From contig LJUP01000036.1 in assembly GCA_001303955.1 (NCBI GenBank), forward strand, positions 1 through 39,889: a stretch of 39,889 bases of DNA, given 5' to 3'. Shown piece after piece: positions 1 to 39,889 of this stretch; the stretch's first letter is position 1; every line of letters starts with the position of its first letter. Under the pieces are notes generated by a model, which was not told the origin of the DNA, did not search any database, and was given only the letters and a program-made list of their open reading frames with translations. A program made the translations under genes and the position numbers. Source of the stretch: Bacteroides sp. SM23_62. Its GTDB lineage: Bacteria; Bacteroidota; Bacteroidia; Bacteroidales; SM23-62.

Positions 1-983
1 AGGGCTTTTGTGAAAGCCGTCTTATTATAAGACCGGTAATATTCGGCGATCCCGAATTTCATGAACTTGAACATGACTTTCTGGAACCCGGCAAATCCCA
101 GTGAACGTACCAGGTCGTGAAATGACACATCAGATTTTTTATATCCTTCCTTGGCAAATGCAAATACTGCATTGGGTCCCGCTTCTACCACTCCCTTGAT
201 CATCCTGGTAAGATGTACTCCCAGCCAGGGGAAGTTCGGATCGGGAGTCGGGTATATAAGATTTTTCACAAGGTATTCACGTTCCTTTTTGATGGTCATG
301 TATTCTCCCCTGAAAGGGATGATCCTGAGATCGAGATTGGGCACTGTAAGCGAAGCAATCTCATCAGAATGCAATCCGGCTGTATTGATCACCAGTTTGG
401 TCTGGAAAAGTTCCTGATTGGTTACCACTTCGGAAAAGCCGCTCCGGGTATAGATATTCTGTACTTTCTGGTTAAATAGGATATTCCCGTCCATTTTCCG
501 GATAACGATTTCAGCGAGTTTTTCGGCAACCGCCTTGAAATCAATGATACCGGCATAGGGGACATCGATGGCACGGACCCCGAAGACATGCGGTTCCTTT
601 TCTTTCATTTCTTCTGCCGATATCATCCTGACCTTATCAAGGCCATTTTGTTTACCCCTTTCCAGTACCGATCCGAGTATTGCCTCTTCCTGCTGGTTGG
701 TGGCCACAATGATCTTGCCGCATAGTTCGTAAGGGATACCTTCCCTGTCGGCAAATTCCAGCAATTGTTTGTAACCGTTGATGCAGTTTAGTGCCCTGAG
801 GCTTCCCGGCCTGTAATATATGCCTGAATGGATCACGCCGCTGTTGTTCCCGGTCTGGTGCATGGCAACTCCCGGTTCCTTTTCCAGGATCAGCAGTTTC
901 AAGCCCGGTTTTTGACCGAGGATCTTATACCCTGTGGCGAGTCCCACGATACCCGCCCCGATGATGATGATATCATATTGCAT
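1..983 (-). CDS. lhgO: L-2-hydroxyglutarate oxidase (FAD-dependent), 3' end cut by the window edge
   Basis: The reverse strand reads open from an ATG at 983 to the window edge, about 327 residues; the family is usually near 400, so only the C-terminus is missing. Residues 9-15 form the FAD dinucleotide-binding motif GAGIVGL. Shortly after comes HQTGNNSGVIHSGIYY, a hallmark of LhgO/L2HGDH, and further on RIIPFRGEY and YPTPDPNFPWLGVH, both typical of the family. These enzymes are membrane-associated flavoproteins that oxidise L-2-hydroxyglutarate to 2-oxoglutarate and pass electrons to the quinone pool. The gene starts 12 nt after the broken aminotransferase gene on the same strand, so the two were probably co-transcribed. 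The family is well supported; the exact substrate is inferred from family motifs. Confidence 0.88.
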   Translation of the reverse strand, partial: MQYDIIIIGAGIVGLATGYKILGQKPGLKLLILEKEPGVAMHQTGNNSGVIHSGIYYRPGSLRALNCINGYKQLLEFADREGIPYELCGKIIVATNQQEEAILGSVLERGKQNGLDKVRMISAEEMKEKEPHVFGVRAIDVPYAGIIDFKAVAEKLAEIVIRKMDGNILFNQKVQNIYTRSGFSEVVTNQELFQTKLVINTAGLHSDEIASLTVPNLDLRIIPFRGEYMTIKKEREYLVKNLIYPTPDPNFPWLGVHLTRMIKGVVEAGPNAVFAFAKEGYKKSDVSFHDLVRSLGFAGFQKVMFKFMKFGIAEYYRSYNKTAFTKA

Positions 984-995
984 GGATCTGTCTTT

Positions 996-1735
996 TTATT
1001 TGAGATGGTTATTTATTACCTGTTGAAAATTATTCATAATCTCTGTCATAAGCGGATGTTTGACCGGAAGGGGGTGATCGTTCACCGAAGAAACAGGAAG
1101 TACATGCAGGGATGTCCCGGTAAGGAACAATCCTTCAAGTTCAGGTATTTCCCCCAGGGGGATTTTTCTTTTAATCACCCTCAGGGACAAATCATTACAG
1201 ATCCCAAGCACATAGTGCCTGGTTATACCAGGCAGGATAACAGCCTCCGGTGGTGTGATGACATGACCACCGCGAATGGCAAATACATTTGCTTTGCTGG
1301 CCTCGGTGATACATTTTCCGGAATCCATTAAAAGTGCCTCGAACACCCCCGCATCATGCAGTGTATTTGCCACATGCCTGCGAAATTCAGGCCTCCATAT
1401 CTTCTTATTGGGATCAATCCGTTCAAAGGGGTAGGTAATTACCTTCACTCCCTGGTTATGACAATCTTGACATTGCCCCTTATGATCCTGTTCTTCTCTA
1501 TGAGGATCTGCAGCGTTTCACGGATGGCGGCCGTGGTGACCCAGGGTTGAATACCTGCCATCTCCAGGGAATTAAAGAGCCGGGCAAGATGATCTTCAAG
1601 GAACAGGAATTTAGCTTCCATCAGCCTGACTACTTCATATAATGAAGTGCCCTTATGGATGAGGTTCTCATCCAGTGAGGAGCATTCCCTGACTTCCCTG
1701 TCAAGCATAAAATATGGCCGGGCGCATTCCTTCAT
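996..1735 (-). pseudogene. Class IV (PLP-dependent) aminotransferase, broken by internal deletion and frameshift
   Basis: Two reverse-strand frames together make one branched-chain aminotransferase/aminodeoxychorismate lyase-like protein. The first starts at ATG 1735 (MKECARPYFML) and gives about 96 residues ending GNVKIVITRE at a TGA at 1445-1447. The second continues in another frame as NQGVKVITYPFER...KKIWRPEFRRHV, then ITEASKANVFAI and VILPGITRHYV, the fold-type IV PLP-pocket region, and stops at 996. As I recall the family, roughly 25-30 residues normally lie between KIVIT and the GVKVITYPFER segment. The gene therefore looks as if it lost a segment that is not a multiple of three, rather than carrying a one-base slip. 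A TTG upstream at 1747 is in frame but lies inside a promoter-like box, so ATG 1735 is preferred. An assembly error is possible. Confidence 0.75.
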
Positions 1736-1744
1736 GACCGCCCG

Positions 1745-1752
1745 CAAATGTA
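1745..1752 (-). promoter_or_regulatory. Candidate Bacteroidota -7 box for the aminotransferase/lhgO unit
   Basis: On the reverse strand the octamer TACATTTG fits the TAnnTTTG -7 consensus of the Bacteroidota housekeeping sigma factor. It ends 9 nt before the ATG at 1735, so transcription would start only a few bases ahead of the start codon. No convincing -33 TTG is seen at the usual 19-20 nt spacing, which lowers confidence. Confidence 0.35.
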
Positions 1753-1797
1753 GGAATTTTAATACATACCCACACTCACTCCCCCAAACTTGCCGTT

Positions 1798-4230
1798 TTA
1801 TTCATATCTGAGAGAAACTGCCGGATTGATGATGGCAGCCCGGAAGGATTGCCAGGATACAGTGATCAGGGCTACGGCCAGGGACAATCCGAATGTCAGG
1901 GCAAAGATCCAGACGGTGATGTCTATTCTGTACTGGAAATTCTGGAGCCATTTATCCATTCCATACCAGGCAAGGGGCCAGGCAATCAGGTTGGAGATGA
2001 TGACCCACTTTGAAAATTCACGGATGAACAGGTACACAATACCATTTACACTTGAACCCATGACCTTGCGTATCCCTACTTCCCGGGTCCTTCTCTGTGC
2101 CATAAAAGCCGATAGTCCCAATAGTCCCAGGGAAGCAATGAATATCGTGAGAATGATGAAATACCTGAATATCTGGCCGATTACGGCTTCCTCGCGGTAG
2201 TATTCATCGAGGTTTTCTGTAAGAAATTGGTAGTCAAATGGATAATGATCCCCGAATTCCTTCCTTTTTTCATCAATAAAGGCGATCACCTCTTCCGTAT
2301 TATTACCGGTGGTCCGGATATTGAACAGGGGCATTACCAGTGGATTATCCTGTAGTACAAGTAGGATGGGTTCAATCTTGTTATGCAGGGAAGCATAATG
2401 AAAGTCCCTGAATACGCCAATAACTTCACCATCCCGCTGGGGCGGTCCATCCAATTGGATACCCAGCTGCCAGCGTTTTCCCAGTGCGTCCTCACCCCAG
2501 CCGAATTCATTGGCAGCTACTTCATTGATGATAAAAGCTTTATCAATATCTGTACCCATTGATTTGTCATAACTGCGTCCATGCAGGATCTCAATTCCCA
2601 TCAGGTCAGTATAATGGTAATCAACTCCATACCGGTTCACTGCCTTGTCAATCAGCGCTCCGTTTTCCCCTTCTATTCGCTGAACAGTTATACCGACATT
2701 GCTGCCTGGATTCGAACTGGACTGTGCGGCACCCATGATCTCGGGATGGCTCATGATCTCTTCCCGGAAAGATTCAAAGCTTCTGCGCAGGGTGGTATCG
2801 CGCACCGTCATGACCATCAGGTCATCCTTGTCAAATCCAAGGTCCGTGGTTTTCATGAATTTCAGCTGGCCTGAAACGATCAGGGTCCCGATGATCATGA
2901 TCACAGAGATGGCAAACTGAACCAGGACCAGGGCCTTTCTGAACGATCCGCCACCAGTGCCACCTTCAACAATTCCCTTCAGGACAGACACCGGATTAAA
3001 CCGTGAAAGGTAAAAGGCAGGATAAAATCCTGAAACCATGCCAACGATTAGGGCTATCAGCAAACTGGGGAACACCATTTCTTTCATAGCCAGTATCCCG
3101 AAACTCAGGGATTTCCCAGACAGGTCATTGAAGGCCGGCAAAAGCAATTTGACCAGGATCAGGGATAATATGAATGATATCAATGTGATAAATACCGATT
3201 CTCCCAGGAATTGCCTGATGAGCATGCCGCGTGAAGATCCGGATACCTTTCGCATGCCAACTTCCCTGGCGCGACGGGTAGACCGGGCAGTGGCCATATT
3301 CATATAGTTAATGCTGGCGATGACCAGGATAAACAGGGCGGTAAAAATAAAAATATAGACATAGGAACGATTGCCTTTCGGCTGGTCGTATTCCAGGGCC
3401 GTGGGATTCAGGTGGATATCCGCCAACGGCGTAGCCATCAGTTCAAAGCCCCCTTTGATCTGGTCACCGATCTCTTTCATGTATTTGTCGTAGAATCCCG
3501 GGAATTTATCCAGCACATCCTGTATGTTACTGTTCTCTGCCAGAAGTACATAACTGAATATTCCAATGTTCCAGAAAGATCCTGCGCTGCGATCATTAAA
3601 CCGCTCAAATCCAATTCGTTCGGCAAGGGTCTCGGTAGAGATCAGCCCGTTGAATTTCATATGTGAATTTCCCGGAAGATTCCTGATAACCCCTGTGATT
3701 TCATAAATGTTATTATCAATATCAGTAAGATTTTTACCAATGGGATTTGTATTTCCGAAATGTTTGTGAGCAAAACTCTCTGTTATCACCATTGTATTCG
3801 GTCGTGAGAGGGCTATGTCAGGATTCCCATGAACAAAAGAATGTGTAAACAGAAGGAAAAATGTAGAATCAGCAAACCAGATACTGTCCTCCTGGAATTC
3901 CCGGTCTTCGTCCACAAAGTACAAGGTCCCGACAGGGGCACACCTGACACTTTCAATAATCTCTGGATACTCATCTTTCAGTGTCGGTCCCAGGGGAAGC
4001 TGGGTTGCCGCAAACTTATGGTTCTTGTTATCCAGTGTAAAATCTGACTCGAGACGATAAACGCGATCATGCAGTTGATGATGTTTATCATAGGTCAGTT
4101 CATCGTAAATAAAAAGGATGATCAGAATTGTGACGGTGAGGCCAGCAGCAAGGCCAAGAATATTGATTGCGGAGTAATACCTGTCCTTGACAAGGCTCCG
4201 CAGGGTTGTTTTAAGAAAATTCAGCAACAT
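1798..4230 (-). CDS. FtsX/MacB-type ABC transporter permease, 810 aa
   Basis: The protein has the duplicated layout of large Bacteroidota MacB-like permeases. There is an N-terminal membrane helix (about residues 20-43) followed by the family hallmark LFIYDELTYDKHH, and then a large periplasmic domain. A block of membrane helices follows (about 285-450) containing RRAREVGMRKVSGSSRG, then a second periplasmic domain. A final helix set (about 685-795) contains RRTREVGIRKVMGSSV. It ends with the typical IINPAVSLRYE tail. Such permeases normally pair with a separate LolD/MacB-type ATPase and move lipoproteins, peptides or drugs, or act as stress-sensing mechanotransmitters. No ATPase gene is in the window, so the substrate is unknown. 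The remnant of a paralogue lies directly upstream on the same strand, which suggests a former tandem pair. Confidence 0.9.
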   Translation of the reverse strand: MLLNFLKTTLRSLVKDRYYSAINILGLAAGLTVTILIILFIYDELTYDKHHQLHDRVYRLESDFTLDNKNHKFAATQLPLGPTLKDEYPEIIESVRCAPVGTLYFVDEDREFQEDSIWFADSTFFLLFTHSFVHGNPDIALSRPNTMVITESFAHKHFGNTNPIGKNLTDIDNNIYEITGVIRNLPGNSHMKFNGLISTETLAERIGFERFNDRSAGSFWNIGIFSYVLLAENSNIQDVLDKFPGFYDKYMKEIGDQIKGGFELMATPLADIHLNPTALEYDQPKGNRSYVYIFIFTALFILVIASINYMNMATARSTRRAREVGMRKVSGSSRGMLIRQFLGESVFITLISFILSLILVKLLLPAFNDLSGKSLSFGILAMKEMVFPSLLIALIVGMVSGFYPAFYLSRFNPVSVLKGIVEGGTGGGSFRKALVLVQFAISVIMIIGTLIVSGQLKFMKTTDLGFDKDDLMVMTVRDTTLRRSFESFREEIMSHPEIMGAAQSSSNPGSNVGITVQRIEGENGALIDKAVNRYGVDYHYTDLMGIEILHGRSYDKSMGTDIDKAFIINEVAANEFGWGEDALGKRWQLGIQLDGPPQRDGEVIGVFRDFHYASLHNKIEPILLVLQDNPLVMPLFNIRTTGNNTEEVIAFIDEKRKEFGDHYPFDYQFLTENLDEYYREEAVIGQIFRYFIILTIFIASLGLLGLSAFMAQRRTREVGIRKVMGSSVNGIVYLFIREFSKWVIISNLIAWPLAWYGMDKWLQNFQYRIDITVWIFALTFGLSLAVALITVSWQSFRAAIINPAVSLRYE

Positions 4231-4327
4231 GGGGAATGGCTCTAATACTCTTTGTAAGAGTAAATATAGTAATAAAATGACGATTTCACACAGATTACCT
4301 TATACCCACTTAACCAATCCCATTGTG

Positions 4328-4514
4328 TTATTCGTAACGGAGTGAAATGGCCGGATTTCTGATGAAATTTGTCATAGGATAGCTCATCCTGGATATAGAG
4401 GATGATCAACAGGCAGCTTGCAAGCCCGATCGCAAGTCCGGATACATTGATCAAGGAATAAAACCTGTCTTTCAGGAGTTTCCGGACAGCGCTCAGGATA
4501 TGGATCTTAAACAT
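4328..4514 (-). pseudogene. Remnant of a second FtsX/MacB-type permease: head joined out of frame to tail
   Basis: From ATG 4514 the reverse strand encodes MFKIHILSAVRKLLKDRFYS, a membrane helix and YIQDELSYDKFHQK, closely parallel to the first 50 or so residues of the neighbouring 810-aa permease. The reading then changes to unrelated sequence. In the +1 frame, however, the DNA directly after FH reads AIRNPAISLRYE and a TAA at 4328-4330, which is the canonical C-terminal tail of the same family (the intact neighbour ends AIINPAVSLRYE). About 740 internal codons are therefore missing. The junction lies in the run CATCAGAAA, readable both as the head (HQK) and as part of the tail (AIRN), which suggests deletion at a short direct repeat. 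It cannot make a working permease. Confidence 0.8.
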
Positions 4515-4622
4515 GGGAAGGATTTTCTATGAGACGAGCAAATTATTTAAATGTTGCATTAAAATTAAAGTAACTTTTTGGAGGATATCAACGTATAGGG
4601 AACCGAATTTCGCTTCTCAGAT

Positions 4623-5009
4623 ATGCCCAGCAAACTGGTTTTTTTTGTGGATGATGACAAAATGATCCTGAACCTGCTTGAATATACCTTCAAGAGCAGA
4701 GGCGGCATAAGGGTAAAGACCTTTTTCTCCGGGGAAGAGTGTCTGGACCACATGCAGTTAAAGCCTGACCTGGTGGTGGTTGACCATATGTTTACCGGGG
4801 TTAGGGGACAGATCAACGGACTACAGGTGGTCAGGAAAATCAGGGAAATTGACAAGGATGTCACCATCCTTGTGCTTTCCGGTCAGGAAGATGAAAATAT
4901 CATCGCAGATTTCATACAGAGCGGGGCCAAACAATATATCTCCAAAGACGATTATTTTATAGATACACTGATCGAGACCATTGAAGCAGAAGTAGGATCT
5001 GTTTCGTAA
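4623..5009 (+). CDS. Single-domain response regulator (CheY-like receiver), 128 aa
   Basis: The whole protein is one receiver domain with no output domain. The acidic pocket is D10/D11 (in FFVDDDK), the phospho-acceptor is D54 in LVVVDHMF, the switch Ser is S86 in ILVLSGQED, and the conserved Lys is K108 in QYISKDDY. Every residue needed for phosphorylation is therefore present. Such proteins act as phosphorelay intermediates or bind a partner when phosphorylated. No histidine kinase or other partner is encoded nearby; the flanking genes are a decayed permease on the other strand and the DUF177-rpmF-plsX-fabH operon. The 108-nt gap upstream contains a TAACTTTT run at 4571-4578 that may be a weak -7 box. 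A GGAGG at 4580-4584 is too far from the ATG to act as its ribosome-binding site. Confidence 0.9.
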   Translation: MPSKLVFFVDDDKMILNLLEYTFKSRGGIRVKTFFSGEECLDHMQLKPDLVVVDHMFTGVRGQINGLQVVRKIREIDKDVTILVLSGQEDENIIADFIQSGAKQYISKDDYFIDTLIETIEAEVGSVS

Positions 5010-5103
5010 TGACTCAATTCAGGATTCTCGCCAGCCATGGAAAAAGCTTCAGTAGCCCCTAACAATCAATTAGTTTCGACAGTAGAAGTCAGAACCGAAA
5101 AAC

Positions 5104-5135
5104 TTTTGTAATTTGATTATTTTCTTATACTTTTG
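5104..5135 (+). promoter_or_regulatory. Promoter of the DUF177-rpmF-plsX-fabH operon
   Basis: TTTTG at 5104-5108, a 19-nt spacer, and TACTTTTG at 5128-5135 match the Bacteroidota -33/-7 promoter (TTG, then TAnnTTTG). The predicted transcript starts near 5142, leaving a short leader before the GTG at 5156. This is the best-formed promoter in the window. Confidence 0.6.
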
Positions 5136-5155
5136 CACGACAAAATTTCGGTGCT

Positions 5156-5683
5156 GTGGGAGGTTTGAGGCAATATGCGATCCCGTTTAAGGGTTTAAAG
5201 GAAGGAAAGCACGATTATCATTTTGTTGTTGACAATTCGTTCTTTGAGCATTTCGAATCATCAGAAGTTAAAAGGGGGATAGTAAATGTTAAGGTTGAGC
5301 TGATCAAGCACATACAGTTCCTCGAGCTTCAATTCGACCTCTACGGGAAGATCACAGTAGATTGTGACAGGTGCCTGGAGCCATTTGTTATCAAGATAAT
5401 GCACAGGGACATGCTTTATGTCAGGTTTGGTGAGAAAACCCTTGAGCAGTCGGATGATTTACTGATACTCGCTGATTCGGAAAATGAGGTTCGACTGGAT
5501 CAACTGATATATGAATATATCCACCTGGCCCTCCCGATACAGCGTATTCATCCTGAGCTCGATGGTATTTCAGGCTGTGATCCGGAGATGATGGAAAAAC
5601 TGAATGCTCACCATGCTGATGATCCGGAAAATGCTTCAGAAGATCCCAGGTGGGAAAAATTAAAAGGACTCATTAAAAAATAA
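5156..5683 (+). CDS. DUF177/YceD family protein, 175 aa
   Basis: The protein carries the DUF177 (YceD) signature CDRCLEPF with C70 and C73, a central strand-rich region, and the late segment [20 protein letters not shown] typical of the family. YceD-like proteins are almost always encoded directly before rpmF, as here (5-nt gap). They have been linked to ribosome assembly, with large-subunit 23S rRNA as the proposed partner; the exact role in Bacteroidota is not firmly known. The start is a GTG; the N-terminus that follows ([15 protein letters not shown]) fits the family and the promoter lies just upstream, so a later start is unlikely. Plain housekeeping context. Confidence 0.88.
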
Positions 5684-5688
5684 TCGAT

Positions 5689-5874
5689 ATGGCACATCCA
5701 AAGAGAAAGACTTCCAAACAGAGAAGAGACAAGAGAAGGGCCCATTACAAGGCCAAATCACCTACCCTGGCTACCTGTCCCTCTACAGGTACTGTGCACC
5801 AATACCACCGTGCCTATTATGTAGAAGGAAATCTCTATTATAAAGGAAAGCTTGTAATCGAAGAAGAAGTTTAA
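5689..5874 (+). CDS. rpmF: 50S ribosomal protein L32, zinc-free type
   Basis: The 61-residue basic protein begins [20 protein letters not shown], the universal L32 N-terminus, and is of normal length. L32 often holds zinc through two CxxC pairs. Here only C30 remains: the first pair reads CPST and the second region reads [11 protein letters not shown] with no cysteine. It is therefore a zinc-independent (C-minus) form, which would keep ribosome assembly going under zinc limitation. It lies between DUF177 and plsX, a conserved order in many bacteria. Confidence 0.95.
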
Positions 5875-5880
5875 AATTTC

Positions 5881-6822
5881 ATGCGTATTGGTGTCGATAT
5901 TATGGGTGGTGATTATGCACCTGATGCGACCCTCCTGGGCGCTGCCCTGGCACGTAAAGAACTCCCTGATGATGTTGAGCTGGTCTTGTTCGGGGACCAG
6001 CATGCCATCGAAGATATTGTGACCCGCGAAGGATATGATCCAAGCGGGTTTACTGTTTTTCATACACCCCATTCCATAGGGATGGGGGATCATCCGGCCA
6101 GGGCATTCTCCGACAAACCGGATTCGGGTATTGCCATGGGACTCAGGATGCTCAAAAAGGGAGAGTTGGATGGATTCGCTTCTATCGGCAATACAGGTGC
6201 CATGCTGGTAGGGTCCGTGCAGATCGTTAATTCCATTCCCGGGATTATACGGCCTTCCCTGGCCATTCCCATCCCGAATGATCATGGAACACCGACCATA
6301 TTACTGGATATAGGACTGAATCCGGACTCCAGGCCGGATGTACTTTACCAGTATGGGATCCTTGGATCCCTGTATGCTGAACTGGTGCATGGCATATCCA
6401 ATCCCAAAGTGGGACTCTTGAATATCGGAAAGGAAGAAGAAAAGGGGAACCTGCTGACCCGGGCAACCTACCAGGCCATGAAAGGGACCAAAGACTTTAA
6501 TTTTATTGGTAATGTAGAAGGAAATGATTTCTTCCGCGACAACGGTGTGGACGTCATGGTTTGTGACGGCTTTGTCGGGAATGTCCTGGTGAAGGAAATG
6601 GAGGCTTTTTATGCAATGCTAAAAAGGCGGAAGATTGAGGATGAATTTACTGACCGGTTTAATTTTGAACACTATGGTGGCACCCCAATCCTGGGAATAC
6701 TTTCAACGGTCCTGATCGGGCATGGAATTTCCAACGGGCAAGCAGTTAAAACACTGATACTGCAAACCCGTGATGTTATTGAATCAAATATTATTGGAAA
6801 AATCAAGGAAAAATTTCACTAA
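5881..6822 (+). CDS. plsX: Phosphate acyltransferase PlsX
   Basis: The protein starts [14 protein letters not shown], the PlsX hallmark, and contains [31 protein letters not shown] and [16 protein letters not shown], all conserved in the family; 313 aa is normal for Bacteroidota. PlsX is a peripheral membrane enzyme that converts acyl-ACP and phosphate to acyl-phosphate, the donor used by PlsY for the first acylation of glycerol 3-phosphate. Its TAA overlaps the fabH ATG by one base (TAATG), so the two are translationally coupled. This joins phospholipid and fatty acid initiation. Confidence 0.96.
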
Positions 6823-7829
6823 TGACCAAGATAAAAGCTGCCATTACGGGCATTGGAGGTTATGTGCCTGACTATGTACTTACCAATGATGAGCTGAGTA
6901 CCATGGTTGATACCACGGATGAGTGGATCATGCAACGCATTGGTATCAAGGAAAGAAGGATCCTGAAAGAACCGGGAAAAGCAACCTCGGATCTTGGGGC
7001 CAGGGCGGTCAAGGACCTGCTTACCCGGACCGGCACATCCCCTGATGAAATCGAAGTGCTGATTACGGCAACCGTTACCCCCGATATGCTTTTCCCGACG
7101 GCCTCCAACCTGATAGCCCATAAAACCAGGCTTAAAAATGCGTGGACCTTCGATTTGGCAGCTGCCTGCTCGGGGTTTTTATTCGGCCTGGAGACTGCTG
7201 CCAATTTTATCGAAAGCGGAAAATATAAGAAAGTGATCGTAGTGGGTTCGGACAAGATGTCATCCATTGTTGATTATACGGACCGGACCACCTGTCCCCT
7301 TTTCGGGGATGCTGCTGCCTGTGTGCTGGTTGAACCAAGCACGGATGAGAACGGGGTAATAGACCAGATGCTCCATGTGGATGGGTCTGGCGGACCGCAC
7401 CTGCATATGAAAGCCGGGGGATCTCTCCGGCCAGCCACCCAAGAAACAGTTGAGAACAAGGAGCATTTTGTTTTCCAGGAAGGCCAGACGGTATTTAAAT
7501 TTGCTGTAGCAAATATGGCGGATATTTCGGTGGAGATGATGAAAAAGCATGATATTTCCCCTGATGATCTTGCATGGCTGGTACCGCACCAGGCAAATAT
7601 GCGGATCATCGAAGCCGTGGCCAGGAGGATGGGGATATCGAGAGACCAGGTAATGATCAACATTCAGCGGTACGGAAATACGACAGCCGCAACAATTCCG
7701 TTATGCTTATGGGAATGGGAGGATAAACTGAAAAAAGGAGATAAGATCATCCTTTCAGCTTTCGGCGGAGGATTTACCTGGGGGGCTATCTATTTGAAGT
7801 GGGCTTATGATGGGGCACATAAGGCTTGA
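6822..7829 (+). CDS. fabH: Beta-ketoacyl-ACP synthase III (KAS III)
   Basis: The 335-aa thiolase-fold enzyme has a complete catalytic triad: C116 in AAACSGF, H256 in VPHQANMRI and N286 in [16 protein letters not shown] condenses acetyl-CoA (or a branched acyl-CoA) with malonyl-ACP to start each fatty acid chain in the cytoplasm. The start is fixed by the one-base overlap with plsX. In many Bacteroidota the next genes are efp or accB; here a bactofilin gene follows after 72 nt with its own candidate promoter. Confidence 0.96.
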
Positions 7830-7856
7830 ACAATCCCACAGCTTTTTATAATTTTA
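7826..7856 (+). promoter_or_regulatory. Candidate promoter for the bactofilin-ATP synthase transcript
   Basis: TTG at 7826-7828 (overlapping the fabH stop), a 20-nt spacer and TAATTTTA at 7849-7856 resemble the Bacteroidota promoter, with one mismatch in the -7 box. It sits in the only sizeable gap between fabH and the ATP synthase block. Confidence 0.35.
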
Positions 7857-7901
7857 TAAGTATTAAAAAATTAATCAATACAGCGTGTAAAATCCAATCT
7901 A

Positions 7902-8315
7902 ATGGCGAAGATTTATAGCGAACATGAAACCAATGCCATCAATATCATCGGAATTGGCACACAGATTACTGGGGATGTGAAGTCGAACAGCGATATCAGG
8001 GTCGACGGAAGCCTTACAGGAAAACTGATCACGAAAGGGAAGGTTGTGATTGGGGAATCCGGTAAGGTAAACGGTGAAATAAATTGCAAAAATTCTGATG
8101 TTGAAGGAACCATTGAAGGTAAAATAAAAGTTACAGAATTGCTGTCACTCAAGACCAAGGCCAAGATCAAGGGAGATATCATTGCGGCCAAGCTGGCCAT
8201 TGAACCAGGATGCCAGTTTTCCGGTAATTGTGATATGAATGCCGGCAGCCAGACAAATGAAGAAACCATCATCCAAAACGACAAAACAGCAAAACCGGAA
8301 ATCGGCGCTAAGTGA
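7902..8315 (+). CDS. Bactofilin (polymer-forming cytoskeletal protein), 137 aa
   Basis: The core from about residue 15 to 110 is a run of short glycine-rich beta-helix turns (GTQITGDVKSNSDIRVDGSL, GKVVIGESGKVNGEI, VEGTIEGKI, AKIKGDIIAAKLAIEPGC), the DUF583 bactofilin domain. The N-terminal arm and the polar C-terminal tail are short. Bactofilins polymerise without nucleotide and position cell-wall or envelope machinery. The last 59 nt overlap the start of the AtpZ-like gene in another frame, so the two are coupled. The bactofilin-AtpZ-atpB order is common in Bacteroidota from what I know of the phylum; a functional link to ATP synthase is not shown. Confidence 0.88.
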   Translation: MAKIYSEHETNAINIIGIGTQITGDVKSNSDIRVDGSLTGKLITKGKVVIGESGKVNGEINCKNSDVEGTIEGKIKVTELLSLKTKAKIKGDIIAAKLAIEPGCQFSGNCDMNAGSQTNEETIIQNDKTAKPEIGAK

Positions 8316-8499
8316 TTATGGCAGGTATTCCAGCCTTGCTTTTCAGATGATTGCCATCATTCTGGCGGGGGTATTTGGTGGGATCAAGCTGGATCAGATT
8401 GTCAAATGGGAATTCCCGGTTTTTACACTGGTTCTTACAATTCTCGCAGTATTCATGTCCATGTATTATGCCGTAAAGGACCTTATCCGGAATAAATAG
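8257..8499 (+). CDS. AtpZ/AtpI-like F0F1-associated membrane protein, 80 aa
   Basis: A lysine-rich N-terminus is followed by two membrane helices with YGRYSSLAFQMIAIILAGVF and GGIKLDQ between them, then a helix with VFTLVLTILAVFMSMYY, the AtpZ (putative F0F1-ATPase subunit) pattern. These small proteins precede atpB and are thought to help c-ring assembly or carry magnesium or calcium. ATG 8257 (MKKPSS) is chosen over an in-frame ATG at 8239 because it gives the shorter overlap with bactofilin (59 rather than 77 nt). The next gene starts 8 nt downstream. Confidence 0.8.
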   Translation: MKKPSSKTTKQQNRKSALSDYGRYSSLAFQMIAIILAGVFGGIKLDQIVKWEFPVFTLVLTILAVFMSMYYAVKDLIRNK

Positions 8500-8507
8500 A
8501 CCAGCCA

Positions 8508-8894
8508 ATGTATGCATCACTCAGAAAATTCATTTTTACAGTGCTGTTCATCGCCCTTCTCATCACTGCCCTCGGATATGGTCTCTTCCTTTTTCTTGTC
8601 CCGCAATACTATTTCCCCTATTTTCCTGCCATTCCTGCCTTCATATTGATGGTAACCATCCTGGTGCATGCTTACCTGATCAAAGCCAGTGAAAACGATC
8701 CACGAAAATTTACCTCGAAATACCTTGGGGCCACGGGCCTTAAAATGTTTATTTACCTTCTATTCATAGTGGTTTTTCTGTTTGTTGACACCACCCGCGC
8801 AGTGCCCTTCCTGATAATTTTTCTTGTAACGTATGCGGCCTTCACATTGTACGAGGCCATATCCATTTTAAATTTCCTGAAAAAGGATAAATAA
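8508..8894 (+). CDS. Small four-helix membrane protein in the AtpI position, 128 aa
   Basis: The protein is almost entirely hydrophobic, with about four transmembrane helices (roughly residues 8-32, 38-56, 72-92 and 97-120) and a charged loop around residues 58-70 (KASENDPRKFTSKY). I do not recognise a sequence motif that proves a family. Position (between AtpZ and atpB), size and topology match the variable AtpI-like proteins often found there, which are linked to c-ring assembly. That role is inferred from context only. Confidence 0.7.
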   Translation: MYASLRKFIFTVLFIALLITALGYGLFLFLVPQYYFPYFPAIPAFILMVTILVHAYLIKASENDPRKFTSKYLGATGLKMFIYLLFIVVFLFVDTTRAVPFLIIFLVTYAAFTLYEAISILNFLKKDK

Positions 8895-8953
8895 TTCTAA
8901 TATTAAGGGATGTTTTTATTATTTTTACTGGCTCCTTAAAGCAAGGGTACATA

Positions 8954-10078
8954 TTGAAGAGGAAAGCCGTTTCATATATCTTAGGGGGACTCTTATTCCT
9001 GGTTCTGGTATCTGCCAAGACTGTCCGGCAGCCTGAACCCGCCCATGAAAAGGCTGCGACCGAACAACATGATGAACAGGTGGAACATGGCGAGGCAGAG
9101 GAAGAATTTTACCCTCCAGATTTTATCTTCGATCATATTCTTGACGCTTACGAATGGCATATCCTCAGCTATGATGATTTTCACCTGAGCATTCCGCTCC
9201 CGGTCATCATTTACAGTGACAGCAAGGGACTGAATGTTTTTATGTTCAGCCGGTTCCATCACGGGCATGATGATTACAGGGGGTTCAGGTTCGTAAGCCA
9301 AGGAGCACTAAAGGGGAATATCGTTGAGATCATGGAAGATGGCACTACGGCCTTGCCGCGGCTGGATCTGTCAATAACCAAAAATGTACTTGCCATTTTG
9401 ATAAGCCTCATATTGCTGCTGTGGATATTTCTTTCCGTGGCAAAAGCATACAGAAGACATCCGGACAAGGCCCCGGCAGGATTACAGAACCTGCTGGAAC
9501 CGATCATTTTATTTATTCGTGATGACATTGCCAAGCCTTCTATAGGAGAGCACAAGTATGAACGCTTCATGCCCTTCCTGCTGACCATATTCTTTTTCAT
9601 CTGGTTCAATAACATGATGGGGCTGATCCCTATTTTCCCCGGGGGGGCCAATGTCACGGGGAGCATTTCTGTTACCATGCTGCTGGCATTGTTTACCTTC
9701 GTGATCACGACGATCAGCGGGAACCGGAATTACTGGCAGCATATATTCAATATGCCGGGTGTTCCCTGGTGGGTGAAGATTCCGGTTCCACTGATGCCGG
9801 TCATAGAGATCATCGGCATGATAACCAAACCCTTTGTACTGATGGTACGTCTCTTTGCCAATATTGCAGCGGGACATATCATCGTGCTCGGGTTTTTCAG
9901 CCTGATCTTTATTTTCGGACAGATGAGCGTGGGACTTGGACTGGGGGTTTCGGTGGTGAGCCTGGCGTTTACGATTTTCATGACCATGATTGAATTGCTG
10001 GTGGCCCTGATCCAGGCCTATGTATTTACCTTGCTTTCGGCCATTTATTTTGGGATGGCTACGGAAGAACATCATTAA
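8954..10078 (+). CDS. atpB: ATP synthase F0 subunit a, with N-terminal extension
   Basis: The C-terminal two thirds are subunit a: helix IKPxxL-like MITKPFVLMVRLFANIAAGH with the essential arginine R299, followed by the final helix ELLVALIQAYVFTLLSAIYFG. Subunit a provides the two proton half-channels next to the c-ring. The first roughly 130 residues are extra: a signal-peptide-like helix (residues 5-20) and a long His/Glu-rich extracytoplasmic stretch, common in Bacteroidota AtpB. The start appears to be TTG at 8954, since no ATG or GTG precedes the signal-like segment. The 59 nt before it show no clear promoter, so it is probably read from upstream. Confidence 0.93.
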   Translation: MKRKAVSYILGGLLFLVLVSAKTVRQPEPAHEKAATEQHDEQVEHGEAEEEFYPPDFIFDHILDAYEWHILSYDDFHLSIPLPVIIYSDSKGLNVFMFSRFHHGHDDYRGFRFVSQGALKGNIVEIMEDGTTALPRLDLSITKNVLAILISLILLLWIFLSVAKAYRRHPDKAPAGLQNLLEPIILFIRDDIAKPSIGEHKYERFMPFLLTIFFFIWFNNMMGLIPIFPGGANVTGSISVTMLLALFTFVITTISGNRNYWQHIFNMPGVPWWVKIPVPLMPVIEIIGMITKPFVLMVRLFANIAAGHIIVLGFFSLIFIFGQMSVGLGLGVSVVSLAFTIFMTMIELLVALIQAYVFTLLSAIYFGMATEEHH

Positions 10079-10112
10079 AAGATCCGTTTTTATTCATTAA
10101 ATAGTTATTATT

Positions 10113-10361
10113 ATGAACACACTGATGGTTATTTTGGAAGTTGCACTCGGAAACCTGGGTGCAGCCCTGGGTGCAGGAATCGCTGTCATCGGTGCCGGAC
10201 TGGGTATCGGCAGGATCGGTGGTACTGCCATGGAAGCCATTGCCAGACAACCGGAAGCTGCCGGTGACATTCGGTCAAATATGATCGTTTCCGCCGCCCT
10301 GATAGAAGGAGTAGCTTTCTTTGCTATCGTGGTCTGTCTGTTAATCCTTTTTATGGCATAA
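10113..10361 (+). CDS. atpE: ATP synthase F0 subunit c
   Basis: This 82-aa proteolipid is a two-helix hairpin with a glycine-rich first helix (GAALGAGIAVIGAGLGIGRI), a polar loop at ARQPEA (about 44-49), and an ion-binding carboxylate E65 in ALIEGVAFF. The residue after E65 is glycine rather than the Ser/Thr of sodium-binding c subunits, which suggests proton coupling. Many copies form the rotor ring. A strong hairpin follows the stop codon. Confidence 0.97.
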   Translation: MNTLMVILEVALGNLGAALGAGIAVIGAGLGIGRIGGTAMEAIARQPEAAGDIRSNMIVSAALIEGVAFFAIVVCLLILFMA

Positions 10362-10370
10362 AGGGATTTT

Positions 10371-10407
10371 TCCCGAAGGGAGTGGCGATTGGCCTCTCCC
10401 ATCGGGA
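10371..10407 (+). terminator. Strong hairpin between atpE and atpF (partial terminator or mRNA stabiliser)
   Basis: The 37-nt element is a near-perfect inverted repeat: TCCCGA-A-GGGAG-T-GGC, loop GATTG, then GCC-T-CTCCC-A-TCGGGA. That is 14 base pairs broken only by symmetrical A/A and T/T mismatches, followed by the T-rich TTGTTTTG. It begins 9 nt after the atpE stop and ends 27 nt before the atpF start. A leaky terminator or 3'-end stabiliser here would raise atpE output over the downstream subunits, fitting the many c copies per enzyme. The structure is seen; the function is inferred. Confidence 0.6.
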
Positions 10408-10434
10408 TTGTTTTGAAATAAAAAACACAAACAT

Positions 10435-10929
10435 ATGCGACTTGTAACCCCTGATATTGGAACCATTTTCTGGATGCTGCTGATGTTTATCATCGTGCTG
10501 GTAATCCTGAAAAAGTTTGCCTGGAAACCGATCCTGAATGCCCTCAGGAACCGTGAGCAATCCATTGAGGAATCGCTGCGTTCCGCTGACAAGGCAAAAA
10601 AAGAGATGGAAAAACTCCAGGCCGACAATGAAAAGATCATGGCCGAAGCCCGGAAGGTACGAGACAAAATGCTGAAGGAGACCAAAAAATCCAGTGAAAA
10701 CATCCTGGGTGAGGCAAAGAATAAGGCCAGAGAAGAATCAAAAAAGATCATTCAATCTGCAAGGGTGCAAATAGAGAATGAAAAGGATGCTGCCATCGCA
10801 GATATCCGCAACCAGGTGGCGGCCTTATCCGTGGAGATCGCTGAGAAGATCCTGCAGGAGAAACTGAAGGATGATAAAGCCCAGCAGGAGCTGATGGAAA
10901 AGCTTCTGAAAGATGTTAAAATGAACTAG
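10435..10929 (+). CDS. atpF: ATP synthase F0 subunit b
   Basis: One N-terminal membrane helix (about residues 8-27) ends in KKFAWKPILNALRNRE, the usual subunit b boundary. A long charged coiled coil rich in Lys, Glu and Ala (about 35-160) follows. This is the peripheral stalk that holds the alpha/beta hexamer against rotation. The length of 164 aa is normal. It begins after the hairpin and ends 2 nt before atpH. Confidence 0.95.
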   Translation: MRLVTPDIGTIFWMLLMFIIVLVILKKFAWKPILNALRNREQSIEESLRSADKAKKEMEKLQADNEKIMAEARKVRDKMLKETKKSSENILGEAKNKAREESKKIIQSARVQIENEKDAAIADIRNQVAALSVEIAEKILQEKLKDDKAQQELMEKLLKDVKMN

Positions 10930-10931
10930 GG

Positions 10932-11468
10932 ATGAAAGCAGGCAGGATAGCGGTGAGATATGCCAGGGCGCTGTTCCTGAGTGCAGGGGAACAAGGGGTC
11001 CTGGATACTGTGCGGAAAGACATGGAACTGATCCTTGCCACTGTTTCTGATATGGCAGAGGTTATTAGCCTGCTTGAAAGCCCGGTTGTGGAAACCAGGA
11101 AAAAGACAAGTATTCTGGTATCCCTTTTTGAGCATAGGGTAAGTGCCCTGGCCCTGGATTTTATCCGCCTGGTAACCGGCAATAACCGGGAAGAATATTT
11201 TGCCGCCATATGCCGGCACTATATCAAATTATACAAAGAGGAAAAAGGGATAAAGGTGGCCCACATTGAGACTGCAAGGCCCCTTACAGAAGCACTCAGG
11301 CAGGAAATGATTACCATTATAACCAGGGCCTTCAAGGCGGATATTGAATTAGAGGAGGAAGTCAGGAAAGACCTTATAGGGGGATTCTTGCTCCGTGTTG
11401 AAGACAAGCAGCTTGACTCCAGTGTCAAAGGGAAACTGGGAAGGATAAAGAAAGCATTACAGAAATAA
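10932..11468 (+). CDS. atpH: ATP synthase F1 subunit delta
   Basis: The 178-aa protein begins RIAVRYARALF, the OSCP/delta signature, and has the C-terminal pattern RKDLIGGFLLRVEDKQLDSS seen in the family (usually GG.xxxIGDxxxDxS). It caps the alpha/beta hexamer and connects it to subunit b. The start lies 2 nt after atpF. It fits the operon order b-delta-alpha-gamma. Confidence 0.95.
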   Translation: MKAGRIAVRYARALFLSAGEQGVLDTVRKDMELILATVSDMAEVISLLESPVVETRKKTSILVSLFEHRVSALALDFIRLVTGNNREEYFAAICRHYIKLYKEEKGIKVAHIETARPLTEALRQEMITIITRAFKADIELEEEVRKDLIGGFLLRVEDKQLDSSVKGKLGRIKKALQK

Positions 11469-11498
11469 ATTAGCAGAACATATTAAAATTATTAATCA

Positions 11499-13085
11499 AT
11501 GGCTGGAATAAAACCTGCTGAGGTATCTGAAGTACTTAAGAAACAACTCGAGGGAGTTAAAACAACTGAAGAACTGGAAGAAGTAGGTACCGTCCTCCAG
11601 GTCGGAGACGGCATTGCCAGGATATACGGATTGACCAATGTGCAATCAAACGAGCTGATCGAGTTTGAGAATGGTGTCGTCGGAATGGTGCTTAACCTGG
11701 AGGAGGATAATATCGGTGCTGTGCTACTCGGGTCTTCCGAAGAGATCGGGGAAGGCGACCTGGTGAAAAGAACAGGCCGGATCGCCGCCCTTGAAGTCGG
11801 GGAAGGGTTACTTGGAAGGGTGATCAATACCATTGGCGAACCCATTGACGGCAAGGGACCTGTAAAGGGGGAAAAGATAGTGTTGCCGCTGGAAAGAAAA
11901 GCCCCGGGTGTGATATACCGCCAGCCGGTGAATGAACCCCTGCAAACGGGAATCAAACCCATTGATGCAATGATCCCCATAGGAAGGGGACAGCGTGAAT
12001 TGATCATTGGCGACAGGCAGACCGGTAAAACAGCCATTGCCATTGACACGATCATAAACCAGAGGGAGTTTTACGAGAAGGGAGAACCGGTATATTGTAT
12101 CTACGTCGCCATAGGGCAAAAGGGATCTACCGTTGCCAATATCGCTACTACACTGGAGCATTTCAGTGCCATGAACTACACGGTCATCGTATCTGCCACG
12201 GCTTCGGATCCCGCCGCCATGCAGTTTTATGCCCCTTTTGCAGGTTGTACCATCGGAGAGTATTTCAGGGATACAGGAAGGGCTGCCCTTATTATCTATG
12301 ATGATCTTTCAAAACAGGCCGTTTCCTATCGCGAGGTATCCCTGTTGCTGAGAAGACCGCCTGGAAGAGAGGCTTATCCCGGTGATGTTTTCTACCTTCA
12401 CTCCAGGTTGCTGGAACGGGCTGCAAAGATCATAGAGTCTGATGAGATTGCCAGCCAGATGAACGATCTTCCTGAAGTGCTGAAACCTGTCGTCAGGGGG
12501 GGCGGATCCCTGACAGCCTTGCCCATTATCGAGACACAGGCAGGTGATGTTTCGGCCTATATACCGACCAATGTAATTTCCATTACAGACGGACAGATCT
12601 TTCTGGAGTCAAACCTCTTTAATGCGGGAGTACGACCGGCCATCAATGTGGGGATCTCTGTATCCAGGGTGGGTGGCAAAGCCCAGATCAAGGCGATGAA
12701 ATCTGTGGCCGGCACCCTGAAACTCGACCAGGCCTACTACAGGGAACTGGAAGCCTTTGCCAAATTTGGATCTGACCTTGATAAAGCTACCCTGGCAACA
12801 CTGGATAAGGGAGCCAAGAATGTGGAGATCCTGAAACAGGGACAGTACTCCCCGATGTCGGTTGAAAAACAGATAGCCATTATCTTTGTTGGTACGCATG
12901 GCTTACTGGTGAATGTGCCGGTAACCAGGGTAAAGGAATTTGAAGAGGAATTTCTTGATTTCCTGGAGTTTAAGCACAAAGATTTAATGGGAGAACTGAG
13001 AAAGGGTATCCTGACGGACAAAGAAGAAAAGGTGCTTGAAAAAGTGGCCAGAGAGATCGCATCCAGATACGAGGAGACCGCTTAA
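11499..13085 (+). CDS. atpA: ATP synthase F1 subunit alpha
   Basis: The 528-aa protein has the N-terminal beta-barrel ([14 protein letters not shown]), a P-loop GDRQTGKT at residues 171-178 with K177, and the alpha-specific segments [15 protein letters not shown] and [17 protein letters not shown]. Alpha subunits bind nucleotide at the non-catalytic sites and alternate with beta. A 30-nt AT-rich gap precedes it. The stop is directly followed by the atpG ATG. Confidence 0.98.
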
Positions 13086-13967
13086 ATGGCAAACCTTAAA
13101 GAAATACGTAATCGCATTGCCTCGGTAACTTCTACCAGGAAGATCACCAGTGCCATGAAAATGGTATCGGCAGCAAAATTACGAAAGGCACAGGAAGCCA
13201 TAATACGGATAAGGCCCTATGCTGACCGACTGCATACCATCCTTACCAACCTGAGTGATTCAATCAGGGGAGATGAAGATAATCCATACTCAGTTGAACG
13301 GGATCTGGAGAAAATAATGATCATTGTGATTGCATCAAACCGTGGACTTTGCGGTGCTTTTAATTCATTGGTCATAAAACGTGCCATGCAGGTGGCGCAT
13401 GAGGACTACCCCAACCTGATGCGGCAAAAAAAAGTGGATTTTTACACCATTGGCAAAAGAGGGTCCGACTTTTTCCAGAACAAAAAATACCCGCTGGCCG
13501 GAGTGAAGAATGAGCTTTTTGATGACCTTACATTTGACAATGTAATGCCGGTTGCCGGAGAAATCATGGATCATTTTATTTCCGGGGAGTATGACCGGGT
13601 GATGCTGGTCTATAACCAGTTTAAGAATGCGGCTGTACAGATCCTTACCACGGAGCAATTCCTGCCGGTGCTGATACCGGAAAAAACGGACGAGGACAGC
13701 ATCATTGCTGATTATATATACGAACCTTCCAAAGAATACATTGTCAGGGAACTCATCCCAAGATCCTTAAAGATCCAGTTTTACAAGGCTTTGCTTGATT
13801 CAAATGCGGCTGAACACGGGGCCAGGATGACGGCCATGCATATGGCCACAGACAATGCCACAGAATTGCTTCGGGAATTAAACCTGAATTACAACAAGGC
13901 TCGCCAGGCAGCCATTACCAGCGAACTCCTGGAAATCGTATCGGGTGCGGAAGCCTTGAAAGGCTGA
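13086..13967 (+). CDS. atpG: ATP synthase F1 subunit gamma
   Basis: The 293-aa rotor shaft begins MANLKEIRNRIASVTSTRKI, with TSAMKMVSAAKLRKAQ in the N-terminal helix. It ends with a C-terminal helix RMTAMHMATDNA...LNLNYNKARQAAITSELLEIVSGAEAL, both gamma signatures. The ATG touches the atpA stop with no gap. It is the last gene of this ATP synthase block; beta and epsilon lie 24 kb away on the opposite strand. Only 10 nt separate its stop from that of carB, and I see no separate terminator hairpin there. Confidence 0.97.
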   Translation: MANLKEIRNRIASVTSTRKITSAMKMVSAAKLRKAQEAIIRIRPYADRLHTILTNLSDSIRGDEDNPYSVERDLEKIMIIVIASNRGLCGAFNSLVIKRAMQVAHEDYPNLMRQKKVDFYTIGKRGSDFFQNKKYPLAGVKNELFDDLTFDNVMPVAGEIMDHFISGEYDRVMLVYNQFKNAAVQILTTEQFLPVLIPEKTDEDSIIADYIYEPSKEYIVRELIPRSLKIQFYKALLDSNAAEHGARMTAMHMATDNATELLRELNLNYNKARQAAITSELLEIVSGAEALKG

Positions 13968-13977
13968 TATTGGCCGC

Positions 13978-16900
13978 CTAATACTCCGCCCAGTGCTTGA
14001 TCGCGATCTCCTCTTCTTTTATTTTGCAGAAGGCTATGATAAAAGCACTGGCCAGCCTGGCATTGGTGATCAGCGGGATATTGTAATCGACCGCGTTACG
14101 GCGGATGGAATAGTCATTGCTTAGTTCATTTGTGGTAAGATCCTTGGGGATATTGATGACCAGGTCGATCATCTTGTTCTGAAGGTAGTCCAGGGTATTG
14201 GGCTTCTTATCCTCATCCGGCCAGTAAAGCACTGTTGATTCAATGTTGTTGAGTCTTAGAAAATCAGCCGTGCCCTTGGTGGCAAAAAGGTTGTACCCTT
14301 TTTCGGCCAGCATGCGGCAGCTGTTGATCAGTTCTACCTTGGAGCGCATGGGACCGGTAGACAGGAGGATGTTTTTTTCGGGGATGGTATACCCGACCGA
14401 AAGCATCGATTTCAGGATGGCTTCGTAAAAATTCTCTCCGATGCAGCCGACCTCCCCTGTAGAAGACATGTCAACACCCAGCACAGGGTCGGCTTTTTTC
14501 AGGCGGGAGAAGGAGAACTGCGGGGCCTTGATCCCGATATAATCCAGGTCAAATATGGATTTGTCCGGTTTATCATAAGGCAGATCAAGAATGACCTTGG
14601 TGGCTATATCGATGAAATTGGATTTCAGGACCTTTGATACGAAAGGCATACTGCGCGAAGCCCGCAGGTTACATTCAATGACCTTGATATCATTGTCCTT
14701 GGCAAGGAACTGCATGTTAAAGGGACCGGTGATATCCAGCGCCCTGGCAATGTCACGCGATATTCTCTTGATCCTGCGTACCGTTTCAAAATAAATCTTC
14801 TGTGGAGGAAAAACCATGGTGGCATCGCCGGAATGCACTCCTGCAAACTCCACGTGTTCACACAGGGCATAGACCACAAGCTCACCATTTTTTGCCACGG
14901 CATCGATCTCGATCTCCTTGGCCTGCTCGATAAACTCGGAAACCACGACAGGATACTGCTTGGATACCTTGGCTGCCAGGTTCAGGAAGTGTTCCAGCTC
15001 ATCCTTGTTGGATACAACATTCATGGCTGCCCCTGAAAGGACATAGGAGGGACGGATCAATACCGGGAATCCGACCAGGTCAATGAATTCATAAATGTCT
15101 TCAATGCTCGTCAGTTCCTTCCATCTGGGCTGGTCAATATGCAGCTTGTCCAGCATCAGGGAAAACTTATGTCTGTTCTCGGCTTTATCGATGGATACAG
15201 GAGATGTGCCAAGGATGCTGACCTGCTGGCCGTGCAGCCGCATGGCCAGGTTATTGGGGATCTGTCCCCCCATGGAAACAACCACCCCTTTGGGTGCTTC
15301 CAGCTCAACCACATCCATGACACGCTCGAAGGAAAGCTCATCAAAATACAGGCGTTCACAGACATCATAATCAGTACTTACAGTCTCTGGGTTATAATTG
15401 ATCATGATGGACCGGTATCCCTGTTCATTCAGGGTATAAATTGTGTTCACACTGCACCAGTCGAACTCCACGCTGCTCCCGATCCGGTAAGCCCCTGAGC
15501 CCAGGACAATGACGGATTTGCCATCCTTTGCAAAATCTATATCATGCTCCTCCCCGCTGTAGGACAGGTACAGGTAATTGGTTTGGGCCGGATATTCTGC
15601 AGCCAGTGTATCAATCTGTTTGACAACGGGAAGGATATTCCGTGCCTTGCGGTGGGACCTGACCTCAAGCATTTTTTCCTGGATGATCCCGGCATCCGGG
15701 TTCATGACATGCCTGGCCACCTGGAAATCTGAAAAACCAAGGATCTTGGCCTTGCGCAGATGTTCGTCCGGGAGACTATCAAGGGATTTATACTGCTCAA
15801 GCAGGTTTTTATGGTCAAAAATATTTTTCAGTTTTACCAGGAACCATTTATCGATCTTTGTCAATTCAAAAATCTGGTCCACCGTAAATCCCTTCTCAAA
15901 GGCATCAGCGATCACAAAGATCCGCATATCGGTAGGCTGGGTCAGGTCACGTTCAATTTCGTCGAATTCCAGGTCCCGGTTCCCGGTGAAACCGTGCATG
16001 CCCTGCCCGATCATGCGGATTCCTTTCTGGATGGCCTCCTCGAAGGTCCGTCCGATCGACATCACTTCCCCGACACTTTTCATCGAACTGTCGATCAGTT
16101 TACTGACACCAATAAACTTATTCAGGTCCCAGCGCGGGATCTTGCATACAATATAGTCAAGCGCCGGTTCAAAAAAGGCAGAAGTGGTTTTGGTAATTGA
16201 ATTCTTCAGTTCATGAAGTCCGTATCCGAGTCCCAGTTTAGCCGCCACAAAAGCCAGCGGATAACCGGTAGCCTTGGATGCAAGGGCACTGGATCTTGAC
16301 AGGCGGGCATTTACCTCAATCACCCGGTAATCTTCTGAATTCGGATCCAGGGTGTACTGGATATTGCATTCACCCACAATGCCAATATGACGGATCACAT
16401 CAATGGACAGGCGCCTTAGTTTATGGTATTCGCTGTTGGTTAAGGTCTGCGAAGGAGCAACAACAATGCTTTCACCGGTATGTATACCCAGGGGATCGAA
16501 ATTCTCCATGTTACACACCGTGATGCAATTGTTATAACAGTCCCTTACCACTTCATATTCAATCTCCTTCCATCCTTTCAGTGATTCTTCGATGAGGATC
16601 TGCGGGGAATATGACAGGGCTTTGGAAGCCAGTATTACCAGTTCATCCTCGTTCGCACAAAACCCGCTCCCCTGTCCCCCAAGCGTAAATGCTGCCCGGA
16701 TAATGATGGGATAGCCCAGTCTGGCTGCTGCAGCTTTTGCTGCTTCGATGGATTCCACGGCCTGGCTGTGAGGGGTCTTGACATCGATTTCCTTTAGCTT
16801 GTTTACAAAATGCTCCCTGTCTTCCGTATCAATGATGGCCTGGATGGGTGTCCCAAGCACCTTCACATTGTATTTGTCAAGTACCTTTTGCCTGTAAAGT

Positions 16901-17196
16901 TCAATACCGCAATTCAATGCTGTTTGTCCACCGAAAGACAACAGGATCCCATCGGGTTTTTCACGGGCGATCACCTTTTCAACGAAACCCGGGGTAACAG
17001 GCAGGAAATATACCTTATCGGCAATCTTTTCGGAGGTTTGGACGGTGGCGATATTGGGATTGATCAAAACGGTGGTGATGCCTTCCTCCCTGAGTGCCTT
17101 GAGTGCCTGGGATCCTGAATAATCAAATTCTCCGGCTTCACCTATCTTCAGGGCTCCTGATCCGAGTACTACTACCTTCCGGATTTCCTGTTTCAT
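13978..17196 (-). CDS. carB: Carbamoyl-phosphate synthase large subunit
   Basis: At 1072 aa it has full length. The two homologous halves each begin with the biotin-carboxylase-like motif (VVLGSGALKIGEAGEFDYSG near residue 9, and VIVLGSGAYRIGSSVEFDW near residue 560). Each holds an ATP-grasp domain, and the C-terminus is an MGS-like allosteric domain (about 935-1060) with TGPMRSKVELINSCRMLAEKG. The enzyme uses ammonia from CarA, bicarbonate and two ATP to make carbamoyl phosphate for citrulline and pyrimidines. It diverges from argR across a 90-bp region with ARG boxes. carA is not adjacent but lies about 7.7 kb away beyond the arginine/proline operon. Confidence 0.97.
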   Translation of the reverse strand: MKQEIRKVVVLGSGALKIGEAGEFDYSGSQALKALREEGITTVLINPNIATVQTSEKIADKVYFLPVTPGFVEKVIAREKPDGILLSFGGQTALNCGIELYRQKVLDKYNVKVLGTPIQAIIDTEDREHFVNKLKEIDVKTPHSQAVESIEAAKAAAARLGYPIIIRAAFTLGGQGSGFCANEDELVILASKALSYSPQILIEESLKGWKEIEYEVVRDCYNNCITVCNMENFDPLGIHTGESIVVAPSQTLTNSEYHKLRRLSIDVIRHIGIVGECNIQYTLDPNSEDYRVIEVNARLSRSSALASKATGYPLAFVAAKLGLGYGLHELKNSITKTTSAFFEPALDYIVCKIPRWDLNKFIGVSKLIDSSMKSVGEVMSIGRTFEEAIQKGIRMIGQGMHGFTGNRDLEFDEIERDLTQPTDMRIFVIADAFEKGFTVDQIFELTKIDKWFLVKLKNIFDHKNLLEQYKSLDSLPDEHLRKAKILGFSDFQVARHVMNPDAGIIQEKMLEVRSHRKARNILPVVKQIDTLAAEYPAQTNYLYLSYSGEEHDIDFAKDGKSVIVLGSGAYRIGSSVEFDWCSVNTIYTLNEQGYRSIMINYNPETVSTDYDVCERLYFDELSFERVMDVVELEAPKGVVVSMGGQIPNNLAMRLHGQQVSILGTSPVSIDKAENRHKFSLMLDKLHIDQPRWKELTSIEDIYEFIDLVGFPVLIRPSYVLSGAAMNVVSNKDELEHFLNLAAKVSKQYPVVVSEFIEQAKEIEIDAVAKNGELVVYALCEHVEFAGVHSGDATMVFPPQKIYFETVRRIKRISRDIARALDITGPFNMQFLAKDNDIKVIECNLRASRSMPFVSKVLKSNFIDIATKVILDLPYDKPDKSIFDLDYIGIKAPQFSFSRLKKADPVLGVDMSSTGEVGCIGENFYEAILKSMLSVGYTIPEKNILLSTGPMRSKVELINSCRMLAEKGYNLFATKGTADFLRLNNIESTVLYWPDEDKKPNTLDYLQNKMIDLVINIPKDLTTNELSNDYSIRRNAVDYNIPLITNARLASAFIIAFCKIKEEEIAIKHWAEY

Positions 17197-17203
17197 ATGC
17201 GCA

Positions 17204-17211
17204 CAAAAATA
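17204..17211 (-). promoter_or_regulatory. Candidate -7 box of carB
   Basis: The reverse strand reads TATTTTTG, a full match to TAnnTTTG, only 7 nt before the carB ATG at 17196. Transcription would start at or within a base or two of the ATG, implying a leaderless or nearly leaderless message. No clear -33 element is visible. Confidence 0.4.
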
Positions 17212-17249
17212 TAAATATTTTACTGAAAGATATGGTAAATTGCAAAAAA

Positions 17250-17284
17250 TGCATATATTTGCAAAATAAATGAATAAATATACA
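17250..17284. promoter_or_regulatory. Tandem ARG boxes (ArgR operator) between carB and argR
   Basis: TGAATAAATATACA at 17271-17284 matches the classical ARG-box core TGAATWWWWATTCA at 13 of 14 positions. TGCATATATTTGCA at 17250-17263 is a second, weaker match. The two begin exactly 21 bp apart, the phasing known for ArgR hexamers bound to paired boxes (one box per two DNA turns). The pair overlaps the -7 box of argR and ends 2 nt before its ATG, so bound ArgR would block its own operon. carB, starting 54 bp away on the other side, may be affected too. The consensus comes from enterobacterial and Bacillus ArgR. Confidence 0.6.
17254..17261 (+). promoter_or_regulatory. Candidate -7 box of the argR operon
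   Basis: TATATTTG matches TAnnTTTG exactly and lies 25 nt before the argR ATG at 17287. It is buried inside the upstream ARG box, which fits autorepression. A -33 TTG at the standard spacing is not evident. Confidence 0.45.
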
Positions 17285-17286
17285 CT

Positions 17287-17757
17287 ATGAAATCCAGGAC
17301 CCAGCGTATACTGGCCATTCGCCGGATCATAGAAAAGAAGGCCATTACCAGCCAGGATGAATTATTGTCCATCCTGAAGCACGAAGGATTTGAGGTAACG
17401 CAGGCAACATTGTCGAGAGACCTGAAATTCCTTGAGGCAGGGAAGATCCCTGACAAGGAGAAAGGATATATCTACGTGCTGCCGCGGGGGAAACTACAAA
17501 AAAGGCATTCGGCAAGTATGGGAAATTTCCCATTGAACGGATTTATATCCATTGAATTTGCCCGTGATATGGCTGTTATTAAAACCCATCCCGGGTATGC
17601 ACAAAGCATTGCTTCTGCCATAGATGAAATGGATGCCTATGAGATTATGGGGACCATTGCGGGAGATGACACCATCCTTTTGATCCCTCGTGATGATGTA
17701 GGCAAGGAAGATATCAAGAATGCGCTGGCATTGTTATTCCCGGTTGAACAATTATAG
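17287..17757 (+). CDS. argR: Arginine repressor ArgR
   Basis: The 156-aa protein has an N-terminal winged helix-turn-helix (about 8-60) with the ArgR recognition segment VTQATLSRDLKFL. Its C-terminal oligomerisation and arginine-binding domain ends TIAGDDTILLIPRD, where the GDDT aspartates contact arginine. ArgR forms arginine-bound hexamers that sit on ARG boxes. It heads an operon of arginine and proline genes and has two ARG boxes directly before its start, so autoregulation is likely. The downstream acyltransferase begins 11 nt after its stop. Confidence 0.95.
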   Translation: MKSRTQRILAIRRIIEKKAITSQDELLSILKHEGFEVTQATLSRDLKFLEAGKIPDKEKGYIYVLPRGKLQKRHSASMGNFPLNGFISIEFARDMAVIKTHPGYAQSIASAIDEMDAYEIMGTIAGDDTILLIPRDDVGKEDIKNALALLFPVEQL

Positions 17758-17768
17758 CTAAGATTGAT

Positions 17769-18389
17769 ATGGAAAAGTTTATTATTACGGAAGCGGGCGA
17801 GGATCACCTGAACCATGTCCCGGATATTGAGAAAGCCATACTGGAAGCTGCCAGTGTGAAGGGGACCGGACTGGCAAAACGTTCTGCCGAATACCTCACG
17901 GAGAAGATAAAGGAAGGTAAGGCCGTCATTGCCATCACGGAGGGTGGTGACTTTGCAGGATTCTGCTATATTGAATCATGGGGGCATGAAAAATTCGTGG
18001 CCAACTCTGGCTTGATCGTACTCGAAAAATACAGGGGTAACGGGCTGGCCATGAAGATCAAGGCCAGGGCTTTCCGACTGTCCAGGAAAATATTCCCGGG
18101 CGCCAAGATGTTCGGCTTGACCACCAGCCTGGCTGTCATGAAAATAAATTCTGCCCTTGGTTATAAACCGGTCACCTTCTCCGAACTGACCGATGATGAT
18201 CAGTTCTGGAAGGGTTGCCACAGCTGTTCGTATTATGATATCCTGTTCCGGACCAACAGGACACACTGCCTGTGTACGGCCATGTTATATGATCCGGAAA
18301 AGGAAAAATCCGGACCGCTCAAAGGTAAACTTTTGAAAAAGAACGGCAAACGTGTTGTCAAGATGAAAACCAAACTAAAATCTAAATAG
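17769..18389 (+). CDS. GNAT acyltransferase, probable N-acylglutamate synthase of arginine synthesis
   Basis: A GNAT fold spans roughly residues 1-150, with GLIVLEKYRGNGLAMKIKAR containing the acyl-CoA pyrophosphate-binding RGNGLA motif. The C-terminal part has several cysteines (GCHSCSYYD, THCLC) and a basic tail. It sits between argR and argG, 1 nt before argG. In Bacteroides the gene in this position (BT3761 of B. thetaiotaomicron, from memory) was assigned by mutant fitness as N-succinylglutamate synthase, replacing ArgA/ArgJ. The same first-step role, with acetyl- or succinyl-CoA as donor, is likely here, but the donor cannot be read from the sequence. The cysteine-rich C-terminus might bind metal. 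Confidence 0.75.
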   Translation: MEKFIITEAGEDHLNHVPDIEKAILEAASVKGTGLAKRSAEYLTEKIKEGKAVIAITEGGDFAGFCYIESWGHEKFVANSGLIVLEKYRGNGLAMKIKARAFRLSRKIFPGAKMFGLTTSLAVMKINSALGYKPVTFSELTDDDQFWKGCHSCSYYDILFRTNRTHCLCTAMLYDPEKEKSGPLKGKLLKKNGKRVVKMKTKLKSK

Positions 18390-18390
18390 G

Positions 18391-19563
18391 ATGAAACGGA
18401 AAGTTGCATTGGCATTTAGCGGTGGACTGGACACATCATTCTGTGTAAAATACCTGAGCCTGGAGAAGGACCTGGAAGTACATTCGGTATTCATCAATAC
18501 GGGTGGCTTCAGCAAGCAGGAAGAGGAAAAAATAGAGAATCGGGCAAGGTCACTCGGTGTGGCAACACATAAGACCATCGATGTTGCAGAGAGATATTAC
18601 CAGAAATGCATCCGCTACCTGGTCTACGGCAACATGATGAGGAACCACCATTATCCCATGTCCGTCAGCTCGGAAAGGATCTTTCAGGCCATGGCCGTTG
18701 TAGAATACGCACAGGACCGGGGGATCCGTATACTGGCCCATGGAAGCACCGGTGCCGGTAATGACCAGGTTAGGTTTGACATGATTTTCCAGATCCTCGC
18801 TCCTGAGATGGAAGTACTGGCCCCCATACGGGAACTGGAATTGTCAAGGGAAGCTGAGGTTGAGTACCTCCGCAAAGCCGGTTTCAACGAATCCTTTGAA
18901 AAACATGCTTACAGTATCAACCAGGGACTCTGGGGAACCACTGTGGGTGGGAAGGAAACGCTCACTTCCGGACAGGGATTGCCGGAAGAGGCATACCCCT
19001 CACAGCTGAAGGAGGTTAAGCCAAAGGACCTGACCGTTGAATTCGACCGTGGAGAACTGGTGGGTGGCGTGGCATCCATCCGCCGTATCCAGCAGGAAGC
19101 CGCTGCCCTGGCCATAGGCCGGGGCATTCATATAGGTGAGACCATCATCGGGATCAAAGGGAGGGTTGGTTTTGAAGCCGCTGCCCCGGCCATCATCATC
19201 CGGGCCCACCAGGAGCTGGAGAAACATACCCTGGGTAAATGGCAGGCCTACTGGAAAGATCAACTCTCTGAATGGTATGGCATGATGTTGCATGAGGGAC
19301 AGTACCTTGACCCGGTCATGCGGAATATCGAAAAATTTCTGGAAGATACCCAGTTGTTTGTCTCTGGAAAAGTGTATCTTACGCTCCGTCCGTATACCTT
19401 CCAGGTGAATGGGATTGAATCGGAACATGACCTGATGAAAGCTTCGGGGGCAACTTACGGCGAGATGAATGTGGGATGGAGCGGTGAGGATGTCATAGGA
19501 TTCACACGGATCCTGAGCAATCCTGCCAGGCTTTATCATTCCATTCATCCTTACAAATCTTGA
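18391..19563 (+). CDS. argG: Argininosuccinate synthase
   Basis: The 390-aa protein has the N-type ATP pyrophosphatase loop AFSGGLDTS at residues 8-16, and later HGSTGAGNDQVRF and YSINQGLWGTTVGG, all argininosuccinate synthase landmarks. The enzyme joins citrulline and aspartate with ATP to form argininosuccinate. It belongs to the somewhat divergent Bacteroidota type. It follows the acyltransferase by 1 nt and is followed by proC after 12 nt, so it is clearly in the argR operon. Confidence 0.95.
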   Translation: MKRKVALAFSGGLDTSFCVKYLSLEKDLEVHSVFINTGGFSKQEEEKIENRARSLGVATHKTIDVAERYYQKCIRYLVYGNMMRNHHYPMSVSSERIFQAMAVVEYAQDRGIRILAHGSTGAGNDQVRFDMIFQILAPEMEVLAPIRELELSREAEVEYLRKAGFNESFEKHAYSINQGLWGTTVGGKETLTSGQGLPEEAYPSQLKEVKPKDLTVEFDRGELVGGVASIRRIQQEAAALAIGRGIHIGETIIGIKGRVGFEAAAPAIIIRAHQELEKHTLGKWQAYWKDQLSEWYGMMLHEGQYLDPVMRNIEKFLEDTQLFVSGKVYLTLRPYTFQVNGIESEHDLMKASGATYGEMNVGWSGEDVIGFTRILSNPARLYHSIHPYKS

Positions 19564-19575
19564 AAAAGGTAGAAA

Positions 19576-20376
19576 ATGAAGGAAAAAATTGCAATCCTGG
19601 GAGGGGGCAATATTGGAAAAGCCATAGTCAGAGGCCTCCTTGCATCCGGAAAATATCCGGCAGAAAATCTGGTAGTTACCGACCTGAACTTACATTATCT
19701 GGATGATCTGAGAGAGGATGGGATCAATCTGACAACAGATAATAATAAGGCGGTCAGGGCATCGGATATTGTCATTCTCTGTGTTCAGCCAACCCAGGTT
19801 ACAGATCTGATAGCCGAGATCAAGGATACGATTGATCCGGGGAAACAGATCATTGCCTATGTGGTCGCTGCCTATGAGATAAGTGATATCCTGGAATTAA
19901 TCGGCAAACCGGTCGACGTGGTCAGGGTGATGCCCAACACGGCCATAGCCATACGGGAATCCATGACCTGCCTGGCGACCCATAAAGGCAGTGACGGTGC
20001 CCTGGAGAAGGTCAGGGCCGTTTTTGAGCATCTTGGCAGCACCATGGTGATCAGGGAAGAACTAATGGGTGCAGCCACCATCCTGGGTGCCTGTGGTATT
20101 GCCTATTTCCTGCGTTATATCCGCGCTGCCTCGCAGGGAGGTATACAGGTCGGTTTTCATGCCGATGAAGCACAGATCATCGCTGCCCAGACGGCACGCG
20201 GAGCAGCTTCACTGCTGCTGCAATCGGGCAATCATCCGGAAGATGAGATTGACAAGGTGACCACCCCCAGGGGATGTACCATTGCCGGCTTGAACGAAAT
20301 GGAGCATTTCGGTCTCAGCTCAGCGGTGATCAAGGGGATCATCACCTCCTACAACGAAATCGAAAAACTGAAATAA
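19576..20376 (+). CDS. proC: Pyrroline-5-carboxylate reductase
   Basis: The 266-aa protein begins with a Rossmann NAD(P) motif ILGGGNIGKAIVRGL. It contains VVRVMPNTAIAI and ends with the dimerisation helices bearing VTTPRGCTIAGLNEME, the ProC signature. It reduces pyrroline-5-carboxylate to proline, the last proline step. Its place between argG and the deacylase ties proline synthesis to ArgR control; proB and proA complete the pathway at the operon end. Confidence 0.95.
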   Translation: MKEKIAILGGGNIGKAIVRGLLASGKYPAENLVVTDLNLHYLDDLREDGINLTTDNNKAVRASDIVILCVQPTQVTDLIAEIKDTIDPGKQIIAYVVAAYEISDILELIGKPVDVVRVMPNTAIAIRESMTCLATHKGSDGALEKVRAVFEHLGSTMVIREELMGAATILGACGIAYFLRYIRAASQGGIQVGFHADEAQIIAAQTARGAASLLLQSGNHPEDEIDKVTTPRGCTIAGLNEMEHFGLSSAVIKGIITSYNEIEKLK

Positions 20377-20383
20377 CACCGGT

Positions 20384-21445
20384 ATGGACCTGGATGCCTG
20401 TCAGGATATGGCGGTGGGCCTGGTGAAGGAGCTTATCAGGAACCCTTCGGTAAGCCGGGAAGAAAAACGCGCTGCAGACCTCATGGAAGAGGTTCTGCAA
20501 AAGCATGATCTGACGGTACGGCGCAAACATCATAATGTGTGGACAGAACACCGGGTCTCAGATGATAAGCCGAATATCCTGCTCAATTCACACCTGGATA
20601 CGGTGAAGCCCGTGGACGGATGGAAAAGGGACCCGTTCGTACCACAGGTGGAAGGGAACAGGATCTATGGCCTGGGGAGCAATGATGCCGGCGGTCCGCT
20701 GGTGTCTTTGCTGGCCTGTTTCCTGAACAATGCCGGCCGGCAGGACCTGCCCTATAACCTGATCTTTGCAGCCACTGCGGAAGAAGAGATCTCCGGGGAT
20801 ATAGGGGTGGCATGCATTCTGAATGACCTGGGCAAAATTGACCTGGGCATCATAGGAGAACCTACCATGAATCAAATGGCAGTGGCCGAAAAAGGGCTGA
20901 TGGTGATCGATGGGATGGGACTTGGATCAAGTGCCCATGCAGCCACGGGAAAGGGCATAAATGCCATTTATGAGGCCATGAAGGACATTGATTGGATCTC
21001 CGGCTATCAATTTGAGAAAACATCCGAGTGGCTGGGAGCGGTAAGCATGCAGGTGACCATGATATCATCGGGGACACAGCATAATGTGGTCCCAGATCAA
21101 TGCAGCTGGGTGGCAGATATCCGGACCAATGAACATTATTCGAATGAAGCCGTTTTCGAGGTCATTAAGCAAAATTTGAACGGGGAGGTAAGGGCCCGGT
21201 CCTTCAGGCTCAATCCGTCTTTTATTTCCGGGGAGCATCCGGTGGTAATGCGTGGGACTGACATGGGATTGAAAAGCTATGGTTCACTCACCCTTTCAGA
21301 CCAGGCCCTGATGTCGTTTCCCACCCTGAAAATGGGTCCCGGGGACTCCAGCCGGTCGCATACGGCGGATGAATATATATGTGTTGATGAGATCAGGCAG
21401 GGGATCAGCTATTACATACAATTGCTGGAAGGGTTGCAGATCTAA
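20384..21445 (+). CDS. argE: M20 family deacylase, probable N-acylornithine/N-acylcitrulline deacylase (ArgE-like)
   Basis: The 353-aa protein is a M20 metallopeptidase with the two-zinc site intact: H70 in NSHLDTV, bridging D101 in GSNDAGG, general base and ligand glutamates at 133-135 in TAEEEISG, a later GEPT glutamate, and a C-terminal histidine in SRSHTADEYI. The lid domain (about 165-275) has the usual GSSAHAATGKG. In Bacteroidota these enzymes remove the acetyl or succinyl group from citrulline or ornithine intermediates. Position between proC and argH supports this. DapE-like activity is a less likely alternative. Confidence 0.85.
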   Translation: MDLDACQDMAVGLVKELIRNPSVSREEKRAADLMEEVLQKHDLTVRRKHHNVWTEHRVSDDKPNILLNSHLDTVKPVDGWKRDPFVPQVEGNRIYGLGSNDAGGPLVSLLACFLNNAGRQDLPYNLIFAATAEEEISGDIGVACILNDLGKIDLGIIGEPTMNQMAVAEKGLMVIDGMGLGSSAHAATGKGINAIYEAMKDIDWISGYQFEKTSEWLGAVSMQVTMISSGTQHNVVPDQCSWVADIRTNEHYSNEAVFEVIKQNLNGEVRARSFRLNPSFISGEHPVVMRGTDMGLKSYGSLTLSDQALMSFPTLKMGPGDSSRSHTADEYICVDEIRQGISYYIQLLEGLQI

Positions 21446-21463
21446 ATCCAAAACCATGGGTCA

Positions 21464-22801
21464 ATGAAAAAGCTTTGGGAAAAAGGAATCTCCATCAACA
21501 GGGAGATAGAGGAATTTACGATTGGCGGTGACAGGGAACTGGACCTTTCCCTGGCACGTTACGATATATTGGGGACCCTGGCCCATGCTGCCATGCTCAG
21601 GTCCATCGGGATACTGTCCGTGCAGGAACAGGAGGACCTGAAAGGGGAACTGTTAAACATATACAGAAGGGTAGAGGAAGGTAAATTCTCCATTGAGCCA
21701 GGGGTGGAAGATGTCCATTCCCAGGTGGAGAAAACCCTCACTGAAAAGCTGAAAGACACGGGCAAGAAAGTTCATACCGGCCGGTCGAGGAACGACCAGG
21801 TGGCGGTGGACCTGCATTTATACATCCGGGATGAGATACGCAAGACGGTCATGGGTGCCAGGGATCTTTTCAATGCCTTGATGCTGCTGGGCAAGGAACA
21901 CCAGGGTGCATTAATGCCTGGCTACACCCATTTTCAGGTTGCCATGCCATCAAGTTTTGGATTATGGTTTACCTCCTTTGCAGAGGATATTACAGATGAT
22001 ATGATCCTTTTGCAGGGGGCCTTTCGTTTGGCCAATCTGAATCCCCTGGGAGCAGCTGCAGGCTTCGGTACATCCATTGCTTTGAACCGCCGGATGACAA
22101 CAGAGCTGCTGGGCTTTGAATCCCTACGTTACAATGTGATGCATGCCATGATGTCCAGGGGAAGGCTTGAAAAAATCACCGCGCAGTCCCTGGCCTCCCT
22201 TGCCGGAACCCTGGCCAGGCTTGCCGGGGATGTGATCATGTACATGGGACAAAACCATGATTTTATTTCCTTCCCGGAAGAATATACAACTGGTTCAAGT
22301 ATCATGCCCCATAAGAAGAACCCGGATGTTTTCGAATTGATCAGGGCCAGATGTAACCGGATCAGGTCCTTACCCACGGAAGCGGACCTGGTCATCAGTA
22401 ACCTGCCCAGCGGATACCACCGGGATTTCCAGGTACTGAAAGAAAACCTGATGAAAGCTTTTTCGGACCTGCAGGTCTGTCTCCATATGGCGGAAAAAGT
22501 CATCCTGCAGGTGAATATCCGGGAGGACATTCTGGATGATCCTGTATACCGGCATATCAGCAGTGTAGACAAGGTAAACAAACTGGTGATGGGAGGCACG
22601 CCATTTCGCGAGGCTTACCGGCAAGTTGCCAGTCAAATCCGCAATCAAACCTTCACCCCTGAAAATAGCATTGAACACAGCCATGAAGGCAGTCTGGGGA
22701 ACCTTTGCCTGGAAGAGATCCGTCAAAAAATGGACGAGCGCATGGGATCTTTTCCCTTTGAAAAAGTTAATAATGCCTTACAGAAATTGTTGGAAGATTA
22801 A
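21464..22801 (+). CDS. argH: Argininosuccinate lyase
   Basis: At 445 aa it is of normal length. It contains the fumarase/aspartase superfamily signature GSSIMPHKKNPD starting near residue 277, the ArgH motif VHTGRSRNDQVAVDLHLY near 107, and MPGYTHFQVAMP near 150. It splits argininosuccinate into arginine and fumarate, the last arginine step. The catalytic loop is intact. It is followed by proB after 19 nt. Confidence 0.97.
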   Translation: MKKLWEKGISINREIEEFTIGGDRELDLSLARYDILGTLAHAAMLRSIGILSVQEQEDLKGELLNIYRRVEEGKFSIEPGVEDVHSQVEKTLTEKLKDTGKKVHTGRSRNDQVAVDLHLYIRDEIRKTVMGARDLFNALMLLGKEHQGALMPGYTHFQVAMPSSFGLWFTSFAEDITDDMILLQGAFRLANLNPLGAAAGFGTSIALNRRMTTELLGFESLRYNVMHAMMSRGRLEKITAQSLASLAGTLARLAGDVIMYMGQNHDFISFPEEYTTGSSIMPHKKNPDVFELIRARCNRIRSLPTEADLVISNLPSGYHRDFQVLKENLMKAFSDLQVCLHMAEKVILQVNIREDILDDPVYRHISSVDKVNKLVMGGTPFREAYRQVASQIRNQTFTPENSIEHSHEGSLGNLCLEEIRQKMDERMGSFPFEKVNNALQKLLED

Positions 22802-22820
22802 TTAAAAGGATAGCAAAACC

Positions 22821-23618
22821 ATGAATGAAAGCAGGGCCAGATTGGCTGAGAAGACAAGAATTGTGGTTAAGGTTGGTACCTCAACCCTTTCCCATCCCAG
22901 CGGGAAAATGAATTTTACGCGGATGGAAAAACTCACCATGGTTTTATCAGATCTGATGAGTTGTGGCAAGGAAGTGATCCTTGTTTCATCCGGGGCCATT
23001 GGTGTTGGCGCAGGGAGGCTGAAGATGGATACACCTCCTGAGGGACTGGTGGCACGGCAGGCACTGGCTGCCATCGGGCAGGCGGAGCTCATGCGCATCT
23101 ACCAGAAATTCTTCGACGAGTATCACCAGATGGTGGCACAGGTGCTGCTCACTCCTGAGGGACTGGATGATGAAACCCGCAGGATCAATGCCCAGAATAC
23201 ACTGAACCAGCTGATCACCATGAAAATCATACCCATCGTGAATGAGAACGATACAGTTTCAACCGTGGAGTTACAGTTCGGTGAAAATGACAGCCTTTCG
23301 GCCAAAGTAGCCAGCCTGATCGATGCACACCTGCTGATCATCATGACAGATATTGATGGATTTTATGCTACGGATCCCAAGCAGGATAAGCATGCTGAGA
23401 TATTGCTTGAGGTGCATGAACTAACTCCAGCCATTGAACTGGCTGCACAGGGCAGCGGATCATCCTTCGGGAAGGGAGGAATGATCACCAAGATCAATGC
23501 CGTAAAGATCTGCAGGGAGAAAGGCATTGATACCCTGATCCTGAACGGGCAAAATCCAAAAAACATACTCAGGGCAATGGAAGGTCATGAGATCGGAACC
23601 CTCTTTACCACCGCATAA
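22821..23618 (+). CDS. proB: Glutamate 5-kinase, short form without PUA domain
   Basis: The amino-acid kinase domain is complete: VVKVGTSTLSHPSGK at the start, VSSGAIGVGAGRL near residue 56, PIVNENDTVS near 138, and GKGGMITKINAVKI near 216. At 265 aa it stops at the end of the kinase domain and lacks the C-terminal PUA domain of the E. coli enzyme. It phosphorylates glutamate on the gamma-carboxyl, the first committed proline step. Such short forms are known in several phyla. proA follows after 24 nt. Confidence 0.95.
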   Translation: MNESRARLAEKTRIVVKVGTSTLSHPSGKMNFTRMEKLTMVLSDLMSCGKEVILVSSGAIGVGAGRLKMDTPPEGLVARQALAAIGQAELMRIYQKFFDEYHQMVAQVLLTPEGLDDETRRINAQNTLNQLITMKIIPIVNENDTVSTVELQFGENDSLSAKVASLIDAHLLIIMTDIDGFYATDPKQDKHAEILLEVHELTPAIELAAQGSGSSFGKGGMITKINAVKICREKGIDTLILNGQNPKNILRAMEGHEIGTLFTTA

Positions 23619-23642
23619 ACAGCAATCAAATTTTCAAATCAT

Positions 23643-24890
23643 ATGGAAGAACTGATCATCAAAGGCAGGAAGGCAAGAGAAGCGTCATGGTTCCTGGCTA
23701 TGGCCTCTACCGCCGATAAAAACAAGGTCCTCGAACATGTGGCTGAAGATCTCGTCAGGAAATCAGGAAATATACTAACAGCCAACCATAACGATATGGT
23801 AAATGCAGAAAAAGCCGGTTTGAAGGGGGCCATCATGGACAGGCTCCTTTTGACAGAGGATCGTGTTAAGTCCATGGCCGGGGGACTGACCCAGATTGCG
23901 GCCCTGGAGGATCCTGTCGGGGAGGTACTGGCCATGAAAAAAAGGCCGAATGGCCTGGTGATCGGTCAGAAAAGGGTGCCCATGGGCGTGATAGGGATTA
24001 TCTATGAATCACGGCCGAATGTTACTGCCGATGTTTTCGGCCTTTGCCTGAAAACCGGGAATGCAGCCATCCTGAGGGGTGGAAAGGAGGCCTATGCTTC
24101 CAACAGGGCCATTACAGATATCATTCAGAAAGTGCTGGCAGAAGAAGGTTTCCCGGCTGAATGCCTGCAACTGGTGGAAAATACCAGCCGGGACAGCGCG
24201 GTTGCCCTCATGCAACTGGATGAGTACCTGGACCTGCTGATCCCGCGGGGCGGTGCTGGTCTTATCCGTACTGTGGTGGAGAACAGCCACGTACCGGTCA
24301 TCGAAACGGGAGTCGGGAATTGCCATATTTATGTGGATGAGTCGGCCGACCTTGATCAAGCAGTGGCCATTACGATCAATGCAAAAACCCAGCGTCCCGG
24401 GGTATGTAATGCCGCAGAAAGTTTGCTGGTACATGAAAAGATTGCCGCTGATTTTTTACCCATGGTTGGAGCTGAATTGATAAGGCATAAGGTTGAGATA
24501 CGGGGTGACAAAGCCGTGTGCCAGCTGATCGGGGAGGCAAAACCGGCCACCGTGGAGGATTGGGGGACTGAATTCCTTGATCTGATCATATCAGCTGCAG
24601 TTGTCCCTTCCATGGATGGCGCAATAAGCCATATATTGCAATATGGCTCGGGCCACAGTGAGGCCATCATTACGGAGAACTATACCAGGGCACAGGATTT
24701 CCTGAACAGGGTGGATGCTGCCGCCGTTTATGTAAACGCCTCCACCCGCTTCACGGATGGTTTTGAATTCGGGTTCGGGGCAGAGATCGGGATCAGCACA
24801 CAGAAACTGCATGCCCGGGGTCCGATGGGACTCAGAGAACTGACTTCCACAAAATACATCATATACGGTAACGGCCAGGTCAGGGAGTAG
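23643..24890 (+). CDS. proA: Glutamate-5-semialdehyde dehydrogenase (gamma-glutamyl phosphate reductase)
   Basis: The 415-aa aldehyde-dehydrogenase-fold enzyme has GVIGIIYESRPNVTADVFGL (about 117-136), LIPRGGAGLIRTV, the catalytic C255 in QRPGVCNAAESLL, and the family end RFTDGFEFGFGAEIGISTQK. It reduces gamma-glutamyl phosphate to glutamate semialdehyde using NADPH. It ends the operon. Its stop lies 5 nt from that of carA on the other strand, with no room for a classical terminator between them. Confidence 0.97.
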   Translation: MEELIIKGRKAREASWFLAMASTADKNKVLEHVAEDLVRKSGNILTANHNDMVNAEKAGLKGAIMDRLLLTEDRVKSMAGGLTQIAALEDPVGEVLAMKKRPNGLVIGQKRVPMGVIGIIYESRPNVTADVFGLCLKTGNAAILRGGKEAYASNRAITDIIQKVLAEEGFPAECLQLVENTSRDSAVALMQLDEYLDLLIPRGGAGLIRTVVENSHVPVIETGVGNCHIYVDESADLDQAVAITINAKTQRPGVCNAAESLLVHEKIAADFLPMVGAELIRHKVEIRGDKAVCQLIGEAKPATVEDWGTEFLDLIISAAVVPSMDGAISHILQYGSGHSEAIITENYTRAQDFLNRVDAAAVYVNASTRFTDGFEFGFGAEIGISTQKLHARGPMGLRELTSTKYIIYGNGQVRE

Positions 24891-24895
24891 GCCGG

Positions 24896-25996
24896 TCATT
24901 TTTTCGACTGATCGATCAGGTCTATAAACCGGTCGAACAGGAAATCCGTATCCATCGGTCCGCCCGAAGCCTCCGGGTGAAATTGTGTGGAAAAGAAAGG
25001 TTTGGACCGGTGAATCATCCCCTCATTGGTCTGGTCGTTGAGATTGACAAAATAAGGTTTCCAGTCCGCACTCAGGGTATTGTTATTGATGGCGTAACCG
25101 TGGTTTTGAGAAGTGATGTAGGCATTGTCCGTACCGATTTGCAGTACCGGCTGGTTGTGGCTTCTGTGCCCGTACTTCAGCTTGTAGGTGTCTGCTCCAG
25201 ATGCCAGCGCCATCAGCTGGTTGCCAAGACAAATACCCATGATCGGGATATCCTGTGAGAAGGCCTTTGTCAGGTTCCTGACCGTATCCTTGCATTGTTT
25301 GGGATCTCCCGGTCCATTCGAAATAAAGAGTCCGTCATACTGCTCGTTGAAAAAGTCATAGTCCCAGGGTACCCGGATCACCGTAGTATCCCGCTGCATC
25401 AGATAGCGGATGATATTGTATTTCACCCCGCAGTCAATCAGCAGCACCCTGTATTTTCCGTTTCCGTAGACTTCCTTTCTGGTGATGCTTACCTGCGATA
25501 CCAGGTTGTCCTTGTTAGGGTCGTAGAGCTCCACATCTTCACCATCCTGGATGATCTTGCCCAGCATGGTCCCCTTTTCCCGCAGGATCTTGGTAAGGTG
25601 GCGTGTATCGATGCCGTGGATACCGGGGACCTGATGATGTTGAAGCCACTCGCCCAGGCTTCTTTTTGCATTCCAGTGGCTGTACTCATTGGAATAATCT
25701 GATACAATCAGTCCCGATATATGCAGGCGGTCAGACTCGAAATATTTGAATAAATTCTCCTCAACCATTTCATCCGGCACACCATAATTCCCTATCAGGG
25801 GATAGGTAAGTACCAGGATCTGGCCTTTATAGGAGGGATCGGTAAGGCTCTCAGGATAACCGGTCATAGCGGTATTGAATACCACCTCCCCGGAAATTGA
25901 CCGGTTAAAACCGAAAGAAATTCCGGTGAATTCAGCCCCGTCTTCCAGCACCAGTCTCATTCGTTTTCGCTCGGTCATCTGCGGTTGATTATTCAT
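24896..25996 (-). CDS. carA: Carbamoyl-phosphate synthase small (glutaminase) subunit
   Basis: The 366-aa protein has the CarA N-terminal domain (LVLEDGAEFTGISFG, VFNTAMTGYPESLTDPSY) and a C-terminal class I glutaminase. The nucleophile is C256 in MGICLGNQLMA and the His/Glu pair lies in QFHPEASGG. It frees ammonia from glutamine and feeds it to CarB. The ATG at 25996 overlaps the end of the upstream secreted thioredoxin-fold gene by 8 nt, so carA probably shares that transcript; a second ATG lies at codon 7. It is separated from carB by the arg/pro operon. Confidence 0.96.
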   Translation of the reverse strand: MNNQPQMTERKRMRLVLEDGAEFTGISFGFNRSISGEVVFNTAMTGYPESLTDPSYKGQILVLTYPLIGNYGVPDEMVEENLFKYFESDRLHISGLIVSDYSNEYSHWNAKRSLGEWLQHHQVPGIHGIDTRHLTKILREKGTMLGKIIQDGEDVELYDPNKDNLVSQVSITRKEVYGNGKYRVLLIDCGVKYNIIRYLMQRDTTVIRVPWDYDFFNEQYDGLFISNGPGDPKQCKDTVRNLTKAFSQDIPIMGICLGNQLMALASGADTYKLKYGHRSHNQPVLQIGTDNAYITSQNHGYAINNNTLSADWKPYFVNLNDQTNEGMIHRSKPFFSTQFHPEASGGPMDTDFLFDRFIDLIDQSKK

Positions 25997-27335
25997 TTGC
26001 CAGCAGTGATTCTATGATCTTTTCAGCCTGTTCGGGATCGATCCGCTTGGCAACAATCTCCTTGTCCTCGTTGAGCACAAACAATTGAGGTGTGGTCATG
26101 ATATCATAGATGTTCTTGTAGGTAAAATCATACGGGTTCCAGCAATTGATCCAGTCATAAAAACCGTTTTCATTGATATAGTCAATCCACTTCACCTTGC
26201 CTTCCTCACCAGAAAGGGTGTTTACGGCAACTACCTCTATCCCTTTTGTTTTCAGCCGTTTGTAAGCATCGTATAACGCGGGTGTGGCCTTTTTGCAATG
26301 TCCGCAGTCAGCTTCCCAGAAGTACAGTATGGTATACCTGGCGTCTATATCGTAAAGCTGGAAGAATTTTCCCACGTAGGGATTCTTCTTGAGGTCTTCA
26401 TTCTCGAGCGCCTGTATGAAATGGTCGCTGTTTACCTCGACCAGCTGTATATCTGTTGCCTTTGTACCGATCAGGGTGGGTTTGGATTTTTCCACCCTTT
26501 CCTTCAGCTTGCCGATGAATTCCGGATCACTCCATTCAGCTTCGGGGATATAGTACCTGTCCGCGATATGTATATAAACTGCATCCATCCCCATGATCTG
26601 GCTCTTGGCAAAATAGTTGAACAGGGTGATCAGCATATAGCGGAAAAGCTGTGGATCAGACCCATCGGTAAAATCGAAATTATCGAAATAATGTGCCTTG
26701 TAGTATTTGTACCTGAATGCAGGATCAATGGGATTAACGTCGGCACCCAGCGGAGGATCGGGCACCTTGACTTCCTGCAGGGCCTTGAGGAAAACCCCGA
26801 AAAAGTTATCCTGGTTGGCTGATATCAATTCATCGATATGGCGCTGGACGAAAGCATTCAGCTCATCAAGCGCATCCCTGCCGGATGCCGAATCGGCCGC
26901 ATTGGTGGCTGCGGATAGTTTTGCCTGCAGGGATTGTGCTTTTTCCCTGCTTTCTTTCAGAAAGAGCTGGTAGGCATAGAATGCTTCATTGTCCACCGAG
27001 CCCATGATCTTCATATTGGCAATGTAATCACTGGTATCAGTTTCAAAGTCAAAGGACTGGTCCGGGCCGATCAACAGGTCGAAAAAGGATTGATCAGGCA
27101 GGAATACAAGGTACATCCCTTCAGGCAGTGATTCATTACCGGTAAAAGTACCCCTGCCTTTGCCATCAGCAACGACCGTATCCTTTGGGATGAAACTGGC
27201 ATTGAAACGGTGTCCGAGTACCAGTGTGTCACCCCGGAATGAGGGCAGGGAAAAATTAATTTCATAGCCTTCAGCCAAAACTGACAGACCGGTTGCAACG
27301 AGTAAAATCAAAACAAATAAAGAGCGAAATCTCAT
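25989..27335 (-). CDS. Secreted TlpA-like thioredoxin-fold protein with DUF4369/DUF5106-type N-terminus, 448 aa
   Basis: A signal peptide (about 1-21, ending VLAEG) precedes a beta-rich domain resembling DUF4369 (SLPSFRGDTLVLGHRFNAS, about 25-110). A helical middle region (about 115-300) resembles DUF5106, and the C-terminal thioredoxin-like domain (about 305-445) has the redox pair C344-G-H-C347 in ADCGHCKK. It also contains the cis-Pro-type TTPQLFVL. Such proteins are periplasmic or membrane-anchored thiol oxidoreductases of unclear substrate in Bacteroidota. Linkage to carA by an 8-nt overlap is positional only. The divergent prenyl synthase gene starts 162 bp upstream. Confidence 0.82.
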   Translation of the reverse strand: MRFRSLFVLILLVATGLSVLAEGYEINFSLPSFRGDTLVLGHRFNASFIPKDTVVADGKGRGTFTGNESLPEGMYLVFLPDQSFFDLLIGPDQSFDFETDTSDYIANMKIMGSVDNEAFYAYQLFLKESREKAQSLQAKLSAATNAADSASGRDALDELNAFVQRHIDELISANQDNFFGVFLKALQEVKVPDPPLGADVNPIDPAFRYKYYKAHYFDNFDFTDGSDPQLFRYMLITLFNYFAKSQIMGMDAVYIHIADRYYIPEAEWSDPEFIGKLKERVEKSKPTLIGTKATDIQLVEVNSDHFIQALENEDLKKNPYVGKFFQLYDIDARYTILYFWEADCGHCKKATPALYDAYKRLKTKGIEVVAVNTLSGEEGKVKWIDYINENGFYDWINCWNPYDFTYKNIYDIMTTPQLFVLNEDKEIVAKRIDPEQAEKIIESLLANE

Positions 27336-27448
27336 ATCAGCATATGGTTTTTCTCACCTCTTGCAAAGATGAGGCCAAATATCGGGCGTAAAAATAGGAA
27401 AAAAAGCGGGATTGGATTCTGCCATGGCATGTGAATGATATCAGATGA

Positions 27449-27479
27449 TTGGGAGACTGGTTATTTTATGCTAATTTTA
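27449..27479 (+). promoter_or_regulatory. Candidate promoter of the polyprenyl synthase gene
   Basis: TTG at 27449-27451, a 20-nt spacer and TAATTTTA at 27472-27479 resemble the Bacteroidota -33/-7 promoter with one -7 mismatch. It lies 17 nt before the ATG. The rest of the 161-bp divergent gap (27336-27496) shows nothing else I can name; on the minus strand a CATCTTTG near 27366 is a weak -7 candidate for the thioredoxin-fold gene. Confidence 0.4.
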
Positions 27480-27496
27480 AATGTTAAACCCGGGAT

Positions 27497-28471
27497 ATGC
27501 TAAGATTTGAAGAGGCACGGCAGATTGTTAACAATGCACTGGGAAGCTATGCCATTGACCGTTTTCCGGAAGAATTGTATGAACCGGTCAGATATATCCT
27601 GTCCATAGGAGGCAAGCGCCTGCGGCCGGCGTTGGTGTTAATGGCATGCAGTGTATTTAATGATGCCGTCCACCAGGCCATAAAACCCGCTCTGGCCATC
27701 GAGTTCTTCCATAATTTCACCCTGCTCCATGACGATATCATGGATAATTCAAATATCCGTCGCGGACAACCAACGGTTCATGAAAGGTGGGATCCCAATA
27801 CCGCCATTCTCTCCGGTGATGTCATGTCCATTCTCTCCTACAAGATCATCTCCGAGTCAGATGACCGGTACCTGAAGGATCTGCTTCAGCTGTTCAATTC
27901 AACGGCGCTGCAGGTTTGCGAGGGACAGCAATACGACATGAATTTTGAATCCCGGATGGATGTCACTGTTGGAGAATACCTGAAAATGATAGCGTTAAAG
28001 ACGGCTGTACTTATTGCTGCCAGTCTGAAAGCCGGGGCCATATCTGGCGGGGCTGATACGGTGGATGCGGAGTTGTTGTACGAATTCGGAATGAACCTGG
28101 GTATGGCCTTTCAGATCAGGGATGATCACCTGGATGTTTACGGGGATCCTGATAAATTCGGGAAAAAGATCGGCAATGACATTGTAACCAACAAAAAGAC
28201 ATTCCTGCTGATCAAGGCACTGGAACTGTCAGACCCTGAGATGAAGTCCAGGTTGAATAACCTGCTTGGAAATAAAAACCTCGACCCTGAAACAAAAGTC
28301 AGGGAAGTAACCAGTATCTATCAGCAACTTGGCATTGATTCCATAACGGCTGATCTTGCATCGGCCTATTATGAAAAATCCATACAATACCTGGAACGGG
28401 TAAATGCGGAGGCACCGCGCAAGGAATCCCTGGCCGAATTTGCAGAGAAACTTATGTACAGGGAAGCTTAG
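27497..28471 (+). CDS. Trans-prenyl diphosphate synthase (probably short chain, FPP/GGPP)
   Basis: The 324-aa protein has GGKRLRPALVLMAC, the first aspartate-rich motif DDIMD at residues 79-83 and the second DDHLD at 209-213, both needed for magnesium and diphosphate binding. It adds isopentenyl diphosphate to an allylic starter. The residue five before the first motif is F74; an aromatic there usually limits products to C15-C20, whereas octaprenyl synthases carry alanine. That reading is inference. Its end overlaps the end of the DUF2723 gene by 4 nt (convergent). Confidence 0.9.
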   Translation: MLRFEEARQIVNNALGSYAIDRFPEELYEPVRYILSIGGKRLRPALVLMACSVFNDAVHQAIKPALAIEFFHNFTLLHDDIMDNSNIRRGQPTVHERWDPNTAILSGDVMSILSYKIISESDDRYLKDLLQLFNSTALQVCEGQQYDMNFESRMDVTVGEYLKMIALKTAVLIAASLKAGAISGGADTVDAELLYEFGMNLGMAFQIRDDHLDVYGDPDKFGKKIGNDIVTNKKTFLLIKALELSDPEMKSRLNNLLGNKNLDPETKVREVTSIYQQLGIDSITADLASAYYEKSIQYLERVNAEAPRKESLAEFAEKLMYREA

Positions 28472-31400
28472 CCTCTTTCCTGGAGGTATCGCTGGTAATA
28501 ATTATTGAAATGCTCGTTGATCTCCTCTGCTGCCTCCTGTTCACCATATTGCATGGCCATGTTCTGATATTCCTGCAAAAGCTGCAGGGAAAGGCGGATT
28601 TCATAATCAAGGGTTTGCCGGTATTCCCTTTTCAGGTCGTAATAATAAGCCAGGTCTTCTTTCAGCAGATCGACATGTTTGCGCAGGATCTCAAATCCCT
28701 TTTCCTGCTGGTTACAATCATAATAGGCCCTTGCCAGTGGAGGTACGAAGGCATCATACGGAACCTTGGGATGGGGCATAAGTTCCATGCAGCGGTCCAA
28801 TGCCATAATGGCTGAGTCAATTTTATTCTCGGCGATGAGTTCGCTTGCCAGCCTGCTGAACTTATTCCTGAGTTTGATTACAGAAAGAGTGCGGATATTG
28901 TAGTAATCGAGGTATACATCCGGCTCTTCCATCCGGCCATATCTGAACGTATTCATCATCCGGTCCCACAATGTATCGGTATCGATGCGCCCGTAGGTCA
29001 GGAAATTCCTGCCCGGACTGGAGATGGGTACCAGACGGTAGGCCAGTCCATCCATCTGGAAGAATGGTTCCAGGTTCATGGCACCTTCACTGCCCGCGGC
29101 TACGAAATATATGGGGCGGTCCCAATCCGCGGTGGCCATTATATCCAGCTGCATCAATTCATTTTTCAGGATGGAGTTTTTATTGATAGACCAGGCAATT
29201 TCAGGCAGGATCAGTGCCGAATCCTTCTCACGGACAACGCCGTTGCGCAGGACCTTTTCCCTGTCCACCGGGATCTTGAATTTCTTGCTGGGGATATAAT
29301 CAAGCGACATGCCCGGCTGCGGGTTAAACTTGGTCCTCGGATCCTCATTGGCCACGAAATCAATGATCTGTTTCAGATCCACATGTCCTTCCACGCGTTC
29401 AAACATGTAGATGATATTATTGGTCCCATCCTCCCACTTGTTCGGTGGCAGGGTCATGGGTACGGGATCAGATTCATAGGCTTTTCTTGTCATCTGGTCA
29501 ATGTACCATTCAGTGTTGAACAGCATGAGGTTAATGATCCTCACATCGGTCCTTATCCCTTCCACTTCCTGTGCATACCAGAGCGGAAAAGTATCATTGT
29601 CCCCGTTCGTATAGAGAATGGCATTGGGTGCACAGCTATTCAGGTAATTATGTGCCAGGTCCCTCGCCGTATACCTTCCGGAGCGGTCATGGTCATCCCA
29701 GTTTTCCCTGGCCATGATACCGGGTACCAGGATGGCACTTAAGAGTGTGGCAATCCCTGCTCCAACTATGGCCGGCACCCTTTTTTTAAGGATCTCGTAG
29801 AGTGACATGACCCCCAGACCGATATAGATCGCAAATGCGTAAAATGATCCCACATAGGAATAATCACGCTCCCTGGGTTCCATGGGTTTCTGGTTCAGGT
29901 ATACAACAATGGCCAACCCTGTGAGGATAAACAGGGTAAGGACTACAAAGAAATCTTTCCTGTGTTTATTATAATGATAGAAAATGCCAATGATCCCAAG
30001 CAGGAGCGGGAGCATGAAATACCTGTTCCTTGCGGGATGGTTGGCCATCCTGTCCGGCAATTTGTCCATCTTGCCCAGCCGGGCTTCGTCTATGAACTTG
30101 ATGCCGGATATCCAGTTACCATTGAGGATACCGCCATATCCCTGGATATCATTCTGACGGCCTGAAAAATTCCACATGAAGTAGCGAAAGTACATATGCC
30201 CGACCTGGTATTTGAAGAAGAAGGCAAGGTTGCTTCCAAAAGAGGGCTTGATGACCGTTTTTGTTTCGCCGCTGCGATCCTGTATCTGTACCCTGGTACC
30301 CTTGATGTTTACCCAGCTCTCGTAAGCCGTCACATGCTGGGGATCATTACTGTACATTCGCGGGAAGATGGTTGTCAGGCGTTCGTCGTATACGTACTCA
30401 ATCTTATGATCCTTAACGACATATCTGCCATCCCCCCTTTTGTAGTTGGTACGGGTTTCCTCTGTCCCGATGATCGGAGCATTATAATACTGTCCCTTAA
30501 GCAGCGGCCGCTGTCCATACTGTTCCCGGGCAAGGTAAGGGATCAGGTCAAATACCGTCTCAGGATTATTCATATCCATGGGAGGATTGGGTTTTGACCG
30601 GATCACAATCATGAAATAGGATGAGAAACCGATCAGGACAAGTGCCACAGACAGGATGGCCGTATTGAGCCTTGCATTCCTCTTTTTATGCGTATAGTAT
30701 ACTCCATAGACTATCCCGGCGATGATCAGCAGCAGGAAGAATATCACGCCGATATTGTAAGGAAGGCCAAACCCGTTTACAAAAGCCAGCTCAAAATATC
30801 CTGCCAGCCTGATAAACCACAGGATAACAACATACTGAAGGAATCCGAGGATCAGCACCGAGAGAAAGAGGGAATAGATAATACCACGGGTGGTGACCTT
30901 GTATTTCTTGAAGTAGTAGACCAGTACAATGGCGGGTGCGGCCAGCAGGTTCAGCAGGTGGATCCCGATGGAAAGGCCCATCAAATAAGCGATCAGCAGG
31001 ATCCAGCGGTTGGCATGCTTCTCATGCGCCACATTTTCCCATTTCAGGATGGCCCAGAAAACAATGGCTGTGAAAAAAGATGAGGAGGCATAGACTTCCC
31101 CTTCCACGGCCGAAAACCAGAAGGAATCCGAGAAAGTATAGGCCATGGCCCCCACGAAACCGGCACCCAGGATGGATACCAGGCCGGACGGTGATGTTTG
31201 CTCAACATTCTGTACCAGCTTCCTGGCAAGATGCGTGATGGTCCAGAATAAAAAGAGTATCGTAAAGCTGCTGGCCAGAGCAGATAAAGCATTGATCATT
31301 TTTGCAGCGGTATCGGGACCGGAAGCAAAGATGGAGAAAAACCGGGCCAGTATCATGAACAGGGGGGCTCCCGGAGGGTGCGTCACTTCCAGTTTGTAAG

Positions 31401-31527
31401 CAGTCGCAATGAATTCCCCACAATCCCACAGGCTCGTGGTTGGCTCCATTGTCATTAAATATACGGTTGTTGCGATCAGGAAAGTGAACCAGCCGGTTAC
31501 ATTATTCCAGAATTGAAATGTTTTCAC
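28468..31527 (-). CDS. DUF2723 family large membrane protein, 1019 aa
   Basis: The N-terminus holds the DUF2723 hallmark: a helix, TMEPTTSLWDCGEFIATAYK and VTHPPGAPLFMILARFF (about 25-65). Roughly a dozen transmembrane helices follow up to residue 620. Then comes a soluble domain with NGDNDTFPLWYAQEVEG (about 645) and a helical, TPR-like C-terminus (about 890-1010). DUF2723 resembles the GT-C fold of protein O-mannosyltransferases (the early Asp/Glu pair in WDCGEF is in the expected loop), so a lipid-linked sugar transferase is plausible but unproven. The start is GTG at 31527. It diverges from the large envelope protein gene. Confidence 0.85.
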   Translation of the reverse strand: MKTFQFWNNVTGWFTFLIATTVYLMTMEPTTSLWDCGEFIATAYKLEVTHPPGAPLFMILARFFSIFASGPDTAAKMINALSALASSFTILFLFWTITHLARKLVQNVEQTSPSGLVSILGAGFVGAMAYTFSDSFWFSAVEGEVYASSSFFTAIVFWAILKWENVAHEKHANRWILLIAYLMGLSIGIHLLNLLAAPAIVLVYYFKKYKVTTRGIIYSLFLSVLILGFLQYVVILWFIRLAGYFELAFVNGFGLPYNIGVIFFLLLIIAGIVYGVYYTHKKRNARLNTAILSVALVLIGFSSYFMIVIRSKPNPPMDMNNPETVFDLIPYLAREQYGQRPLLKGQYYNAPIIGTEETRTNYKRGDGRYVVKDHKIEYVYDERLTTIFPRMYSNDPQHVTAYESWVNIKGTRVQIQDRSGETKTVIKPSFGSNLAFFFKYQVGHMYFRYFMWNFSGRQNDIQGYGGILNGNWISGIKFIDEARLGKMDKLPDRMANHPARNRYFMLPLLLGIIGIFYHYNKHRKDFFVVLTLFILTGLAIVVYLNQKPMEPRERDYSYVGSFYAFAIYIGLGVMSLYEILKKRVPAIVGAGIATLLSAILVPGIMARENWDDHDRSGRYTARDLAHNYLNSCAPNAILYTNGDNDTFPLWYAQEVEGIRTDVRIINLMLFNTEWYIDQMTRKAYESDPVPMTLPPNKWEDGTNNIIYMFERVEGHVDLKQIIDFVANEDPRTKFNPQPGMSLDYIPSKKFKIPVDREKVLRNGVVREKDSALILPEIAWSINKNSILKNELMQLDIMATADWDRPIYFVAAGSEGAMNLEPFFQMDGLAYRLVPISSPGRNFLTYGRIDTDTLWDRMMNTFRYGRMEEPDVYLDYYNIRTLSVIKLRNKFSRLASELIAENKIDSAIMALDRCMELMPHPKVPYDAFVPPLARAYYDCNQQEKGFEILRKHVDLLKEDLAYYYDLKREYRQTLDYEIRLSLQLLQEYQNMAMQYGEQEAAEEINEHFNNYYQRYLQERG

Positions 31528-31561
31528 CAGTAGACTTTTTATATTGAGAGGGCGCTAATAA

Positions 31562-31569
31562 TAACTTTG
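31562..31569 (+). promoter_or_regulatory. Candidate -7 box of the HExxH/propeller/barrel gene
   Basis: TAACTTTG matches TAnnTTTG. It lies 54 nt before ATG 31624 and contains an in-frame TTG (31567) that would otherwise be the longest start. This favours the ATG. The -33 element is unclear. Confidence 0.35.
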
Positions 31570-31623
31570 GCGAATTTAATGTTTTTTTATCATACCGGGA
31601 ATTTATATTTTTCGGGAATTTGT

Positions 31624-34506
31624 ATGGGACGGTCAGTTACAGTTACAATAAGACTCCTTTACTCCGGGATATCATTTTTCCTGGTATTGTCAGGCCATGC
31701 TCAATTCTACAACCAGGGAGAAGATCCGGGAAACCTGAGATGGAGGCAGATCCGGACCGGTCATTTCAGGGTTATTTACCCTGAAGATTTCGATGCTGAA
31801 GCACAACGGCTTACCAACATCCTGGAACACTATTATGAGCCCAATGCCGCATACCTGGATCATAAACCTTCGCAAATACCCGTAATACTCCATAACCATT
31901 CGGTTCGTTCCAATGGATTTGTGGCATGGGCTCCCAAACGGATGGAACTGGTCACCACACCTTCTCCCCACCTGTACGCGCATGATTACCTCGAGCAGCT
32001 GGCCCTCCATGAATTCAGGCATGTGGTGCAGGTCGATAAATTAAAACAGGGCTTCACCAAGGGACTCTCCTATATTACAGGAGAAATGGGAATCGGGGCT
32101 GTAGCCGGCATGATGCCCTTCTGGTTCCTGGAAGGTGATGCCGTGGACGCAGAGACACGCCTGTCACATGCAGGCCGGGGCAGACTGCCCTCTTTTGAGA
32201 TGGAAATTAAAGCGATCCTGGCAGAGATACCCGGACTTTACTCCTATGAAAAAGCCACCATGGGTTCATACAGGGATTATGTACCTGATCATTACCAATA
32301 TGGTTATCAGATGGTTGCCCATGCAAGGAATAAATACCAGAAAGATTTCTGGGGGAAGATGGTTGGTTATACAGCCAGGAATCCCTATACCATCTATCCG
32401 TTTTATTTCGGCCTGAGAAAATTTGGAGGTTCTTCCAAAGTGGGATTGTACAAGGAAACTTTTGAAATATTAAGAACCCACTGGGCGTCCCGCGACAGCT
32501 TGCGCAGCCTGACACAGTCAAAACAGTTGAATCAGCGGAATTCAAGGCATTTTACCGGTTACCGTTTTCCAAGGTATGTGAATGACAGCCTCGTATTTGC
32601 CGAAAAATCCGGCATAGACCAGATCAATGAATTTGTGGTGATTGACCGGGATGGGAATGAAAAGCGCATACACAGGCCCGGATTTTATAACCCGGCCAAT
32701 ATAAGTGTTGGCAGTGGGAAGGTTGTGTGGACCGAGATCATCCCAGATGCCCGCTGGGCGAAGAGGGACTTTTCCATCATCAAGGTTTTCAATATGAAGA
32801 CCAGGAAAGAAAAGATGCTGACCTGGAAGAGCCGCTATTTTGCCCCTGACCTTTCGCCTGATGCAAGGCTTGTTGTGGCCATAGAGGCAGATTTGCAAAA
32901 TCAATACTTCCTGGTGGTCATCAATGAGATGAATGGAGAAGTTGTTCAGCGGATCCCCTCTCCCGGGAATCACTATTTACAATTCCCTGTCTGGGCTGTG
33001 GATCAGCAGGGCATCTATGTGACAGCCCTGGGAACATCCGGGAAGAAAATCATGTATTATGACCTGGCAAGATCTGCGTGGAAGACACTCTTTAATGCCG
33101 GATTTAAAGATATTGCGGAACTCTATGCAGGGGCGGATTATCTGATTTTCAGGGGTACTTTCTCGGGGATTGATAACATCTATGCACTTGACCTGGAAAC
33201 CAATGAATGTCAGCGCGTTACATCCTCCCGGTTTGGTGCTTTTATGCCATGCCTTTCATCGAATGGGGACAGGTTGATTTATGCTGACTACACTTCGCAG
33301 GGTTTTAATGTAGTGGAATCAGCCTTTGAACCAGGCCGGTTTGTTCCACTGGAGGAGGTCATTGATGATGGAGAACAACTCAATGTACCCTCTCCGGAAG
33401 AAACATCAAAAGTGCCTGAACCATCAATGCAAATGCCGGAAAATTTTGAATCCAGGCCTTACAGGAAATTCAGCAACCTTTTCAATTTTCATAGCTGGAT
33501 ACCCCTGTATTTTGATGTTGATGACCCGAGTATTGAAGAAATTCCTGTAACACCGGGCGTGATGGTTTTCTCACAGAACAGGATGAGTACGGCAACCACA
33601 AAACTTGGCTATGAATACAGGGACAGGGAACATTTTTTTCATGCAGCATTTACCTATTCAGGATGGTACCCGGTATTCAAGCTTTCCTGTGATTTCGGGG
33701 GGACTCCCTTCGTCGATTCAGTCCCGAACGTGGAGAAGCCCTCCACAGTAAGTACGGACATAAGCCTGGATCTTGAAGTTTCCCTGCCCCTTGACCTTAC
33801 TACCAGCAGGTGGGTAGTGGGAATACGTCCTTCGGTAGAATCACGGTACAGCCGGGCTTACTTTTATTACAATACACAGAATGCCTATAAGAGGGGGATG
33901 ACTTTCCTTGATTACCGTCTCTATGCATATAATTACCTTAAGAAAGCATACAGGGATATACTGCCACGGGCGGGACAGGTTTTTGATATCCGGTATGTGG
34001 ATACACCTTTTGAAGAGGGGCAGCTCGGGTCGACCATCGCAGGGACAGCAGTCATATATTTTCCAGGCTTGCTACGGCACCAGACCCTGAAGATCCTCGG
34101 TGCCGCACAAAAACAAACCCCGGGAAATTACCTGATGGGAAACCTGGTCAGCATGCCGCGGGGATTTCAAAATCATACGGCTGTAGGACTCCAGAAAATA
34201 ACCTTTGATTATGTCTTTCCCCTGTTTTACCCTGACTGGAACATATGGAGAGCTGCGTATTTCAAACGGTTCAGGGGAGCTGTTTTCTATGATCATGCAT
34301 GGGGACAGGATGTACATATACCGCACAGGGAAGATGTTCCGGTGGACCGGGAGTTCCGATCCCTCGGCCTTGAACTGACCACAGATGTTCACCTGGCCCA
34401 GTTCCTTTTTCCGTTTAATATGGGGGGGAGGGTGATCTACCTGCCTGACACCCGGTATACCAGGGCGGAATTCGTTTTTACAATTGACCTGAACCAGTTT
34501 TATTAG
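31624..34506 (+). CDS. Envelope protein with gluzincin-like HExxH domain, TolB-like propeller and C-terminal beta-barrel, 960 aa
   Basis: ATG 31624 yields a signal peptide (ending about residue 26, LSGHAQ); the open frame extends upstream to a TTG at 31567, but that lies in a promoter-like box. Residues 129-133 read HEFRH, followed 37 residues later by E170 in WFLEGDA: the HExxH...E pattern of gluzincin (peptidase MA-like) metalloproteases. About 300-590 are repeats with DLSPDARLV, FAPDLSP and FMPCLSSNGDRLIYAD, as in TolB/WD40-like propellers. The last 300 residues are amphipathic strands ending in FTIDLNQFY, with the terminal aromatic of outer-membrane barrels. It is likely a surface or outer-membrane protein; the substrate and enzymatic activity are unknown. 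Confidence 0.75.
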   Translation: MGRSVTVTIRLLYSGISFFLVLSGHAQFYNQGEDPGNLRWRQIRTGHFRVIYPEDFDAEAQRLTNILEHYYEPNAAYLDHKPSQIPVILHNHSVRSNGFVAWAPKRMELVTTPSPHLYAHDYLEQLALHEFRHVVQVDKLKQGFTKGLSYITGEMGIGAVAGMMPFWFLEGDAVDAETRLSHAGRGRLPSFEMEIKAILAEIPGLYSYEKATMGSYRDYVPDHYQYGYQMVAHARNKYQKDFWGKMVGYTARNPYTIYPFYFGLRKFGGSSKVGLYKETFEILRTHWASRDSLRSLTQSKQLNQRNSRHFTGYRFPRYVNDSLVFAEKSGIDQINEFVVIDRDGNEKRIHRPGFYNPANISVGSGKVVWTEIIPDARWAKRDFSIIKVFNMKTRKEKMLTWKSRYFAPDLSPDARLVVAIEADLQNQYFLVVINEMNGEVVQRIPSPGNHYLQFPVWAVDQQGIYVTALGTSGKKIMYYDLARSAWKTLFNAGFKDIAELYAGADYLIFRGTFSGIDNIYALDLETNECQRVTSSRFGAFMPCLSSNGDRLIYADYTSQGFNVVESAFEPGRFVPLEEVIDDGEQLNVPSPEETSKVPEPSMQMPENFESRPYRKFSNLFNFHSWIPLYFDVDDPSIEEIPVTPGVMVFSQNRMSTATTKLGYEYRDREHFFHAAFTYSGWYPVFKLSCDFGGTPFVDSVPNVEKPSTVSTDISLDLEVSLPLDLTTSRWVVGIRPSVESRYSRAYFYYNTQNAYKRGMTFLDYRLYAYNYLKKAYRDILPRAGQVFDIRYVDTPFEEGQLGSTIAGTAVIYFPGLLRHQTLKILGAAQKQTPGNYLMGNLVSMPRGFQNHTAVGLQKITFDYVFPLFYPDWNIWRAAYFKRFRGAVFYDHAWGQDVHIPHREDVPVDREFRSLGLELTTDVHLAQFLFPFNMGGRVIYLPDTRYTRAEFVFTIDLNQFY

Positions 34507-34515
34507 GCAGCAGGC

Positions 34516-35133
34516 CTATTCTTCATCACCGCTGGTAAAATCGTGCTTCACGGTAAAATAGCCCGGATAATTTATTTCCATGGCACCGACCAGGATGGTT
34601 GGTTTTACCTTAATACTTACCCTTGTCGGGCGCTTTCCGGCATCTGCCAGGTTCAACCCGAAATTTACCAGTGCCTGCCTGGAATCTTTCTTCAGGATAT
34701 CGATCAAATCTGTATTGAGTCTCAGGGGAATGGTCGAGATACCACCGCTGGCAGGGATCTCTATGCGCCTGTCGAGATGGCCCCGGGCAACTTCGACATC
34801 ATCAATAAAAGCCAAATATTCCAGGCGGTTCAGGGCGGCCATCGCAGGATTTGGATTCCGGACCTCAACATTCAGTGTGAAGGACAGGGGAAGGTCACCT
34901 TTCAGGATGGATGCGCTGATAATACCCATATCAGCAAAATTCAGATCGGTGAAACTGCGGACCTGGCTGACATCAACCCCTGCAATCGCAGGATCTTCGA
35001 GGGTGGTCATACGGAATTCACATTTTCCCAGGGTGGAGATCTCTTTGAGAAAATTACAGGAATTTTCAGCTATGGCGATCAGTAATATCATCGGGATGAA
35101 AATGGATAGGCGGGAGATATTTTTTATCATCAT
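34516..35133 (-). CDS. LEA type 2/WHy-like probable lipoprotein, 205 aa
   Basis: A hydrophobic N-terminal segment (about 8-24) ends in IAENSC, a loose lipobox with C26, so the protein is probably lipidated. The body has the LEA14/WHy pattern: LPLSFTLNVEVRNPNPAMAALNRLEYLAFIDDVEVARG, followed by IPLRLNTDLIDIL. Such domains bind or shield hydrophobic surfaces and occur in desiccation or envelope proteins; the role here is unknown. It ends 9 nt from the convergent barrel protein and diverges from the TonB-like gene across a 94-bp region with an inverted repeat. Confidence 0.75.
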   Translation of the reverse strand: MMIKNISRLSIFIPMILLIAIAENSCNFLKEISTLGKCEFRMTTLEDPAIAGVDVSQVRSFTDLNFADMGIISASILKGDLPLSFTLNVEVRNPNPAMAALNRLEYLAFIDDVEVARGHLDRRIEIPASGGISTIPLRLNTDLIDILKKDSRQALVNFGLNLADAGKRPTRVSIKVKPTILVGAMEINYPGYFTVKHDFTSGDEE

Positions 35134-35172
35134 AAGCTTCGTTTTATGCAGACTAGAATCTGTATTTTAGTC

Positions 35173-35216
35173 GTTCAATAATTGCTAAAATAAGTAAAGA
35201 TTTGCTATTATTGAAC
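35173..35216. promoter_or_regulatory. Inverted repeat in a divergent promoter region
   Basis: GTTCAATAAT at 35173-35182 and its exact complement ATTATTGAAC at 35207-35216 flank 24 nt of AT-rich DNA. The arms extend by GC/GC after one mismatch. It lies between the start codons of the LEA-like (minus) and TonB-like (plus) genes, where an operator for both would sit. The right arm includes TATTATTG, one base from a -7 box for the plus gene. Confidence 0.4.
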
Positions 35217-35227
35217 TGCCTTAAGAA

Positions 35228-35989
35228 GTGGATATAAATTTTAACATATCGGCCTTCTGGCGAAAATTACGGGACTGGTTGCGGGAAAATGCCGCGGGCA
35301 TTCTCGGAACCATTGCCTTCCACATGATCCTGGTGGTCATCTTTCTGATCATTAAAATATCATCGGAAAGATCCTATCTCGACAGCATTATCCTGCTTGA
35401 AATAGATGAAGAAATGGCAGAAGAGCAGGTCGAGGAAGAAATGCCCGATCCGGAATTTGACCGGCGGCTGGCCGAATACCTCGAGCAGGCAAGGTCAAAT
35501 GTCCCGGTTAACCTGGCCCGGAATGTGGAGGAGGAGATCAGCACAGAGAAATATGTCCAGCAGCTGGAGCAGGAAATGAATGAAAACCGCCCCGAATCCT
35601 GGGAGGAGATGCAGGAGAGGTTAAAAGAACTCGAAGAAATCTCGCAGGAAGAGCTTATCATGGAAGGAGAAAATGCACCCCGGCAGCAAGAGAGTGAACC
35701 CTATACCGGGCCGACAAATATCTATTATTCACTAAAAAACCGCTACCATCTGCGCCTGCCGGTACCTGTCTATAAATGCGAAGGATCAGGGTTGATGGAG
35801 GTCAGCATCGTGGTGGATCAGCAGGGCAGGGTCCTCCATGCCGAAGTAGACCAGCAGGATGCCAGTTCAAATGAAATCTGCCTCGCGGAAGCGGCCAAGA
35901 AAGCAGCTCTGAGGACCCGCTTTAATGCAGATTACAAGGCTGCCGCCAGGCAGGCGGGATCCATAACCTACCATTTCATAGCACAATAA
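35228..35989 (+). CDS. TonB-like protein: one membrane helix, coiled coil, TonB C-terminal-type domain, 253 aa
   Basis: After a short basic cytoplasmic start comes one membrane helix (about 22-45, TIAFHMILVVIFLIIKI). A very acidic Glu-rich coiled-coil stretch (about 58-160) and a C-terminal domain (about 170-253) follow, with GLMEVSIVVDQQGRVLHAEV and CLAEAAKKAALRTRF, typical of TonB/TolA C-terminal domains. The linker is acidic and helical rather than proline-rich. Proteins of this shape couple inner-membrane energy to outer-membrane partners. No ExbB/ExbD gene is nearby. The start is GTG at 35228; the family-like first residues support it. The gene ends one base from the convergent glycosyltransferase. 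Confidence 0.78.
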   Translation: MDINFNISAFWRKLRDWLRENAAGILGTIAFHMILVVIFLIIKISSERSYLDSIILLEIDEEMAEEQVEEEMPDPEFDRRLAEYLEQARSNVPVNLARNVEEEISTEKYVQQLEQEMNENRPESWEEMQERLKELEEISQEELIMEGENAPRQQESEPYTGPTNIYYSLKNRYHLRLPVPVYKCEGSGLMEVSIVVDQQGRVLHAEVDQQDASSNEICLAEAAKKAALRTRFNADYKAAARQAGSITYHFIAQ

Positions 35990-36970
35990 TCAGTAGATCT
36001 TCTTCGCCGTGCGCACGATCTCCCTGTGGTCGATATCATTCATGCAACGGAAATGCCCCTTCGGACATTTCTTCTTGCCGATCTTTGTGCAGGGCCTGCA
36101 TGAAAGTCCCACAACCTCGAAAATCTTTGAGGCCCTGTCCGGTAAATAGGGATACATGCCGAATGCAGGAATGGTATGGCCCCAGACCGACAGGATCTTT
36201 TTGTGGAAAGCGGCTGCAATATGCATCAGGCCGGTATCATGCGTGATGACCACCCGGCTTTGCCTGACCAGGGAAGCAGACTGGTTGATATTGTACTGAC
36301 CGCAGGTATCCAGGACCAAATCACCCGTATGGTTGTCTATCTCCTTTCCGATCACTGTTTCCCGCTTGCCTCCCAGCAGGATGACCGGCAGGTCAAGCTC
36401 CCTGCATATGGTTATCATCTTCTCGACCGGCATCTGTTTGGTCCCGTGCATAGCACCTGCGACAAGGGCCACATACCCGGACCGGAATGGTCCGGGAAGG
36501 CTGGAGAGTGCTACCTCGTCTTCCGGGGGGATGAAATAATCCAGTCCTTTTCCGTCATTGGTCACATCAAACAGCCTGACCGTTTCCATGTAACGGTCCA
36601 CGATATGTTTGTCAGGAAGCTGGTTGACCTTAAACCGGATCATCAGGAATTTAGCCAGGTTGATCTTATTCACGGTAAATGACATGATCTTCAGGGAGGA
36701 TTTGACCCTCAGGCTCCTGATGTTCCTGTGCAGGTCTATGATATAATCAAATTGTTCCATTTTCAGGGACTGGAGCAGGGCATGCATATTCCCGTCCAGG
36801 ATATGGATCTTATCGATGTTGGGATTGGCCCGGATCACGGGTAAAAATTCCTTTTTGGTAAGAAAATGCACCTCTGCCTCCTTCACCTGCTCTTTCAGGC
36901 AGCGTAATACCGGTGTGGTCAGTACGATATCACCGATGGAACTGAAACGTATGACGAGGTATTTTACCAG
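35990..36970 (-). CDS. Glycosyltransferase family 9 (ADP-heptose:LPS heptosyltransferase-like), start uncertain
   Basis: The frame contains the GT9 features FSSIGDIVLTTPVLR at the N-terminus, IIDLHRNIRSLRVK, LVAGAMHGTKQMPVEKM, and the C-terminal VVITHDTGLMHIAAAF and SVWGHT nucleotide-sugar region. A cysteine cluster near the end (CRPCTKIGKKKCPKGHFRC) recurs in some GT9 proteins. The first standard start is GTG 36886, but the conserved first strand and SIGD loop lie upstream in the same frame (36887-36967). The expected initiator methionine position is a GTA at 36967, preceded by CTG at 36970 and a stop further up. I therefore place the start at CTG 36970, possibly coupled to the hydrolase stop 9 nt before. 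The enzyme transfers heptose-like sugars to LPS core. Confidence 0.8.
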   Translation of the reverse strand: MVKYLVIRFSSIGDIVLTTPVLRCLKEQVKEAEVHFLTKKEFLPVIRANPNIDKIHILDGNMHALLQSLKMEQFDYIIDLHRNIRSLRVKSSLKIMSFTVNKINLAKFLMIRFKVNQLPDKHIVDRYMETVRLFDVTNDGKGLDYFIPPEDEVALSSLPGPFRSGYVALVAGAMHGTKQMPVEKMITICRELDLPVILLGGKRETVIGKEIDNHTGDLVLDTCGQYNINQSASLVRQSRVVITHDTGLMHIAAAFHKKILSVWGHTIPAFGMYPYLPDRASKIFEVVGLSCRPCTKIGKKKCPKGHFRCMNDIDHREIVRTAKKIY

Positions 36971-36978
36971 ACCTCGGG

Positions 36979-37707
36979 CTATTTATTGAGATTATTGAAA
37001 AACATTATCAAAGCCAGCCAGTATTCATCCTTGGTTGGATTATCATCCCAGAGTGCACGGGCCCCATGGACCCCCAGCGTATCCGGCTGGAAAAGGGTAT
37101 AGTCATCTTCAGTAAAGGCTTTCAGCATCTGCTTTACATAGGGTTGTTCGCGTTCTGTTACGGCTACAAAAAGTGGATTGGAGCATGTTTTCAGGTTGTC
37201 CTCCATCCTGAGATCTCCCCCGAAATATTCACCCGGACTAAAGGCTATTACGGCATGGACCTTAGGATGGTTCAATCCCTCAAGCAAAGCCAGCGAGGCC
37301 GAATAGGAACTGCCAAGCAGGATCACTTCCCTGGAATTAAGTCCATGTGCATAATCAATGGCAGCCGACACATCTCCCCTGGCATCGAGGAAATTGACAG
37401 ATTTTCCTTCCTCCCTTGCCCTGGAGGCAGTTTCATTATTGACAAAATTAGCATTGTCACCAGACCTAAGGTCAACGGCCAGGCAATTGTATCTGAGTTT
37501 CAGGAATTTTTCCGCAATATCCCTGAATTCGCCCCGGCTTGATCCTGCCTGGTGGAATAACAGAATATAGGGATATTCCTCGTTGACCAGGTATTTATCG
37601 GCGGTTATCTCAAGGCCATCCTCCGAAGGAAAACTGACTTTATCTTTGGTTCCCTGCAGGAATAACAGGGAAAGCATGGATACGGCAAGTAATAATTTCA
37701 TCATCAT
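36979..37707 (-). CDS. Secreted alpha/beta hydrolase (dienelactone hydrolase-like), 242 aa
   Basis: A signal peptide or N-terminal anchor (about 3-18) precedes an alpha/beta hydrolase fold. YILLFHQAGSSRGEF forms the oxyanion region, ILLGSSYSASLAL the nucleophile elbow with the central serine, and GVHGARAL near residue 216 supplies the histidine. The substrate is unknown; esterase or thioesterase activity is a reasonable guess. It lies 39 nt after atpC on the same strand and 8 nt before the glycosyltransferase frame, so it may be read from atpD. Confidence 0.8.
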   Translation of the reverse strand: MMMKLLLAVSMLSLLFLQGTKDKVSFPSEDGLEITADKYLVNEEYPYILLFHQAGSSRGEFRDIAEKFLKLRYNCLAVDLRSGDNANFVNNETASRAREEGKSVNFLDARGDVSAAIDYAHGLNSREVILLGSSYSASLALLEGLNHPKVHAVIAFSPGEYFGGDLRMEDNLKTCSNPLFVAVTEREQPYVKQMLKAFTEDDYTLFQPDTLGVHGARALWDDNPTKDEYWLALIMFFNNLNK

Positions 37708-37746
37708 ATGTTATGGTTGATGAAACAATATACAAAAAAAGGGCCA

Positions 37747-37989
37747 TTATGATGATTCCGCCAGGATGATGATCTCGTTGTTCTTGACCTCGATCACACC
37801 CCCTCTGATGTTAAACCATTTGGTATGATCCTTATCGTCGATAATCTTCACTTCCCCCTGTTCGAGGGTGGAAATGATAGGCGCATGGTTTTTCAGGACC
37901 TGGAATGATCCTTTGCTGCCAGGTACCTGTACCAGTTTGACTTTTCCTTCGTAAATCCTGGTATCCGGTGTGATTATCTGGAGGTTCAT
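37747..37989 (-). CDS. atpC: ATP synthase F1 subunit epsilon, short form
   Basis: The 80-aa protein is the beta-sandwich domain only: MNLQIITPDTRIYEG, VPGSKGSFQVLKNHAPIIS and FNIRGGVIEVKNNEIIIL. The C-terminal two-helix domain that inhibits ATP hydrolysis in E. coli and Bacillus is absent, as in many Bacteroidota. ATG 37989, 4 nt after the atpD stop, fits the family; an ATG at 38007 would add six residues and overlap atpD by 14 nt. Confidence 0.93.
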   Translation of the reverse strand: MNLQIITPDTRIYEGKVKLVQVPGSKGSFQVLKNHAPIISTLEQGEVKIIDDKDHTKWFNIRGGVIEVKNNEIIILAESS

Positions 37990-37993
37990 AGGG

Positions 37994-39523
<1,530 letters not shown>

Positions 39524-39533
39524 TCAGCGAGCA

Positions 39534-39541
39534 CAAAGTTA
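39534..39541 (-). promoter_or_regulatory. Candidate -7 box of atpD-atpC
   Basis: The reverse strand reads TAACTTTG, an exact TAnnTTTG match, 34 nt before the atpD ATG, in the 127-bp divergent gap to the barrel protein gene. A -33 TTG at 19-20 nt is not obvious. On the plus strand TAACTTTA at 39589-39596 is a weaker candidate for the opposite gene. Confidence 0.45.
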
Positions 39542-39626
39542 GCATTTTTGATTTAATGCGTATGAAACATGTTTATTATTCAACCGTATAACTTTAATAT
39601 TTTCAAATCAGTCTAACAACCATACT

Positions 39627-39889
39627 ATGATGAGCAAGAAGAACCTTTTACTGGCATGGATATTTCTATTCTTTGCTACCCTTTCATACCCTCAGTTTAC
39701 ACATGTGGGGGTGGCTGCCGCATACGGAACCGAGATCAAGGAACCCGGATTCGGGGCATATGGTATATTTTCCGTAAATGAAGAGATAAAGATCGTTCCG
39801 AACGCCATGTATTACCTGCCTCATGAAATTACCACTGACGATGGAACACAAAAGTTCAGCTGGTGGACCATCAGTGTGGATGGTGATTA
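39627..39889 (+). CDS. Small outer-membrane beta-barrel protein, 3' end cut by the window edge
   Basis: From ATG 39627 (with a second ATG directly after) the frame is open to the window end, about 87 residues. A signal peptide spans about 1-22 (KKNLLLAWIFLFFATLSYPQ). It is followed by alternating strands VGVAAAYGTEI, FGAYGIFSVNEEIKIVPNAMYYLPH and SWWTISVDGD, typical of the first hairpins of small 8-stranded OMP barrels in Bacteroidota. The last two bases are TA, so whether the next codon is Tyr or stop cannot be told; the family pattern favours Tyr. Function unknown. Confidence 0.7.
   Translation, partial: MMSKKNLLLAWIFLFFATLSYPQFTHVGVAAAYGTEIKEPGFGAYGIFSVNEEIKIVPNAMYYLPHEITTDDGTQKFSWWTISVDGD

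Follow-up and report, generated by a model that had tools for sequence, protein, structure and literature searches.

Subunit c of the F-ATPase is needed in at least 10 copies per other subunit, an excess that is mostly put down to translation signals. In the Rhodobacter puf operon, an intercistronic hairpin is found where the operon's upstream part is needed in excess, a likeness to the element that we describe here downstream of atpE, the gene for subunit c; we know of no sequence-specific loop in the puf hairpin, and its genes and lineage are unrelated to ours. In chloroplasts, the PPR10 site adjoins atpH (subunit c), and PPR proteins bind single-stranded sequence. Differential mRNA decay has been described for the puf operon (PMC5927463, PMC3997798) and, in E. 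coli, it sets operon stoichiometry, with stabilisation of the segment that encodes the ring-forming TatA (PMC5927463). The decay-protecting structures of E. coli (e.g. in tatABC) resemble the atpE element in that they mark the border between the segment of a many-copy ring subunit and downstream genes and are conserved in relatives; they generally lie inside coding regions, however, and no fixed loop is reported in the accessible parts of that paper (PMC5927463), whereas the atpE element occupies a spacer, carries a conserved pentaloop and is known from sequence. The E. coli study lists among its references a 1990 review of how the atp operon of that species is controlled post-transcriptionally. 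In chloroplasts, maintenance of the ATP synthase messages depends on sequence-specific proteins that serve as exonuclease barriers (PMC6474325, PMC5897788), and the PPR10 and BFA2 sites, at which a specific factor in an atp intergenic region forms such a barrier, are close in kind to what we propose below, although they belong to a plant system, while the bacterial element is a covarying stem with a pentaloop and a putative partner (PMC5897788, PMC6474325). A further likeness is provided by the L17 downstream element (RF01708), a structured RNA that is conserved behind one particular gene and has a proposed cis action, albeit for another gene and in other taxa (PMC2864571). While intercistronic stabilising hairpins are already known, a class-spread atpE element with a fixed pentaloop appears to be new: the accessible main-text parts of the literature covered, including the structured-RNA surveys PMC2864571 and PMC8040213 and the Flavobacterium transcriptome map PMC9723704 (supplements being outside this scope), contain no mention of it.

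The element is an RNA structure under sense-strand selection with a sequence-conserved loop, placed after atpE. In the window, i.e. the whole 39,889-nt stretch of DNA that was analysed, the atp genes lie on the + strand, with atpB (F-ATPase subunit a; 8954-10078, start codon provisional; PF00119 ATP-synt_A, E 4.4e-58) as the upstream operon gene, followed by atpE (subunit c, 82 aa; 10113-10361; PF00137 ATP-synt_C, E 2.1e-16), a 73-nt spacer that holds the hairpin (10362-10434, + strand), atpF (subunit b, 164 aa; 10435-10929; PF00430 ATP-synt_B, E 3.1e-31) and the co-oriented atpH, atpA and atpG (10932-13967; PF00213, OSCP, delta; PF00006, ATP-synt_ab, alpha; PF00231, ATP-synt, gamma). The hairpin (10371-10407, + strand), supported by sequence, fold and the covariance model R1 introduced below, is set off by 9 nt from the atpE stop codon (10359-10361) and by 27 nt from the atpF ATG (10435). 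It reads TCCCGAAGGGAGTGGC-GATTG-GCCTCTCCCATCGGGA, and of its 16 stem positions, 14 are Watson-Crick pairs, the other two being an A.A and a T.T as symmetrical 1x1 mismatches. The preliminary description had placed a hairpin of 14 base pairs with symmetrical mismatches at these very coordinates after the c-subunit gene, and the sequence check reproduced it exactly. The minimum free energy of the hairpin is -27.5 kcal/mol (z = -3.68; 1/200 shuffles as good), and the whole atpE-atpF spacer departs even further from its shuffles (z = -5.02; 0/200 as good). The T-rich run that had also been pointed out there is TTGTTTTG, which in the window can pair with the A-run behind it. The most telling feature of the window hairpin is its GATTG pentaloop (10387-10391, + strand) with the closing pair C10386-G10392, which belongs to the GRUUG loops common in the class. 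Overall, the hairpin is real and more than a terminator-like palindrome. Both of its arms are themselves small palindromes, TCCC-GAA-GGGA (10371-10381) and TCCC-ATC-GGGA (10397-10407), so that the long hairpin might face competition from two short ones in the window. Neither the window nor 20 related loci contained a match to any Rfam 15 family at its gathering score, and the three matches below that score around the hairpin site were all implausible; the atpE hairpin hence adds a candidate structured RNA family without an Rfam 15 match.

We found the stem to be maintained by covariation. In the set for the order, AtpE was detected in 51 of 60 related genomes and the post-atpE spacer was examined in 50 (G034 omitted), most of which, judged by eye and then by script, showed the same apex on a hairpin with an unrelated stem sequence. 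In a gap-free alignment of 25 order-level hairpins, 24 of them distinct (A1), double-sided changes occurred in 16/16 pairs, amounting to 154 such cells (mean after shuffling, 57), and pairing held in 81% of cells versus 34-46% in slid registers. Upon extending the comparison to 98 unique members from the class, 82% of cells were paired, compared with 48% after shuffling and 37-48% in slid registers, and double-sided changes numbered 651 versus 238 in shuffled data. As these 98 members were picked by their loop pattern, loop conservation was judged from the spacer census and hairpin counts instead. Compensatory changes thus keep the helix, as in conserved structured cis-RNA motifs. The preliminary description had named absent stem conservation in related genomes, together with flat coverage across atpE-atpF, as evidence against its proposal; on the contrary, the stem covaries across both order and class.

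The substitutions also distinguish the two strands. Within pairs 1-12 of the 98 members, G-U combinations outnumbered A-C ones by 69 to 32 (binomial p = 0.0003), and since an A-C is a G-U on the other strand, this excess indicates that the atp-sense RNA is under selection; at the unpaired positions 20-26 of the same members, the excess was reversed (G-U 34, A-C 64). This bias bears on the notion of a DNA-level or mobile element (a cruciform, a REP-like repeat or an insertion target) or of a chance palindrome, which the palindromic shape might evoke but which we regard as extremely improbable, given that the G-U excess marks the sense RNA, that relatives share the place yet not the stem sequence, and that the hairpin DNA is single-copy, a search of the 5.78-Mb draft genome returning no second copy and only matches of 14-25 nt. 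A REP-like or mobile repeat, of which several copies are expected, was consequently rejected for the window DNA. As for copies of the motif, some genomes hold further weak model matches, part of which were inspected.

Among 102 members, pairing stayed at 49% or above through position 17 and amounted to 35-44% beyond, the stem started a median of 14.5 nt past the atpE stop codon, and a median of 36.5 nt separated its end from atpF (10th percentile 24, 90th percentile 71). An RNase III-type processing site, at which a double-strand-specific endonuclease would read stem and loop and cut between atpE and atpF, with the fixed length of ~17 bp and the loop positioning the cut, would fit the drop of pairing to background past ~17 positions, and a conserved terminal loop can indeed act as a nuclease ruler, as it does for yeast Rnt1p with AGNN tetraloops. 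Many members, the window hairpin included, contain stem mismatches, however, and to our knowledge bacterial RNase III does not read loop sequence, and we consider such a site unlikely. Translational control or feedback, in which a protein (a subunit, an assembly factor or a ribosomal protein) would bind the loop and repress or couple atpF translation, strikes us as improbable too: the element is near atpF, and a precedent exists in the L17 downstream element, a structured 3' element through which feedback is proposed to run (PMC2864571), but in most members a good distance remains between the end of the stem and the atpF start, as the 10th percentile above shows, and mimicry of rRNA was rejected because a GNUUG apex with at least 5 contiguous pairs was absent from six rRNA loci (one 16S partial) of three class genomes.

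We observed no clear U-tract directly after the hairpin, as an intrinsic (Rho-independent) terminator with its GC-rich hairpin would have it. The stretch from stem to atpF is 76% A+T (101 members), and T residues are hardly enriched at the relevant place, the 10-nt stretch behind the stem having 3.46 of them, compared with 3.12 per 10 nt across the remaining spacer; TTTT occurred near the stem base in 35/102 members, and a terminator scan of the window did not list the hairpin site. The leaky terminator put forward in the preliminary description is not supported by these data. Partial intrinsic termination, or pausing of RNA polymerase, with reduced transcription from atpF onwards, would be consistent with the stability of the hairpin, with the TTTT beside about a third of the stems and with the unequal expression set by internal termination in archaeal operons (PMC10450193), yet the ATP synthase operon of the archaeon in that study is without an internal termination site, and the slight T enrichment, the negative scan and the conserved loop, which termination leaves unexplained, make this quite an unlikely account. 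The other function proposed in the preliminary description, a 3' stabiliser, fared better, as the conserved placement right after the gene for the many-copy subunit fits it, while the conserved loop is not something that it predicts.

The loop carries the sequence conservation of the element. In the class spacer sets, 101 NNUUG loops (a few near-duplicate rows among them) comprised GGUUG in 71 cases, GAUUG in 26 and others in 4, with G at position 1 in 99, a purine at position 2 in 98, and C-G (93) or G-C (8) as the closing pair. Class spacers contained 108 strong hairpins, of which 85 had pentaloops (79 with a final G) and 70 had NNUUG, whereas 138 equally strong hairpins in a clean control included 18 pentaloops and 0 NNUUG on either strand. 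This control consisted of 108 loci plus the window (347,753 bases) with 320 nt from the atpE stop masked; 30/138 loci had been dropped because their spacer could not be located or measured <40 nt, and the window stood in for one locus (L009). An earlier control with 28 NNUUG hairpins was left unused, as it contained model-fetched loci and mis-cut atpE spacers; all 28 were at atpE except those of L104/L194 (one site), L105 and L108. Sequence conservation is thus confined to specific unpaired positions, the GRUUG loop, as is typical of a cis-RNA motif, and it points to recognition by a partner, since neither a terminator nor a 3' stabiliser predicts a fixed loop.

Such a partner might be RNA, in which case the loop would form a pseudoknot or kissing loop with a small RNA or with another part of the atp mRNA. 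Exposed 5-nt loops of fixed sequence commonly engage in this kind of pairing, and CAACC was found within 240 nt upstream in 26/42 GGTTG loci, where it possibly derives from the RQP codons of atpE. Among GATTG loci, by contrast, the matching CAATC occurred upstream in 2/15 and CAACC in 9/15, and since loop and complement fail to covary, a pseudoknot with the flanking atp mRNA was rejected; we deem loop pairing as a whole very unlikely.

The loop is variable in some branches. In Cytophagales, GUUAG or GCUAG loops can cap the atpE hairpin (L290, L294, L307, L308, L312 and L263), GNUAG being present in 4/7 of the Algoriphagus, Belliella and Marinoscillum loci, with other loops in the Algoriphagus loci L279, L288 and L313; GUUAG/GCUAG represents a lineage-specific loop variant that retains the length and the outer G residues. 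In other class lineages, including the genome labelled Chryseobacterium gleum, the hairpin is kept with a different loop (48 rows), indicating that the loop is not indispensable. Stable post-atpE hairpins with tetraloops (CUCG, UUUG, UGUC and UUCC) were seen in L121, L129, L253, L316 and L322.

We quantified the occurrence of the element at increasing phylogenetic depth. In the order, RNAfold placed NNUUG pentaloops on stems with 5 or more pairs in 31/50 spacers and NNUAG in one more; spacers of at least 45 nt had NNUUG in 31/39 cases and shorter ones in 0/11, and the 19/50 without it include short-spacer lineages. A few order genomes have different-loop hairpins (e.g. G049, G007, G008 and, of the same family, L014). 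With one genome per family, NNUUG occurred in 24/45 families of the class, or in 24/39 with spacers of at least 45 nt. It was further found in 9/16 additional class genomes not chosen one per family (NNUAG in 1), in 12/29 class genomes nearest by AtpE, and in 25/80 named genomes (NNUAG in 9), the named set including three contigs labelled as other phyla and four spacer pairs being identical between sets. Spacers were cut via an automatic search for the atpF start that failed or went wrong at some loci (e.g. L173, L301, L302 and L324), and some elements are therefore uncounted. In the other classes of the phylum, NNUUG was found in 0/24 families and in 0/19 with long spacers, which for long spacers differs from the 24/39 of the class at Fisher p = 2e-6; near cases in these classes were a GGTTGA loop (L226) and a GTTG loop (L214), with weak pairings in L220, L221 and L231 picked up by a less stringent script. 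Carriers of GNUUG include Draconibacterium orientale, Rufibacter hautae, a Sunxiuqinia, and a Salinivirgaceae, a Saprospiraceae and a Flavobacteriales genome, while the spacers of ten named Bacteroides and Muribaculaceae, short or long alike, had no such hairpin. One genome (G299) has two atpE-atpF loci (L195 = G299:C9 and L192 = G299:C6), both with a GATTG-loop hairpin.

A covariance model (R1), built from A1 and thus including the window site among its 25 training rows, was used to examine how specific the element is for its place. In the window, the hairpin scored 30 bits (E 3e-06), the next best site scoring 11.3 bits. Across the 60 relatives, 20 of the 22 matches at E < 0.003 lay directly after atpE, the two others being at G039:C81 and G030:C21; four of the 20 came from genomes that had not contributed to training (G056, G032, G013 and G042), and the likewise untrained G020 was matched at atpE with E = 0.37. 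In 92 of 295 class genomes, a match at E <= 0.1 was found, and whole-genome counts with R1 are lower bounds, because the first filter of the search missed the window's own site. Among the best 30 class matches, all of them outside the order, 27 fell 11-40 nt past the end of the AtpE match (18 nt in L113), a consistent position relative to the gene as seen for cis-RNA motifs; the exceptions were the terminator-like L104, flanked by other genes, and two loci of family f65 (L105 and L108). Upon reading the off-atpE matches (8 + 15 + 3 loci), four turned out to be atpE loci (G263:C86, G299:C9, G326:C35 and G205:C1), and most others were inside genes or terminator-like by eye, with a few unclassified. 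Family f65 has strong hairpins of the C(GGTTG)G type at sites other than atpE, in or beside ORFs in L105 and adjoining convergent ORFs in L108, weaker off-atpE matches occur in 5/10 genomes, and the element is absent from the one atpE spacer examined (L155). Overall, the element is almost exclusively at the post-atpE site among the strong model matches examined.

The hairpin lies between a gene whose product is needed in excess and the later genes of the operon, the position of decay-protecting intercistronic hairpins. We tentatively favour the reading that it is a cis-acting element of the atp-operon mRNA, widespread in the class, that may well work as a loop-bound barrier favouring the atpB-atpE message. 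The element would comprise a stem of up to ~17 bp and the GRUUG pentaloop just past the atpE stop codon, and a trans-acting factor, most likely a protein, would recognise the pentaloop together with the upper stem. The message would be cut in the A/T-rich stretch ahead of atpF, the bound hairpin would then block 3'-to-5' exonucleases, and the atpB-atpE segment would outlive the atpF-H-A-G segment, providing the extra subunit c for the c-ring. Two points weigh against this barrier reading: many genomes with the same need for surplus subunit c do not have the element, and the loop would not have to be fixed for exonucleases to be blocked passively. With somewhat greater reserve, we suggest that these loci could form a class-wide RNA-protein system, in which an RNA-binding factor reads the post-atpE GNUUG (GNUAG as the variant in the Cytophagales branch) and thereby fixes the surplus of subunit c or allows it to be adjusted.

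With regard to the identity of such a factor, an RRM protein as a universal partner was rejected, as seven element-bearing genomes were without an RRM_1 match (G011, G015, G020, G036, G050, G054 and G058), five of them at least 96% complete. RbpB of Bacteroides thetaiotaomicron was rejected as well, since it prefers single-stranded regions and no atp target is mentioned in the accessible parts of its description (PMC11697453). The pentaloop itself can be used as a bait for finding candidate RNA-binding factors, and the hairpin between atpE and atpF, fixed in its loop and retained across many families of the class, is a concrete candidate for the origin of the c-subunit excess that lends itself to testing.

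The surroundings of the operon in the window show some further features. Directly upstream of the atp genes lies a bactofilin gene (PF04519; 7902-8315), the frame of which overlaps that of an ATPase_gene1 (PF09527; 8239-8499, start provisional). At the other end, atpG is the last atp gene, and 10 nt separate its end from that of a convergent 1072-aa ORF (13967-13978), by reading of its translation a putative carbamoyl phosphate synthase-like protein, a gap that leaves little room for a usual terminator.
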